A stretch of 58,321 nucleotides of DNA, taken from NCBI GenBank assembly GCA_019635285.1, contig JAHBZS010000029.1, forward strand, positions 1 through 58,321, given 5' to 3'. A program made the position numbers and the translations under genes. The stretch comes from Rubrivivax sp. (GTDB taxonomy: Bacteria > Pseudomonadota > Gammaproteobacteria > Burkholderiales > Burkholderiaceae_C). Positions 1-58,321 of this stretch are shown here, piece by piece; positions within the stretch are counted from its first letter, which is position 1; every line of letters begins with the position of its first letter. The notes beneath the pieces were generated by a model. That model ran no database searches. It was not told where the DNA came from and saw only the letters and a list, made by a program, of their open reading frames with translations.

Positions 1-253
1 TCGCCGCCCAACGGCGCCGAGCCCGGCACGCACTGGTGGCAATGCTCCAGCACGTGCGTGGTGGCCAGCTCGTCGCCCGGCAGCGACGCGGGGGCCCGGC
101 CGGGTTCGACGCTGCACAGCGCGCCCAGCGGCGCCGACGCCAGCCGCTGCGCCAGGCACAGCCCCGGCGCCAGCAACTGCAAGCTCAGCGCGAGCAGCGC
201 CAGCCAGGCGGGCCAGCCGCGCGCCGATCGATGGCTGGGCATGCGTCGACGCA

Positions 254-254
<1 letters not shown>
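1..254 (-). CDS. DUF2946-like membrane/secreted protein, 3' end outside window
   Basis: Partial gene running off the left edge; about 84 N-terminal residues are visible. The start ATG (254-252) overlaps the TGA of the upstream thioredoxin-like gene by one base (TGATG), so the two are probably translationally coupled; a second in-frame ATG lies four codons in. The protein begins with a hydrophobic segment (residues ~14-36) and carries LCSVEPG followed by a histidine/cysteine motif, EHCHQC, the arrangement seen in DUF2946 proteins, small Cys/His-bearing proteins often found near copper or TonB genes. Function is not known; a role in metal handling is inference. The C-terminus cannot be judged. 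Confidence 0.6.
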
Positions 255-790
<536 letters not shown>

Positions 791-807
791 GGAACGAGGC
801 GTGGTGT

Positions 808-1959
808 TCAGGCCACCGGCACGGCCGCGCCGACCTGCTGGTACACGGCCATCTCGAAGCCCACCAGGGTCTCGACCACGCGCATGTCGAAGAAGGGCAG
901 GATCTGCGTCATCAGCACGCCGCCCACGCCCTTGGCGCGGTCGATCCAGTAGTACGAGTTGAAGACGCCGGCCCAGTCGGCGGTGCCGTGGCTGCGCATG
1001 CCCGGCAGGTCGGCCAGCGTGAGATGGAAGCCCAGGCCCCAACCCTGCGGCACCGGCAGTGAAGGCACGTCGTTCGACAGCTCCGGCATGGCCGACTTCA
1101 TCAGCTCGGGCATCTTCACGCCGGCGATGTGGTTCTGCACGGCCATCTGCGCGGTGGCCGGCTTGAGCACGCCTGCGCCGTCGTTCAGCCAGGCCTGCAC
1201 GAAGCGGCCGTAGTCCTGGATGGTGCCGTAGGAGCCGTGGCCGGCGGCGTCCCATTCCGAGGTGGCGGGCAGGTCGTGCGGCGACGGCGCCAGGCTGCCG
1301 TCGGCCTGGCGCTGCATCACGCGCAGCAGGCGTGCACGCTGCTCGGCGCTGGGCTCGAAGCTGGAGTCCTGCATGCCCAGCGGCGCGTAGACGTGCTGCT
1401 GCAGGTAGCTGCCCAGGCGCTGCCCGCTGAGTTTTTCGACCACCAGCCCCAGCCAGTCGGTGTTGACGCCGTATTCCCACAGCGTGCCGGGGTCGTTGAC
1501 CGTCGGCGCCGACAGGCTGCGCTTCTCGCCCGACAGCGGGCTGGGCTCGCCGGTCAGCGTCAGGTAGCGCATCAGCTTGTCGTTGGTGAAGAAGTAGCCC
1601 AGCCCGGCGGTGTGCGTCATCAGCTGGCGCACCGTGGCCGGCCGGGCCGGCGCGCGCAGCCGGGGCTGGTCACCGTCGAAGCCTTCGAGCAGCTGCAAGC
1701 GGCCGAACTCGGGCAGGATCGACGCCACCGGGGCGTCCAGGTCCAGCCGGCCCTGTTCCACCAGTTGCAGCGCGCCGGTGGTGGCCACCGCCTTGGTCAT
1801 CGAGGCGTTGCGGAACAGCGTGCGCTCGTGGGCCTCGCCCGCCGCGTGGTGGAACAGCGGGCCGTTGCGGTCGACCACCAGGGCGGCGATGCCGTGCACC
1901 GCGCCCTTGGAGGCAGCCGCGTCGAGCAGGGTCCGGATGGCTGAACCGTCGAATGCCAT
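808..1959 (-). CDS. EstB-like serine hydrolase (class C beta-lactamase fold)
   Basis: A 383-residue protein of the beta-lactamase/EstB esterase family. The catalytic SxxK motif is S53-M-T-K56 in RNASMTKAV, and WEYGVNTDW (Tyr163) sits where the conserved tyrosine is expected. A late HGTADWAG segment matches the third active-site region. The start was chosen at ATG 1959 because a strong GGAG site (GAGGAGACAG) precedes it. No signal peptide is visible, so it is probably cytoplasmic, which fits an esterase or transesterase better than a penicillin-binding role. Substrate unknown. It is followed 17 bases later by the TlpA gene. Confidence 0.85.
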   Translation of the reverse strand: MAFDGSAIRTLLDAAASKGAVHGIAALVVDRNGPLFHHAAGEAHERTLFRNASMTKAVATTGALQLVEQGRLDLDAPVASILPEFGRLQLLEGFDGDQPRLRAPARPATVRQLMTHTAGLGYFFTNDKLMRYLTLTGEPSPLSGEKRSLSAPTVNDPGTLWEYGVNTDWLGLVVEKLSGQRLGSYLQQHVYAPLGMQDSSFEPSAEQRARLLRVMQRQADGSLAPSPHDLPATSEWDAAGHGSYGTIQDYGRFVQAWLNDGAGVLKPATAQMAVQNHIAGVKMPELMKSAMPELSNDVPSLPVPQGWGLGFHLTLADLPGMRSHGTADWAGVFNSYYWIDRAKGVGGVLMTQILPFFDMRVVETLVGFEMAVYQQVGAAVPVA

Positions 1960-2041
1960 GACTGTCTCCTCGTGTGGGGTGGATGGACGCGGGCGGCGGC
2001 GCCATTCTGGGCCCGCGCGGCTTCGGCGATGATGCCAGCCC

Positions 2042-2542
2042 ATGAAACTCTTCGGCATCGCCGGCCACTCCGGCATGGGCAAGACCACGCTGCTCGAACG
2101 CCTGATCCCCGAGATCGCGTCGCGCGGGCAGGTGGTCTCGCTGATCAAGCACAGCCACAAGTCCATCGACATCGACCGGCCGGGCAAGGATTCGTACCGC
2201 CTGCGCGAGGCCGGCTGCCAGGAGGTGCTGCTGCTCGGCAACGAGCGCTGGGCGCTGATGCACGAGCTGCGCGGCGCGCCTGAGCCGGGGCTGGAGCAGT
2301 TGCTGGGCCGCCTGCAGCATTGCGACCTGGTGCTGGTCGAAGGCTTCAAGTCCGGCGACTTTCCGAAGCTGGAGGTCTGGCGCGCCGCGCTCGGCGCGCC
2401 GCGGCTGTGGCCGCAGTGGCCGGGCATCGTCGCCACCGCGGGCGACGCGCCGTCGCCGGGCCTGCCGCTGCCCTGCTTTGCGCTGGCCGACGTGGCGGCG
2501 ATCGCCGACTTCGTGATCGGCCACGCCGCGCCGGTGGCGTGA
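2042..2542 (+). CDS. mobB: Molybdopterin-guanine dinucleotide biosynthesis adaptor MobB
   Basis: A 166-residue GTP-binding protein with P-loop GHSGMGKTT at residues 8-16 and the MobB-typical LIKHSHKSIDID region, then LVEGFKSGDFPKLEVWR. MobB assists MobA in attaching GMP to molybdopterin for the DMSO-reductase family of molybdoenzymes. Size matches the family (about 165-175 residues). It is transcribed away from the hydrolase gene, with 82 bases between the starts, and stands alone: no moe, moa or mobA gene is nearby. The downstream MFS gene converges on it. Confidence 0.92.
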   Translation: MKLFGIAGHSGMGKTTLLERLIPEIASRGQVVSLIKHSHKSIDIDRPGKDSYRLREAGCQEVLLLGNERWALMHELRGAPEPGLEQLLGRLQHCDLVLVEGFKSGDFPKLEVWRAALGAPRLWPQWPGIVATAGDAPSPGLPLPCFALADVAAIADFVIGHAAPVA

Positions 2543-2577
2543 CGCGGCGCGGTGCCCGGCTGCTGCCGCCCAGGCTC

Positions 2578-4008
2578 CTAGGGCGTACCGCCTCGGCTGC
2601 GCGGCATGCGCATGCGCAGCGCCGCCGCCGTGGCCAGGGCCGCCAGTGCCGCCACCAGCCAGAAGGTGTCGGCGAACGCCGCCACCGAGCCGGCGCCGCG
2701 CACGCGCAGCCGCCATTCGAGGTAGATGCCCACCACGCCGATGCCGGTGGCGCCGCCCAGCTGGCGCAGGAAGCTGATCGCGCTGGCCGCCTGCGGCACC
2801 GCCTCCGTGCCCAGCCCCGCCACCGAGCCCAGCGTCAGCGACGGCAGCACGAAGCCCAGGCCGATGCGGCCGACCACCGCCCACAGCATCAGCACCCATA
2901 GCGCGGAGGCCGGCCCGACGCTGGTCATCAGCACGAAGGACAGGGCCAGCAGCGCCAGGCCGATGGCCACCAGCGCGTTTGCCGGGTAGCGGTCGGCCAG
3001 CCGGCCGGCCGTGGGAATGGTCAGCGCCAGCACCAGCCCGGCGGGCATCAGCGCGGCCCCGGCCTGCGATGGCGGGAAGTGCAGCGCGGTCTGCATGAAG
3101 ATCGGCACCAGGTAGGTCGAGCCGAACAGCCCCATGCCGTAGACGAAGGCCACCACGCTGCCCATCGCGAAGGGCCGTGAACGGAACAGCCCCAGCTCGA
3201 ACAAGGGCGTCGGGGTGCGCGCGGCATGCCAGACGAAGAGCCCCAGCGCCGTGACCCCGACGCCCAGATGCACGGCCGCCGACCACGGCGCCGCATCGTG
3301 CAGGTGCACCAGGCCGTTGAGCAGGCCGATCACCCCGACCGCCGCCAGCGCCAGGCCCACCCAGTCCAGCGGGCTGCTGTGCTCGCCGGGCTCGGCGCCG
3401 CCCGGCGCCGACACCGGCAGGTAGCGGCGCGCCAGCAGCATGGCCCACAGTGCGAAGGGCACCACGACGAAGAAGATCGAGCGCCAGCCGAAATGCTCGA
3501 CCAGCACGCCGCCGACGGTCGGGCCGATGGCCGGCGCCAGCACCACGCCGAAGCCGAAGATGCCCATGGCGCGCCCGCGTTCGCCGTCGCCGAAGGCGCG
3601 CAGCACGATGATCGACGGGATCACCTGCAGCACGCCGGCAGCCAGGCCCTCGGCGACGCGCATCGCCAGCACCAGTTCGTAGTGCCGCGCCAGGCCGCCG
3701 AAGATGCCGCCTAGCATCAGCAGCGTGACCGCGCCGACGTAGGTGTGGCGGTAGCCGAAGCGCGCCAGCAGCCACGACGTGGGCAGCATCGACAGGGTCA
3801 TCGCCGCCATGAAGCCCGTCGCCACCCACTGCGCGCGCTCCTGGCCGATGGCGAAGTAGTGCATCAGGTCGGGCACGGCGACGTTGACGATGGTCGACGA
3901 CATCACCGACGCGATGCTGCCGATCATCACCGTCATCAGCACGCGCCAGCGGTAGCCCGGGCCGTGCTGCGCGGCCAGGGCGGCCAGCGATTGCGGTGCT
4001 GTCGTCAT
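2578..4008 (-). CDS. MFS transporter, DHA2 (EmrB/QacA) type drug exporter
   Basis: A 476-residue polytopic membrane protein with the DHA2 pattern: an N-terminal motif ending ARFGYRHTYVG after the second helix, RVAEGLAAGVLQVIP in the fourth helix, and the antiporter-like FGVVLAPAIGPTVGG. It probably exports hydrophobic or toxic compounds using the proton gradient; the substrate cannot be told from sequence. No membrane-fusion partner (EmrA-like) or regulator is next to it. It converges on mobB with 35 bases between stops. Length is within the range of 14-helix exporters, though slightly short. Confidence 0.88.
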   Translation of the reverse strand: MTTAPQSLAALAAQHGPGYRWRVLMTVMIGSIASVMSSTIVNVAVPDLMHYFAIGQERAQWVATGFMAAMTLSMLPTSWLLARFGYRHTYVGAVTLLMLGGIFGGLARHYELVLAMRVAEGLAAGVLQVIPSIIVLRAFGDGERGRAMGIFGFGVVLAPAIGPTVGGVLVEHFGWRSIFFVVVPFALWAMLLARRYLPVSAPGGAEPGEHSSPLDWVGLALAAVGVIGLLNGLVHLHDAAPWSAAVHLGVGVTALGLFVWHAARTPTPLFELGLFRSRPFAMGSVVAFVYGMGLFGSTYLVPIFMQTALHFPPSQAGAALMPAGLVLALTIPTAGRLADRYPANALVAIGLALLALSFVLMTSVGPASALWVLMLWAVVGRIGLGFVLPSLTLGSVAGLGTEAVPQAASAISFLRQLGGATGIGVVGIYLEWRLRVRGAGSVAAFADTFWLVAALAALATAAALRMRMPRSRGGTP

Positions 4009-4201
4009 GGGCGGATGACCGGTTGCCGCCGGCTGCTCGCCTGCTGCCCCGGCGCGGCCGGGCGCTGCCGTCCCAGGCGCGCACAGGCCCTGCGGCCCCG
4101 GCGGTTGCGCAGGGCGCGCGGGCCAGGGCGGCCGGGTCGGGGGGTCTGCAAGGCGAGGTCCTTCGAAGGGTGTCTGGCCGCGCAGCGTAGCAGCCGCGGC
4201 C

Positions 4202-4207
4202 TATGAT
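4202..4207 (+). promoter_or_regulatory. Possible -10 element (TATGAT) before the FrnE-like gene
   Basis: TATGAT followed by CG, 43 bases upstream of the start at 4251. There is no convincing -35 box at 16-18 bp. Similar TAYRATCG octamers lie upstream of other plus-strand genes in this window, which is the main reason for listing it. Confidence 0.3.
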
Positions 4208-4250
4208 CGTCTGCCGGCGCCCAGGGTGGCGCGGCGAGAGAGGGTTGCGC

Positions 4251-4895
4251 ATGAAGATCGATTTCGTTTCCGACGTGGCCTGCCCCTGGTGCGCGGTGGG
4301 CCTGCATGCGCTGGAGGAGGCGCTGCGCCGCATCGGCCCGCAGCTGCCGGTGGAGCTGCATTTCCAGCCCTTCGAGCTGAACCCGCAGATGCCGCCCGAG
4401 GGCGAGGACGCCGCCGAGCACCTGGCGCGCAAGTACGGCGCGTCGCCGGCGCAGCTGGCGGCCACGCGCCAGACGCTGCGCGAGCGCGGCGCGGAGGTCG
4501 GCTTCGCCTTCGGCGAGCGGCCGCGCATCTGGAACACCTTCGACGCGCACCGGCTGCTGCACTGGGCCGGGCTGGAAGGCAAGCAGCGCGAACTGAAGCA
4601 TGCGCTGCTGTCGGCGTACCACACGCACGCGCAGAACCCCGGCTCGGCCGAGGTGCTGCTGCAGCTGTGCGCCGACGTCGGCCTGGACGTGGCGCGCGCC
4701 CGCGCCATCCTGGACAGCGACGAATACGCCGACGCGGTGCGCGAGCGCGAGCGCTTCTACCAGGCGCGCGGCATCCACTCGGTGCCGTCGGTGATCATCG
4801 ACGACCGCCACCTGATCCAGGGCGGGCAGCCGGCCGAGGCCTTCGAGCGCGCGTTGCGCCAGCTGGCCGCAGACGGCAGCGCCGTGCCGCAGTGA
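4251..4895 (+). CDS. DsbA-family oxidoreductase, FrnE/2-hydroxychromene isomerase-like
   Basis: A 214-residue protein without a signal peptide. It starts MKIDFVSDVACPWC, giving the redox pair Cys11-x-x-Cys14 directly after the first beta strand, as in FrnE-type cytoplasmic DsbA homologues. The long helical insertion and the terminal IHSVPSVIIDDRHLIQGGQP cis-proline/GGQP block are diagnostic. ATG 4251 was chosen over an upstream in-frame ATG at 4203 because GAGAGAGG precedes it and homology begins there. FrnE-like proteins act in cytoplasmic disulfide chemistry or stress; the substrate here is unknown. Confidence 0.9.
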   Translation: MKIDFVSDVACPWCAVGLHALEEALRRIGPQLPVELHFQPFELNPQMPPEGEDAAEHLARKYGASPAQLAATRQTLRERGAEVGFAFGERPRIWNTFDAHRLLHWAGLEGKQRELKHALLSAYHTHAQNPGSAEVLLQLCADVGLDVARARAILDSDEYADAVRERERFYQARGIHSVPSVIIDDRHLIQGGQPAEAFERALRQLAADGSAVPQ

Positions 4896-4911
4896 GCCGC
4901 GGCGCACGCGC

Positions 4912-5508
4912 TCAATCGGCCGGCGGCGCGGGCTTGTTGCTCGCCAGCCGGGCCTTGTAGGCCGCGGCCTTGATCTCCTGGCAGCGGCGCACGATCTCCA
5001 CCAGCACGCTGCCGGTCCAGCCGAAGGTGAACAGCCCCGACATCGCGATGATCGGCGCCAGCATGTGCCAGCCTTCGGGCAGCAGGAAGTTGCCGTAGCC
5101 GACGGTGGTGTAGGTGTTGGCCGCGAAGAAGCCGGCGGCGCGCCAGTTGACGACCAGACCGCTGTACACCAGCGCCGCCGCCCAGACCCAGATCTCCACC
5201 AGGTGCAGCAGCAGCATCAGCGTGACCACCAGGCCGAGCAGCAGGTCCGGCCGCCAGGTGCTGCGCACACCCCGCAGCGCCTGGATGCGCAGCTCGAAGC
5301 GGTCGGTCAGCGTGCGCATGCCGGTGGCATGGATCAGCACGATCAGCAGCAGCATGCCGCCGCCGAAGATGAAATCGGGCACCGGCATGACGGCGGTCAT
5401 GTGCTGGATCAGCGGCACGTCGGTGCCCAGCGATTCCACCTTGGCGAGCTCCGCCTGGGCCTCGCTGGGCGAGGTGGCGGCGGCGTTGACGGGCTGGGAT
5501 TTCGCCAT
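4912..5508 (-). CDS. Small potassium-channel-like membrane protein
   Basis: A 198-residue protein with the K+ selectivity filter TVGYGN (residues 135-140) between membrane helices. Predicted helices are about 47-63, 89-110 and 153-172, with a re-entrant pore helix before the filter (GFFAANTYT). No RCK/TrkA regulatory domain or voltage-sensor helix is present, so it is a minimal channel of the Ion_trans_2 type. The start at 5508 (MAKSQPVN) is a best guess: upstream in-frame codons exist, and none has a strong Shine-Dalgarno. It is divergent from a small hypothetical gene, 97 bases away. Confidence 0.8.
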   Translation of the reverse strand: MAKSQPVNAAATSPSEAQAELAKVESLGTDVPLIQHMTAVMPVPDFIFGGGMLLLIVLIHATGMRTLTDRFELRIQALRGVRSTWRPDLLLGLVVTLMLLLHLVEIWVWAAALVYSGLVVNWRAAGFFAANTYTTVGYGNFLLPEGWHMLAPIIAMSGLFTFGWTGSVLVEIVRRCQEIKAAAYKARLASNKPAPPAD

Positions 5509-5605
5509 GGTCCAGGTGGGCACGGTCGATGCGGCGCGGGGCATCATAGCCGCCGCGCCCGGGCAGGCGACAATGCGAGCCCTGTCCCGCACCGAGGCCC
5601 TTGTC

Positions 5606-5926
5606 ATGGATCTGCAACTGCCCATCGTCGTCGTCGACGAAATGGCCGATACGGTGGTCAAGGCCACGGCCACGCTGGACCTGGCCAGCGGCGAGATCCG
5701 CGACCTGCGCTACGAAGACTACGACCTGGAGCGCCAGGGGCTGCCGGCGCTGCAGGCCGACTACGAGTTCACCTGCGGCACCTTGTCCAATGCCGGCCGC
5801 GACGTGGAGTTCCGCGTGGAGGTCGACGCGATGTCGGGCAAGTACTCGGTCACCGCCAGCGAACTGCTCGAGCTGAAAGGCCGCGCGGCCAAGCTGTTCA
5901 CCCAGCAGCCGCCCCCGCGCAAGTGA
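5606..5926 (+). CDS. Conserved-looking hypothetical protein, 106 aa
   Basis: A 106-residue acidic protein with no signal peptide or membrane segment. It opens MDLQLPIVVVDEMADTVVKA and contains LRYEDYDLERQGLPAL and EFRVEVDAMSGKYSV, an alternating pattern suggesting a mainly beta fold. I do not recognise a family. Codon use is like that of its neighbours (strong third-position GC), which supports it being a real gene rather than a chance frame. It is divergent from the channel gene and convergent with livF; a GC hairpin lies just after its stop. Confidence 0.6.
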   Translation: MDLQLPIVVVDEMADTVVKATATLDLASGEIRDLRYEDYDLERQGLPALQADYEFTCGTLSNAGRDVEFRVEVDAMSGKYSVTASELLELKGRAAKLFTQQPPPRK

Positions 5927-5932
5927 GGCGGG

Positions 5933-5950
5933 TCCGGCGCTGGCGCCGGA
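5933..5950. terminator. GC-rich hairpin between convergent genes
   Basis: Perfect 8-bp inverted repeat TCCGGCGC / GCGCCGGA with a two-base TG spacer, placed between the stop of the 106-residue gene and the stop of livF. It is followed by TCTTC rather than a true T-run, so it is at best a weak or bidirectional terminator. Confidence 0.4.
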
Positions 5951-6011
5951 TCTTCAAGGGGACCTGCGCCCCCGCCGCCGTGAGGGCGCGTCGGTCGACA
6001 AGAAGGCGCGA

Positions 6012-6749
6012 TCACAAGCCCAGATAGCGGTGCCACAGCGCGCGGTCGGCATCGAGCTGCTGCGAGCTGCCGCTCCATACCGTGCGCCCCTTCTCGACGA
6101 TGACCTGCCGGTCGGCCACGCTGACCAGCCGCTGCACGTACTTGTCGATGACGATCATGGCGTGGCCGGCGTCGCGCAGCACGCCCAGCACGCGCCAGAT
6201 CTCCTCGCGCACCAGCGGCGCCAGGCCTTCGGTGGCCTCGTCCAGGATCAGCAGCTTGGGGTTGGTGACGAGCGCACGGCCGATGGCCAGCATCTGCTGT
6301 TCCCCGCCCGACAACTGGTTGCCCATGTGGTGGCGGCGTTCGGCCAGGCGCGGGAACAGATCGAACACGCCGGCCACGCCCCAGGGTGCCGGCGCGCCGG
6401 GCGCCGCGCGCACGAACGCGCTCAGGTGTTCTTCGACGCTCAGGTTGGGGAAGATCTGCCGGCCTTCGGGCACCAGCGCGATGCCCAGGCGGGCGATGCG
6501 GTGCGCCGGCAGGCCGGCCAGCGACCGGCCGTTGAAATGCACCTGGCCGGACGACGGCCGCAGCAGGCCCAGGATCGACCGCACCAGCGTGGTCTTGCCC
6601 ATGCCGTTGCGCCCGATCAGGCCGACGATCTCGGCCTGGCCGACCTGCAGGTTGACATCGAACAGCACCGGCGCGCCGGCGTAGCCGCTGTGCAGCCCGC
6701 GCACGTCCAGCAGGGGCTCGATGGGCGGCTGGTCGGTCATCGGGGGCAT
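6012..6749 (-). CDS. livF: Branched-chain amino acid-type ABC transporter ATPase LivF
   Basis: A 245-residue ABC ATPase with Walker A GRNGMGKTTL, signature LSGGEQQ and Walker B LLILDEATEGLAP, the last being typical of LivF rather than LivG. It pairs with LivG to power uptake through the LivH/LivM channel. ATG 6749 is taken as the start, but an ATG three codons inside (6740) is equally possible. It is separated from livG by 97 bases, most of which is covered by a small ORF that overlaps both genes. Confidence 0.95.
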   Translation of the reverse strand: MPPMTDQPPIEPLLDVRGLHSGYAGAPVLFDVNLQVGQAEIVGLIGRNGMGKTTLVRSILGLLRPSSGQVHFNGRSLAGLPAHRIARLGIALVPEGRQIFPNLSVEEHLSAFVRAAPGAPAPWGVAGVFDLFPRLAERRHHMGNQLSGGEQQMLAIGRALVTNPKLLILDEATEGLAPLVREEIWRVLGVLRDAGHAMIVIDKYVQRLVSVADRQVIVEKGRTVWSGSSQQLDADRALWHRYLGL

Positions 6750-6846
6750 CGGCGCGCGTGACCGGTGCGCAGGGCCGGCCGCTTGCGCTGCAGCGGCGCC
6801 GCAGTGCGGTCGAAGGCCGACACGGCGGCGGTGATCTGCAGCCGCG

Positions 6847-6850
<4 letters not shown>
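6737..6850 (-). CDS. Possible small coupled ORF between livG and livF, 37 aa
   Basis: An ATG at 6850-6848 overlaps the livG TGA in an ATGA junction and opens 37 codons that end at 6737, 13 bases inside livF. The product would be basic (ends TGHARRCPR) and matches no family I know. Its likely role, if translated, is to carry ribosomes from livG to livF. It could also be a chance frame in GC-rich DNA. Confidence 0.3.
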
Positions 6851-7604
<754 letters not shown>

Positions 7605-7608
<4 letters not shown>

Positions 7609-8588
7609 GGCTTGCCCTCGCGGCGCTGCGCGCGCAGGCCCACCAGGCCATGGCGCGCGAACAGCACCACGGCCAGCAGCACCCAGCCGGTCCAGAACTC
7701 CCAGTGCCCGGTGGTGGCCGACAGCACCTCCTGCAACAGCAGCAGCACCGCCGCGCCCGCCAACCCGCCCCACACGCTGGCCACACCGCCGAGGATGACC
7801 ATGACCATCAAGGTGCCGGACTGCGTCCAGTGCAGCAGGTTGGGGCTGACGTAGCCGGTGAGGTTGACGTACAGCGCGCCGGCGATGCCGCCGCAGGCGC
7901 CGGCGACGACGAAGACGATGAGCTTGTAGCGGTAGGTCGGGAAGCCCAGCGCCTCGGCGCGCACGTCGTCGTCGCGCAGCGCCCGCACCGCACGGCCGAA
8001 GCGCGACGGCACGAAGCGCGCCAGCGCCAGCAGCATGGCCGCCAGCACGGCCAGCGTCACGTAGTACAGCACGCGGTCGTTCTTCAGGTCGAGCACGAGG
8101 CCGGGCAGGGCGATGAGCGAGCGCGTGCGGATGTTCAGGCCCTCGTCGCCGCCGTAGGCCTTGATCGAGTTGCTCAGGTAGAACAGCATCTGCGCAAAGG
8201 CCAGCGTGATCATGATGAAGTACACGCCGCGCGTGCGCAGCGAGATCGCGCCGATGAGCAGCGCCGCCAGCGCGGTGACGGCCACGGTGGCGAGCAGGTG
8301 CCAGCCGCCCGCGGACACGCCTTCGCTGATCAGGATGCCGGTGACATAGGCGCCCAGGCCGACGAAGGCGGCATGGCCGAAGGACACCATGCCGCCATAA
8401 CCGAGCACGAGGTTCAGGCTGGTGGCCGCCACGGCGTACACCAGCACGCGGCTGGCCAGGCTGAGGTAGTAGTCCATGCCCAGCGCGTCCAGCAGCCAGG
8501 GCAGGGCGATGGCGCCGAGCAGCAGCACCGCGGCCAGGCGTGGGCTGGCCGCGGGCCGCGGCACCGACGACACGCCGCCGCCGGCCAT
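7605..8588 (-). CDS. livM: ABC transporter permease LivM
   Basis: A 327-residue polytopic permease. Recognition is from SLNLVLGYGGMVSFGHAAFVG (first conserved block), RTRGVYFIMITLAFAQM, and the EAA-like cytoplasmic loop ALRDDDVRAEALGFPTYRYK. The start at 8588 (MAGGGVSS) was chosen because it overlaps the livH stop by one base (TGATG) and gives the usual family length. It forms the membrane channel with LivH. Confidence 0.94.
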
Positions 8589-9505
8589 CAGGCGCGCACC
8601 GGGAACAGGCCCTGCGGCTTGAGCGCCAGCACCGCGGCCATGAACACGTACACCGCGATCGAGGCGAAGGCCGGGCCGGCGGCGCTGGCCCATTGCGGCG
8701 GCAGGAATTCGCGCAGCGCATGCTGCAGCAGGCTGCGGCCGAGCGTGTCGATGCAGCCGACGAGCACCGCGCCGATGAGCGCACCGCGGATCGAGCCGAT
8801 GCCGCCGATGACCACCACCACGAAGGCCAGGATGAGGATGTTCTCGCCCATGCCCACCTGCACCGCCAGCAGCGGGCCGAGCAGCGCGCCGGCCACCGCG
8901 CACAGTGCCGCGCCGATGCCGAAGACCAGCGTGAACAGCCGCGTGATGTCCACGCCCATGGCGACGCTCATCTCGCGGTTGGAGGCGCCGGCGCGCACCA
9001 GCGCCCCCAGCCGCGTCTTCTGCACCAGCAGGTACAGCAGCAGCGCCAGCAGCAGCCCGACGCCCAGGATCAGCAGGCGGTAGGCCGGGTACTGCAGCCC
9101 CGGCAGCAACTGCACCGAGCCGGCCAGCGCGTCGGGCGCCGACAGCGGCAGGTCGTTGCCGAAGAGCATCTTCACGCCGTCGTTCAGGATCAGGATCAGC
9201 GCATAGGTGGCCAGCACCTGCGACAGGTGGTCGCGCAGGTATAGCGAGCGCAGCAGGCCCGATTCGAGCAGCATGCCGAACAGCCCGGTGAGCAGCACCG
9301 CGCCGAGCACGCCGACGACGAAGGAGCCGGTCAGCGCCACCAGCCAGGCGGCCAGGAACGCGCCCACCATGTACAGCGAGCCGTGCGCCAGGTTGATCAT
9401 GTCCATGACGCCGAAGACCAGCGTCAGGCCGGCGGCCAGCAGGAACAGCATCAAGCCGAACTGCAGCCCGTTGAGCAGCTGCTCCAGGACCAGAAGGCCG
9501 GTCAT
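8588..9505 (-). CDS. livH: ABC transporter permease LivH
   Basis: A 305-residue permease with about eight membrane segments. Family blocks are QLLNGLQFGLMLFLLAAGLTLVFGVMDMINLAHGSLYM near the N-terminus and VVIGGIGSIRGALIGAVLVG near the end. It starts 16 bases after the livK stop and overlaps livM by one base. Together with LivM it makes the pore of the uptake system; with a dioxygenase operon 2.7 kb upstream, the substrate could be an aromatic acid rather than leucine, but that is only inference. Confidence 0.94.
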   Translation of the reverse strand: MTGLLVLEQLLNGLQFGLMLFLLAAGLTLVFGVMDMINLAHGSLYMVGAFLAAWLVALTGSFVVGVLGAVLLTGLFGMLLESGLLRSLYLRDHLSQVLATYALILILNDGVKMLFGNDLPLSAPDALAGSVQLLPGLQYPAYRLLILGVGLLLALLLYLLVQKTRLGALVRAGASNREMSVAMGVDITRLFTLVFGIGAALCAVAGALLGPLLAVQVGMGENILILAFVVVVIGGIGSIRGALIGAVLVGCIDTLGRSLLQHALREFLPPQWASAAGPAFASIAVYVFMAAVLALKPQGLFPVRA

Positions 9506-9521
9506 GCGCCAGGCGCGCCGC

Positions 9522-10727
9522 TCAGTTCTTCATCTTGCAGTCCTGCACGTAGGCGTCGCCGCGCTCGCGCAGGATCGGCTCGCCGAAGGACTTGTTGATC
9601 AGCCCGCCGCCGTTGGGGTTGGTGCCGACCACGCGCACGTAGTAGTTCTGGATCGGGTACTGGTTGGTATTGAACTTGAAGGCGCCGCGCACCGAGTCGA
9701 ACTTGGCGGCCTGCAGCGCCTTGCGCACCGCGGCGCGGTCTTCCAGCTTGCCCTTGGTGTCGCGCACCGCGGCGTTGATGAGCAGCGCGGCGTCATAGCC
9801 CTGCGACGCATACAGCGTCGGGATGCGGCCGTACTCCTTCTGGAATTCGGCCATGAACTTCTGGTTGGCGGGGTTGCTGAAGTCCGGCGACCAGTGCGCG
9901 GTGTTGAACAGCCCGGCCATGGCCTCGCCCACCGGCTTGATGACGTCCTGGTCGGCGCTGAAGCCCGGCAGCAGCAGGGTGGTGTCCTTGCCCAGGCCGG
10001 CGCCGACGTACTGCTTGATGAAGTTGATGCCCATGCCGCCGGGCAGGAAGATGTACACCGCCTGCGGCTTGGCGGCGCGGATCTCGGCCAGCTCGGCGGC
10101 GTAGTCCAGCTGGCCCAGCTTGGTGTAGTTCTCGCCCACCACCTGGCCCTTGTACATGCGCTTGAAGCCGGCCAGCGAGTCCTTGCCCGCCTGGTAGTTG
10201 GGCGCCACCAGGTACACCGACTTCAGGTCGCGCGTGTTGGCAAACTGGCCCGCCGCCTCGTGGTAGGCGTCATTGGGCCAGGACACCGCGAAGAACAGCG
10301 GGTTGCAGTCCTTGCCGGCCATCGACGACGGCGCCGCATTCGGGCTGATGTAGAAGGTGTTGTTGTCCAGCGCCTCGGGCAACGCCGCCAGCATGATGTT
10401 GGAGAAGACCACGCCGGTCATGAAGTCGACCTTGTCGCGCTTGACGTTCTTCTCGAACAGCTGCTTGGCCACGTCGGGCTTGAACTGGTCGTCGCTGACC
10501 AGCACCTCGGCGGGCAGCCCGCCCAGCTTGCCGCCGTTGAGCTTGACGGCCAGCAGGAAGCCGTCGCGGATGTCCACGCCCAGCGCCGACGACGGGCCCG
10601 ACAGCGTGCTGACGAAGCCCACCTTGACCTTGTCGGCGGCCAGGACCGCTGGCGCGGTCAAGCTCAGGCAGGCGGCCGTCAAGGCGATGACCACACCGGG
10701 CAACGAAATTCGATTCAGCTTGAACAT
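9522..10727 (-). CDS. livK: Periplasmic binding protein of Liv-type transporter
   Basis: A 401-residue Leu/Ile/Val-type binding protein with a Sec signal peptide (hydrophobic core residues ~8-28, cleavage likely after VLA at 30) and a mature N-terminus DKVKVGFVSTLSGP, typical of family type 1 binding proteins. ATG 10727 is preceded by AGGATCC. It is first in the livKHMGF order. Binding-protein sequence does not reveal the ligand; similar proteins serve branched amino acids, amides, or aromatic acids. Confidence 0.92.
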   Translation of the reverse strand: MFKLNRISLPGVVIALTAACLSLTAPAVLAADKVKVGFVSTLSGPSSALGVDIRDGFLLAVKLNGGKLGGLPAEVLVSDDQFKPDVAKQLFEKNVKRDKVDFMTGVVFSNIMLAALPEALDNNTFYISPNAAPSSMAGKDCNPLFFAVSWPNDAYHEAAGQFANTRDLKSVYLVAPNYQAGKDSLAGFKRMYKGQVVGENYTKLGQLDYAAELAEIRAAKPQAVYIFLPGGMGINFIKQYVGAGLGKDTTLLLPGFSADQDVIKPVGEAMAGLFNTAHWSPDFSNPANQKFMAEFQKEYGRIPTLYASQGYDAALLINAAVRDTKGKLEDRAAVRKALQAAKFDSVRGAFKFNTNQYPIQNYYVRVVGTNPNGGGLINKSFGEPILRERGDAYVQDCKMKN

Positions 10728-10806
10728 GGTTGGATCCTGTTGTGAGGATGTGTGCGTCTCAGGACACTGGCCCGCAAATACTTGATTGGCGGGAGGCGAA
10801 ACAGGG

Positions 10807-11739
10807 CTAGTTCGATTCTTCATCAAAGTAGTCGCTGTCGATTTTCGGAATCTTGACCGTGCGCGCAGAAACGCCGACGTCGTGCTCGATCATCAGTTCA
10901 GCAAGACGCGGACCATCGACCAGGACGACGCGCTCGATAGACTTGGCGAACTCGATGGCTTGTGCGGTGTAGCCTGAAGTCGTGATGAAGACGCCCTTGG
11001 TTGATCGCTGGCCTGCAAGGGCACCGTAGAAGCCCTGTACTTCAGGTCGACCGACCGTGCCTTGCCACCGCTTCGCCTGAACGTAGACCTTTTCTAGCCC
11101 AAGCTTGTCAAGGGATATCACGCCATCGATGCCGCCGTCGCCGGCGCCCCCCACGCGTTGAAGGTCCGCCCGGCTGGCGCCGTAACCCATGCGATGCAGC
11201 AAGTCGAGAACGATCGCTTCGAAGAACGAAGGAGAGACCGTGGACAGCGCGTCCAGAAGTTCCGCAGCAACGGAGCTGCGCAACTCCGCAAGGGCCTCAC
11301 CGAGCCGGTCGTCGGGGCTCGTGATGGCGGAAGGCACGGCCAGTGCCTGCACGAGCGCGGGGGAAGCCAGCGACTCACCGTTCGATGCCGGCCGAAGACG
11401 AACATCCATGTAACCGACGGCGAGTCGCTCAACATCCCTTGCGGGCAACGGGCTTGGATGCTTAGTCGCGAACTGAATGCCTTCGTCCGTGAGTTGCCAG
11501 AAGCCACGCCGCGGACTGCTTGAAAGACCCGCCCGCTTCAGCCGATCGTGAGCCCAACCCGCGCGATTCTTGTAGACGGGCTGAGCGCCGCTCGGAAGTC
11601 GTTCCTGCCGATCCGCATCGCTGACGCCAAGTGCCCTTGCCGCGGCTTCATGGGCTTCACGCGCCGGCGCTCCATCGGGCCGGGTCGCTAGGAATCGAAG
11701 TACCGGTTCGATGAACTTGTCGTACGTCGGCACTGCCAT
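10807..11739 (-). CDS. Mrr-family type IV restriction endonuclease
   Basis: A 310-residue protein with two parts. Residues 5-90 form a winged-helix domain ending RRGFWQLTDEG, as in the Mrr N-terminal domain. Residues ~170-285 form the Mrr catalytic domain: FFEAIVLDLLHRMGYG, then GAGDGGIDGV with Asp206 and VQAKRW with Gln221-x-Lys223, the PD-(D/E)xK variant of Mrr. Such enzymes cut methylated DNA. No methyltransferase gene is adjacent, in keeping with type IV. The gene uses more A and T than its neighbours and sits beside a toxin-antitoxin pair, suggesting horizontal acquisition. Confidence 0.85.
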   Translation of the reverse strand: MAVPTYDKFIEPVLRFLATRPDGAPAREAHEAAARALGVSDADRQERLPSGAQPVYKNRAGWAHDRLKRAGLSSSPRRGFWQLTDEGIQFATKHPSPLPARDVERLAVGYMDVRLRPASNGESLASPALVQALAVPSAITSPDDRLGEALAELRSSVAAELLDALSTVSPSFFEAIVLDLLHRMGYGASRADLQRVGGAGDGGIDGVISLDKLGLEKVYVQAKRWQGTVGRPEVQGFYGALAGQRSTKGVFITTSGYTAQAIEFAKSIERVVLVDGPRLAELMIEHDVGVSARTVKIPKIDSDYFDEESN

Positions 11740-11811
11740 GATTTGCCTCTTGACCCATTGTCCCCGGGTTTGGCTCGTGGGGCTCAAGGAGTGGCGTTGC
11801 GGCACACCATC

Positions 11812-12171
11812 TCAATCGCGAATCCGCACGCGCAGCTTGTCGATCACCCATAGTTGGCCCGCAGTGCGCTCCAGTGCGGACAGGCGCACTCCCGACAGCA
11901 CCAGTTCGACGATCGCACTGAAGGTCTGCTCGGCTGGCCTGAGCACCCAGATGCCCCGATGACTGCCCGGCGGGTAGACCCGGATGTCTGCGAAATCGAG
12001 GTCGAGGGTGACGAGGATTCGATCTTCCGCGGTGCAGGCGTCCAGGACGACAGGATCGACGGCACCTGCAAGCCCCTCGGATACTGCCGTTTCTACGTCA
12101 TGGCCGAGATCACGCAACGCCGGCTCGGCCCGGCGCGGCAAGTTCTCGTCGAGCTTGAAGCGCAGGCTCAT
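11812..12171 (-). CDS. DUF5615 PIN-like protein, probable toxin
   Basis: A 119-residue protein starting MSLRFKLDENLP; the acidic DEN at residues 8-10 and LVTLDLDFAD further on are the metal-binding acidic positions of DUF5615 PIN-like proteins. A TTG directly before the ATG is in frame but less likely as start. It follows the DUF433 gene by 9 bases in the same direction, the standard DUF433-DUF5615 order of a predicted toxin-antitoxin module, where the PIN-like protein is the presumed RNase. RNase activity is inferred from the fold only. Confidence 0.8.
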   Translation of the reverse strand: MSLRFKLDENLPRRAEPALRDLGHDVETAVSEGLAGAVDPVVLDACTAEDRILVTLDLDFADIRVYPPGSHRGIWVLRPAEQTFSAIVELVLSGVRLSALERTAGQLWVIDKLRVRIRD

Positions 12172-12180
12172 CAAGCTGCG

Positions 12181-12408
12181 CTATGCGGGCACGGGCACGA
12201 TCCGCTCCCTTGCCAGGTCGGCGGCATAGCCTATGGCCGCGGATATGTGTTCGGCCCGCAGCGTGGGGTATTCGTCGAGGATGCTTGCAACCGTCTCACC
12301 CGCTGCCAGGTTGTCCAGTACCACCGACACCGGCACGCGCGTACCGCGAAAGCACACGGCCCCGTGCATGATCGTGGGGTCCGCAGTGATGAACGGCTTC
12401 CAGTTCAT
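12181..12408 (-). CDS. DUF433 protein, probable antitoxin
   Basis: A 75-residue protein with the DUF433 signature: ITADPTIMHGAVCFRGTRVPVSVVLDNLAAG followed by EYPTLRAEHISAAIGYA. DUF433 proteins carry a helix-turn-helix and usually lie directly upstream of a DUF5615 PIN-like gene, as here, so this is the likely antitoxin and autoregulator. GAGGTC precedes the ATG at 12408. Its upstream region up to the dioxygenase beta stop is only 61 bases. Confidence 0.82.
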   Translation of the reverse strand: MNWKPFITADPTIMHGAVCFRGTRVPVSVVLDNLAAGETVASILDEYPTLRAEHISAAIGYAADLARERIVPVPA

Positions 12409-12469
12409 GGTTGACCTCGCGGCTGTACCGATGGCTTGATCTTAGCTGCCGTCGCCGCGTGTGCCTTCA

Positions 12470-13126
12470 TCAGACCCAGATCTGCAGCACGTAATCGAAC
12501 GGCGCCTGGCCGTTGAACAGGTCCACGCGCTGCAGCCGGATGCGCAGCGCGCCGGCCGCGTCGCGCACCAGCGTGTGGCGGTAGCTGCCGCCGAAATGGC
12601 GCACGGTGTCGCGCCGCAGCTCCATCATGTGGAAGCGTGACCGCACCCGGATCTGCTGCGCGTCGGCCGATTCGATGGCGACATGGCTCACCAGGTGGTT
12701 GGTCTCCCACATCGGCGCCTGCGACCAGGCGTTCGGGTGCGTGATGCGGCCCTTGCGGATCTCCATCATCAGCTTGTCTTCGGCAAAGATCGACGGCGAG
12801 CCTTCCCATTCGGTCTGGCTGCGCTCCACCGGCATCCAGTAGATGCCCTGCGCATCGAACAGGTCCATCCAGGCCTGCCATTGCTTGGCGTCCAGCAGCT
12901 CGGCCTGCAGGTAGAGGAACTGTTCGACCTCGCGCTGCAGGTCCGCGCCGGGCAGCAGCGCGGGCGCCGGCGCAGCCCCCGCGTGCGGCGCGCGCGGCGA
13001 ATGATCGGGTTCGATGCGCTGGGCGCCGCTGGGGCCGTCGCCCGCCGCCGCCTCGATGACCACCTCCTGGGCCAGCAGGTGCTCGAAGTCCGGGCCGGCG
13101 CTGGGGATCGTGTTGCTCTTGCTCAT
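12470..13126 (-). CDS. Aromatic-ring-hydroxylating dioxygenase, beta (small) subunit
   Basis: A 218-residue protein of the SnoaL-like/NTF2 fold used by Rieske oxygenase beta subunits: LQREVEQFLYLQAELLDAKQWQAWMDLFD, then IYWMPVERSQ and a C-terminal VDLFNGQAPFDYVLQIWV. The N-terminal ~55 residues are an extra, low-complexity extension compared with typical 160-190-residue subunits. An AGGAGC site lies before the ATG, which is 13 bases after the alpha-subunit stop, so the pair is co-transcribed. The beta subunit is structural. Confidence 0.9.
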   Translation of the reverse strand: MSKSNTIPSAGPDFEHLLAQEVVIEAAAGDGPSGAQRIEPDHSPRAPHAGAAPAPALLPGADLQREVEQFLYLQAELLDAKQWQAWMDLFDAQGIYWMPVERSQTEWEGSPSIFAEDKLMMEIRKGRITHPNAWSQAPMWETNHLVSHVAIESADAQQIRVRSRFHMMELRRDTVRHFGGSYRHTLVRDAAGALRIRLQRVDLFNGQAPFDYVLQIWV

Positions 13127-13139
13127 GGGGCGCTCCTGG

Positions 13140-14432
13140 CTATGCGGCCGACATGTAGTCGCACCAGGCGCGGAACTGGTTGCGCATCACCGCTTCCGAC
13201 GTGCCGTGGTTCGAATAGGTGACGCCGCCTTCGACGCGGTCGTCGCCGTAGTGGCGATGAAAGCTCACCCAGTCGCCGCCGTTCGAGGCCAGCCCCCATT
13301 GGCCCTTGGTCCAGTTCTCCAGGTCGTCGGCATTGATCATCGTGGCCGGCGAGTTGACCAGGTTGTAGTACCACAGGCTGCGCCGGTAGATGGCCTCGGG
13401 CGCGCCCTTCAGGCGGAAGTGCCAGATCTCCGACAGCGTCTTGTCCGGGCCGATGGGGCGCAGGCAGCGCAGCTGCTGCAGCGGCGACTGCACCGACAGG
13501 TACGGATACACCAGCACGTGGTGGATGCTGCGCGACAGGTATTCCTCGGCGCGCTGCTCGCCATAAGCCTGCTTGAGCAGCGCCTCGTGCGCCAGCGTGT
13601 CCGGGTCCTGCGGGCGCAGCCCCATGTAGGCCTTGAGGATGCCGTGGCCGCGCGGGAAGTTGATGGTCTGCACGGCGTCCCACTGCTCGAAGCTGGACGC
13701 GAAGGTCGACAGGTAGTGGTAGTACAGCGGCGGCGATGCGCCTTCGGCCTTCAGCCGCTTTTCCACGCGGCCGGCGGAGATGCCGGTGGACTGGTGCGTC
13801 ACCGACGGGTGCAGCGAATCGAGCTGGTTCTCCATGAAGAACTTCCAGTTCGAATGCTGCACGACGCGGTGGCACACCGGCACGACTTCGACTTCGCCGA
13901 CCGGCGAGCGGTCGCACATGTCGTCGAAGGCGATGCGCGCCTCGCCCAGGAATTCGGCCAGGCCCGGGCCGTCGGCGGTCAGGCTGGCGAAGACGAAACC
14001 GCGGTAGCGGTCGACGCGCGCCGCGCGCTTGACGCTGCAGTCGGGGTTGTCGCGCGTCATGCGCGTGCCGTCGTAGCCGGCGGCCAGCGGGATGGCGCGC
14101 ACGTGGCCGTCGAGATGGAAGCTCCAGGCGTGGTACGAGCAGACGAAGGCGCTGCCGGTGTTGCCCTTCAGGTTGCCGACCAGCTGCACGCCGCGGTGCG
14201 GGCAGCGGTTGTAGAGCACCTGCACGCTGCCGTCCTTCTGCCGCACCATGATCATCGGCTGGCGGCCGATGGTCACGGCATAGTAGTCGCCGGGTTTCGG
14301 CACCTGCGATTCATGGCCGCAGTAGACCCAGGTGCGTTCCCAGATCTTTTCCATCTCAAGGTCGAAGATCTGCTGGTCGGTGTAGACCGTCTTGTGCACG
14401 CGGTCGGGTTCGACGAGGCTGTTCAGGTTCAT
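13140..14432 (-). CDS. Aromatic-ring-hydroxylating dioxygenase, alpha (catalytic) subunit
   Basis: A 430-residue Rieske oxygenase. The [2Fe-2S] ligands are Cys77, His79, Cys98 and His101 in CPHRG and CSYHAW. The mononuclear iron site is seen in ENQLDSLHPSVTH, giving Asp205 as bridging residue and His208/His213 as ligands. It would add O2 across an aromatic ring or perform a related oxidation. The substrate is not clear from sequence. No ferredoxin or reductase gene is in the window, so electrons must come from a remote partner. AGGATCC precedes the ATG. Confidence 0.93.
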   Translation of the reverse strand: MNLNSLVEPDRVHKTVYTDQQIFDLEMEKIWERTWVYCGHESQVPKPGDYYAVTIGRQPMIMVRQKDGSVQVLYNRCPHRGVQLVGNLKGNTGSAFVCSYHAWSFHLDGHVRAIPLAAGYDGTRMTRDNPDCSVKRAARVDRYRGFVFASLTADGPGLAEFLGEARIAFDDMCDRSPVGEVEVVPVCHRVVQHSNWKFFMENQLDSLHPSVTHQSTGISAGRVEKRLKAEGASPPLYYHYLSTFASSFEQWDAVQTINFPRGHGILKAYMGLRPQDPDTLAHEALLKQAYGEQRAEEYLSRSIHHVLVYPYLSVQSPLQQLRCLRPIGPDKTLSEIWHFRLKGAPEAIYRRSLWYYNLVNSPATMINADDLENWTKGQWGLASNGGDWVSFHRHYGDDRVEGGVTYSNHGTSEAVMRNQFRAWCDYMSAA

Positions 14433-14659
14433 CGCAGGATCCTGTGAGTGGGCGCGGCGTCCACGGCGCATTGGATCATGACAGCACGGCGGCGCGCGCG
14501 AGGCTTTGTACCTGCTGCGGTGACGGGCAAGGAGGCCGTGGGCGGCCGACCCCGATCGGCCGCAGACGCTTGCGGCCATGCGCCGCCGCGGCAGCCTCTT
14601 GGTCGCCTCTCAGGAGAGGACGCGCCTGCCGGTCGCCTGCGAGATTCAGCCGGGCGGGT

Positions 14660-15097
14660 TCAGTCCTTGCTCGCGCAATTGAGCATCCACTGCACGCCGA
14701 AGCGGTCGCGCAGGCTGCCGAAGTAGGCACCCCAGAACATGTCCTGCAGCGGCATCTGCACGCTGCCGCCGGCGGCCAGCGCCTGGAACAGCCGCTCGGT
14801 CTGCTCGCGCGTGTCGGTCTCCAGGTTGATGTGCAGGTTGTTGCCGGCCACCAGCTGGAAGCCCATCGACTCGGTGGCGTCGGTGCCCATCAGCACGTGG
14901 CCCGCCAGGATCGGCAGCTCGACGTGCATCACCAAGCGTTTGTCGGCTTTGGACAGCGGCGGCTGGCCCGGCGCCGCGGGCGCGTCGCCCATGCGATGGA
15001 TCGGGCCGTTGAACTCGCCGCCGAAGACCCTGCGATAGAACTCGAAGGCCTCTTCGGTGTTGCCGGGGAAGTTGAGGTAGGTGCTGACGCGGGCCAT
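14660..15097 (-). CDS. VOC (glyoxalase/PhnB-like) family protein
   Basis: A 145-residue protein of the PhnB/3-demethylubiquinone methyltransferase-like branch of the VOC superfamily: STYLNFPGNTEEAFEFYRRVFGG at the start and WGAYFGSLRDRFGVQWMLN at the end. These proteins have two paired beta-alpha-beta-beta-beta units that may bind a metal; most have no known reaction. The start at 15097 was chosen over upstream frames because homology begins there and AAAGGCAG precedes it. It is divergent from the kinase gene with 89 bases between. Confidence 0.85.
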   Translation of the reverse strand: MARVSTYLNFPGNTEEAFEFYRRVFGGEFNGPIHRMGDAPAAPGQPPLSKADKRLVMHVELPILAGHVLMGTDATESMGFQLVAGNNLHINLETDTREQTERLFQALAAGGSVQMPLQDMFWGAYFGSLRDRFGVQWMLNCASKD

Positions 15098-15186
15098 GAC
15101 GCTGCCTTTGCGGGATGCCGGGCGACCATCGTAGCGCCGAAGCCCTTCGGCTATGCTCGCCGCCACCGCCACCCGATCCCGCTGCA

Positions 15187-16128
15187 ATGACCCTGCGCGC
15201 CGCCATCGCCGCCTCGATGGCCTACGACACCATCATGGTGTTCGAAGGCCAGTTCACCGACCACATCCTTCCCGACCAGATCCACAAGATCAACCTGTCG
15301 TTCCTGTCGCCGCGCATGCGCCGCGAATACGGCGGCTGCGCCGGCAACATCGCCTACAACTACAAGCTGGTCGGCGGCGACCCGGTGCCCATCGGCATGG
15401 TGGGCGACGACTTCGGGCCGTATCTCGAGCACTGCCAGCGCCACGGCATCGACGCCAGCTGCCTGCAGCAGGCCAAAGACGCCTACACCGCGCAGTGCTT
15501 CATCGTCACCGACCTGCACAACAACCAGCTGGCCGGCTTTCACCCCGGGGCGATGGGCCAGTCGGCGCAGATCCCGGTATCGCAGGCCGGCAAGGTGGCC
15601 TGCGGCCTGGTGGGCCCCGACGCCAAGGACGCGATGCAGTTGCACACGCAGCAGATGGCCGCGGCCGGCATCCCCTTCATCCTCGACCCCGGCCAGAACA
15701 TCCTGCTGTTCAGTGGGCCGGAGCTGCTGGCGCTGGTCGACCAGGCGCCGGTGCTGGTGTGCAACGACTACGAGGCCGAGCTCATCGCCGACAAGACCGG
15801 CCTGTCGCTGGACCAGCTGGCCGCGCGTGTGCAGACGCTGATCGTCACGCGCGGCGCCGAAGGCTCGTGGGTGCACCAGGGCGGGCAGCGCCAGGCGGTG
15901 GCGCCGGTGCGCGCGGCCGACGTCAAGGACCCCACCGGCTGCGGCGATGCCTACCGCGCCGGGCTGCTGCTGGCGCTGGCCAAAGGCCTGCCGCTGCTGC
16001 AGGGGGCGCAGCTGGGCAGCGTGCTCGGCGCCATCAAGATCGCGGTGCAGGGCTGTCAGAACCACAGGCCGACGCCGGCGGAGATCCGTGCCGCCTTCGA
16101 AGCGCACTACGGCCGCTGGCCGTTCTAG
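15187..16128 (+). CDS. PfkB-family carbohydrate/nucleoside kinase
   Basis: A 313-residue ribokinase-superfamily enzyme. GGCAGNIAYNYKLVGGDPVPIGMVGDDFG is the first PfkB signature and DPTGCGDAYRAG at residues 248-259 is the second, with Asp254 as the catalytic base. The SMAYDTIMVFEGQF N-terminus and overall form resemble adenosine-kinase-like members annotated in betaproteobacteria; the sugar or nucleoside is unproven. The stop TAG touches the ATG of the LysE gene, so the two are co-transcribed. TATGCT at 15152-15157 could be its -10 box. Confidence 0.88.
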   Translation: MTLRAAIAASMAYDTIMVFEGQFTDHILPDQIHKINLSFLSPRMRREYGGCAGNIAYNYKLVGGDPVPIGMVGDDFGPYLEHCQRHGIDASCLQQAKDAYTAQCFIVTDLHNNQLAGFHPGAMGQSAQIPVSQAGKVACGLVGPDAKDAMQLHTQQMAAAGIPFILDPGQNILLFSGPELLALVDQAPVLVCNDYEAELIADKTGLSLDQLAARVQTLIVTRGAEGSWVHQGGQRQAVAPVRAADVKDPTGCGDAYRAGLLLALAKGLPLLQGAQLGSVLGAIKIAVQGCQNHRPTPAEIRAAFEAHYGRWPF

Positions 16129-16740
16129 ATGTCTTTAGACACCTGGCTGATCTACCTGCTGGCGGCCACCGGCCTGTCGCTGTCGCCCGGCCCCAACGGG
16201 CTGCTGGCGCTGACGCACGGCGCGCTGCACGGCCATGCCAAGGCGATGTACACCATCGGCGGCGGCGCGCTGGGCTTCGTGCTGGTCATCGCGCTGTCGA
16301 TGTTCGGCATCGGCGCGCTGCTGCAGACCTCGCTGCTGTGGCTGACGGTGATGAAGTGGCTGGGCGGCGCCTACCTGGTGTGGCTGGGCCTGCAGGTGTG
16401 GCGCTCGCCGCCGATCGGCCTGGAGTTGTCGGGCACCCCCGGCGCGCGCGGCGGCGCGTCGATGTTCCGCCAGGGCCTGCTGTCGGCGCTGACCAACCCG
16501 AAGGCGCTGCTGTTCTTTGCCGCCTTCCTGCCGCAGTTCATCGATCCGGCGCGCAGCCTGTGGCTGCAGTTCGTGGTGATGGCCGGCACCTTTGCGTTGA
16601 TCGAGATCGCCACCGAGCTGCTGATCGCGCGCATGGCACACCGCATCAGCCCGTGGCTGCGGCGAGTGGGGCGCCGCTTCAACCAGGTCTGCGGCGGCCT
16701 GTTCATGGCCATCGGCGTGGCGCTGCCGCTGCGGCCCTGA
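16129..16740 (+). CDS. LysE/RhtB-family amino acid exporter
   Basis: A 203-residue membrane protein with the family opening ATGLSLSPGPNGLLALTHGALHG and a central FRQGLLSALTNPKALLFFAAFLPQFI block, both diagnostic for RhtB/LysE exporters. About six membrane helices are predicted. It starts on the base after the kinase stop codon with no own Shine-Dalgarno spacing, implying translational coupling. The exported amino acid or derivative is unknown. Confidence 0.92.
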   Translation: MSLDTWLIYLLAATGLSLSPGPNGLLALTHGALHGHAKAMYTIGGGALGFVLVIALSMFGIGALLQTSLLWLTVMKWLGGAYLVWLGLQVWRSPPIGLELSGTPGARGGASMFRQGLLSALTNPKALLFFAAFLPQFIDPARSLWLQFVVMAGTFALIEIATELLIARMAHRISPWLRRVGRRFNQVCGGLFMAIGVALPLRP

Positions 16741-16754
16741 CGCTGGGCCTGCCG

Positions 16755-17858
16755 CTAGGGATAGAACAGCTCGACGGTGTAGCCGGACACCCGCCGGTCA
16801 CCCAGATCCAGCGTGGCCTGCAGCGGCAGCTCGGCGCCGGCGGCCAGGCTGGGCGCCGGCTGGCCCAGGTCGGCCGCGCTGAGCACGCGGCGCGCCAGGG
16901 TCAGGCCTTGCGCGTCGGTCAAGCTCAGGTCCACGGCGGGCATGCGCGCCGGCGTCGGCGCCTTGTTGCGCACCACCAGCGACAGGCGGTACAGCGTGCT
17001 GTCCGGCACACGCGCCAGGCCGCTGCTGTCCACCTGCAGGGCGTCGATGCGGCGCGGCGCCTCGATGCGGCAACCCAGCACGTCGCAGCCGGCCTGCAGC
17101 ACGGGCCGGGTGGCCGGCCAGCCGGCGGCCAGGTGGTCGCGGTAGTGGAAGCCCACCTGGCCCACCAGCAACAGCGCCAGCAGCGCGGCCAGCAACGCCA
17201 GAACGCCGCGCCGCGCGGGCTGGCGGCGGCGCGCGGCGCGCTCGGCGCGGCGCATGAACTCCGGCGTCGGCATGGACGCCGCGGCCGCCGGATCGGTCAG
17301 CTGGGGCGCCGCCGCCATGTCGGCGATGACCGGGTCCTGCGCTGACGCGGCCGGCTCCAGCGCATTGGCGGGCACGGCAAGCGGGTCGGCAGCCGCGTCG
17401 GTGGTCGCGGGGGCGACTTCGACGGGGGCGGGACCGGGAGCGAGGGCGGCCGCGGCGTCGGCGGGTGCAGCGGCCGCGGCGAGGCGTGCTCCGGGGGCCG
17501 TTTCAGCCCATGGCGCAGTGGCTGCGGCCGGGGCGGGCGCAGGCACGGCAGCCGGGTCAGGCGCAGGGGCGGTCGCGATGTCTGGCGCCTGCGCCTGCGG
17601 CTGCGGCGCTACTTCGGCCGGCACCATCGTCGTCGCCCGTGCCTTGTCGGCCACCGGTTCCGCCCGCGCAAGCGCAACCGTCTCCTGCGATGCCGCGGCG
17701 GTGCCGAGCGCGGCGGACTCCAGCTCGAACAGCCGCTCGGCCGCATTGAAGACTTCGGCGCAACGGCCGCAGCGCACCCAGCCTTCGGACACCTTCAGCT
17801 GGTCGCGCACCACGCGGAACACCGTGCCGCAGGATGGGCAGCGCGTGGCCAGGTTCAT
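16755..17858 (-). CDS. Zinc-ribbon DUF3426 membrane protein
   Basis: A 367-residue protein with three parts: an N-terminal MJ0042-type zinc ribbon (Cys7, Cys10, Cys30, Cys33), a long alanine/proline-rich spacer (~60-200), one membrane helix (~218-235) and a C-terminal DUF3426 domain that is probably periplasmic. It is regularly found next to prmA in betaproteobacteria. Function unknown. Its ATG overlaps the prmA stop (ATGA). The low-complexity spacer makes several opposite-strand frames look open; these are not genes. Confidence 0.88.
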   Translation of the reverse strand: MNLATRCPSCGTVFRVVRDQLKVSEGWVRCGRCAEVFNAAERLFELESAALGTAAASQETVALARAEPVADKARATTMVPAEVAPQPQAQAPDIATAPAPDPAAVPAPAPAAATAPWAETAPGARLAAAAAPADAAAALAPGPAPVEVAPATTDAAADPLAVPANALEPAASAQDPVIADMAAAPQLTDPAAAASMPTPEFMRRAERAARRRQPARRGVLALLAALLALLLVGQVGFHYRDHLAAGWPATRPVLQAGCDVLGCRIEAPRRIDALQVDSSGLARVPDSTLYRLSLVVRNKAPTPARMPAVDLSLTDAQGLTLARRVLSAADLGQPAPSLAAGAELPLQATLDLGDRRVSGYTVELFYP

Positions 17859-18763
17859 GGCCCGCGGCTGGCTTCGCCGCTCATCAGGATCCAACCCTCC
17901 TGCGCATCGACCACCTGCAAGGCCAACCAGGGCGCGTAGGCGGCCTGCAGCTCGTCGGCCTGGCGTTCCAGGATGCCGGCCAGCACGAGCCGGCCGCCGG
18001 GCGCCAGGTGGGTGCACAGCAGCGGCGCCAGCAGCTTCAGCGGCGTGGCCAGGATGTTGGCCAGCACCACGCCGTACAGGCCCGACGCGCGCTCCGGCAG
18101 CCCGGCCTGCAGCCGCACGCCGTTGGCCCGCGCATTGGCCTCGGTGGCCTGCACCGCGGCCGGGTCGATGTCCACCGCATCGATGTCGCGGGTGCCGTGC
18201 AGCGCCGCGCCGATGGCCAGGATGCCCGAGCCGCAGCCGTAGTCCAGCACGCGCAGGCCGGGCAACGCCAGCCGCGCGGGCTGCGTGGCCAGCCAGCGCA
18301 GGCACATGCGCGTGGTGGGGTGGGTGCCGGTGCCGAAGGCCAGGCCCGGGTCGAGCCGGATGACGTGGCGCGCGCCGGGCGGCACGTCGTGCCAGCTGGG
18401 CACCACCCAGAAGCCGTCGCTGATGGCCACCGGCTCGAACTGCGACTGCGTCAGGCGCACCCAGTCCTGGTCCGGCAGCTGCTGCAGCGACTGCAGCAGC
18501 AGCCCTTCGGCCCAGCTCTGGGCCAGCAGCGCCGCGGCGGCGGCGGTGGCCGCGGCCTCGTCGGCGAACATGGCGTTCAAGGTCGAGCGCGACCAGGCCG
18601 TGGCCTCGATGGGCATGTCCGGCTCGCCGAACAGCGCCTGCTCGGCGTCGCTGCCGGCGTCGGCATCCTCGACCGAGACCGACAGCGCGCCGAGCTCGTC
18701 GATCAGCGCGTCGGACACCGGCTCGACCAGCGCCTGCGGTGCACGCAGCACCAGCTGGAACAT
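17855..18763 (-). CDS. prmA: Ribosomal protein L11 methyltransferase
   Basis: A 302-residue SAM-dependent methyltransferase with the PrmA-specific DPGLAFGTGTHPTTRMCL block (139-155) and SAM site LDYGCGSGILAIGA (173-186). The catalytic loop is VLANILATPLKLLAP. It trimethylates lysines and the N-terminus of L11. It lies 4 bases after accC and overlaps the zinc-ribbon gene, an order conserved in Burkholderiales. Confidence 0.96.
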   Translation of the reverse strand: MFQLVLRAPQALVEPVSDALIDELGALSVSVEDADAGSDAEQALFGEPDMPIEATAWSRSTLNAMFADEAAATAAAAALLAQSWAEGLLLQSLQQLPDQDWVRLTQSQFEPVAISDGFWVVPSWHDVPPGARHVIRLDPGLAFGTGTHPTTRMCLRWLATQPARLALPGLRVLDYGCGSGILAIGAALHGTRDIDAVDIDPAAVQATEANARANGVRLQAGLPERASGLYGVVLANILATPLKLLAPLLCTHLAPGGRLVLAGILERQADELQAAYAPWLALQVVDAQEGWILMSGEASRGP

Positions 18764-18767
18764 GGCC

Positions 18768-20117
18768 CTAGCGCTTGTGCTGGCCCAGCCAGCCTTCGAG
18801 GTAGTGGATGCCGGTGCCGCCCTCGACGAACTTGGCGTCGACCATCAGTTCACGGTGCAGCGGAATGTTGGTCTGGATGCCTTCGACCACCGTCTCCGAC
18901 AGCGCCGTGCGCATGCGCGCCAGCGCCTGCTCGCGCGTGTCGCCGTGGCAGATGATCTTGCCGATCATCGAGTCGTAGTTCGGCGGCACGAAGTAGTTGG
19001 CATAAGCATGCGAATCGACGCGCACGCCGGGGCCGCCCGGCGGGTGCCACATGCTGATGCGCCCGGGCGAGGGCGTGAACTTGTAGGGGTCCTCGGCGTT
19101 CACGCGGCATTCGATGGCATGGCCGCGCATCTGGATCGCGCGCTGCGTGAAGGGCAGCTTCTCGCCGGCGGCGATGCGGATCTGCATCTGCACGATGTCG
19201 ATGCCGGTGACCATCTCGGTCACCGGATGCTCGACCTGCACGCGCGTGTTCATCTCGATGAAGAAGAACTCGCCGTTCTCGTACAGGAACTCGAAGGTGC
19301 CGGCGCCGCGATAGCCGATCTTCTTGCAGGCGGCGGCGCAGCGGTCGCCGATGCGCTCGATGATGCGCCGCGCGATGCCCGGCGCCGGCGCCTCCTCGAT
19401 GATCTTCTGGTGGCGGCGCTGCATCGAGCAGTCGCGCTCGCCCAGCCAGACCGCGTTGCGGTGCTCGTCGGCCAGCACCTGGATCTCGATGTGGCGCGGG
19501 TGCTCCAGGAACTTCTCCATGTACAGCGCCGGGTTGCCGAAGGCCGCGGCGGCCTCGGCGCGCGTGGTCTGCACCGCGTGCAGTAGCGCGGCTTCGGTGT
19601 GCACCACGCGCATGCCGCGCCCGCCGCCGCCGCCGGCGGCCTTGACGATCACCGGGTAGCCGATGCCGCGCGCGATGCGCACCACCTCCTTCGGATCGTC
19701 GGGCAGCACGCCGTCGGAGCCGGGCACGCAGGGCACGCCCGACTTGATCATCGCCTGCTTGGCGGCGACCTTGTCGCCCATGATGCGGATCGACGCCGGC
19801 GTCGGCCCGATGAAGGTGAAGCCGCTGCGCTCCACGCGCTCGGCGAAGTCGGCGTTCTCCGACAGGAAGCCGTAGCCGGGGTGGATGGCCTCGGCGTCGG
19901 TGACCTCGGCGGTGGAGATGATCGCCGGCATGTTGAGGTAGCTCTGCGCGGACGCGGCCGGCCCGATGCACACCGCCTCGTCGGCCAGCTTCACGTACTT
20001 GGCTTCGCGGTCGGCTTCGGAATAGACGATCACCGACTGGATGCCCATCTCGCGGCAGGCGCGCTGGATGCGCAGGGCGATCTCGCCTCGGTTGGCGATG
20101 AGGATCTTCTTGAACAT
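18768..20117 (-). CDS. accC: Acetyl-CoA carboxylase, biotin carboxylase subunit
   Basis: A 449-residue biotin carboxylase that carboxylates the biotin of AccB using ATP and bicarbonate, the first step of fatty acid synthesis. Features are the N-terminal [15 protein letters not shown], the glycine-rich ATP loop AGGGGGRGM (161-169), and the [14 protein letters not shown] active-site block. GAGGCAC lies before the ATG. The first 35 bases of the gene and the 76 bases before it are tandemly duplicated upstream, giving a second ATG in an identical context at 20228 that opens a short leader ORF. Confidence 0.97.
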
Positions 20118-20309
20118 AAGTGCCTCGGCTCGATCGCCCTAGCGGGCTGCGCCCGCGGCGCGATGTGGCTTCGCCGCCACGCCTGCGGCGTGGTCGCCTC
20201 GGTTGGCGATGAGGATCTTCTTGAACATAAGTGCCTCGGCTCGATCGCCCTAGCGGGCTGCGCCCGCGGCGCGATGTGGCTTCGCCGCCACGCCTGCGGC
20301 GTGGTCGCC
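20083..20309. repeat. 111-bp direct tandem duplication at the accC 5' end
   Basis: Two adjacent copies, 20083-20193 and 20194-20304, appear identical base for base, with five further matching bases to 20309. Each copy holds the first 35 bases of accC, its ribosome binding site and three small hairpins in the upstream spacer (GCGGGC-TGC-GCCCGC, GTGGC-6-GCCAC, CCACGCC-TGC-GGCGTGG). The unit is 37 codons long, so frame is kept. Perfect identity suggests a recent event, or an assembly error. Confidence 0.9.
20139..20228 (-). CDS. Leader ORF made from a duplicated accC start, 29 aa
   Basis: The upstream copy of the duplicated accC start reads [11 protein letters not shown], as in AccC, then diverges into DHAAGVAAKPHRAAGAAR and a TAG at 20141-20139, 21 bases before the real accC ATG. 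It has the same Shine-Dalgarno context as accC because that was copied too, so it should be translated. Whether it affects accC expression is unknown; a short ORF ending just ahead of the gene could allow or compete with initiation. Confidence 0.45.
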   Translation of the reverse strand: MFKKILIANRGDHAAGVAAKPHRAAGAAR

Positions 20310-20350
20310 GCGGGGGGAGTTCAGTGTTCTCTTGAGCATGGCCGGGCCGG

Positions 20351-20815
20351 TCATTCGATCACGAACAGGGGCTGCCCGAACTCCACCGGCTGGCCGTTCT
20401 CCACCAGCACCTTGGTGATCGTGCCGGAATGGCCGGCTTCGATCTCGTTCATGATCTTCATCGCCTCGATGATGCACACCGGGTCGTTTTCCTTGACCAC
20501 CGAGCCCACTTCCGCCAGCGGCTTGCCGCCCGGGCTGGAGGCGCGATAGAAGGTGCCGACCATCGGCGACGTGACCACCTGGCCGGGCTCGGCCGCAGGC
20601 GCCTCCACGGCAGGCGCCGGCGCGGCCGCCGCGGCTGCGGGGGCTTCGGCCGCCGGGGCCATGTGCACGGTCGGATAAGCCGCCATCGGCGCCGCCAGGA
20701 CCGGGGCGCTGGCCTTGACGATGCGCACCTTGCCTTCGGCCTCGGTGATCTCCAGTTCGGAGATGTTCGACTCCGATACCAGATCGATCAATGTCTTCAG
20801 TTTGCGCAAGTCCAT
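20351..20815 (-). CDS. accB: Biotin carboxyl carrier protein of acetyl-CoA carboxylase
   Basis: A 154-residue BCCP. The N-terminal [20 protein letters not shown] helix is followed by an Ala/Pro-rich linker (~36-78) and the biotinyl domain with EAMKIMNEI, Lys120 being the biotinylated lysine. It carries carboxybiotin between AccC and the carboxyltransferase. It is upstream of accC in the same direction with a 233-base gap, unusually wide because of the tandem duplication. No aroQ gene precedes it, though this is the common partner in related genomes. Confidence 0.96.
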
Positions 20816-21053
20816 GTTTGTTCCTCTTCGGTCTCTGGCGAACCACAGGCAGCCGTCAACAGCGATGAACTACCTTCTTCTGCGGCGCTGGAATCGCTGA
20901 AACGCGCATGCAACAGGATGTTGCGAGGCGCGGATTGTGCCCTAACGCCGACCTTTGGGCGAGTCGCCCGCCCGCAGTCTGGACAAGAAAGATGCGGGGA
21001 TTTTGCTGGCACAAGACCGGCAGTAGGCGCCAATTGATGGCAATTGACGAGCG

Positions 21054-21587
21054 TCAGAGCTTTTGCGCCCAGCCCGCCAGTTCGTCGTAGTGCGTTTCCC
21101 CGAGTTTGCGCTGGGCCACCTTGCCATCGGCGCCGAGCAGCACGCTGAACGGCAGCGCGCCGGCGTGGTTGCCCAGGCTGCGCGACAGTTCGGTGCCGGC
21201 CAGGCCCGCCAGGCCGATGGCAAAGCCCAGCGGCAGCTTCTTCAGGAAGGCCTGCACCGGCTCCAGCTTGTCGATGGCCAGGCCGACGACCTGCACCTTG
21301 GCGGCATGGTCGCGCGCGAAGCGGTCGATCTCCGGCAGCTCCTTGATGCAGGGCGGGCACCAGGTGGCCCAGAAGTTGATGAACAAGGGCTTGCCGCGCA
21401 GCGTGGCCATCACCAGTTCGCCACCCTCCGGCCGCTCGAAGCGCTGGCTCCACAGGTCGATGGCGTCGCCGTCGGTCGCAGCGTCGCCGGGTGCCGCACC
21501 GCGGCCATACCAGTACACGCCCGCGGCGGCGGCCGCCACGCCGACGCCGGCCAGCCAGGCGCGGCGGGAGGAGGGGCTGCCGGCCAT
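21054..21587 (-). CDS. TlpA-family thiol:disulfide protein
   Basis: A 177-residue protein with an N-terminal SSRRAWLAGVG segment (signal anchor or twin-arginine-like signal, hydrophobic 11-27) and the redox site WCPPC at Cys77/Cys80, followed by IKELPEIDRFA. LPFSVLLGADG is the cis-proline region. It is expected to act on the periplasmic side of the inner membrane as a thiol reductant. The start overlaps the stop of the preceding hypothetical gene by one base (TGATG). It shares little beyond the core fold with the TlpA protein at 254-790. Confidence 0.88.
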   Translation of the reverse strand: MAGSPSSRRAWLAGVGVAAAAAGVYWYGRGAAPGDAATDGDAIDLWSQRFERPEGGELVMATLRGKPLFINFWATWCPPCIKELPEIDRFARDHAAKVQVVGLAIDKLEPVQAFLKKLPLGFAIGLAGLAGTELSRSLGNHAGALPFSVLLGADGKVAQRKLGETHYDELAGWAQKL

Positions 21588-22171
21588 CAGTCGCCGACCT
21601 CGAGCAGGCGCCGCAGCGCGGCGATGTCGCCGCGCCAGCTGCGCCCGCGTGCGTCGGGCTTGAGCGCGCCGCGCTGCTCGTCCAGGTCGCGCACCGCCAG
21701 GTGCAGCGTCACCAGTTCGCCGAGCGCGGGGCAGCGCTCGGCCACGCTCAGGTAGAACACCTCGCCGTCCCCGCCCGCCACGTCGTAGTCCACGCCCAGG
21801 TTGATGAGCGCGATCTCGGCAGCCTTCGGGTCGTCGCAGTACAGGTCGATGTGGATCGCCGACAGCCGCGTTGCGGTGCCGCGCCAGACCGCGCCGCCGA
21901 GGTGCGGACGGAACTCGGCCAGCCGCTGCATCCAGCGCAGCGCCAGCTCGCGCAGCGCGCGCAACTCGGCCAGCTGGCTGTCGGCGCGGAACAGCTGCAG
22001 GTAGCTGCGCACCTCGTCCTCGACCAACTCGTTGCTGGGCAGCTCGCTGCCGCGCGTCGGCCGCCCCAGCTGGCGCAGCGCCTTGCGCTTGGCCTGCGCG
22101 TATTCCAGGCCTTCGTCCACCACCAGCCGGGCGGCGGCGCTGGCGATCTCTTCGGCAACCGACGGAACCAT
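21587..22171 (-). CDS. Hypothetical protein, 194 aa
   Basis: A soluble 194-residue protein without signal peptide. The first ~100 residues look helical (SVAEEIASAAARLVVDEGLEYAQAKRKALRQLG), and the second half has strand-rich HIDLYCDDPKAAEIALINLGVDYDV and VTLHLAVRDLDE. I recognise this only as a conserved-type protein seen near mtgA/tlpA genes in Burkholderiales; some features recall nucleotidyltransferase-like proteins but no catalytic motif can be assigned. It is coupled to the TlpA gene by a one-base overlap. Confidence 0.7.
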   Translation of the reverse strand: MVPSVAEEIASAAARLVVDEGLEYAQAKRKALRQLGRPTRGSELPSNELVEDEVRSYLQLFRADSQLAELRALRELALRWMQRLAEFRPHLGGAVWRGTATRLSAIHIDLYCDDPKAAEIALINLGVDYDVAGGDGEVFYLSVAERCPALGELVTLHLAVRDLDEQRGALKPDARGRSWRGDIAALRRLLEVGD

Positions 22172-22234
22172 CGGGTCATTCTAGGTTCGGGGGCCGCGCC
22201 CTCCACGGCATGACCCGGGTCGCGCGAATGGCGC

Positions 22235-22963
22235 TCAGGGCGGCTGCACCGCCCCCATGCGCGCCAGGATGGTCGCGGTGCGCGAACTGACGTAGGCCGA
22301 ATAGGGCCGCTTCTCGAAGCGCTTGGGCGCCGGCAGCATCACCGCCAGCCGGGCCGCCTCTTCGGGGCCCAGCCTGGCGGCGTCCTTGCGGAAGTAGTGG
22401 CGCGCCGCGGCCTGGGCGCCGAACAGGCCTTCGCCCCATTCGACGCTGTTGAGGTAGATCTCCAGGATGCGCTGCTTGGACAGCAGCGCCTCCAGCATCA
22501 GCGTCAGCACGAATTCCTGCCCCTTGCGCAGCACCGTGCGCTCGCCGGACAGGAACAGGTTCTTCGCCAGCTGCTGGGTGATGGTGGAGCCGCCCACCAC
22601 CTTGGCCGCCACCGGCCGGGCCGGGTTGCGCGCCTGGGACTGTTCGGCCCGCGCTTCGGCGCGCTGGTTCTTTTGCCACGCCTGCTCGATGGCGTCCCAT
22701 TCCACGCCGCTGTGGTCGGCGAAGCCGGCGTCCTCGCTGGCGATGACGGCGCGCTTCAGGTAGGGGCTGATCTGCGCATACGGCACCCATTGCTGGCTCC
22801 AGTCGATGCGCCCCTGTTCGCTGAGCAGCCGCCAGGCCTCGCTGCGCTGGAAGCTGGTGGACTGCGGGTCGATCCAGGCCATCGCCGCGATGCGCAGCGC
22901 AAAGCTCGCCTGCAGCGCCAGCAGGCACAGCAGCAGCAGTGCCGGCAGACGCCAGAGCTTCAC
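22235..22963 (-). CDS. mtgA: Monofunctional biosynthetic peptidoglycan transglycosylase
   Basis: A 242-residue GT51 enzyme anchored by one N-terminal helix (~4-28). The catalytic glutamate is Glu77 in AVIASEDAGFADH, and GGSTITQQLAKNLFLSGERT and LSKQRILEIYLNSVEWG are further GT51 motifs. It polymerises lipid II into glycan chains. The start codon appears to be GTG at 22963, 10 bases after the aroE stop; no in-frame ATG gives a better N-terminus. Confidence 0.95.
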   Translation of the reverse strand: MKLWRLPALLLLCLLALQASFALRIAAMAWIDPQSTSFQRSEAWRLLSEQGRIDWSQQWVPYAQISPYLKRAVIASEDAGFADHSGVEWDAIEQAWQKNQRAEARAEQSQARNPARPVAAKVVGGSTITQQLAKNLFLSGERTVLRKGQEFVLTLMLEALLSKQRILEIYLNSVEWGEGLFGAQAAARHYFRKDAARLGPEEAARLAVMLPAPKRFEKRPYSAYVSSRTATILARMGAVQPP

Positions 22964-22973
22964 GGCCAGTGCG

Positions 22974-23819
22974 TCACGGGTTGAGCAAGCGATGCAGGCG
23001 CTGCAGCACCGGCGCGGTCTCCGGCCGCACGCCGCGCCACAGGAAGAAGGCCTCGGCGGCCTGCTCCACCAGCATGCCCAGCCCGTCGCGGGGGGTCGCG
23101 CCCAAGGCGGCGGCCCAGGCCATGAACGGCTTGGCGGCCGGGCCGTACATCAGGTCCAGTGCCAGCGTGCCGGCCTTGAGCACGTGGTCGGGCACCGGTG
23201 CGGCCAGCCCGCCCAGGCTGCTGGTGCTGCCGTTGAGCACCACGTCGAAGGCGGCATCGGCGTCGGCCAGGCCGCCGGCGCTGAGCGTGACGCCGCAGGC
23301 GTCGGCCAGCGCGGCATGGCGCCGGACCAGAGCGTGCGCCTTGTCGGGCGTGCGGTTGACCACCTGCAGCGCCGCCGGCCCGGCTTGCAGCAGCGGCCCC
23401 AGCACGCCCGCGGCCGCGCCGCCGGCGCCGACCAGCAGCACCCGCTGGCCGCGCAGCGGCCGGCCGGCGTTGATCTCCACGTCGCGCTGCAGGCCGATGC
23501 CGTCGGTGTTGTCGGCCAGCCAGCCGTCGGCGTCGAAGCGCAGCACGTTGGCGGCCTGCGCCAGCGTGGCGCGCGGCGTCACCACGGCGGCCAGTGCCGC
23601 CGCCTGGAACTTGAAGGGCATGGTCACGTTGACACCGCGGGCGCCGCTGGCGGCGAAGCTGCGCACCGCGTCGGGGAAGCCGTCCATGGCACACAGCACG
23701 CGCGTGTAGTCCACGCTCTGGCCGGTCTGGCGCGCGAATTCGGCGTGGATGAAGGGCGACTGGCTGTGCGCCACGGGGTTGCCGAGCACGGCATAGCGGT
23801 CGGGTGCGGAGGGTCTCAT
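22974..23819 (-). CDS. aroE: Shikimate dehydrogenase
   Basis: A 281-residue enzyme reducing 3-dehydroshikimate with NADPH. The substrate site is VLGNPVAHSQSPFIH near the N-terminus and VNVTMPFK with the catalytic lysine; the cofactor site is VLLVGAGGAAAG. The ATG overlaps the stop of the TonB-like gene (ATGA). Aromatic amino acid synthesis is its pathway, unrelated to its envelope-type neighbours. Confidence 0.96.
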   Translation of the reverse strand: MRPSAPDRYAVLGNPVAHSQSPFIHAEFARQTGQSVDYTRVLCAMDGFPDAVRSFAASGARGVNVTMPFKFQAAALAAVVTPRATLAQAANVLRFDADGWLADNTDGIGLQRDVEINAGRPLRGQRVLLVGAGGAAAGVLGPLLQAGPAALQVVNRTPDKAHALVRRHAALADACGVTLSAGGLADADAAFDVVLNGSTSSLGGLAAPVPDHVLKAGTLALDLMYGPAAKPFMAWAAALGATPRDGLGMLVEQAAEAFFLWRGVRPETAPVLQRLHRLLNP

Positions 23820-24664
23820 TGGCTCAGCGTGGTTTCCAGGCCCTCGTCGCGGGTGAAGCGGAAGCGCGAGGTGATGACGATCTGGTCGGCCTGCTTGCGC
23901 ATGGCCGGGTTGAAGTTGCCGAAGGGCGCGGCGGCGCGCACGATGGCCACCGCGCGCTGGTCGAGCATGCGCTCGCCCGAGCCGCGCACGATCTCGGCAT
24001 CGACCACGCGGCCCTGGTTGTCGACGGTGACGTTCATCGTCAGTTCGCCGTACAGCTTGCGGCCGCGGTACTCGGGGAAGTCGCGCGTGCCGCGGGCCTC
24101 GATCTTGCGGCGCAGCGCATCGTAGTAGATGGCATACACCTCCTCGCGCGTGGCCGGGCTGATGTAGCGCTTCTTCGGGCGCGCGTTTTCGTCGTTGATG
24201 CGCTTTTCGATCTCGGCCAGCAGACGCAGCAGCTGGCGGCGGCGCTCCTCCTGCTCGGCATGTTCCGGGTCGCCGCTGTCGCGCTGCGGGTCGGGCGGCG
24301 GCAGGGTGGCCATCTCGCGCCGGATCTGCGCCAGCAGCTGCTGTTGCTCCTGCTGCAGCCGGTCGATGCGGCGGTGCGTGTCGGCCGGCGCGTCGCCCAC
24401 CTCCAGCTGCGGCGCCACCGGCAGCGGCGACGTGGCGCGGCCCTTGTCGGCCTCGCCGCCGCCGGCGAGCGCGGCCTGCGCGATGGCCTGCGCACGCTGC
24501 GGCTTGTCGTCGGTGCGCGCATTCACCAGGATCACCTCCAGCGGCGTGTCCTGGAACACGCGGTTGAAGCTCACCGGGTCGACGATGCGCAAGGTCAGCA
24601 ACGCGCCGTGCACGCCCACCGAGACCAGCAACGCCCAGTGCAGCGTGGTCAGGCGCAGCGCCAT
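23816..24664 (-). CDS. TonB-family energy transducer-like protein
   Basis: A 282-residue protein with one N-terminal membrane helix (~7-25, HWALLVSVGVHGALLTL), a charged, Gln/Arg-rich and probably coiled-coil middle (~95-165) and a C-terminal TonB-type domain ending with GELTMNVTVDNQGRVVDAEIV and GNFNPAMRKQADQIVITSRF. No exbB/exbD gene is near, so it may use a remote motor complex or be a TonB paralogue with a structural role. It follows the RNase gene by 5 bases. Confidence 0.85.
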   Translation of the reverse strand: MALRLTTLHWALLVSVGVHGALLTLRIVDPVSFNRVFQDTPLEVILVNARTDDKPQRAQAIAQAALAGGGEADKGRATSPLPVAPQLEVGDAPADTHRRIDRLQQEQQQLLAQIRREMATLPPPDPQRDSGDPEHAEQEERRRQLLRLLAEIEKRINDENARPKKRYISPATREEVYAIYYDALRRKIEARGTRDFPEYRGRKLYGELTMNVTVDNQGRVVDAEIVRGSGERMLDQRAVAIVRAAAPFGNFNPAMRKQADQIVITSRFRFTRDEGLETTLSQ

Positions 24665-24669
24665 CGTGT

Positions 24670-26694
24670 TCAGGCCTGCGGCGTGGCTTCGCCGGCCGGG
24701 GCCTCGTCCAGCTCGATGGCCAGGCGCAGCGCGCCGGGCTCGGCAGCCTCGTCCTCGGCCTCGGCGTCCGGTGTCTCGGCCGGCGCGGCGGCGTCGAGGC
24801 GCGCCAGCAGCGTGGCGTGCAGCTCCAGCGTCAGCAGGTCGGCGCCGTGCACGCGCGCGCGAATGCGCGTGCCGCGCGGCAGGCTCTCGGTGCCGGGCAC
24901 GCGGAACACCAGCGGCAGCGTGTCGGCACGCACCAGCCCGTCCTTCATGACCGCGGCCTCGAGTTCGGCCACGCCGTTCTGCTCCAGCCAGCGCAGCGTC
25001 CAGTAGCGCTCGATGGTGTTCTGGAAGTCGTTGTAGGCGCCATAGGCCGCGTCGAAGCTGGAGATGATCGACAGCAGCGCGGCGTCCTTGGGCTTGAAGG
25101 GCGCGGCCAGCGCCGCGGTGCGGCCGTGGCGCGCGCAGGCGATGATCTGCCACTGGTTGACCAGGTCCACATAGCGCCGCAGCGGCGAGCTGGCCCAGGT
25201 GTAGTGGGACACGCCCATGCCGGCGTGCGGCGCCGGGCGCGTGCCCATGCGCACCTTGATGCCGGGCGCCAGCGCGGCCTGGCTGCGGTAGATGCCGGGC
25301 ACGCCGCATTCAGCCAGCCACGCGCCCCAGCGGCTGTTGGCCAGGATCATCGCCTCGGCGACGATCAGGTCCAGTGGCGAGCCGCGCTGCCGCGGGCTGA
25401 TGTGCACCGGCTCGCCGCCGCGCGGTTCGCTGCCGTCGCCGTCCAGCCGGAAGCTGTAGTCGGGCCGCGTGAAGACCTCCGGCTTGCCGCGCACCACCTC
25501 GCGCTGCGCCTTCAGCGCACGCGCCAGGCGAAAGGCGAAGGCCAGCTCGGCGGCATGCGCATAGTCAGCCGGCGCATCGCCCAGCAGCGTGGCTTCGGTG
25601 ATGCGCGTGTCGAGCTGGTCGTGGCGCAGGTTGCTGACGATGGGCACGCGCTCCAGCCGGGTGTCGCTGGCGCGGATCTCCAGCGTGGCTTCGTCGACCG
25701 TGAAGTACTGGCTCACCGCCGGGCAGTCGCGGCCGGCGTCCAGCGTGTAGGCCTGCACCACGGCGTCCGGCAGCATGGTCAGCTTCCAGCCGGGCATGTA
25801 GACGGTGGACAGGCGATCGCGCGCCACCTTGTCCAGCGCCGCATCGGGGGTGATGGCCAGCCCCGGCGCGGCGATGTGCACGCCGAAGGTCACGGTGCCG
25901 GTGCCCAGGCCCTGCACCGACAGCGCGTCGTCAATCTCGGTGGTCGCGGAATCGTCGATCGAGAAGGCCTGGCACGGCGCCAGCGGCAAGCTGTCCTTGA
26001 TCGCCGGCACCTCCAGCGGCGGGAAGGCCGTGCCCTTGGGGAAGGCCTCGAACAGGAAGCGGCGCCAGTGGAACTGGTACGGGCTGTCGATGGCGCCGGC
26101 GGCCTTCAGCAGGTCCAGCGGCGCGCGCTGCGCGCGCTTGGCCGCCTCGACCACCGCCTTGTATTCGGGGCCGTTCTTGTCGGGCTTGAAGAGGATGCGA
26201 TAGAGCTGCTCGCGGATCGGCGGCGGGCAGTCGCCGGCCACCAGCGCGTCGGCCCATTGGTCGATCTGCGCGGCGAGCTGCTTCTTGCGCTCGATGCCCA
26301 GCAGCGCGGCCTTGACGGTTTCTTCCGGCGCCTTCTTGAACAGGCCCTTGCCCAGGCGGCGGAAGTAGTGCGGCGCCTCGAACAGGCGGAACAGCGCCGC
26401 GGCCTGCTGGTCGGTGCCGGCATGGGCGTCGAAGTAGTCGCGCGCCAGGTCGGCGAAGCCGAACTCGGCCTCGGGCGCGAATTCCCAGGCCAGGTCCAGG
26501 TCGATGTCCTGCGCCAGCGCCTGCGCGCGCTCGATCAGCTCGGCCGGCTGCGGCGCCTCGAAGCGCAGCAGCACGTGGGCGCTCTTCACCTTGACGCGCT
26601 TGCCCGAGTCCAGCTCGATCTGCACCGAGCTTTCGGCCTCGGACATCAGACGGCCGGCCAGGAACTTGCCGCCGTCTTCGAACAATGCATACAT
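24670..26694 (-). CDS. RNase II/RNB-domain exoribonuclease
   Basis: A 674-residue protein with the RNB catalytic signature FSIDDSATTEIDDALSV (residues 245-260), the clustered aspartates binding the metal ions. The N-terminal ~200 residues carry a beta-barrel-like start (MYALFEDGGKFLAGRLM) but no obvious pair of cold-shock domains, and the C-terminal S1-like region (~600-674) is short and alanine/glutamate-rich. It therefore resembles the RNase II-related proteins of betaproteobacteria rather than RNase R. It degrades single-stranded RNA 3' to 5'. Confidence 0.88.
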   Translation of the reverse strand: MYALFEDGGKFLAGRLMSEAESSVQIELDSGKRVKVKSAHVLLRFEAPQPAELIERAQALAQDIDLDLAWEFAPEAEFGFADLARDYFDAHAGTDQQAAALFRLFEAPHYFRRLGKGLFKKAPEETVKAALLGIERKKQLAAQIDQWADALVAGDCPPPIREQLYRILFKPDKNGPEYKAVVEAAKRAQRAPLDLLKAAGAIDSPYQFHWRRFLFEAFPKGTAFPPLEVPAIKDSLPLAPCQAFSIDDSATTEIDDALSVQGLGTGTVTFGVHIAAPGLAITPDAALDKVARDRLSTVYMPGWKLTMLPDAVVQAYTLDAGRDCPAVSQYFTVDEATLEIRASDTRLERVPIVSNLRHDQLDTRITEATLLGDAPADYAHAAELAFAFRLARALKAQREVVRGKPEVFTRPDYSFRLDGDGSEPRGGEPVHISPRQRGSPLDLIVAEAMILANSRWGAWLAECGVPGIYRSQAALAPGIKVRMGTRPAPHAGMGVSHYTWASSPLRRYVDLVNQWQIIACARHGRTAALAAPFKPKDAALLSIISSFDAAYGAYNDFQNTIERYWTLRWLEQNGVAELEAAVMKDGLVRADTLPLVFRVPGTESLPRGTRIRARVHGADLLTLELHATLLARLDAAAPAETPDAEAEDEAAEPGALRLAIELDEAPAGEATPQA

Positions 26695-26754
26695 GGGGCG
26701 TCATTGTCGCCGCTGCGCGGTCTACGATCGGCCCGAACAACAGGGGGGTTGCCG

Positions 26755-27402
26755 ATGAATGCGCTGACCTACTACACGAATCCGCAATCGCGCGGACGCA
26801 TCGCCCACTGGATGCTGGAAGAGCTGGGCGAGCCCTACGACACGGTGTGGCTGGACTACGGCACGTCGATGAAGGCGCCCGACTATCTGGCGATCAACCC
26901 GATGGGCAAGGTGCCGGCGCTGCGTGATCGGGGCGGCGGCGGCGACGTGGTGGTCACCGAAGCGGCGGCGATCTGCGCCTATCTGGCCGACCGCTTCCCC
27001 GACAAGGGCCTGGCGCCGCCGCCAGGCAGCCCGCAGCGCGCCGCCTACTATCGCTGGATGTTCTTCGTCGCCGGCCCGCTGGAGATGGCCACCACCGCCA
27101 AGGCGCTGGACTGGCAGGTGCCCGAAGGCCGCAGCGCGATGGTCGGCTTCGGCTCCTACGCGCAGACGATGGACGCCCTGGAGGCTGCGCTGCGGCCGGG
27201 CCCCTACGTCTGCGGCGAGCGCTTCAGCGCGGCCGACGTGGTGCTGGGGTCGGCGCTGGGCTGGGGCCTGATGTTCGGCACGGTCGAGAAGCGGCCCGCG
27301 TTTGCCGACTACGTGGCGCGACTGCAGCAGCGCGCGGCGGCGCAGCGGGCCCATGCGTTGAACGAGGCTCGCCTGAAGGGCAGCCAGGGCCGCGGCGCAT
27401 GA
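26755..27402 (+). CDS. Glutathione S-transferase family protein
   Basis: A 215-residue protein with an N-terminal thioredoxin-like domain (YYTNPQSRGRIAHWMLEELG, then NPMGKVPALRD and the TEAAAICAYLAD glutathione-binding turn) and a helical C-terminal domain (SAADVVLGSALGWGLMFG). The Ser12 of PQSRG is in the position of the activating residue. Substrate unknown. It is divergent from the RNase gene and overlaps the next gene by 4 bases. TACGAT at 26723-26728 may be its -10 box. Confidence 0.9.
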   Translation: MNALTYYTNPQSRGRIAHWMLEELGEPYDTVWLDYGTSMKAPDYLAINPMGKVPALRDRGGGGDVVVTEAAAICAYLADRFPDKGLAPPPGSPQRAAYYRWMFFVAGPLEMATTAKALDWQVPEGRSAMVGFGSYAQTMDALEAALRPGPYVCGERFSAADVVLGSALGWGLMFGTVEKRPAFADYVARLQQRAAAQRAHALNEARLKGSQGRGA

Positions 27403-27845
27403 CGACCCAGGAGGACATCGTCCGGTTCATGGCCGGGGCCTTTCCGCACGGCCAGTTCGTCATCGTCGAGGCACGGGAGCGCCGCGCGACGATCCGCCGC
27501 GAGGTCTCGCCGCCAGACATCCGCCCCGGCGGCACCGTCTCCGGCCCCACCTTGATGGCGCTGGCCGATACCGCTCTGTACGTCGCCCTCCATGCGACGC
27601 TGGGCATCACGCCGCAGGCGGTCACCTCCAACCTCAACATCAACTTTCTGCGCCGGCCGGCCGCCGACAAGGCCCTCGTGGCCGACTGCACGCTGCTGAA
27701 GGTGGGGCGCTCGCTGGTGGTGGGCGAAGTCTCGTTGTTCTCGGAAGGCGAGGACGAGCCCGTGGCCCATGTGGTGGGCACCTATGCGGTGCCGCCGGGC
27801 CCCGTGCCGGCGGCTACACCGTCATCCCGCCCGACACCTCGATGA
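27399..27845 (+). CDS. PaaI-family hotdog thioesterase
   Basis: A 148-residue hotdog-fold protein: [33 protein letters not shown] is the helix-containing active-site block, followed by [20 protein letters not shown]. It should hydrolyse an acyl-CoA, the acyl group being unknown. The start overlaps the GST stop (ATGA). Its last 32 bases overlap the 3' end of the convergent FabG-like gene, so the C-terminal Ala/Pro-rich tail is coded in DNA that also codes the end of that protein. Confidence 0.85.
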
Positions 27846-28554
27846 CCGCGCCGTTGATGTAGCTGGCCTCGTCGCTGGCCAGGAAGGCGTAGACGTTCGC
27901 GATCTCTTCGGGCTTGCCCAGGCGGTGCAGCGGCACCTGCTCGCGCATCTGCTGCAGCACCTTGTCGGGAATGGTGGCCAGGATCGGCGTTTCGACGAAG
28001 CCCGGCGCCACCGCGTTGACGCGGATGCCCTTGGGCCCCAGCTCGCGGCTCCAGGTCTTGGTGAAGCCGATGACGCCGAACTTGCTGGCCGCGTAGTTGG
28101 TCTGGCCGAAGTTGCCGTAGATGCCGACCACGCTGCTGGCGTTGAGGATCGCGCCGGCCCCCTGCGCCAGCATCGCCGGCAGCACCGCCTGCGTCGCATG
28201 GAACACGCCGCGCAGGTTGACGTCGATGACCGCGTCGAACTGCGCCAGCGTCATCTTCTGCACGCGTGCGTCCTTGGTGATGCCGGCGTTGTTGACGAGC
28301 ACGTCGATGCCGTCGAAGCGCTCCTTCACCGCGGCCGCCATGTGGTCCAGCGCCTCGCGGTCGGTGACGTTCAGCGCGAAGCCCAGCGCCTGCGCGCCGC
28401 GCGCGCGCACCAGCGCCACCGCGGCGTCGACGCCCTCGGGCTTGAGGTCGGCGATGACCACGTTGGCGCCTTCTTCGGCGAACTTCAGCGCCGTGGCCAG
28501 GCCGATGCCCTGGGCGGCACCGGTGACGATGCAGGTCTTGTGTTTCAGTCGCAT
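27814..28554 (-). CDS. FabG-like short-chain dehydrogenase/reductase
   Basis: A 246-residue SDR. The NADP(H) site is TGAAQGIG (11-18), NNAG is at 88-91, and the catalytic residues are Ser141, Tyr154 and Lys158 (NYAASKFG). The C-terminal EVSGGMTV is typical of FabG/acetoacetyl-CoA reductase proteins. It could reduce 3-oxoacyl-ACP or -CoA; there are no other fatty-acid genes in this operon. It overlaps the YqiA gene by 10 bases and the convergent thioesterase gene by 32. Confidence 0.92.
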
Positions 28555-29129
28555 AGCTGCAGGAACCTCAGGATGTGGGGCAGGTGCTCGTCGAAATCGG
28601 CCAGCGCATGGTCGCTGCCTTCCAGCAGGCGGATCTGCGCGCCGGGGTAGCGTGCCGTCATCTCGCGCCAGTCCAGCACTTCGTCACCCTTGGCAATGAC
28701 CGCGAAGTAGCGCTCGGGCCGCGTGATCGGGCCGGGGCGCATCGCGCGCAGTTGGTCCACGTACTCGGCGCGGAAGTAGAAATGTTCTTCGGGCGAGTGG
28801 AAGGCCGTCAACTCGCCGACGTAGGCCGCCAGGTCGCGCGCCGGGTCCACGGCCGGGTTCATCAGCACCGCCGGCCAGCCGGTGGCCTCGGCCATCACGG
28901 TGGCGTAGAAGCCGCCCAGCGAGCTGCCCAGCACCGCCGCCTCGCCCGCCGGCCAGCCGGCGGTGCCCTCGCGCATCAGCTGCAGGGCCTCGCGTGGCGA
29001 CGGCGGCAGCTGCGGGCACCACCAATGCACGTCGGGCCGGTGCTGCTGCAGCCAGGCCTGCAGGCGCTGCGCCTTGAAGGACTTGGGCGACGAGCGGAAG
29101 CCGTGCAGGTACAACAGGTGCGTGGCCAC
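28545..29129 (-). CDS. YqiA/YcfP-family alpha/beta hydrolase
   Basis: A 194-residue esterase-like protein: [16 protein letters not shown] at the start, nucleophile Ser70 in [10 protein letters not shown], an acidic GDEVLDW segment and terminal His in GSDHALADF. This is the full catalytic triad arrangement of YqiA, an esterase on short acyl/palmitoyl-CoA in E. coli. The start is GTG at 29129, 3 bases after the mpl stop. Physiological substrate unknown. Confidence 0.9.
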
Positions 29130-29132
29130 GGC

Positions 29133-30491
29133 TCAGCCCTTGGGCTGCAGGGCCGCCAGCAGCTTGTCGTGGATGCCGCCGAAGGCGCCGTTGCTCATGC
29201 ACAGCACATGGTCACCCGGCCGCGCGGCCTGCGCCACGCGCGTCACCAGCTCGTCCACCGAGGCCGCCACCAGCGCCCGCTCGCCCAGCGGCGCCAGCGC
29301 CTCGGCGGCGCTCCAGCCGTAGTCGCCCTGCAGGCAGAAGCTCAGGTCGGCTTCTTCCAGCGCCCACGGCAGCTGCTCCTTCATCGAGCCCAGCTTCATG
29401 GTGTTGGAGCGCGGCTCGAACACCGCCAGGATGCGCTGCAGCCCGACCTTGCGGCGCAAGCCGTCGATGGTGCTGCGCATGGCCGTGGGGTGGTGCGCGA
29501 AGTCGTCGTAGACCTTCACGCCGCCGGCCTCGCCGCGCAGCTCCAGGCGGCGGCGCACATTGCGGAAGTCGGCCAGCGAGGCCGCGGCGGCGTCGGGCGC
29601 CACGCCCACATGCTCGGCCGCGGCCAGCGCGGCGAGCGCATTCAGCTGGTTGTGCTCGCCCAGCAACGGCCAGGCGACGTGCGCGATCTTCAGGCTGCCG
29701 CGCAGCACGTCGAAGTCGTGCGGCTCGCCGCGCGCGCGCAGGCCGCCGGGCGCTTCCTTGCGCGTGCCGAAGCGCTGCACCTCGCTCCAGCAGCCGCGCG
29801 CCAGCACGCGCTGCAGCGCTTCGTCGCGCGCATTGACCACCAGCCGGCCCGACGCCGGCACGGTGCGCACCAGGTGATGGAACTGCGTTTCGATGGCCGC
29901 CAGGTCCGGGAAGATGTCGGCGTGGTCCAGCTCCAGGTTGTTGAGGATCGCCGTGCGCGGCCGGTAGTGCACGAACTTGCTGCGCTTGTCGAAGAAGGCG
30001 GTGTCGTATTCGTCGGCTTCGATGACGAAGGCCTTGCCCTGGCCCAGTCGGGCCGACACGCCGAAGTTCAGCGGCACGCCGCCGACCAGGAAGCCCGGCT
30101 GCAGCCCGGCCGATTCGAGCATCCAGGCGAGCATCGACGTGGTCGAGGTCTTGCCGTGGGTGCCGGCCACGGCCAGCACGTGGCGGCCGGGCAGCACGTG
30201 CTCGGCCAGCCACTGCGGCCCGCTGGTGTAGCGCGCGCCGGCATCGAGGATGGCCTCCATCAGCGCATTGCCGCGCGTGACCACGTTGCCGACGACGTAG
30301 ACATCGGGCGCGAAGGACAGCTGCGCGGCATCGAAGCCTTCCACCAGGTCGATGCCCAGCGCGCGCAGCTGGTCGCTCATCGGCGGGTAGACGTTGGCGT
30401 CGCAGCCGGTGACCTTGTGCCCCGCCTCGCGCGCCAGCGCCGCCAGCCCGCCCATGAAGGTGCCGCAGATGCCGAGGATGTGAATGTGCAT
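29133..30491 (-). CDS. mpl: UDP-MurNAc:L-Ala-D-Glu-mDAP ligase (murein peptide recycling)
   Basis: A 452-residue Mur ligase family enzyme that attaches recycled tripeptide to UDP-MurNAc. HIHILGICGTFMGGLAALA is the Mpl-specific N-terminal loop, AVAGTHGKTSTTSML the ATP loop, and NNLELDHADIF the metal/substrate block. Length is typical of Mpl. It begins the minus-strand run mpl-yqiA-fabG-like, and is divergent from a small membrane-protein gene with 33 bases between starts. Confidence 0.96.
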   Translation of the reverse strand: MHIHILGICGTFMGGLAALAREAGHKVTGCDANVYPPMSDQLRALGIDLVEGFDAAQLSFAPDVYVVGNVVTRGNALMEAILDAGARYTSGPQWLAEHVLPGRHVLAVAGTHGKTSTTSMLAWMLESAGLQPGFLVGGVPLNFGVSARLGQGKAFVIEADEYDTAFFDKRSKFVHYRPRTAILNNLELDHADIFPDLAAIETQFHHLVRTVPASGRLVVNARDEALQRVLARGCWSEVQRFGTRKEAPGGLRARGEPHDFDVLRGSLKIAHVAWPLLGEHNQLNALAALAAAEHVGVAPDAAAASLADFRNVRRRLELRGEAGGVKVYDDFAHHPTAMRSTIDGLRRKVGLQRILAVFEPRSNTMKLGSMKEQLPWALEEADLSFCLQGDYGWSAAEALAPLGERALVAASVDELVTRVAQAARPGDHVLCMSNGAFGGIHDKLLAALQPKG

Positions 30492-30524
30492 GCGGCGGAT
30501 TCTAGGAGGCCACAATCGCCGGCC

Positions 30525-30944
30525 ATGTTCGCCTGGATCGTCTCGGACCCGTGGGCCTACCCGGCGCTGGAAGTGCTGCACATCGTCGGCATCGGGCTGT
30601 TGATCGGCAACCTGGTGCTGTTCGAACTGCGTGTCTGGGGCGTCGGCGCCGAGCTGCCGGTGGGCCCGCTGGCGCGGCTGGCGCTGCGCCTGTCGCTGCT
30701 CGGTTTTGCGCTGATCGGCGCCAGCGGCCTGCTGATGTTCGCGGGGCAGCCCGACGAGCTGCTGGCCGCCCCGGTGTTTCTGCTGAAGATGGGTCTGGTG
30801 CTGCTGGCCGGGCTGAATGCGCTGTGGTTCCATGCCCGCGGCAGCCTGCAGCGGCTGGACCGCACCGCGCGGCTGCAGACCGTCGTGTCGATGGGGCTTT
30901 GGTTGGCTGTCATCATCTGCGGCCGCTGGATTGCGTATGCCTGA
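30525..30944 (+). CDS. Small integral membrane protein (DUF6644-like)
   Basis: A 139-residue protein with about four membrane helices: WAYPALEVLHIVGIGLLIGNLVLFELRV, then LRLSLLGFALIGASGLLMFA, PVFLLKMGLVLLAGLNALWFH and a last helix ending VIICGRWIAYA. It resembles DUF6644-type proteins commonly encoded with DUF6152 proteins, and the next gene is of that kind, 50 bases on. Function unknown; the helix-rich plan and conserved His residues recall cytochrome-like membrane proteins but no haem site is proven. Confidence 0.8.
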   Translation: MFAWIVSDPWAYPALEVLHIVGIGLLIGNLVLFELRVWGVGAELPVGPLARLALRLSLLGFALIGASGLLMFAGQPDELLAAPVFLLKMGLVLLAGLNALWFHARGSLQRLDRTARLQTVVSMGLWLAVIICGRWIAYA

Positions 30945-30994
30945 CCCCGGCCCGCGGCGCCCGCGCTGGCCCGATCATCACGGAGGACCGACCG

Positions 30995-31459
30995 ATGCAA
31001 CGACGCACCTTGATGGCCGCCGCGCTGAGCGCGCCGCTGGCCGCTCGCGCCCACCATGGCTGGAGCAGTTTCGACCAGGGCCGGCCGATCTGGCTGGAAG
31101 GGCGCGCCACCAAGGTGGCCTGGCGCAACCCGCATGCCGAGCTGACACTGGAGCTGCCCGCCGATTCGAAGCTGCCGCCCGACCTGGCCAGCCGCCCGCT
31201 GCCCGCCCAGTCGGCCGCGGTCGACGGCCCGGCGCTGCTCAAGGCGGCGCAGCTGCCGACGCGCAAGGACCGCGTCTGGGAGGTCGAGCTGGCGCCGCTG
31301 ACGCGCATGGACGCGTGGAAGGTGCCGCAGATCAAGGTGGGCGAGACGGTCGGCGTGCTCGGCTTCACCTTCGCCGGCGAGAAGGGCGACGCGGTGCTGC
31401 GCGCCGAATACCTGTTCGTCGGCGGGCAGGTCTACGGCCTGCGCTCCAGTCCGGCCTGA
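30995..31459 (+). CDS. DUF6152-family exported protein
   Basis: A 154-residue protein with a short export signal (RRTLMAAALSAPLAARA) and a mature N-terminus starting HHGWSSFD, the hallmark of DUF6152 proteins. The rest is a small beta-barrel-like domain (LEGRATKVAWRNPHAELTLEL). CGGAGGACC precedes the ATG. Function unknown. It is probably co-transcribed with the membrane protein just upstream. Its TGA abuts the hemL stop on the other strand (TGATCA). Confidence 0.85.
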   Translation: MQRRTLMAAALSAPLAARAHHGWSSFDQGRPIWLEGRATKVAWRNPHAELTLELPADSKLPPDLASRPLPAQSAAVDGPALLKAAQLPTRKDRVWEVELAPLTRMDAWKVPQIKVGETVGVLGFTFAGEKGDAVLRAEYLFVGGQVYGLRSSPA

Positions 31460-32758
31460 TCAGCGCAGCGCGTCGGCCGCGGCCGCGGCGGTGGCGGCGA
31501 TGTCGGCGGCGCTGTGCGCGGCGCTGACGAAGCCGGCCTCGTACAGCGCCGGCGCCAGGTACACGCCGCGCTCGAGCATGGCGTGGAAGAAGCGGTTGAA
31601 GCGCTCCTTGTCGGTGGCCATCACCGCGCCGTAGTTCTGCGGCAGCTCCGGCGCGAAGAAGAAGCCGAACATGCCGCCTTCGCAGTCGGTGGCCAGCGGC
31701 ACGCCGGCGGCGCGGGCGGCGCCGGCCAGGCCGTCGGTGAGCGCGCGCGTGCGTGCCGACAGCGCGTCGAAGAAGCCGGGGCGCGCGATTTCCTTCAGTG
31801 TGGCCAGGCCGCAAGCGGTGGCCACCGGGTTGCCGCTGAGCGTGCCCGCCTGGTACACCGGACCCAGCGGCGCCAGCTGGCTCATCACGTCCTTGCTGCC
31901 GCCGAAGGCCGCCAGCGGCATGCCGCCGCCGATGACCTTGCCGAACACGCTCATGTCGGGCGCGAAGCCGGGGATGGCCTGCACATACAGGCTCTGCGCG
32001 CCGCCGAGCGCGACGCGAAAGCCGGTCATCACCTCGTCGAAGATGAGCAGCGCGCCGTGCTGCGTGCACAGCTCGCGCAGCCGGGTCATGAAGGGCACGC
32101 TGGCGCGCACGAAGTTCATGTTGCCGGCGATCGGCTCGATGATCACGCAGGCCAGCGCCGGGCCGTGCGTGGCGAAGGCCTCTTCCAGCTGCGCCAGGTG
32201 GTTGTATTCGAGCACCAGCGTGTGCTGCACCACCTCGGGCGGCACGCCGGCGCTGGTCGGGTGGCCGAAGGTCGCCAGCCCCGAGCCGGCCTTGACCAGC
32301 AGCGCGTCGGCATGGCCGTGGTAGCAGCCCTCGAACTTGATGATCTTGCTGCGCCCGGTGGCGCCGCGCGCCAGGCGGATGGCGCTCATGCCGGCCTCGG
32401 TGCCGCTGCTCACCAGGCGGATCTGCTCGACGCCGGGCACCAGGCGGATGATGGCTTCGGCCAGTTCGATTTCGGCTTCGGTGGGCGCGCCGAAGCTCAG
32501 GCCGTCGCGCGCCGCCTTCTGCACGGCCTCGAGCACGGCGGGGTGGCCGTGGCCCAGGATCATCGGGCCCCAGGAGCCGATGTAGTCGATGTAGCGCCGG
32601 CCTTCGGCGTCCCACATATAGGCGCCTTCGGCACGGCGGATGAAGCGCGGCGTGCCGCCGACGGCGCGGAAGGCGCGCACCGGGGAGTTGACGCCGCCGG
32701 GAATGACGCGCTGCGCGCGCTCGAACAGCTGCGCGTTGCGGGCGCCTTCAGTGGACAC
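31460..32758 (-). CDS. hemL: Glutamate-1-semialdehyde 2,1-aminomutase
   Basis: A 432-residue PLP enzyme of tetrapyrrole synthesis, converting glutamate-1-semialdehyde to 5-aminolevulinate. [29 protein letters not shown], the [12 protein letters not shown] block and [11 protein letters not shown] with the PLP lysine Lys274 are all present. The start codon is GTG at 32758, inside the last 11 bases of thiD, so the two genes are translated together. Neighbouring thiD and rubredoxin positions are conserved in related bacteria. Confidence 0.97.
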
Positions 32759-33704
32759 GGCGGCTGGCTCCCTTGCTGCCGCTGTCCTCGGGCGGCGCCT
32801 CGCTCTCTTCGGCGGCGCTTTCCTCGCCTTCCTCGGCCGGCGGCATGGCCCAGAAGAAGCGGTCGGGCACGATATGGCCCATGCCCGGGCGGAAGCCCGC
32901 GTCCAGGCTCTGGTCCAGGAAGGCCAGCGCCTCGCCGACGGCGGCCTGCAGCTCGTTGCCGGCGGCCAGCAGCGAGGCCAGCGCCGCCGCCAAGGTGTCG
33001 CCGGCGCCTACGAAGGCCGTGTCGAAGCGCTCGAACTTCTCGCCGGTCAGCGCGCCCTGCGGCGAAGCCAGCACGTTGTCGATGAACTGCTGATGGTCCT
33101 TGGACGCCAGCATCACGCCGGTGACCAGCACGTAGCGCGTGCCGTGCTCGCCGGCGGCCACCGCCAGCTCGCGCGGCGAGGCCGGGCGCTCGCTGTCCCA
33201 GTCCGGCAGCAGGAAGTCGGTCAGCGTCTGGTGGTTGCCCACCAGCACCTCGGTGGCCGGCAGCACCAGCTCGCGGAAGGCGTCCAGGTAGGGGATCTGC
33301 TGGTCCTCGTCCAGCCAGCTCAGCGGCGGCAGGTACGACACCAGCGGCAGCTCGGGGTAGTCGCTCAGCACCTCGGCCACCGCGCTGACCGTTTCCGCCG
33401 AGCCCAGGAAGCCCACCTTCCAGCCGGCCAGCGTGACGTCCTCGAGGATCGAGCGCGCCTGCTCGGCCACCACCTCGGCATCGAGCGGGTGGTGGTCGAA
33501 GACTTCCGCGGTATCGCGCATGACGATGGTCGTCACTACCGGCAGCGCATGGGCGCCCATGGCGGCCACGGTGGCCACGTCTCCGGCCAGCCCGCCGGCG
33601 CCGCTGGGGTCGCTGGCGTTGAAGCTCATCACGCAGGCCGGGGCCGCCGGTTCCTGCGTGGGATCGGGGGGGGCGGTGGCGACGGCGGCGGTGGCGGAGC
33701 TCAT
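32748..33704 (-). CDS. thiD: Hydroxymethylpyrimidine/phosphomethylpyrimidine kinase
   Basis: A 318-residue ThiD-type kinase of thiamine synthesis: [36 protein letters not shown] is the family N-terminus, and [22 protein letters not shown] the anion-hole/catalytic block. GTGYVLVTGV-like [11 protein letters not shown] lies between. The C-terminal ~35 residues are acidic and low in complexity, an extension beyond the usual ~270 residues. AGGACC precedes the ATG. An inverted repeat sits in the leader. Confidence 0.9.
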
Positions 33705-33724
33705 GGGGCGGGTCCTGCGCGATC

Positions 33725-33752
33725 AGAGGTGCGGGAATTTCCGTGAACCTCT
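33725..33752. promoter_or_regulatory. Imperfect palindrome in the thiD leader
   Basis: AGAGGT (33725-33730) and ACCTCT (33747-33752) flank an inner GGAA/TTCC palindrome. It lies 20 bases upstream of the thiD ATG, on the 5' side of its transcript. It could be an operator or a leader hairpin. It does not match the thiamine pyrophosphate riboswitch consensus. Confidence 0.4.
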
Positions 33753-33816
33753 AGCGGAATCTGAGGAATGTTGCGTATGTGCTCAGCACCTTTGGCTTTT
33801 TCGGGATTGGCGCTGG

Positions 33817-33838
33817 CTACAATCGAAATCCATTGTAG
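33817..33838. promoter_or_regulatory. Inverted repeat containing TACAAT on both strands
   Basis: Perfect 7-bp repeat CTACAAT / ATTGTAG with an 8-base spacer in the divergent region between thiD and the rubredoxin gene. Each arm contains the -10-like hexamer TACAAT, 37 bases before the rubredoxin start on the plus strand (33818-33823) and facing thiD on the other. It may be a divergent promoter with a shared operator. Confidence 0.45.
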
Positions 33839-33859
33839 TGACTGGAGCCTCGAGGCGTC

Positions 33860-34033
33860 GTGAGCGGAACCCGTACCTGGATGTGCCTGATCTGTGGCTG
33901 GATCTACGACGAGGCGACTGGCGACCCGGAGCACGGCATCGCCGCCGGCACCGCGTGGGCCGATGTTCCGATGAATTGGACCTGTCCGGAGTGCGGCGCC
34001 CGTAAAGAAGACTTCGAAATGGTCGAAATCTGA
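33860..34033 (+). CDS. rubA: Rubredoxin
   Basis: A 57-residue rubredoxin with its Fe(Cys)4 site formed by CLICG near the N-terminus and CPECG near the C-terminus, and the conserved GWIYDEATGDPEHGI and WADVPMNWTCPECG segments. The start is GTG at 33860, with GAGG five bases before it. It carries single electrons in the cytoplasm; the partner is unknown. It is followed by pilG 37 bases on, an arrangement conserved in Burkholderiales. Confidence 0.93.
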   Translation: MSGTRTWMCLICGWIYDEATGDPEHGIAAGTAWADVPMNWTCPECGARKEDFEMVEI

Positions 34034-34070
34034 GTTTTCGCCGCTGCCACCTCGTCGAGGAGAGCTGATT

Positions 34071-34475
34071 TTGGAACTCGAAGCTTCGGATGCCGCCGTC
34101 ACCGGCGCCAAGGTCCTGGTCATCGACGACAGCAACACCATCCGGCGCAGCGCCGAGATCTTCCTGCGCCAGGGCGGGCACGAGGTGGTGCTGGCCGAGG
34201 ACGGCTTCGACGCGCTGGCCAAGGTCAACGACCATGTGCCGCAGCTCATCTTCTGCGACATCCTGATGCCGCGGCTGGACGGCTACCAGACCTGCGCCAT
34301 CATCAAGCGCAACCCCCGCTTCGCGCACGTGCCGGTGATCATGCTGTCGTCCAAGGACGGGCTGTTCGACAAGGCGCGCGGCCGCATGGTCGGTTCAGAA
34401 GAGTATCTAACCAAGCCCTTTACCAAGGAACAGCTGCTGCGCGCTGTGGAACAGTTCGGCAGCCAGGTGTCCTGA
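34071..34475 (+). CDS. pilG: Twitching motility response regulator PilG
   Basis: A 134-residue single-domain response regulator with acidic pocket Asp19-Asp20, phospho-acceptor Asp63 (FCDILMPRLDG), and Lys115 (LTKPF). The start codon is TTG, preceded by GAGGAGAGC. In Pseudomonas, PilG together with PilH is phosphorylated by ChpA and controls type IV pilus extension and cAMP signalling. First of five Chp genes in a row. Confidence 0.93.
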   Translation: MELEASDAAVTGAKVLVIDDSNTIRRSAEIFLRQGGHEVVLAEDGFDALAKVNDHVPQLIFCDILMPRLDGYQTCAIIKRNPRFAHVPVIMLSSKDGLFDKARGRMVGSEEYLTKPFTKEQLLRAVEQFGSQVS

Positions 34476-34542
34476 CTTCCCGCGCACGTCGGCTCCGACA
34501 CCCCCGCCCACGCGTCGCGTGGCCATTGCCTAGGAAGCGCCC

Positions 34543-34908
34543 ATGTCCATCCAGAAGATCCTGTTGGTAGACGACTCCAAGACCGAACTGCACCATCTGT
34601 CGGACATCCTGGGCAAGCGCGGCTACAAGGTGCGCACCGCCGAGAACGGCGACGAAGCCCTGCGCCGCCTGAACGAAGACACGCCGGACCTGATCCTGAT
34701 GGACGTGGTCATGCCCGGCCAGAACGGCTTCCAGCTGACGCGCGCCATCACCCGCGACCCGCGCTGGTCCGAGGTGCCGGTGATCATGTGCACCAGCAAG
34801 AACCAGGAAACCGACAAGGTCTGGGGCATGCGCCAGGGCGCGCGCGACTACATCGTCAAGCCCGTGAACGCCGAAGAGCTGGTCACCAAGATCAAGTCCT
34901 TCGACTGA
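34543..34908 (+). CDS. pilH: Twitching motility response regulator PilH
   Basis: A 121-residue response regulator with Asp10-Asp11, phospho-acceptor Asp54 (LMDVVMPGQNGFQ) and Lys106 (IVKPVN). The CTSKNQETDKVWGMRQGA segment is typical of PilH rather than PilG. It counteracts or balances PilG in pilus control. It is 67 bases downstream of pilG and 3 bases upstream of pilI. Confidence 0.94.
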   Translation: MSIQKILLVDDSKTELHHLSDILGKRGYKVRTAENGDEALRRLNEDTPDLILMDVVMPGQNGFQLTRAITRDPRWSEVPVIMCTSKNQETDKVWGMRQGARDYIVKPVNAEELVTKIKSFD

Positions 34909-34911
34909 CCC

Positions 34912-35457
34912 ATGTCGAACCGCGAAGCCCTGCGCGAACTCCAAGGCCGGCTGGCCAGCCGCATGCAGGCGGCGCGCACCGAGGCGCGCGTGCAGTCCTG
35001 GCTGGCGGTGGAATGCGCCGGGCACGGGCTGCTGTTTCCGCTGCACGAAGCCGGCGAGATCTTCTCCGTCGGCAGCGTGCTGCCGGTGCCGCACACCCAG
35101 CCCTGGTTCAGCGGCGTGGCCAACCTGCGCGGCGGGCTGCATGCGGTGGTCGACCTGGCGCGCTTCCTGGGCCTGCGCCGCAGCCCGGCGCCGCAGGCCG
35201 GCGAAGGCGGCCGTGACGGCGCGCGCCTGCTGGCGCTGAACCCCACGCTGGGCGTGAACTGCGCGCTGCTGGTCGACAAGCTGGCGGGCCTGCGCAATGC
35301 CGATCAACTGAGCGCCGAGCCGCCCGATGCGGCGGCGCCCGCGCGCCTGCCGGCTTTTGCCGGCGCGCGCTGGCGCGACGCGGAAGGCCGCGTCTGGCAG
35401 GAAATCGAGCTCTCGGCGCTGGCCGGGCACGAGCAGTTCCTGGGGGTCGCGGCCTGA
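34912..35457 (+). CDS. pilI: CheW-like adaptor PilI
   Basis: A 181-residue CheW-domain protein: WLAVECAGHGLLFPLHEAGEIFSVGSVLPVPHTQPWFSGVANLRGGLHAVVDLARFLG holds the conserved CheW strands and the NLRG turn that contacts kinase and receptor. It bridges PilJ and ChpA. It begins 3 bases after pilH and is followed by pilJ 45 bases later. Confidence 0.93.
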   Translation: MSNREALRELQGRLASRMQAARTEARVQSWLAVECAGHGLLFPLHEAGEIFSVGSVLPVPHTQPWFSGVANLRGGLHAVVDLARFLGLRRSPAPQAGEGGRDGARLLALNPTLGVNCALLVDKLAGLRNADQLSAEPPDAAAPARLPAFAGARWRDAEGRVWQEIELSALAGHEQFLGVAA

Positions 35458-35502
35458 AGGCCCTGCGCGACGCCTCGGGGACGATCAACCGAAGAGGGTG
35501 AC

Positions 35503-37797
35503 ATGAGCTTCATGGACAAGATCACGAGCCGCCCGCGCGACGCGCGCGCCGACACGGCGGCCTTCGATTCGCAGTTCGACGATGTCGTCACCGCCGAGCC
35601 CGAGCGCTCGGGACGCGACACGCAGGTGCCGCGCCTGGGCACCCCAACGCAGGCACCCGACACGCGCGCCCGGCAGGAGACGCGCGATTCGTCGATCATT
35701 TCCGAAGTCACCCCCTCGGAAATGGGCGGCGACTTCAGCGAGACGCGCGTGCAGTACCCCGATGCCGACGACGTGTCCAAGGGCAAGCCGCTGCCGCTGA
35801 TCGGCCACCTGCCGCAGGCGCGGCAGCAGCGCGTGCTCTTCGGCCTGGTCGGCGCCGGCCTGCTGGGCCTGGCGGTATCGACCACGCTGGCACTGAGCTC
35901 GGCCTCGCGCAACAGCGACCGCGTCGGCTCCGTCGGCCAGGCGCTGATGGAATCGCAGCGCATGGCCAAGTCGGTGTCGCAGGCGATGGTCGGCGTGCCG
36001 GCAGCCTTTCCCGAACTGAAGGACAGCGCCGACGTGCTGACGCGCAATGTGCGCGGGCTCGGCGAAGGCGGCGGCCTCTCGGCGGCGGCGCAGCAGGCGG
36101 TGGAGCCGCTGTTGCCGCTGATCGACAGCGCCGACAAGAACGTGGCCATCGTGCTGTCGCAGCAGAAGGCGCTGACCGAGGTCGGCCAGTCGCTGCGCGC
36201 CATCAACAAGCAGTCCGGCGAGTTGCTGGACCTGACCGATACCTTGTCCGCGCTGAAGCTGCAGCAGGGCGCCTCCGCCGCCGAGCTGGCCACGCTGGGC
36301 CAGCTGGCGGCGCTGTCGCAGCGCATCGGCAAGAGCGCCAGCGAGTTCATCACGCTGGAGGGCATCAACCCCGAGGCGGTGTACCTGCTGGGCCGCGACC
36401 TGAAGTCCTTCCGCGAGACGGCCGAAGGCATCAGCGCCGGCGGCGCGCAGGCGCGCGAGCGCCTGGCGGCGCTGCTGCGCCAGCATGGCGCGGCGCAGGC
36501 GCAGTCGGACGCGATCCTGGGCAACCTCAAGGGCCTGGTGGCGGCGCGCGACGCGCAGGGCGTGATCGCCACCGACAGCGAGCCGCTGCGCAAGGGCCTG
36601 CAGACCCTGCAGGAGCAGCTGGCCGCCAGCGGCGGTGTCGGCGGCGCACACATCGCCGCGATGCTGGCCTCGGCGCTGCTGCTGCTGGTGGGCGGCGCCG
36701 GCATCCTGAAGCTGTTCGTCGGCGACCAGACCACGCGCGCGCAGTTCGCCGAAGGCCAGCGCCTGGAGGCCGAGCGCCAGGAGCAGGAAGCCAAGCGCGT
36801 CAACGACGCCAACCAGGCGGCGATTCTGCGGCTGATGAACGAACTGCAGACGGTGGCCGAAGGCGACCTGACGCAGCAGGCCACGGTGACCGAGGACATC
36901 ACCGGCGCCATCGCCGACTCGGTGAACTACACGGTGGAAGAGCTGCGCACGCTGGTGTCCGCGGTGCAGAGCACGGTGGCGCGCGTGACCGACACGACGC
37001 AGCAGGTGGAACAGACCTCGACCGAGCTGCTGGCCACCTCGACCGAGCAGCTGCGCGAGATCCGCGACACCGGCGAATCGGTGCTGCAGATGGCCGGGCG
37101 CATCAACGACGTGTCCGAGCAGGCGCAGCACACCGCGCAGGTGGCCAGGCAGTCGCTGCAGGCGGCCGAGACCGGCCTGCAGGCGGTGCAGAACTCGATC
37201 GGCGGCATGAACGCCATCCGCGACCAGATCCAGGACACCTCCAAGCGCATCAAGCGCCTGGGCGAGTCGTCGCAGGAGATCGGCGAGATCACCGAGCTGA
37301 TCGGCGACATCACCGAACAGACCAACGTGCTGGCGCTGAACGCGGCCATCCAGGCGGCCTCGGCCGGCGAGGCGGGCCGCGGCTTCTCGGTGGTGGCCGA
37401 GGAAGTGCAGCGCCTGGCCGAACGCTCCGGCGACGCGACCAAGCAGATCGCGGTGCTGGTGCGCACCATCCAGACCGACACGCAGGAGGCGGTGGCCGCC
37501 ATGGAGCGCTCGACCCATGGCGTGGTCGAGGGCGCGAAGCTGTCCGACGCGGCCGGCGCGGCGCTCGCCGACATCGACCGCGTGACGCGCCAGCTGTCCG
37601 AGCTGATCGCGCAGATCTCGGCGCAGGCGCTGAAGGAAGCCGAATCGGCCAACGTCGTGGCCTCGAACATCCAGCACATCTTCGCCGTTACCGAGCAGAC
37701 GGGCGAGGGCACGCGCTCGACCGCGCAGATGGTGCGCGAGCTGTCGCGCACCGCCGAGGAGCTGAAGCAGTCGGTGGCGCGGTTCAAGGTGGCGTGA
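35503..37797 (+). CDS. pilJ: Methyl-accepting chemoreceptor PilJ
   Basis: A 764-residue receptor. An unusually long cytoplasmic N-tail (~1-108, acidic and disordered-looking) precedes membrane helix 1 (~110-131), a periplasmic PilJ-type sensing region (~132-380) and helix 2 (~382-405). A HAMP-like region, then the coiled-coil signalling domain with its conserved tip EVQRLAERSGDATKQI, completes it. It feeds mechanical or surface signals to ChpA through PilI. A hairpin-rich 226-base spacer separates it from chpA. Confidence 0.94.
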   Translation: MSFMDKITSRPRDARADTAAFDSQFDDVVTAEPERSGRDTQVPRLGTPTQAPDTRARQETRDSSIISEVTPSEMGGDFSETRVQYPDADDVSKGKPLPLIGHLPQARQQRVLFGLVGAGLLGLAVSTTLALSSASRNSDRVGSVGQALMESQRMAKSVSQAMVGVPAAFPELKDSADVLTRNVRGLGEGGGLSAAAQQAVEPLLPLIDSADKNVAIVLSQQKALTEVGQSLRAINKQSGELLDLTDTLSALKLQQGASAAELATLGQLAALSQRIGKSASEFITLEGINPEAVYLLGRDLKSFRETAEGISAGGAQARERLAALLRQHGAAQAQSDAILGNLKGLVAARDAQGVIATDSEPLRKGLQTLQEQLAASGGVGGAHIAAMLASALLLLVGGAGILKLFVGDQTTRAQFAEGQRLEAERQEQEAKRVNDANQAAILRLMNELQTVAEGDLTQQATVTEDITGAIADSVNYTVEELRTLVSAVQSTVARVTDTTQQVEQTSTELLATSTEQLREIRDTGESVLQMAGRINDVSEQAQHTAQVARQSLQAAETGLQAVQNSIGGMNAIRDQIQDTSKRIKRLGESSQEIGEITELIGDITEQTNVLALNAAIQAASAGEAGRGFSVVAEEVQRLAERSGDATKQIAVLVRTIQTDTQEAVAAMERSTHGVVEGAKLSDAAGAALADIDRVTRQLSELIAQISAQALKEAESANVVASNIQHIFAVTEQTGEGTRSTAQMVRELSRTAEELKQSVARFKVA

Positions 37798-38023
37798 TAT
37801 GGCTCCCCCCCTACGCGCTTCGCGCGCCCACAGCGGGGACGCTGTGGGCGCTCGTAGGCAAGGACCCGTCCGCAGGGACGGTCCCTTGTCCGACTCGCCC
37901 CCCTGCAGGGGGCAACGCCAGCGGACCGGCGCAGCCGGATCCGCGGCGTTTGCTCGACCGGCACGGTGCGCGCACCGCGAGGGGCGCTTCGGTGTCCTGG
38001 GCAACTGAGCAAGGCTTTTGCCG
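37798..38023. repeat. Hairpin-rich intergenic element between pilJ and chpA
   Basis: A run of strong inverted repeats: a 12-bp stem (37824-37835 with 37840-37851, loop GGGA) extended by CCTACG/CGTAGG (37810-37815, 37853-37858); a second stem pairing AAGGACCCGTCC with GGACGGTCCCTT (37860-37884, imperfect); a C-run/G-run stem around TGCA (37897-37913); and a CCGGC/GCCGG stem. The part 37918-37958 matches 33 of 41 bases with 48418-48458 after pyrB. It probably limits or tunes read-through into chpA. Confidence 0.7.
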
Positions 38024-41000
38024 ATGAACATGCTGCACGACATCACGGAAGAGGCCGAAGTCGCCGACGACCTCAGCACCCTGGCCTGGGTGCACGACGA
38101 GTTGCGTCGCTCGCTGGAGTCTGCGCACAAGTCGCTGCGCCGCTACCTGAAGGAAGCGGAGGGCGTGGCCGGTTCGGACGTCGACGCGGTGGACCCGGCG
38201 GTGCTGCGCGCGGCGCGCGCCCAGCTGCACCAGGGCGTGGGCGCGCTGGAGATGATCGGCCTGCCCGGCCCGGCGCGCGTGCTGCGTGCCAGCGAAGCCG
38301 TGGTGCAGCGCTTCATCGCGCGGCCCAAGACGGTCACCCGCGCGGCGGTCGAGGCCGTCGAGTCGGCGTCCTTCGGCGCGCTGGACTACCTGAGCCGCAA
38401 GCTGGCGGGCAAGGGCCTGCCGACGCTGGCGCTGTTCCCGCAGTACCGCGCGTTGCAGGAGCTGGCCGGCGCCGACCGCGTGCACCCGGCCGACCTGTGG
38501 CGCGACGACTGGCAATGGCGGCACGTGCCCGGCGACACGAGCGCCGAGCCGTGCACCGCCGACCTGGCGACGCGCACGGCGATGGAAACGCAGGTGCTGG
38601 CCATCATGCGCGGCGCCGATCGCGGCGCGATGCAGCGGCTCAGCGACCTTTGCGCCGGTCTGGGCGCCGCCACCGACGGCCACCTGGCCGACCTGTGGAG
38701 GCTGTCCGCGGCGTTCTACGAAGCCCAGGCCGCCGGCCTGCTGCAGCCCGACGTGTATGCCAAGCGCGTCAGCTCGCGCCTGCTGGCGCAGTTGCGCCTG
38801 AGCCTGGCCGGCCACCACGAGGTGTCCGAACGCCTGGCGCAGGACGTGCTGTTCTTCTGTGCCCATGCCCGCGCGCCGGGCGACAGCCAGCACGCGCCGC
38901 GGCTGGAGGCCGTGCGCGAGGCCTACGACCTGGATGCGGCCGCCGCCTTCGACTACCAGGCCGTGCGCCTGGGCCGCTTCGACCCGGCGTGGATCGCCCA
39001 GGCACGCAAGCGTGTCGCCGGCGCCAAGGAAGTCTGGTCGGCGGTGGCCGGCGGCGAGTTGCACCGCCTCAGCGGCCTGGCCGAACAGTTCGCGCTGGTG
39101 GGGGATTCGCTGAAGCGGCTGTACCCGTCCGGCGAGCAGCTGGCCGACGCGCTGCAGGTCGCCATCACGCAGACCGTCCATGCCGGCAAGACGCCGAGCG
39201 CGGCGCTGGCCATGGAAGTGGCCACCAGCGTGCTCTACCTGGACGCCTCGCTCGAGGACGGCGAGTTCGACCATCCGCTGATCGGCACGCGTGTGCAGCG
39301 CCTGGCGCAGCGCATCCACCATGTCGGCGAGGGCCAGGACGCGCAGCCGCTCGAGCCGTGGATGGAGGAGCTGTACCGCCGCGTCTCCGACCGCCAGACC
39401 ATGGGCAGCGTCGTGCAGGAACTGCGCGCGTCGCTGTCGGAAGTCGAGAAGCAGATCGACCAGTACTTCCGCGACCCGGCGCAGCGCGAGCTGCTGATCC
39501 CGGTGCCCGGGCAGCTGCAGGCCATGCGCGGCGTGCTGTCGGTGCTGGACATGGACCAGGCCTCGCACGCCGTGACGCGCATGAGCGAGGACGTGGATGC
39601 GCTGGCGGCCACCGAAGTGACCGCACAGCAGGCAGCGCACGACGGCCGCTTCACCCGGCTGGCCGACAACCTGGGTGCGCTGAGCTTCATGATCGACATG
39701 CTCAGCGTGCAGCCGCAGATGGCGCGCTCGCTGTTCCGCTTCGACCCGGCGACGGGCAACCTGTCGGCCGTGATGGGCCGGCGCACGCAACGCCTCTCGG
39801 CCTTCGGCGGCTTCGACGAAGCCCGGGCCGCGGCGCCGGCGTTGGTGGACCAGGCGCAATCGCTGGCGCAGGCCGCGGTGCAGCCCGACGTGCCCGACGA
39901 GGCCCTGCAGCAGGAGCTGAGCCGGCTGTCGCAGCAGGCGCTGCTGGCCGACCAGCGCGCGCTGGCGCAGACCATGGCCTCGGCGCAGCAGGCACTGCAG
40001 CGCGCCGCCGACGACGAGCAGCGCGAAAAGGTGCGCAGCGAGCTGGCGCAGGCCGTCGCCGACCTGTCGCTGCCACCGGAGCCGCCGGCGCCACCGGTGC
40101 AGCAACCGGTGCGCGTGACCCCGGCGCCGCAGCCCGAAGTGCAGGGCAGCACCGGGCTGGAAGAAGACGACGAGATGCGCGAGATCTTCGTCGACGAGGC
40201 GCGCGAAGTGGTGCAGGGCGCGCGCGAGGCGCTGGCGCGCCTGGGCGACACGGCCGATGACCTGGGCGACCTGACCCTGATCCGCCGCGCCTTCCACACG
40301 CTGAAGGGCAGCTCGCGCATGGTCGGGCTGCTGGCCTTCGGCGACGCCGCCTGGTCCTGCGAGCAGCTGTACAACGCCCGCCTGGCCGAGAGCGCCCATC
40401 TGGAAGACGACCTGGCGACCTTCACCGCCCACGCGCTGGACGAACTGGGCACCTGGGTCGAGGACGTCGCCGCGCGCCGCGCGACGCAGATCGACGGCGG
40501 CGCGCTGTCGGCGCGCGCCGATGCGCTGCGCCAGCGGGCCGAGCCGGTGGCGCCGACGCAGGCCGAAGCCAGCGCCGCGCTGCTGGAGCGCGTGCCGGAA
40601 TTGCCCAGCGCCTCCGACCTGGCCTTCGAATTCCATCTGGACATGGACGCACCGGCGGCGCCGGTATCCGAGCCGCCGGCGACGGCGGCCACCGCTGCGG
40701 CCGCTGCGGCCGATGCGGCCGAGTCCGCCGCGACGGCAACCGTGCCGGGCGCGCTGCTCGACCTGGGCTTCGAGGGGCCGGCCGACCCCGCGCCGCGGGC
40801 GCTCGGCGAGCCGCCCGCGCCGCTGCTGCAGACGCTGTCGCTGGACCTGCCGGCGGAGGCGGACACCTTCTCGCTGGACTTCGGCCAGACCGCCGAGCCG
40901 CGCATCGAGTCAGTGCGCATCGACCCGGCATTGGACTGGTCGGAGCCGCCGGCCGAACCCGCGGCGCAGCCCGCCGGGGAACTGCATGCCGCCACCGTGC

Positions 41001-44000
41001 CGGCCGACCTGGCCGACACCGCGTTCGACCTGTCGGCGCCGGACACCGAGCTCATGGCCGAGGCCGAGGTACCTGTGGCCGAGGCCGAGGTGCCGGTAGC
41101 GGAGGCCGAAGCCGAAGCCGAAGCCGAAGCCGAAGAAGTGCCGCAGAGCGACGACGACCAGGTCAAGGTCATCGGCCACCTGCGCATCGGCATCCCGCTG
41201 TTCAACATCTACCTGAACGAGGCCGACGAACTGTCGCGCCGCCTGTGCACCGAGATCTCCGAATGGGCCATGGAGCCCGAGCGGCCGCTGCAGGAAGGCA
41301 CGGCCGCGCTGGCGCATTCGCTGGCCGGCAGTTCGGCGACCGTGGGTTATGCCGACCTGTCGGCGCTGGCCCGCACGCTGGAGCATGCGCTGACGCGCTC
41401 GATGGCCGTGGGCCGCGGCGCACCCGGCGAGGAGCAGTTGTTCCTGGACGCCGCCGAAGAGATCCGCCGCCTGCTGCACCAGTTTGCCGCCGGCTTCCTG
41501 CGCCCGGTGCCCGCGGAGCTGACGGAGCGGCTGCAGGAACACGAGCTGGCGCTGAGCGCGCCGCTGCCCTTGGCTGACCAGGCGCCGGCCGCGCCGTCGG
41601 TGTTCAGCGACGAGCTGGGCCAGCCGACGCTGACCGCGTTTGCCGACCTGCCGCCGGCCGCGGCGTCGCAGGCGCATGCCGCGCACGACGCGCTCGACGA
41701 CGAGGAGGACATCGACGCCGTCGACCAGATCGACGACGAGCTGTTCCCCATCTTCCGCGAAGAGGGCGACGAACTGCTGCCGCAGCTGCAGGCGGACATG
41801 CGCGACTGGGCGCGCCGGCCGTCCGACGCCGCGCCGCCCGCGGCCTGCATGCGCACGCTGCATACCTTCAAGGGCGGTGCGCGGCTGGCGGGCGCGATGC
41901 GCCTGGGCGAGATGGTGCATCGGCTGGAAACGGCCATCGAGCACCTGACGGGCCGCGACACGGTGGCGGCCAGCGACGTGGAGGCGCTGCTGGTGCGCGT
42001 CGACGCGATCATCGCCAGCTTCGAGGCCTTGGAAGGCACGGCCGTGCCGGTGGCCGACCCTGCCGTCGCCGACTACGCCTTGCCGCAGCCCCTGGCCGAG
42101 CTGCCGACGCCGCCGGTGCCGGATCTGGCGGCGCAAGCGGCACCGCCGCCCACGGCATCGCCGCAAGCGGGGCCGGACCTCACGCAAGACAGGGCTGTGC
42201 CGGTGGCGCCCGCGGTGCCGGCAGAGCCCATCGACTGGAGCCGCTTCAGCCTGGGCGCGAGCGCGCCGCTGCCCGCCGCCGAAAGGCCGGCCGCGCACGC
42301 CGGTGCGGTGCGCGTGCGCACGCCGCTGCTCGACCGGCTGGTCAACCACGCGGGCGAGGTCAGCATCACGCGCGCGCGCATCGAGTCCGATGTCGGGCAG
42401 ATCCGCGGCTCGCTCGGCGACCTGACGGAGAACCTGGAGCGGCTGCGCCGCCAGCTGCGCGACCTGGAACTGCAGGCCGAATCGCAGATCGCCTCGCGCA
42501 TGGAGGCCGCCAAGGCTGCATCGCAGGCCTTCGACCCGCTGGAGATGGACCGCTTCACGCGCTTCCAGGAACTGACGCGCATGATGGCCGAGTCGGTGAA
42601 CGACGTGGCCACGGTGCAGCGCGGCCTGCAGCGCAGCCTGCAGGCCACCGAGGACGAACTGGCGTCACAGGCGCGGTTGACGCGCGACCTGCAGGACGAC
42701 CTGCTGCGCACGCGCATGGTCGAATTCGAAAGCCTGGCCGACCGGCTGTACCGCGTGGTGCGCCAGGCGGCCAAGGAGACCGGCAAGCAGGTGCGGCTGG
42801 ACATCGTCGGCGGTGCGATCGAAATCGACCGCGGCGTGCTCGACCGCATGATCGGCCCCTTCGAGCACCTGCTGCGCAACAGCGTGGCGCATGGCATCGA
42901 GGCGCCGTCCGTGCGCAGCGCGGCCGGCAAGGACGCCAGCGGCACGATCCGCATCCATCTGGAACAGGAAGGCAACGAGGTGGCGGTCGCGTTCCGCGAC
43001 GACGGTGCCGGCCTGGACCTGCAGCGCATCCGCCGCCGCGCGGTGGCCCAGGGCCTGATCGCCGCCGACGCGACGCCGGGCGACGCCGAGCTGGCCAACC
43101 TGATCTTCGCGCCGGGCTTCAGCACCGCCGACAGCGTGTCGGAGCTGGCCGGCCGCGGCGTCGGCATGGACGTGGTGCGCGCCGAGGTCAACGCCATGGG
43201 CGGCCGCATCGAGACGGCCACCGCCGCCGGCCAGGGCGCCAGCTTCCGCCTGCTGCTGCCGCTGACCACCGCGGTGACGCAGGTGGTGATGCTGCGTTGC
43301 GGCGAGCTGAGCGTCGCCGTGCCCTCGACCCTGGTCGAGACGGTGCGGCGCGTGCCGGCCGATGAGATCGAGCAGAGTTATGCCAGCGGTGCGTTCACGC
43401 TCGGCGAGCGGGTCATGCCCTTCTTCTGGCTGGGCGCGCTGCTGCAGTCGGGCGGCCGCGGCACGTCCGTGGGCCGCTCGCAGCCGGTGGTGGTGATCCG
43501 CAGCGCCTCGCAGCGTGTGGCACTGCATGTCGACGAAGTGCTGGGCAACCAGGAAGTGGTGGTCAAGAACCTGGGGCCGCAGCTGTCGCGGCTGCCCGGG
43601 CTGGCCGGCATCACGCTGCTGCCGTCGGGTGCGGTGGCGCTGATCTACAACCCGGTGGCGCTGGCCACGCTGTACGGCGACGTGGCGCGCGAACAGGCGC
43701 GCCGCGGTGGCGCCGTCGACGAGCCGGTGGCCCCGGTGGCCGAGGCGCCGCAGCCGCCGCTGGTGCTGGTGGTCGACGACAGCCTGACGGTGCGCCGCGT
43801 GACCCAGCGCCTGCTGGTGCGCGAGGGCTACCGGGTCGTGCTGGCCAAGGACGGCCTGGACGCGCTGGACAAGCTGGCCGGCGAACTGCCTGCCGTGGTG
43901 CTGTCGGACATCGAGATGCCGCGCATGGACGGTTTCGACCTGCTGCGCAACATCCGCTCGGACACGCGCTTGGCCGGCCTGCCGGTGATCATGATCACCT

Positions 44001-44131
44001 CGCGCATCGCGCAGAAGCACCGCGACTACGCGGCCGAGCTGGGCGTCAACCACTACCTGGGCAAGCCCTACTCCGAGGACGAGCTGCTGTCGCTGGTCGG
44101 CCAGTACGTGCAGTTGGCCGCCGCAAGTTGA
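38024..44131 (+). CDS. chpA: ChpA hybrid chemotaxis histidine kinase
   Basis: A 2035-residue CheA-type hybrid kinase controlling twitching motility. In order: an N-terminal ~700-residue FimL-like helical region without obvious HPt histidine, then HPt domains with His758 (FHTLKGSSRMVG), His1098 (AHSLAGSSATVG) and His1280 (LHTFKGGARLAG), separated by Ala/Glu-rich linkers. The ATPase has N-box Asn1619 (LLRNSVAHGIE) and DDGAGLDL, followed by a CheW-like domain (~1745-1890) and a C-terminal receiver with Asp1962 and Lys2014. Three clear HPt sites is fewer than in the Pseudomonas protein. A (GCCGAA)5 repeat lies at 41105-41134. Confidence 0.95.
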   Translation: MNMLHDITEEAEVADDLSTLAWVHDELRRSLESAHKSLRRYLKEAEGVAGSDVDAVDPAVLRAARAQLHQGVGALEMIGLPGPARVLRASEAVVQRFIARPKTVTRAAVEAVESASFGALDYLSRKLAGKGLPTLALFPQYRALQELAGADRVHPADLWRDDWQWRHVPGDTSAEPCTADLATRTAMETQVLAIMRGADRGAMQRLSDLCAGLGAATDGHLADLWRLSAAFYEAQAAGLLQPDVYAKRVSSRLLAQLRLSLAGHHEVSERLAQDVLFFCAHARAPGDSQHAPRLEAVREAYDLDAAAAFDYQAVRLGRFDPAWIAQARKRVAGAKEVWSAVAGGELHRLSGLAEQFALVGDSLKRLYPSGEQLADALQVAITQTVHAGKTPSAALAMEVATSVLYLDASLEDGEFDHPLIGTRVQRLAQRIHHVGEGQDAQPLEPWMEELYRRVSDRQTMGSVVQELRASLSEVEKQIDQYFRDPAQRELLIPVPGQLQAMRGVLSVLDMDQASHAVTRMSEDVDALAATEVTAQQAAHDGRFTRLADNLGALSFMIDMLSVQPQMARSLFRFDPATGNLSAVMGRRTQRLSAFGGFDEARAAAPALVDQAQSLAQAAVQPDVPDEALQQELSRLSQQALLADQRALAQTMASAQQALQRAADDEQREKVRSELAQAVADLSLPPEPPAPPVQQPVRVTPAPQPEVQGSTGLEEDDEMREIFVDEAREVVQGAREALARLGDTADDLGDLTLIRRAFHTLKGSSRMVGLLAFGDAAWSCEQLYNARLAESAHLEDDLATFTAHALDELGTWVEDVAARRATQIDGGALSARADALRQRAEPVAPTQAEASAALLERVPELPSASDLAFEFHLDMDAPAAPVSEPPATAATAAAAAADAAESAATATVPGALLDLGFEGPADPAPRALGEPPAPLLQTLSLDLPAEADTFSLDFGQTAEPRIESVRIDPALDWSEPPAEPAAQPAGELHAATVPADLADTAFDLSAPDTELMAEAEVPVAEAEVPVAEAEAEAEAEAEEVPQSDDDQVKVIGHLRIGIPLFNIYLNEADELSRRLCTEISEWAMEPERPLQEGTAALAHSLAGSSATVGYADLSALARTLEHALTRSMAVGRGAPGEEQLFLDAAEEIRRLLHQFAAGFLRPVPAELTERLQEHELALSAPLPLADQAPAAPSVFSDELGQPTLTAFADLPPAAASQAHAAHDALDDEEDIDAVDQIDDELFPIFREEGDELLPQLQADMRDWARRPSDAAPPAACMRTLHTFKGGARLAGAMRLGEMVHRLETAIEHLTGRDTVAASDVEALLVRVDAIIASFEALEGTAVPVADPAVADYALPQPLAELPTPPVPDLAAQAAPPPTASPQAGPDLTQDRAVPVAPAVPAEPIDWSRFSLGASAPLPAAERPAAHAGAVRVRTPLLDRLVNHAGEVSITRARIESDVGQIRGSLGDLTENLERLRRQLRDLELQAESQIASRMEAAKAASQAFDPLEMDRFTRFQELTRMMAESVNDVATVQRGLQRSLQATEDELASQARLTRDLQDDLLRTRMVEFESLADRLYRVVRQAAKETGKQVRLDIVGGAIEIDRGVLDRMIGPFEHLLRNSVAHGIEAPSVRSAAGKDASGTIRIHLEQEGNEVAVAFRDDGAGLDLQRIRRRAVAQGLIAADATPGDAELANLIFAPGFSTADSVSELAGRGVGMDVVRAEVNAMGGRIETATAAGQGASFRLLLPLTTAVTQVVMLRCGELSVAVPSTLVETVRRVPADEIEQSYASGAFTLGERVMPFFWLGALLQSGGRGTSVGRSQPVVVIRSASQRVALHVDEVLGNQEVVVKNLGPQLSRLPGLAGITLLPSGAVALIYNPVALATLYGDVAREQARRGGAVDEPVAPVAEAPQPPLVLVVDDSLTVRRVTQRLLVREGYRVVLAKDGLDALDKLAGELPAVVLSDIEMPRMDGFDLLRNIRSDTRLAGLPVIMITSRIAQKHRDYAAELGVNHYLGKPYSEDELLSLVGQYVQLAAAS
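41105..41134 (+). repeat. Hexanucleotide microsatellite (GCCGAA)5 within chpA
   Basis: Five perfect copies of GCCGAA coding Ala-Glu repeats in the linker before the second HPt domain, preceded by degenerate GCCGAG/GTGCCGGTA units. Copy changes would keep frame and only change linker length. Confidence 0.85.
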
Positions 44132-44158
44132 CCCCTTGCGCAGCGCCGCGCGGGGTCA
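44129..44158. terminator. Hairpin holding both stop codons of chpA and phr
   Basis: TGACCCC (44129-44135) pairs with GGGGTCA (44152-44158). The TGA of chpA and the reverse-strand TGA of the photolyase gene each form part of an arm. Inner bases can pair further (GCGC). There is no T-run on either side, so it may act as a bidirectional transcription barrier rather than a classical terminator. Confidence 0.45.
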
Positions 44159-45643
44159 CCCAGGCGCCTTGACCACCGCATAGCGCTGCAGCGTGCGCTC
44201 GCGCGCCGCGGCGTGGTCGACCACCGGCAGCGGATAGTCGCGCCCCAGTTCGACCTTGGCTGCGGCCAGGTCCACCGGCCGCGCCAGCCACGGCGCATGG
44301 ATCAGTTTGTCGGGCAGCGCGGCCAGCTGCGGCAGGTAGCGGCGGATGAACTTGCCCGCCGCATCGAACTTCTCGCTCTGCAGCACCGGGTTGAAGATGC
44401 GGAACCACGGCTGCGCGTCGCAGCCGGTGGACGCCGCCCATTGCCAGCCGCCGTTGTTGGACGCCAGGTCGAAATCGTTCAGGTGTTCGGCAAACCAGGC
44501 CTCGCCGCGCCGCCAGTCCAGCCCCAGGTCCTTGACCAGGAAGCTGGCCGTCAGCATGCGCAGGCGGTTGTGCATGTAGCCGGTCTGCAGGATCTGCTGC
44601 ATGGCCGCGTCCACCAGCGGGTAGCCGGTGCGGCCCTGCGTCCAGGCCGCGAACAGCGCGTCCGCATGCTTGCCGTGCTCCCAGCGGATGCGCTCGTATT
44701 CAGGGCGGAACGCCCGCTCCACCACATGCGGGTGGTGGTGCAGGATCTGGTGGTAGAAATCGCGCCAGATCAGCTCGGACAGCCAGGTTTCGGCGCCGCG
44801 CTGGTCCGGCCCGCCCTGGCTGCGCTGCCAGGCCTCGCGCGCCAGATGACGTATCGACAGCGTGCCGAAGCGCAGATGCGGGCCCAGGTAGCTGGGGCCG
44901 CGCACCGCCGGGAAGTCGCGCGTCTCGCGATAGCGGCCGATGCGCTCGTCCAGAAAGTCGTCCAGCAGTTCCTGGCCGCCGGCGCTGCCGCTGGGCAGCT
45001 TCAGCTGGTGCAGGTTAGTGGCCTCGAAGCCGATGTCGGCCAGCGTCGGCAGCGGCTGCCGCAGCGCCGGCGGCAGTGCCGCCAGCGCACGCGCATGGTG
45101 AGCCACCGGATAGGCCTTCAGGTAGAACGGCGTGATCTTCTTCAGCCACGCGTTCTTGTAGGGCGTGAACACGCTGTACGGGTTGCCGCTGGCGCCGAGC
45201 AGCTCGTCGCGCTCGAACACCACGTGGTCCTTGGCGGTGTGCAGCGCGATGCCGAGGTCGGCCAGCCGGCCCAACACGCGCGCGTCGCGCCGCAGCGCGG
45301 CGGGGTCGTCGTCGTGGTTGGCGTACACGGCCTGCACGCCGAGCTGTGCCGCCAGCGCCGGCACGGCGTCGGCCGCGTGGCCGTGGCGCACGATCAGCCC
45401 GCAGCCTTCGATGCCGTGCGCGCTGCCCAGCGCGCGCAGCCGGGCATCCAGCCCCACCAGGCTGTCGCGGATGAACTCGACGCGGCGGTCGCGGCGCGGC
45501 AGCGGGTCGAGGATGTCGCGGTCGAAGACGAAGGCGCACCACACCTGGCGGGCGGCGCGCAGCGCGTGGTACAGCGCCGCATGGTCGTCGTCGCGCAGGT
45601 CGCGCCGGAACCACACCAGCGCACGGTCTAGCGGTTGGGTCAA
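44156..45643 (-). CDS. phr: Deoxyribodipyrimidine photolyase
   Basis: A 495-residue class I CPD photolyase that uses light, FAD and an antenna to split pyrimidine dimers. The N-terminal ALVWFRRDLRDDDHAALYHAL Rossmann part and the FAD domain with LIWRDFYHQIL, WTQGRTGYPLVDAAMQQILQTGYMHNRLRM and WQWAASTGCDAQPWFRIFNP are all diagnostic. TTG at 45643 was chosen because GAAGGTG precedes it; an upstream in-frame TTG (45703) would add 20 unconserved residues. Confidence 0.94.
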   Translation of the reverse strand: MTQPLDRALVWFRRDLRDDDHAALYHALRAARQVWCAFVFDRDILDPLPRRDRRVEFIRDSLVGLDARLRALGSAHGIEGCGLIVRHGHAADAVPALAAQLGVQAVYANHDDDPAALRRDARVLGRLADLGIALHTAKDHVVFERDELLGASGNPYSVFTPYKNAWLKKITPFYLKAYPVAHHARALAALPPALRQPLPTLADIGFEATNLHQLKLPSGSAGGQELLDDFLDERIGRYRETRDFPAVRGPSYLGPHLRFGTLSIRHLAREAWQRSQGGPDQRGAETWLSELIWRDFYHQILHHHPHVVERAFRPEYERIRWEHGKHADALFAAWTQGRTGYPLVDAAMQQILQTGYMHNRLRMLTASFLVKDLGLDWRRGEAWFAEHLNDFDLASNNGGWQWAASTGCDAQPWFRIFNPVLQSEKFDAAGKFIRRYLPQLAALPDKLIHAPWLARPVDLAAAKVELGRDYPLPVVDHAAARERTLQRYAVVKAPG

Positions 45644-45732
45644 TTGGGCACCTTCGGGCAATGCCCTCCGGTATTCGCCCTTGGGGCGGCCCGGCGGGCG
45701 CAAGCGCGCAGTGTGCCTGCCGCGGGAATAAA

Positions 45733-46320
45733 ATGAAGCCGATGGGCGCCGCCACCTTGAACCTCAGCAATCAGTTCCTGATTGCCATGCCCGGCATGCT
45801 GGACGACGGTTTCGCCGGTTCGGTGGTCTATCTCTGCGAGCACAGCGAGCGCGGCGCGCTGGGGTTGGTGATCAACAAGCCGATCGACATCAACCTGAAG
45901 AACCTCTTCGACAAGGTCGAGCTGAACCTCGAGCGCGAAGAGCTGGCGGTGCAGCCGGTGTTCTACGGCGGCCCGGTGCAGACCGAGCGCGGCTTCGTGC
46001 TGCACGAGCCGCGCGAGGCCGATGCCGCCAAGTACAACTCCACGTTGTCGGTGCCCGGCGGCCTGGACATGACCACCAGCAAGGACGTGCTGGAGGACCT
46101 GGCCAGCGGCACCGGGCCGAAGCGCGTGCTGGTCACCTTGGGCTACAGCGGCTGGTCGGCCGGCCAGCTGGAGGACGAGCTCGGCCGCAACGGCTGGCTC
46201 ACCGTCGACGCCGACCCGGCGATCATCTTCGACACACCCATCGAGCAGCGCTACGAGCGCGCGCTGTCGCTGCTGGGCATCGACCCGCGCATGCTGTCGC
46301 AAGAGGCGGGTCACGCATGA
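45733..46320 (+). CDS. yqgE: YqgE/AlgH-family protein
   Basis: A 195-residue YqgE (AlgH) protein: LNLSNQFLIAMPGMLDDGFAGSVVYLCEHSERGALGLVINKP is the family signature. Role uncertain (linked to pyrimidine and exopolysaccharide genes by position). It starts at ATG 45733; ATG 45742 is also possible. Its TGA overlaps an ATG (46317) that opens the first of three micro-ORFs in a tandem repeat. It heads the yqgE-ruvX-pyrR-pyrB-pyrC' cluster. Confidence 0.94.
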   Translation: MKPMGAATLNLSNQFLIAMPGMLDDGFAGSVVYLCEHSERGALGLVINKPIDINLKNLFDKVELNLEREELAVQPVFYGGPVQTERGFVLHEPREADAAKYNSTLSVPGGLDMTTSKDVLEDLASGTGPKRVLVTLGYSGWSAGQLEDELGRNGWLTVDADPAIIFDTPIEQRYERALSLLGIDPRMLSQEAGHA

Positions 46321-46379
46321 GCGCGCCGGGCCGCTCCCCAGCGCGAATCCCGGAGCACGCCGTGCGGAGGGTTGTATGA
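46317..46379 (+). CDS. Micro-ORF 1 in the minisatellite, 20 aa
   Basis: ATG overlaps the yqgE TGA (ATGA) and its own TGA (46377-46379) overlaps the ATG of the next unit. The peptide starts [10 protein letters not shown] and is basic. Ribosomes leaving yqgE could pass through it by re-initiation. No homology is recognised; a coding role is inference from the junctions. Confidence 0.4.
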   Translation: MSAPGRSPARIPEHAVRRVV

Positions 46380-46438
46380 GCGCGCCGGGCCGCTCCCCAG
46401 CGCGAATCCCGGAGCACGCCGTGCGGAGGGTTGTATGA
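46376..46438 (+). CDS. Micro-ORF 2 in the minisatellite, 20 aa
   Basis: Same peptide as micro-ORF 1, encoded by the second identical unit in the next reading frame. It is preceded by GGAGG in the first unit and joined to the third unit by another ATGA overlap at 46435. Confidence 0.4.
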
Positions 46439-46500
46439 GCGCGCCGGGCCCCTCCCAAGCGCCAACCCCGGCGCATGCCGCGCGGAGGATCGTGCGGTGA
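46435..46500 (+). CDS. Micro-ORF 3 in the minisatellite, 21 aa
   Basis: The diverged third unit codes [18 protein letters not shown] and three more residues, ending in a TGA (46498-46500) that overlaps the GTG start of ruvX (GTGA). It therefore completes an unbroken chain of stop/start overlaps from yqgE to ruvX. Confidence 0.4.
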
Positions 46501-46907
46501 GCGGCGTGTCCGCTGCGCCCGCCGCCCCGCAGTCCTTTCTTGCCTTCGACTACGGCCTGCGCCGCGTCGGCGTGGCCGTCGGCAACACCTTGCTGCGCCA
46601 GGCGCAGCCGCTGAAGACCGTGGCCGCCGAGGGCGAGGCGCGTTTCGCCGCGATCGCCTCGCTGGTCGACGAATGGCGGCCCGACGCGCTGGTGGTCGGC
46701 GTGCCCTTCCACCCCGATGGCGCCGAGCACGACAACACCTTGCGTGCGCGCCGCTTCGGCCGCCAGCTGCACGGCCGCTTCCGCCTGCCGGTGCGCGAGG
46801 TCGACGAGCGCTACAGCACCACCGAGGCCCGGGCCGGCGGCGCGGCCGATGTCGATGCGGCATCGGCGGCCATCATCCTCGACCAGTTCCTGCGCGAGCT
46901 GCCATGA
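46497..46907 (+). CDS. ruvX: Holliday junction resolvase-like RuvX (YqgF)
   Basis: A 136-residue YqgF-family nuclease. Asp18 in [17 protein letters not shown] is the first catalytic acid, and [10 protein letters not shown] and [13 protein letters not shown] are later conserved blocks. It takes part in 16S rRNA 5' end processing in E. coli. The GTG at 46497 is chosen because GGAGG lies 8 bases upstream and the family start is near; an upstream in-frame TTG (46431) would add 22 residues. Its stop overlaps the pyrR ATG. Confidence 0.93.
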
Positions 46908-47410
46908 CCCAGTCGCTGCAACTCGATGCCGAAGCGCTGTATGCCGAACTGCTGGCCGGCGTGCGCGGCCTGCTGCGGCCCGAGGCCGTGCTGGTGGGCA
47001 TCTGGTCCGGCGGCGCCTGGCTGGCCGACCGGCTGCAGGCCGACCTGGGCCGCGGCGGCGCGGCCGGCGTCATCTCCAGCACCTTGCACCGCGACGACTT
47101 CGGCTCGCGCGGCATGGCCGCCGGCACCGACGCGACGAAACTGCCCTTCGCCATCGACGGCAGCCACATCCTGCTGATCGACGACGTGCTGTACACCGGC
47201 CGCACCATCCGCGCGGTGATCAACGAGCTTTACGACTTCGGCCGGCCGGCCAGCGTGCAGCTGGCGGTGCTGGTCGACCGCGGCGGGCGCGAGCTGCCCA
47301 TCCAGCCGGCCTTCGCCGCAGCGCGCGTGGTGCTGCCAGCCACGCAGAAGCTGACGCTGGCGCGCGACGACAGCGGTCGCTTCGCCTTTACCGTGCGGGA
47401 GCAGGCCTAG
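46904..47410 (+). CDS. pyrR: Pyrimidine regulator/uracil phosphoribosyltransferase PyrR
   Basis: A 168-residue phosphoribosyltransferase-fold protein with the PRPP loop [17 protein letters not shown] (residues 88-104) and the PyrR-type [15 protein letters not shown] region. In Gram-positive bacteria PyrR binds pyr mRNA; in proteobacteria its regulatory role is less certain. ATG overlaps the ruvX stop by 4 bases and its own TAG overlaps the pyrB GTG by one. Confidence 0.94.
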
Positions 47411-48372
47411 TGTTGTCGCGGCGCAATCCCCAGCTCAACGCCCACGGCGAGCTGATCCACCTGCTGTCCATCGAGGGCCTGCCCAAGGCCGTGCTGACGC
47501 AGATCCTCGACACCGCCGGCACCTTCTTGAGCGTCAACGACCGCGAGGTCAAGAAGGTGCCGCTGCTGCGGGGAAAAAGCGTCTTCAACCTGTTCTTCGA
47601 GAACAGCACGCGCACGCGCACCACCTTCGAGATCGCCGCCAAGCGCCTCAGCGCCGATGTCATCAACCTGGACATCGCACGCAGCAGCGCCGCCAAGGGC
47701 GAGAGCCTGCTGGACACCATCGCCAACCTGTCGGCGATGCATGCCGACATGTTCGTCGTGCGCCACAGCGAAAGCGGCGCGCCGTACCTGATCGCCCAGC
47801 ACTGCGCGCCGCACGTGCACGTGGTCAATGCCGGCGACGGCCGCCATGCGCACCCGACGCAGGGGCTGCTGGACATGTACACCATCCGCCACTACAAGAA
47901 AGACTTCTCCGGGCTGGTGGTGGCGGTGGTCGGCGACATCGTGCATTCGCGCGTGGCGCGCTCCGACATCCATGCGTTGAGCATCCTGGGCGCCGCCGAG
48001 ATCCGCGCCGTGGGGCCGAAGACCTTGGTGCCCGGCGACCTGCGCGAGATGGGCGTGCGCGTCTGCCACGACATGGCCGAAGGCATCCGCGATGCCGACG
48101 TGGTGATCATGCTGCGCCTGCAGAACGAACGCATGAGCGGCGCGCTGCTGCCCAGCGCCGCTGAGTTCGCCAAGAGCTACGGGCTGACGCCGCAGAAGCT
48201 GGCGCTGGCCAAGCCCGATGCCATCGTCATGCACCCGGGGCCGATCAACCGCGGCGTGGAAATCGACTCAGCGGTGGCCGACGGCGCGCACAGCGTGATC
48301 CTGCCGCAGGTCACCTTCGGCATCGCGGTGCGCATGGCCGTGATGTCGATCATCGCCGGAAACGAACCATGA
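47410..48372 (+). CDS. pyrB: Aspartate carbamoyltransferase catalytic subunit
   Basis: A 320-residue ATCase: [13 protein letters not shown] (residues 62-74) binds carbamoyl phosphate, [14 protein letters not shown] binds the second substrate site, and [12 protein letters not shown] is near the C-terminus. The start is GTG at 47410, overlapping the TAG of pyrR (TAGTG). In bacteria with this gene order the enzyme needs a dihydroorotase-like partner for its dodecameric structure, which fits the next gene. A hairpin-rich repeat lies directly after its stop. Confidence 0.96.
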
Positions 48373-48480
48373 CCCCCCCCCGAGGCGCCTGCGGCGCTCC
48401 CCCCCAGGGGGGCGCAGCCAGCGGCCCGGCAGAGCCGGTTCCGCGGCTGCCGCTCGACATGCCGGTGGCCTGTGCCGCCA
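48373..48480. repeat. Hairpin-rich dispersed element between pyrB and pyrC'
   Basis: GC-rich inverted repeats: GGCGCC-TGC-GGCGC (48384-48396 region), CCCCCC/GGGGGG (48399-48412) and CCGGC-AGA-GCCGG (48426-48438) inside GCGG...CCGC. 48418-48458 matches 33 of 41 bases with 37918-37958 between pilJ and chpA, preceded in both by a C-run/G-run stem. I take the two as members of one dispersed intergenic family. Confidence 0.7.
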
Positions 48481-48493
48481 CGGAGCTTTCGCG

Positions 48494-49798
48494 ATGAAGT
48501 TGCTGATCCGCCACGGCCGCGTCATCGACCCCGCCTCGGGCCGCGACGAGGTGGCCGACGTGGCCATCGCCTCGGGCCGCATCGTCGGCATCGGGCGCGC
48601 GGGCGACTTCGAGCCCGAGCACACCATCGACGCCGCCGGCCTGGTGGTCGCGCCGGGGCTGGTGGACCTGGCGGCGCGGCTGCGCGAGCCGGGGCGCGAG
48701 CACCAGGGCATGCTGGAAAGCGAACTGCAGGCCGCGGCGGCCGGCGGCATCACCAGCCTGGTCTGCCCGCCGGATACCGAGCCGCCGCTGGACGAGCCGG
48801 GGCTGGTGGAGATGCTCAAGTTCCGCGCGCGCAAGCTGTCGCGCTGCCGGCTGTTCCCGCTGGGCGCGCTGACGCGCGGCCTGGCGGGCGAGGTGCTGAC
48901 CGAGATGGCCGAACTCACCGAAGCCGGCTGCGTCGGCTTCTCGCAGGCCGACGTGCCGCTGTACGACACCATGGTGCTGCAGCGCGCGCTGCAGTACGCC
49001 GCCACCTTCGGCTATGCGGTGTGGCTGCGGCCGCAGGACGCCTACCTGGGCAAAGGCGTGGCGGCCAGCGGCGCGCTGGCCACGCGCCTGGGGCTGTCGG
49101 GCGTGCCGGTGGCGGCGGAAACGATCGCGCTGCACACCCTGTTCGAGCTGGTGCGTGCCACCGGCGCGCGCGTGCACCTGTGCCGGCTGAGCAGCGCCGC
49201 CGGCGTGGCGCTGCTGCGCGCGGCCAAGGCCGAGGGGCTGCCACTGTCGGCCGACGTGAGCATCAACTCTCTGCACCTGAGCGACGTGGACATCGGCTAC
49301 TTCAACGCCGACATGCGGCTGACGCCGCCGCTGCGCCAGGGCGCCGACCGCGACGCGCTGCGCGCCGCGCTGGCCGACGGCACCATCGACGCGCTGGTCT
49401 CCGACCACAACCCGGTGGACGATGACGCCAAGACGCTGCCCTTCGGCGAGGCCGAGCCCGGCGCCACCGGCCTGGAGCTGCTGCTCAGCCTGGCGCTGAA
49501 GTGGGGCGCCGACGCCGGGCTCGACCTGGGTCGCACGCTCGCCCGCGTGACCTGCGCGCCGGTGGCGGTGCTTGGCGAGACCGTCGGCTCCTTGGCGGCG
49601 AGTGCCGGGCGCCTGGTCGAAGGCGGCGTGGCCGACGTCTGCGTGTTCGACCCCCACACCACCTGGCGCCTGGAGCCCGGGCTGCTGAAGAGCCAGGGCC
49701 GGCACACGCCCTTCAGCTTCAGCCACACCGGCATGGGGCTGCCCGGGCGTGTGCGGGCCACGCTGGTGGCCGGCACCGTGGCCTACGAGGCCCCATGA
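48494..49798 (+). CDS. pyrC': Dihydroorotase-like PyrC', probably non-catalytic
   Basis: A 434-residue amidohydrolase-family protein matching the multifunctional-complex dihydroorotase type: DIGYFNADMRLTPPLR and DALVSDHNPVDDDAKTLPFGEAEPGATGLE. The metal motif DxHxHxREPG is replaced by DLAARLREPG, with Ala60 and Arg62 in place of the two histidines, so metal binding and catalysis should be lost. Such PyrC' proteins hold aspartate carbamoyltransferase together in Pseudomonas. An active pyrC must lie elsewhere. Confidence 0.9.
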   Translation: MKLLIRHGRVIDPASGRDEVADVAIASGRIVGIGRAGDFEPEHTIDAAGLVVAPGLVDLAARLREPGREHQGMLESELQAAAAGGITSLVCPPDTEPPLDEPGLVEMLKFRARKLSRCRLFPLGALTRGLAGEVLTEMAELTEAGCVGFSQADVPLYDTMVLQRALQYAATFGYAVWLRPQDAYLGKGVAASGALATRLGLSGVPVAAETIALHTLFELVRATGARVHLCRLSSAAGVALLRAAKAEGLPLSADVSINSLHLSDVDIGYFNADMRLTPPLRQGADRDALRAALADGTIDALVSDHNPVDDDAKTLPFGEAEPGATGLELLLSLALKWGADAGLDLGRTLARVTCAPVAVLGETVGSLAASAGRLVEGGVADVCVFDPHTTWRLEPGLLKSQGRHTPFSFSHTGMGLPGRVRATLVAGTVAYEAP

Positions 49799-49955
49799 CG
49801 GCCGCGCCACCTGCTCAGTGCGTGGCGCGCCGGCGGGTCGAGGCGCCGGCTTTCGTCGGCCAGCCACCGGTGTTCAGTCGCGCGCCCGGCGCAGGCTCAC
49901 GCCGCGGCGGGGACGCTAGGTCGGCGGGGCCTCGGCCCGGCGCCGACCGCGTCTG

Positions 49956-50699
49956 ATGCGCAGCCTGCGCGCGGCATGGCGGCTCTCGCGCATGCTGCTT
50001 CACCTGCTGCACGGCATGGCGGTGATGGCATGGCGCTTCCCGTCGCTCGACGCCGCCGGCCGCCAGCAGCGCATCCAGTGGTGGTCGGCGGGGCTGCTGC
50101 GCGTGGCCGGGTTGCAACTGCAGGTCAGCGGCACGCCGCGGTCGGGTGCCACGCTGCTCGTCGCCAACCACGTGTCCTGGCTGGACATCGCCGCGATCCA
50201 TGCGGTGGCGCCGCAGGCGCGCTTCGTCTCCAAGGCCGAGGTGCTGGCCTGGCCGCTGCTCGGCTGGCTGGTCCAGGGCGCGGGCACGCTGTTCATCGAG
50301 CGCGAGCGCAAGCGCGATGCGCTGCGCGTGCTGCACCAGGTGGCTGACTCGCTGAAGGCCGGCGAGACGGTGGCGGTGTTCCCCGAAGGCACCACCGGCG
50401 ATGGCGCGAGCTTGCTGCCCTTCCATGCCAACCTGCTGCAGTCGGCCATCGCCACCGGCACGCCGGTGCAGTGCGTCGCGCTGCGCTATGCCGAGCCGAC
50501 GCAACGCTTCAGCGAGGCGGCGCAGTTTCTGGGCGAGACGACGCTGCTGCAAAGCGTCTGGCGCATGCTGTCGGCGCGGGGTCTGAGCGTGCACGTCGAC
50601 CTGCTGCCGCCGCAGGGCGCGCGCCATGCCGACCGGCGCGCGCTGGCGGCCCATCTGCGCGAGCAGATCCACGCACGGCTGCACGGAGAGAACCCATGA
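49956..50699 (+). CDS. plsC: 1-acyl-sn-glycerol-3-phosphate acyltransferase
   Basis: A 247-residue PlsC-type acyltransferase, with the HX4D motif His72...Asp77 in NHVSWLD and the second block FPEGTTGDG. A hydrophobic N-terminal segment (~12-27) probably anchors it in the inner membrane. It makes phosphatidic acid from lysophosphatidic acid. It often follows the pyr genes in this group. It overlaps the next gene by 4 bases (ATGA). Confidence 0.93.
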   Translation: MRSLRAAWRLSRMLLHLLHGMAVMAWRFPSLDAAGRQQRIQWWSAGLLRVAGLQLQVSGTPRSGATLLVANHVSWLDIAAIHAVAPQARFVSKAEVLAWPLLGWLVQGAGTLFIERERKRDALRVLHQVADSLKAGETVAVFPEGTTGDGASLLPFHANLLQSAIATGTPVQCVALRYAEPTQRFSEAAQFLGETTLLQSVWRMLSARGLSVHVDLLPPQGARHADRRALAAHLREQIHARLHGENP

Positions 50700-51571
50700 T
50701 CGAGCTGTTGCTGGCCTTCGACGACGAAGCCCATCTCGCCACCCCGCTGGCCGGCGCGCTGGGCGTGCCGCTGCAATGGGTGGCCCGGCACCGCTTCCCC
50801 GACGGCGAGAGCCGGCTGCGCCTGCCGCCGCAGCTGCCGCCGCGCGTGGCCCTGCTGCGCGGCCTGCAGCGGCCCAACGAAAAACTGGTCGAGCTGATGA
50901 TCGCCGCGCTGGCGGCCCGCGAGCTGGGCGCCGAGCGGCTGACGCTGGTCTGCCCCTACCTGGCCTACATGCGCCAGGACATGGCTTTCCAGCCGGGCGA
51001 GGCGGTCAGCCAGCGCCATGTCGGCCGGGCGCTGGCGGCGTGGTTCGACGCGGTGATCACGGTCGACCCGCATCTGCACCGCGTGGCTTCGATGGACGAG
51101 GTGGTGCCCGGTCGGCGCGGCGTGGCGCTGTCGGCCGCACCCTTGCTTGGCGCCTGGGCGGCGCGCCACGCGCAGCGGCCGCTGCTGCTGGGCCCCGACG
51201 AAGAAGCCGCGCCCTGGGTGCGCAGCGCCGCGCTGGCGCAGGGCCTGGAGCATGCCACCTGCGTCAAGCAGCGCAGCGGCGACCGCGAGGTGCGCGTGGC
51301 CCTGCCCGACCTGGATGTCGCTGGCCGCGAGGTGGTGCTGATCGACGACGTGGCCAGTACCGGCCGCACGCTGGCCGTCACCGCCGAGGCGCTGGTGGCG
51401 CGCGGCGCGGCGGCGGTGGACGTGGCGGTGACCCACGCGCTGTTCGTCGACGACGCGCTCGCGCACCTGGCGCGCGCCGGCGTGCGCCATGTCTGGAGCA
51501 CCGACAGCGTGGTGCATGCCAGCAACGCGGTCTCGCTGGTGCCGCTGCTGGCCGACGCGTTGCGCGGCTGA
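50696..51571 (+). CDS. Ribose-phosphate pyrophosphokinase-like protein
   Basis: A 291-residue PRPP synthetase-family protein: RHRFPDGESRLRLP and LLRGLQRPNEKLVELMIAA in the N-terminal half, YLAYMRQDMAFQPGEAVS for ATP binding, VDPHLHRV, and the PRPP loop IDDVASTGRT (216-225). It is shorter than the usual ~315-residue Prs and is probably a paralogue. Its neighbours are pyrimidine genes, for which PRPP is a substrate. It is coupled to plsC by an ATGA overlap. It may make PRPP or a related compound. Confidence 0.88.
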   Translation: MIELLLAFDDEAHLATPLAGALGVPLQWVARHRFPDGESRLRLPPQLPPRVALLRGLQRPNEKLVELMIAALAARELGAERLTLVCPYLAYMRQDMAFQPGEAVSQRHVGRALAAWFDAVITVDPHLHRVASMDEVVPGRRGVALSAAPLLGAWAARHAQRPLLLGPDEEAAPWVRSAALAQGLEHATCVKQRSGDREVRVALPDLDVAGREVVLIDDVASTGRTLAVTAEALVARGAAAVDVAVTHALFVDDALAHLARAGVRHVWSTDSVVHASNAVSLVPLLADALRG

Positions 51572-51665
51572 TCCTCCCGCCGCGTTCAAGTCCGGCGCCC
51601 GGGCTGCCGAAAACGGCTGGTGGGCCGGTCGCCAGGCCGGCCCGGGCATCCACAGGAAGCGGGGC

Positions 51666-52964
51666 ATGTCGGGCAGGATCGACGTAGACGAGTTGCGCGT
51701 GGGCATGTTCATCCACCTCGACCTGGGGTGGATGCAGCACCCCTTCCCCGTGGGCAGCTTCCGCATCACGCATGCTGCGCAGATCGAGAAGATCCGCGGC
51801 CTGGGCCTGAAGCAACTGCGCTGGAGCCCGGAGAAGAGCGATGCCGTGCCGCCGCAGGCCTCGGACCTGGCGCCGGTCGGGGCGCCGGTCGTGGCACCGG
51901 TCATGGCGCCTGAACCCGCCGCCACCGGTAGCGCGGAAGAGCCGGCGCAGCGCGAACGCCGCGCGCAGCTCGCGGCGCAGCGCGCCTCGGCCGAGCTGTG
52001 CCAGAGGCAGTTCGACGAGGCCAACCAGGCCTGGCGCGCGGCGCAGGACCTGGTGATCGCGCGGCCGGAGCAGGCCCGCCAGGACACCGAGAAGCTGACG
52101 CGCGCGCTGCTGGACAAGATGCTCGTCGACGACGACATGTGCATCCGGCTGCTGACCTGCAACGCCGGCGACGGCGCCGGTGCGCACGCCATGAACGTCG
52201 CCGTGATCTCGCTGCTGATGGGCCGCGTGTTCGGCCTCGATGATGCCGAGATGCTCGAGCTGGGGACCGGCGCGCTGCTGCACGACGTGGGCAAGATCGA
52301 GCTGGCACCGCGGCTGCGGCATGCGCAGGACGGACTCGACCGGGACGAACTGGCCGCCTACCGCGACCATGTGGCGCACGGCGTGCGGCACGGGCGGCGC
52401 ATGGGCTTGTCGGCCGGCGCCCTGCGGGTGCTGGCGCAGCACCACGAGCATGCGGACGGCAGCGGTTTTCCGCTGCGGCTGAAGGCGGAGCGCCTGTGCA
52501 CCGCGGCGAGCATCGTCGCGCTGGTCAACCGCTACGACAACCTGTGCAATCCGGCGTCGCTGACGCAGGCGCTGACGCCGCACGAGGCGCTGTCGCTGCT
52601 GTTCGCGCAGGCGCGCTCGCAGTTCGACGCCAGCATCCTGAATTCCTTCATCCGCATGATGGGCGTGTACCCGGCAGGCTCGGTGGTGCAGCTCACCGAC
52701 GACCGCTACGCGCTGGTGATGAGCGTCAACTCCAGCCGCCCGCTCAAGCCCAACGTGCTGGTGCACGACCCGCAGCTGCCGCGCGAGGAGGCGCTGCAGC
52801 TGAACCTGATGTCCCTGCCCGACCTGGGCATCCGCCGCAGCCTGAAACCGTCGCAGCTGCCGGCCGACGTGCTGGCGTACCTGGCGCCGCGCCCGCGCGT
52901 GGCCTATTTCTTCGAAGCGGCGCGCATCCACACGGCGCCGGAAGAGGACGCGGTGCCCGCATGA
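51666..52964 (+). CDS. HD-GYP domain protein (c-di-GMP phosphodiesterase type)
   Basis: A 432-residue protein with an N-terminal DUF3391-like region (IDVDELRVGMFIHLDLGWMQHPFPVGSF) and an HD-GYP domain: catalytic His206-Asp207 in LLHDVGKIEL and HHEHADGSGFP (259-269) where GYP would be, here GFP. A Gln/Arg-rich helical insert (~95-130) follows the first domain. It would hydrolyse c-di-GMP, though the altered GYP triplet leaves activity uncertain. Its stop overlaps the start of the GGDEF-EAL gene. Confidence 0.9.
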   Translation: MSGRIDVDELRVGMFIHLDLGWMQHPFPVGSFRITHAAQIEKIRGLGLKQLRWSPEKSDAVPPQASDLAPVGAPVVAPVMAPEPAATGSAEEPAQRERRAQLAAQRASAELCQRQFDEANQAWRAAQDLVIARPEQARQDTEKLTRALLDKMLVDDDMCIRLLTCNAGDGAGAHAMNVAVISLLMGRVFGLDDAEMLELGTGALLHDVGKIELAPRLRHAQDGLDRDELAAYRDHVAHGVRHGRRMGLSAGALRVLAQHHEHADGSGFPLRLKAERLCTAASIVALVNRYDNLCNPASLTQALTPHEALSLLFAQARSQFDASILNSFIRMMGVYPAGSVVQLTDDRYALVMSVNSSRPLKPNVLVHDPQLPREEALQLNLMSLPDLGIRRSLKPSQLPADVLAYLAPRPRVAYFFEAARIHTAPEEDAVPA

Positions 52965-55078
52965 GCGCCGTGGCGCCGCTCGGCGAGCCGCCGCTCGGCG
53001 CCTGGGCCGTGCTCATCGACGGCCTGCCCGACGCCACCTGGATCGTCGACGCGCACAGCCGCCGCGTCGTGGCCGACAACGCCGCCGCACGCGCGCTGCT
53101 CGGCCGGCGCGGCGCCAGCCTGGTCGGACTGCGGGTCGACACGCTGATCGCCACGCCCGAGGACCTGGCCTTCTGGGACGAGGCCCACGCCGGCCCGTGC
53201 CCGCCGTTGCAGTCCGACACCACGCTGCAAAGCGCCGACGGCCGCACGCTGCACGTCACGCGCAGCATCCGCCCGCTGCACGACGGCGCCGGCGGCACGC
53301 CGCGCCACTATGCCGTGGTGGCCTGCGACCGCAGCGCCTGGCGCCGCGCCGAAGACGAGCGCGAACAGGTGGTGGCCGAACTGCGGGCGACGCTGGAATC
53401 CACCGACGACGGCATCCTGGTCACCGACCTGGCGGGCCGCATCCGCGCCTTCAACCGCCGCTTCGCGCAGATCTGGGGCCTTCCCGCGGAGCTGCTGCAG
53501 ACGCGGCAGGACGCCGCGGTGCACGACTGGATGCGGCGCAGCGTCGTCGACGGCGAGGCCTACCAGCGGCGCCTGCAGGCGGTGCAGGAGGCGACGTTGC
53601 TCAGCGCCACCGAGCGGCTGACGCTGCATTCGGGCCAGGTGCTGGAGCGTGCGACGCAGCCGCTGTGGTGCCGCGGCCTGGCGCTGGGCCGCGTGTATTC
53701 GTTCCGCGACCTGAGCGAGCAGCTCGCGGCGCAGCATCGCATCGAGGAACTGTCGCTGACCGACGCGCTGACCGGTCTGCCCAACCGGCGCCAGCTGGTC
53801 GAGCAGGTGGCGCGGGCCAGCCAGCGCGTGCAGCGCGAAGGCGGCGGCTTCGCGCTGCTGGTCATCGACCTGGACCGCTTCCGCCACATCAACGACAGCC
53901 TGGGCCACGAGACGGGCGACCGTGTGCTCGTCGACGTGGCGCGGCGCGTGCGCGCCTGCATGCGTGGCGACGACCTGCTGGCGCGCACCGGCGGCGACCA
54001 GTTCGCGCTGCTCGTCGAAGGCGCCGACACCGCGGTCGCCGAGGCCACGGCGCGCCGCGTGCTGGACGCGGTGGGCGCGCCCTGCGACCTGGGCGGCGTG
54101 CCGTTCACGCTGACCTGCAGCATCGGCGGCGCGCTGTGCCCGGTGCACGGCCACAGCGCCGACGACCTGGTGCGCCATGCCGAAGCGGCGGTGCTGACGG
54201 TGAAGGAGGCGGGCCGCGGCCACTACCGCTTGCAAAGAGGGCCGCGCGGCGGCGACCGGCGCGCCGACATCCAGCTCGACCATGCCATGCGCCAGGCGCT
54301 GGCCGCCGGGCACTTTCGCCTGCACTTCCAGCCGCAGGTGGAACTGGCCAGCGGCCGCCTGGTCGGCGCCGAAGCGCTGATCCGCTGGTGCGACGCGCGC
54401 CTGGGCGAAGTGGCGCCGGCGCGCTTCATTCCGGTGGCCGAGGATTCGGGCTTCATCGTCGCGCTGGGCGACTGGGTGCTGGCGCAGGCCGTGCGCCAGT
54501 GCGCGGCCTGGCTGGCGCGCGGCCTGCAGGTGCCGATCGCCGTCAACGTCTCGGCGCTGCAGTTCCGCCAGCCGCAGTTCGTCGAGCGGGTGGCGGCGGT
54601 GCTGGCCGGCTGCGGCCTGCCGGCGCCGCTGCTGGAACTGGAGCTGACCGAATCGATCCTGGTGCGCGACGCCGACGAGGCGCTGCAGCGGCTGCAGGCG
54701 CTGGCGCGACTTGGGGTGCGCCTGGCGATCGACGATTTCGGCACCGGCTATTCGAGCCTGGCCTACCTGAAGCGCTTCCCGATCGGCAAGCTCAAGATCG
54801 ACCGCAGCTTCGTGCAGGGGCTGCCGCGCGACGAAAGCGACCGTGCCATCGTCGCCGCGATCCTGCAGATGGCCGGCGCGCTGGGCCTGAAAGTCATTGC
54901 CGAGGGCGTGGAGACCGAAAGCCAGCGGCAGTTCCTGCTGGACAGCGGCTGCCATGAGTACCAGGGCTTTCTGTATGCGCCGGCTCTGGACTGCCGCAGC
55001 TTCGAGCAGCGCCTGCGGCGCGTGCGCGGCGACGTCCGCGCAGCGCCCAAGCGGCCGGTGCACCTGGTCGGCGGCTGA
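52961..55078 (+). CDS. PAS-PAS-GGDEF-EAL c-di-GMP signalling protein
   Basis: A 705-residue protein without membrane helices. Two PAS-like domains (~15-120 and ~145-250), then a GGDEF domain with the degenerate site GGDQF (344-348) and an EAL domain with EAL at 471-473, DDFGTGYSSLAYLKRFPIGKLKIDRSFV and ES(I/L) motifs intact. This pattern predicts a phosphodiesterase whose GGDEF part may be regulatory. It overlaps the HD-GYP gene by 4 bases, giving two hydrolase-type proteins in one operon. Confidence 0.93.
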   Translation: MSAVAPLGEPPLGAWAVLIDGLPDATWIVDAHSRRVVADNAAARALLGRRGASLVGLRVDTLIATPEDLAFWDEAHAGPCPPLQSDTTLQSADGRTLHVTRSIRPLHDGAGGTPRHYAVVACDRSAWRRAEDEREQVVAELRATLESTDDGILVTDLAGRIRAFNRRFAQIWGLPAELLQTRQDAAVHDWMRRSVVDGEAYQRRLQAVQEATLLSATERLTLHSGQVLERATQPLWCRGLALGRVYSFRDLSEQLAAQHRIEELSLTDALTGLPNRRQLVEQVARASQRVQREGGGFALLVIDLDRFRHINDSLGHETGDRVLVDVARRVRACMRGDDLLARTGGDQFALLVEGADTAVAEATARRVLDAVGAPCDLGGVPFTLTCSIGGALCPVHGHSADDLVRHAEAAVLTVKEAGRGHYRLQRGPRGGDRRADIQLDHAMRQALAAGHFRLHFQPQVELASGRLVGAEALIRWCDARLGEVAPARFIPVAEDSGFIVALGDWVLAQAVRQCAAWLARGLQVPIAVNVSALQFRQPQFVERVAAVLAGCGLPAPLLELELTESILVRDADEALQRLQALARLGVRLAIDDFGTGYSSLAYLKRFPIGKLKIDRSFVQGLPRDESDRAIVAAILQMAGALGLKVIAEGVETESQRQFLLDSGCHEYQGFLYAPALDCRSFEQRLRRVRGDVRAAPKRPVHLVGG

Positions 55079-55138
55079 CGGTCGGACAGCCGCGCCCGCG
55101 GCTTGGGTAAAGTTGGGGCTTCAGCCGATCGTCCCAGC

Positions 55139-56404
55139 ATGTCCAATCTCGAAGCCCTCGTCGGCCAGCGCCTCGGCAGCCTGGCCGGATCCACGTCCCA
55201 CGCGCTGGCGGTGGCGTTGCCCGGTGGCAGGCGCCTGGGCCCGGCGGATGCCGATGTCACGCTGCGTCTGAACAGCCTGGCCCCGCTGGCCCACGTGGTC
55301 GCCGGGCAGATCGGCCGGCTGGCCGAAGACTATGTCGAAGGGCGCATCGACATCGACGGCGCGATGCGCCCGGTGATCGACGTGGCCTCCGGCCTGATGC
55401 GCGACGACCCGACGCTGGTGGCCGAATCCGCCGGCCCGCTGGCATGGTGGCGCGGCCTGATGCTGCGCAGCAAGTCGTTGGCGCGGCACAAGGCCGAGGT
55501 CGATGCCAAGCAGGTGCAATTCCACTACGACGTCTCGGATGATTTCTACGCGCTGTGGCTGGACGCGCGCCGCGTCTATTCCTGCGCCTACTACCGCCGG
55601 CCGGAGATGACCCTGGCGCAGGCGCAGGAGGCCAAGCTCGAGCACGTCTGCCGCAAGCTGATGCTCAAGCCCGGCGAACGCTTCCTCGACATCGGTGCCG
55701 GCTGGGGCGGGCTGCTGCTGTGGGCGGCCGAGCACTACGGCGTGCGTGCCACCGGCATCACGCTGTCGAAGAACCAGCATGCCTACGTCAACCGGCTGAT
55801 CGAGGAGCGTGGCCTGGGCGGGCGTGTCGAGATGCGACTGCAGGACTACCGCCACCTGCCCGAGACCGAGCCCTTCGACAAGATCGCCTCGATCGGCATG
55901 GTCGAGCACGTCGGCCGCGCCAACCTGCCGCGCTACTTCGACAAGATCCGCAACCTGCTCAAGCCCGGCGGGCTGCTGCTGAACCACGGCATCACCGCCG
56001 GCGGCACGCGCAACGCGCAGCTCGGCGCCGGCATCGGCGACTTCATCGAGCGCTACATCTTCCCCGGCGGCGAACTGCTGCACGTGTCGCACGTGCTGAA
56101 GGTCATGGCCGACCAGGGGCTGGAGGGCGTGGATACCGAGAACCTGCGGCCGCACTACGCGCGCACGCTGTGGGGCTGGTCCGATGGGCTGGAGGCCCAG
56201 CTCGACAAGGCGCGCAGCCTCGTCGGCGAGAAGGTGGTGCGCGCGTACCGGCTGTACCTGGCCGGCAGCGCGATGAGCTTCGAGCGGGGGTGGCTGGCGC
56301 TGCACCAGATGCTGGCGACGAAGCCCAGCGGAAAGCTCGACGAGGGCACGCTGCGCGGTGCACAGTCGGCCTATCCGTTCAACCGCGAGTACATCTACCG
56401 ATGA
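55139..56404 (+). CDS. cfa: Cyclopropane fatty acid synthase
   Basis: A 421-residue SAM-dependent enzyme that adds a methylene to unsaturated phospholipid acyl chains. HYDVSDDFYALWLD (129-142), the SAM site FLDIGAGWGGLLLWAA (182-197), SIGMVEHVGRANLPRYF and HGITAGGTRN match Cfa. The N-terminal ~120-residue region is of the usual short type. It has its own upstream region with TAAAGT 33 bases before the ATG. It is the last gene with chromosomal composition in the window. Confidence 0.95.
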   Translation: MSNLEALVGQRLGSLAGSTSHALAVALPGGRRLGPADADVTLRLNSLAPLAHVVAGQIGRLAEDYVEGRIDIDGAMRPVIDVASGLMRDDPTLVAESAGPLAWWRGLMLRSKSLARHKAEVDAKQVQFHYDVSDDFYALWLDARRVYSCAYYRRPEMTLAQAQEAKLEHVCRKLMLKPGERFLDIGAGWGGLLLWAAEHYGVRATGITLSKNQHAYVNRLIEERGLGGRVEMRLQDYRHLPETEPFDKIASIGMVEHVGRANLPRYFDKIRNLLKPGGLLLNHGITAGGTRNAQLGAGIGDFIERYIFPGGELLHVSHVLKVMADQGLEGVDTENLRPHYARTLWGWSDGLEAQLDKARSLVGEKVVRAYRLYLAGSAMSFERGWLALHQMLATKPSGKLDEGTLRGAQSAYPFNREYIYR

Positions 56405-56661
56405 TGTACAGGTTCACGGGCAAAAGTCCCTTATAGATCAGCTACTTGGCGACGGCCAGACGCGCCGAGCTATGAATCGGTAGGCATTGGCAGCGGACCC
56501 CCGATTCGCGGGGGTGGACGCGCGATAAGGCGATCCCTTAGAGTTTTCACCGTCCGAGTGCAACGCTCGGCAAGCCAAGGGACGGGGCTACCCTTCAAAC
56601 ACCCCTCGTCGCCACCGCTCGGGCAGACAAAAGCGGGAATCCTCTTTAAGGACTTCCTGCT
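56405..56661. other. Structured non-coding junction, likely mobile-element edge
   Basis: 257 bases without a credible gene. They hold three inverted repeats: ACCCCCG/CGGGGGT (56497-56515), CCGAG/CTCGG (56554-56570) and AAGGG/CCCTT (56577-56595). The GC content falls compared with cfa. One or more may be the cfa terminator, and AAGGAC before ATG 56662 is the ribosome site of the next gene. No integrase, tRNA or obvious attachment-site repeat was found. Confidence 0.5.
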
Positions 56662-56877
56662 ATGAAGAAATCAAAGCATCGCTTCCTCACAACTCGTGAG
56701 GCCGAGCGCTACTGCGGCGCCCCTCCTGGCGGATTGAATCCGCCCGACAAGTCGGACAAGTCGCGGAAGGCCAAGCGCGGTACGTGGCCTCCATCGTGGA
56801 GTTCGTGCGGCATCCGCTTCTACCTGCGAGCCGACCTCGACAAGTGGCTCCGCGACTGTGGCAAGCACCTCACATGA
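56662..56877 (+). CDS. Small excisionase/AlpA-like helix-turn-helix protein, 71 aa
   Basis: A 71-residue protein starting MKKSKHRFLTTREAERYCG and ending GIRFYLRADLDKWLRDCGK. The frame of 'LTTREAERYCG' plus 'RFYLRADLDKWL' is the MerR/AlpA excisionase winged-helix pattern, here interrupted by a lysine-rich loop (~25-40). It probably binds element DNA for excision or transcription control. AAGGAC precedes the ATG. Its stop overlaps the next ATG. Confidence 0.7.
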   Translation: MKKSKHRFLTTREAERYCGAPPGGLNPPDKSDKSRKAKRGTWPPSWSSCGIRFYLRADLDKWLRDCGKHLT

Positions 56878-57128
56878 GCCAGCAGCCTCCGGAAACGGGG
56901 GCTGCGCCAGCCGCTCCCCTCTACATCACGTCAGCGCAGGCCGAGAAGATTCTTGGCCTCGCCCCGCGTCGCCTCGAACTGGCCCGCTATCTCCGTGAGG
57001 AAGGCTGGCCTCCGTTCTATAGGTTCGGTCGGCAAACTGTCCGCTACAAACTGAGCGAGGTATTGGCATGGGCGGAATCTAGGCGAGTGGATACCCTTAT
57101 GCCAGGTCCCCACTCCAATAAAGCCTAG
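56874..57128 (+). CDS. AlpA/excisionase-like helix-turn-helix protein, 84 aa
   Basis: An 84-residue protein: YITSAQAEKILGLAPRRLELARYL is a helix-turn-helix, followed by the wing PPFYRFGRQTVRYKLSEVLAWAESRR. This is the classic layout of AlpA/Xis-type regulators of integrative elements. It overlaps the previous gene by 4 bases (ATGA), so both are made together. Confidence 0.75.
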   Translation: MSQQPPETGAAPAAPLYITSAQAEKILGLAPRRLELARYLREEGWPPFYRFGRQTVRYKLSEVLAWAESRRVDTLMPGPHSNKA

Positions 57129-57133
57129 TGATT

Positions 57134-57208
57134 ACCAACGGGTATTGGTGCACAGATATGGTGCGGCGGTACAATATACAACACGCTAACCGATGGTCCA
57201 AATACCAT
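57134..57208. promoter_or_regulatory. Inverted repeats and possible promoter before third HTH gene
   Basis: ACCAA/TTGGT (57134-57138, 57145-57149) and ATGGT/ACCAT (57193-57197, 57204-57208), the second spanning the start codon at 57207. TACAAT at 57170-57175 could be a -10 box with TTGGTG at 57145-57150 as a -35 (19-base spacing, weak). Positions suit binding by one of the neighbouring HTH proteins. Confidence 0.35.
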
Positions 57209-57443
57209 GTACTCAGTTGACCCAGACGTGCTTAATCAGACGTTTATCGCCCCCGCCCAAATGGCGAGGGAAGAGAACATCCCGCCCCAAACACTGAATT
57301 GGCACCTGAACAATTCCAAGCTGCCGTTCGTTCGTATTGGCGGCCATCGCATGTTCTATCGCCAAGACTGGCAGCGGTATCTTGCGGAGCAGCGGGCCAA
57401 AGGCAACCTCGCTCGTAAGGAGTCCGCAAATGGACACTCCTGA
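57207..57443 (+). CDS. Third small helix-turn-helix protein, 78 aa
   Basis: A 78-residue protein with IAPAQMAREENIPPQTLNWHLNNSKLPFVRIGGHRMFYRQDWQRYLAEQ: a helix-turn-helix followed by a wing and tail like DNA-binding excisionase or plasmid regulators. It is the third such protein within 800 bases but shares little sequence with the other two. Its end overlaps the next gene by 14 bases in another frame. Confidence 0.65.
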   Translation: MYSVDPDVLNQTFIAPAQMAREENIPPQTLNWHLNNSKLPFVRIGGHRMFYRQDWQRYLAEQRAKGNLARKESANGHS

Positions 57444-57597
57444 GCAAACGGCCCTAGCGGATCTGAAGCGCATAGCCACGTCCCTTGAGACCATTAATCA
57501 GACGCTGCTGGCGATGCTCGATCACCTCAAGCAGCGGCCCGAGCCTGACGTGTGGAGCCCAAAGGGTCTTTTCGGCGCGGCAGCACAGCAGAAGTGA
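57430..57597 (+). CDS. Hypothetical small protein, 55 aa
   Basis: A 55-residue protein, MDTPEQTALADLKRIATSLETINQ followed by TLLAMLDHLKQRPEPDVWSPKGLFG. The first 35 residues are strongly heptad-like and probably form a short coiled coil. It overlaps the HTH gene and is preceded by GTAAGGAG, a good ribosome site. No family recognised; small coiled-coil proteins accompany replication genes in many elements. Confidence 0.55.
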   Translation: MDTPEQTALADLKRIATSLETINQTLLAMLDHLKQRPEPDVWSPKGLFGAAAQQK

Positions 57598-57670
57598 AGG
57601 TCGGGTCCCTCCTGGCATATGAGTTGAGAGGTCCTATAGCCTCGATACCACAAAGACCGGCCGGGAGCCT

Positions 57671-57676
57671 TTGACG
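57671..57676 (+). promoter_or_regulatory. Possible -35 box (TTGACG) before the DUF3854 gene
   Basis: TTGACG lies in the 180-base gap between the 55-residue gene and the DUF3854 gene, with ACCATAAA downstream at 57694-57701 as a poor -10. The gap has no other recognisable feature. Confidence 0.25.
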
Positions 57677-57777
57677 AATATGCTTATCTCGGCACCATAA
57701 ACCCCATCACCAGCACAGCCTCCCCACCGGGCTAATTTCGCGGGGACCAACTCCAGTTAACCCCATGGATAAGCCCG

Positions 57778-58321
57778 ATGAACACCAGTCCTGCGCCAGC
57801 TCAACTCTCGGGATTCCTGGCTCAGGCCGATGTAGTCCCAATTCAGCAGCGCCCGCCAACTCCTAACGCCCAGTTCATGGCGAGGGACCTCGCACGGTCC
57901 GGACTAACCCAGGAGGTTATGGGCACGGTCGCCCCGCCCCCGAGTGGGACCTTCTCGGAATTGGTGAGTGCCTTCTACATGATCCCGTATTTCTATCGGG
58001 ATCGCACGCCGATTGTCGGGATGGATAAGAAGCCGCAGATGTACCGGCTCCGACATGACGTGCCAGAAGAATCGAATCTCCCTCGCTACACGCAGCCGTC
58101 GTTTGACGATATCGGAGCTCTCGCCGTCTACCCGTATTTCTGGGCATCTCGCCCCTCAGGCAAAGGGGGCGGTCTCTACATCCTCGAAGGCGAGAAGAAG
58201 GCCGTCGTTGTGATCCAGTCCACCAATGCCAACGGCATCGGAATCGGGGGCTGCTGGAACTGGAAGGCGCACGGCACCACGCACACCATTCATCCGGCCA
58301 TCGTGGAGGAAATCGAGGAAC
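57778..58321 (+). CDS. DUF3854 (Toprim-like, primase-associated) protein, 3' end outside window
   Basis: The gene is open to the right edge; about 181 residues are visible. It begins MNTSPAPAQLSGFLAQADVVP and later shows YILEGEKKAVVVIQ and IGIGGCWNWKAHG, which match the DUF3854 Toprim-like pattern (LYI-EGEKKA ... G--G--W) found in replication primases of plasmids and phages. The catalytic acidic residues may lie beyond the edge. Together with the HTH genes it suggests a replicating or integrative element. Confidence 0.65.
   Translation, partial: MNTSPAPAQLSGFLAQADVVPIQQRPPTPNAQFMARDLARSGLTQEVMGTVAPPPSGTFSELVSAFYMIPYFYRDRTPIVGMDKKPQMYRLRHDVPEESNLPRYTQPSFDDIGALAVYPYFWASRPSGKGGGLYILEGEKKAVVVIQSTNANGIGIGGCWNWKAHGTTHTIHPAIVEEIEE

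Follow-up and report, generated by a model that had tools for sequence, protein, structure and literature searches.

REP elements, which go with RAYT (Y1) transposases, are dispersed, hairpin-bearing repeats found between genes, and the Rickettsia palindromic elements are mobile repeats located inside coding sequences, where they are tolerated by staying in the frame of the gene. A third group, the mycobacterial interspersed repetitive units (MIRUs), was reportedly described by Supply et al. in 1997. As outlined in a review (PMC12548453), MIRUs are apparently mobile, with start codons as their insertion sites, and bring along an ORF coupled at −4, which likely softens the impact of insertion. 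At senX3-regX3, a second article (PMC4213456) lists three 77-bp MIRUs in H37Rv, and two 77-bp units plus one 53-bp unit in CDC1551. Termination-reinitiation at ATGA overlaps is described in two sources (PMC6728339, PMC12548453), with the Shine-Dalgarno site located where the upstream ORF ends.

We analyzed a 58,321-nt stretch of Rubrivivax sp. DNA (the window), in which three tandem units of a short repeat, designated here the relay element, lie between yqgE and ruvX. We consider it probable that these units represent a dispersed and presumably mobile element at translational-coupling junctions, which would preserve the coupling through a termination-reinitiation relay. The element shares with MIRUs its short length, apparent mobility, an ORF coupled to the gene by a 4-base overlap, and tandem copies; unlike MIRUs, it forms a Burkholderiales family in another phylum, its units are mostly 59–63 nt long with two covarying hairpins, and its type B variant is fused to the downstream gene. 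The family appears to work like a MIRU, yet we do not file it as one, as the likeness is one of description. An earlier, sequence-only reading of the array had known of no described example, whereas the mycobacterial units are described in much the same terms in the review (PMC12548453). The overlap geometry and the position of the Shine-Dalgarno site are shared with termination-reinitiation at ATGA overlaps between two ordinary genes, the difference being that the relay partner is a repeated, inserted micro-ORF. The in-frame fusion of type B resembles the Rickettsia palindromic elements, whereas the relay element resides at gene junctions instead.

The stop/start chain between yqgE and ruvX

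Each relay unit consists of an NTGA, a 20–21-codon micro-ORF with a start-codon hairpin (H1), a second hairpin (H2) beside a strong Shine-Dalgarno site, and the next NTGA. The first two units of the array are identical (59/59 positions) and the third, of 62 nt, carries 9 differences from unit 2 over the 59 shared positions, in agreement with the two identical 59-base units and a diverged third recognized before (Table 1). The chain without gaps that had been proposed to run from yqgE to ruvX through micro-ORFs of 20–21 codons was borne out by the coordinates: the yqgE TGA occupies 46318–46320, the stop of each micro-ORF sits inside the NTGA of the following start, and the GTG of ruvX at 46497 lies within GTGA, making every link a 4-base overlap. 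The first two micro-ORFs encode the same 20-residue peptide and the third encodes 21 residues. The GGAGG motif, thought to end each unit, is located instead 5 to 8 bases before the unit end. H2 of unit 1 contains an A-T pair, a compensatory type found across the family; by eye, H2 of unit 3 shows one mismatch and one G-U wobble among its 4 pairs, and H1 of units 1 and 2 forms only 6 of 8 pairs. Rfam covariance models gave 0 matches at E≤1 in 46000–46900.

Tandem Repeats Finder (118 rows for the window) scored the array at 295, with a period of 59 and 2.9 copies. The single higher-scoring array in the window is a 111-base tandem repeat at 20083–20313 (2.1 copies, 99% match, score 455). A different, REP-like repeat with 26 blastn matches in the genome, its own place included, occupies 48369–48497 between pyrB and pyrC; it opens a 42-codon ORF, the start of which overlaps the pyrB stop (ATGA) and the stop of which overlaps the pyrC start (ATGA).

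Table 1. Features of the relay locus and its surroundings in the window.
Feature	Position	Strand	Evidence and remarks
Second family member, type B, 60 nt, hairpin GGGC-ATT-GCCC	45644..45703	-	R2 match 1.7e-14; in frame with photolyase gene (Pfam PF00875, PF03441)
yqgE (AlgH-like, DUF179)	45733..46320	+	Pfam PF02622, E 1.7e-50; TGA within ATGA of unit 1
Unit 1, relay element, 59 nt	46317..46375	+	Micro-ORF 46317-46379, 20 codons; R1 match 6.4e-16
Hairpin H2 of unit 1 (GCAC-GCC-GTGC)	46355..46365	+	Sequence; directly 5′ of Shine-Dalgarno site
Shine-Dalgarno GGAGG of unit 1, serving start 46376	46366..46370	+	Sequence; predicted duplex −10.0 kcal/mol
Unit 2, identical to unit 1	46376..46434	+	Micro-ORF 46376-46438, 20 codons; Shine-Dalgarno 46425-46429
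Unit 3, 62 nt, diverged	46435..46496	+	Micro-ORF 46435-46500, 21 codons; Shine-Dalgarno 46484-46488; R2 match 2.3e-7
ruvX, GTG start in GTGA	46497..46907	+	Pfam PF03652, E 2.1e-34
pyrR-like phosphoribosyltransferase	46904..47410	+	Pfam PF00156; ATGA overlap with ruvX; PyrR name from the sequence-only reading, fits position
pyrB (aspartate/ornithine carbamoyltransferase)	47410..48372	+	Pfam PF02729 and PF00185; TAGTG overlap with pyrR

Dispersal and placement of the element

The array had been taken for a local minisatellite. Judged by sequence comparison, the unit is a short element scattered through many Burkholderiales genomes, with copies across the genome, the genus and the order; because these dispersed copies exist, a purely local minisatellite was ruled out and a chance origin of the array is excluded. 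In the own genome, blastn gave 21 matches, R1 (a sequence-only model built from 20 own-genome units) 72 matches at E≤1, and R2 (a model including the hairpin) 60 matches at E≤0.1. The union of both models at E<1e-3 amounted to about 54 units distributed over 42 places, with tandem units at 8 of these, an interspersion of a short repeat at many gene junctions of the kind that characterizes MIRUs. Counting the own genome, 71 of the 81 genus members contained R1 matches at E≤0.01, with up to 69 each, a maximum near the 70 candidates scored per genome. Under strict filters, which likely missed copies, R1 was positive in 10 of 300 genomes of the order (E≤1e-6) and R2 in 21 of 399 (E≤1e-5), the latter being divergent subfamilies spread over 17 of the 159 genera sampled; with similarly strict filters, a phylum sample of 299 yielded 4 positives, own included, all in the window's own family. 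A pattern scan of named genomes gave at least 119 stretches, and among the matches listed were records of Rubrivivax, Piscinibacter, Ideonella, Leptothrix, Rhizobacter, Aquabacterium, Pelomonas, Inhella and Hydrogenophaga, many of these records being MAGs. Loci L029–L147 were retrieved by a pattern containing TGAGC, which builds in the conservation of columns 2–28 there. The collections of plasmids, phages and viral contigs contained no match to the window array or to two exact patterns. The family did not appear in the literature descriptions searched at the title and abstract level, where six of its peptide strings matched nothing; as far as this search reached, it is a sizeable and previously undescribed family of a kind already known from mycobacteria, to which the hairpins and the fused variant are added.

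Several types of unit were distinguished. The type A consensus, derived from 124 clean units at 103 loci, is ATGAGCGCGCCGGGCCGCTCCCAAGCGCTCATCCCGGAGCGCGCAGCGCGGAGGGTMGTCCA followed by RTGA, measures 62 bases from start to start and encodes the peptide MSAPGRSQALIPERAARRVVQ. Type B (60 bases, about MSPPGRPKGEYRSAQHEGTPVS) is in frame with the next gene, and two further types were found, one of 59 bases and one whose hairpin is longer (GCCC-TTCAA-GGGC). Even where the micro-ORF has an odd length (57, 60, 66, 84, 87 and others), the array finishes on the downstream NTGA. At L013 and L128, the end of the upstream gene resembles the 3′ end of a unit (ggagggtcgtcca before ATGA at L013), perhaps what remains of an earlier unit that the gene took in. 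The type B copy in the window supplies the predicted N-terminus of the photolyase (MRPPGRPKGEYRRALPEGAQL), the true start of which may be the TTG after the copy; the upstream neighbor of that gene is divergent, which counts against the junction rule.

The junction set drew on 179 loci, collected as sets of 139 and 40, in which nhmmer (E≤1e-3) identified 173 arrays. Among the 164 arrays examined upstream, 9 had unclear phase, and 127 of the remaining 155 began exactly at the stop of the upstream gene (24/30 in the own genome); the 28 misfits comprised 24 arrays located beyond the stop and 4 before it. For comparison, a crude gene caller identified 4-base overlaps at 85 of 769 co-directional pairs in the copy-free relative G024. 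Downstream, after exclusion of 13 arrays without sequence and 20 with unclear phase (7 in frame, 13 not), 134 of 140 readable arrays led into the frame of the next gene, 118 through overlaps and 16 through fusion, and 6 failed to enter it; the own genome contributed 26 of 28. The small ORF thus carries at both ends the 4-base overlaps to neighboring genes that are typical of MIRUs. Open frames alone prove little in GC-rich DNA because starts shifted by one or two bases also reached the downstream frame (131/140 and 117/140), which made this control uninformative.

The spacing of tandem units offered a better test of the chain than these counts. The 57 spacings measured 58 (2), 59 (6), 60 (8), 62 (23), 63 (15) and 66 (3) nt, with no 61 or 64, so that 29 left a remainder of 2 on division by three, 26 a remainder of 0, and only 2 the remainder of 1 that would break the chain. 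The avoidance of the chain-breaking class corresponds to a binomial probability of 4e-8 assuming independence, which related copies violate. Both exceptions are 58-nt spacings: at L009 a second one-base deletion restored the frame, and L287 looks mis-registered by one base. The comparison supports the chain of restarts put forward by the sequence-only reading, with matched upstream stops and downstream starts at many junctions and chain-breaking spacings nearly absent. Its claim that each unit obliges a restart holds in the window, where the spacings are 59, 59 and 62, and fails for the family at large, since the 26 spacings that are multiples of three leave neighboring units in one frame.

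RuvX matches were found in 76 of the 81 genus genomes (78 matches), and the best 30 of the 78 were used to compare the yqgE-ruvX junction. The copy number, proposed earlier for comparison among relatives, indeed varies, the variation being seen between species: the own genome carries 3 units, G041 carries 1, and the other 28 carry none. In 10 of these 28 empty relatives, a candidate start lies in a 4-base overlap (e.g., cacgcATGA). At the same junction, G085, G027 and G031 (L165, L171, L177) hold a different, palindromic-looking repeat (cccccaagctcgctggcgctcgc...), and the junction therefore seems prone to insertion. We also looked in G024 for the orthologous junctions of 142 arrays; 101 junctions were searchable, and 19 of the 101 had a candidate neighbor pair. 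At the 11 empty sites with ≥50% identity on both sides, the genes overlapped by 4 bases in 6 cases and by 1 base in 2, with neither overlap at the other 3. Since most of these good empty sites (8/11) are overlaps, the element often occupies former overlap junctions, a placement at pre-existing stop/start junctions that is again MIRU-like.

The alternative that survives best is an ordinary REP- or MITE-like repeat, inserted at random or with a bias to stops and surviving at harmless junctions, which would leave the stop-start pattern functionless. We regard this as possible, if somewhat unlikely. The relay copies are dispersed, hairpin-bearing, GC-rich and patchy, as such a repeat would be, and the REP-like repeat of the pyrB-pyrC junction behaves in part alike: the 5 other copies inspected all lie in gene orientation, 2 of them starting right on the NTGA of an upstream stop and the remaining 3 at 5–7 bases past a stop. 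Part of the relay pattern may thus be general survivorship. However, the far ends of these copies lie at varying distances from the next possible starts, with no fit, whereas the relay element mostly fits to the base at both ends, and the avoidance of chain-breaking tandem spacings likewise argues against a functionless pattern. The preferences at the ends of the element (C before the first NTGA in 86/102 and a 3′ GTGA in 70/102, versus 41/85 and 27/85 in G024) hint at site choice, with survivorship as the remaining alternative. Unlike REP elements with their RAYT enzymes, the relay element is also found where Y1_Tnp had 0 matches, namely in the own genome (94.5% complete) and in G040, G034 and G012, three genomes rich in copies; a Y1 transposase was present in 33 of 81 genus genomes at E≤0.001. 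Y1/RAYT as the mobilizer was not supported, and the search for a mobilizing enzyme found none.

Hairpins, Shine-Dalgarno sites and the encoded peptide

Mutual information in the 124 type A units peaked at the adjacent columns 28-29 and at the nested pairs 40-46 (GC 91, AT 22, CG 3) and 39-47 (CG 105, TA 12). Predicted hairpins H1 and H2 display compensatory changes. The paired cells of H2 amounted to 91.4% in 38 own units (8 double-change cells), 96.5% in 94 distinct other units (25 double-change cells) and 100% in 16 subfamily representatives (8 double-change cells), values reached by 0 of 500 shuffles in each set, with the caveat that related copies can outdo shuffles, though slid versions fared far worse. 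H1 of the 38 own units was 86.5% paired with 9 double-change cells (0/500 shuffles); a CGA variant that breaks two H1 pairs occurs in 6/38 own and about 36/95 other units. On the double-change-cell measure, the element therefore contains palindromes with covarying stems, as in REP/RAYT systems. The counts of H2 pairs with a double change did not stand out from shuffles, which reached them 86, 355 and 28 times of 500 in the own, other and subfamily sets, and further pair types were likewise within shuffles (85, 499 and 128 of 500).

RNA folding was rejected as a signal, as the window array (z +0.91), the consensus unit (+0.37) and type A units (+0.04 and +0.78) were no better than shuffles; the type B unit, the long-hairpin variant and the photolyase copy gave −1.72, −2.11 and −1.02, respectively. 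The balance of G.U and A.C changes (43 vs 25; both hairpins, A3 + A4) was too weak to separate RNA from DNA structure. Some folds suggested that H2 may extend further, its CC pairing to the Shine-Dalgarno GG; of 200 units, 131 have C-G and 20 have A-T at the next position, and the rest are mixed.

The predicted Shine-Dalgarno energy had a median of −10.0 kcal/mol for the unit, compared with −5.9 kcal/mol for the native site that precedes it (n=119), the latter equal to the value (−5.9) for 205 overlaps in a copy-free relative. This difference, together with the AGG core of the site being invariant in the 16 subfamily representatives, would fit a ribosome-binding-site booster, kept for raising downstream translation by means of a better Shine-Dalgarno site and start. 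We judge this distinctly unlikely, because the native site at yqgE-ruvX already reaches −10.6, the empty relative G039 having the identical site, and the presence of the element at this junction, the one compared across the genus, is patchy between species.

The same strong predicted site argues for a near-neutral or helpful insertion and against the sequence-only proposal of a tunable translational attenuator, in which each restart would lose ribosomes and the number of units would set the yield of ruvX-pyrR-pyrB. Three serial restarts at yqgE-ruvX and a copy number that differs (0, 1 or 3) across the 30 junctions compared speak for attenuation. The units at many other junctions leave no role specific to the pyrimidine genes, and the tandem neighbors that share one frame (26/57) further weaken the proposal, making it very doubtful.

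A functional, conserved micropeptide is highly improbable: the conserved MSAPGR start and a rough nonsynonymous/synonymous ratio of 0.57 over the whole unit may point to a weak peptide-level constraint on the micro-ORF, but the ratio rises to 0.69 and 0.87 in parts that the search pattern hardly covers, frame-fused and frame-shifted versions occur, and hairpin covariation accounts for part of the conservation.

The proposed translational relay

The element lies mostly between co-directional genes, often at an earlier stop/start overlap. In the relay that we favor, the stop of the upstream gene would turn into the TGA of the unit's start overlap and the stop of the micro-ORF would overlap the downstream start. 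A ribosome finishing yqgE would restart on the first micro-ORF, open H2 while translating it, terminate, restart at the next NTGA and, after the last unit, reach ruvX. Insertion and later tandem duplication would spare the coupling of the operon, and the insertion would be nearly silent.

A bolder version, which we consider rather unlikely, adds that H1 hides the start of the unit and H2 masks the Shine-Dalgarno site. The elements would then be self-spreading relays that target NTGA throughout the order; nearly all ribosomes translating the downstream gene would arrive from the gene upstream, and the number and type of units (stop-start or fused) would reset the ratios of operon neighbors between species.

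The annotation of genes fused to type B units, such as the predicted photolyase, may be affected, with predicted N-termini about 20 residues too long. The mechanism of termination-reinitiation is, according to the review cited above (PMC12548453), not firmly established, and the natural pairs with 0, 1, 2 and 3 units, as well as the stop-start and fused pairs, offer a test of it. The relay element represents a separate, structurally rich family outside the mycobacterial phylum, which suggests that hiding in stop/start overlaps is a general lifestyle for tiny operon elements.
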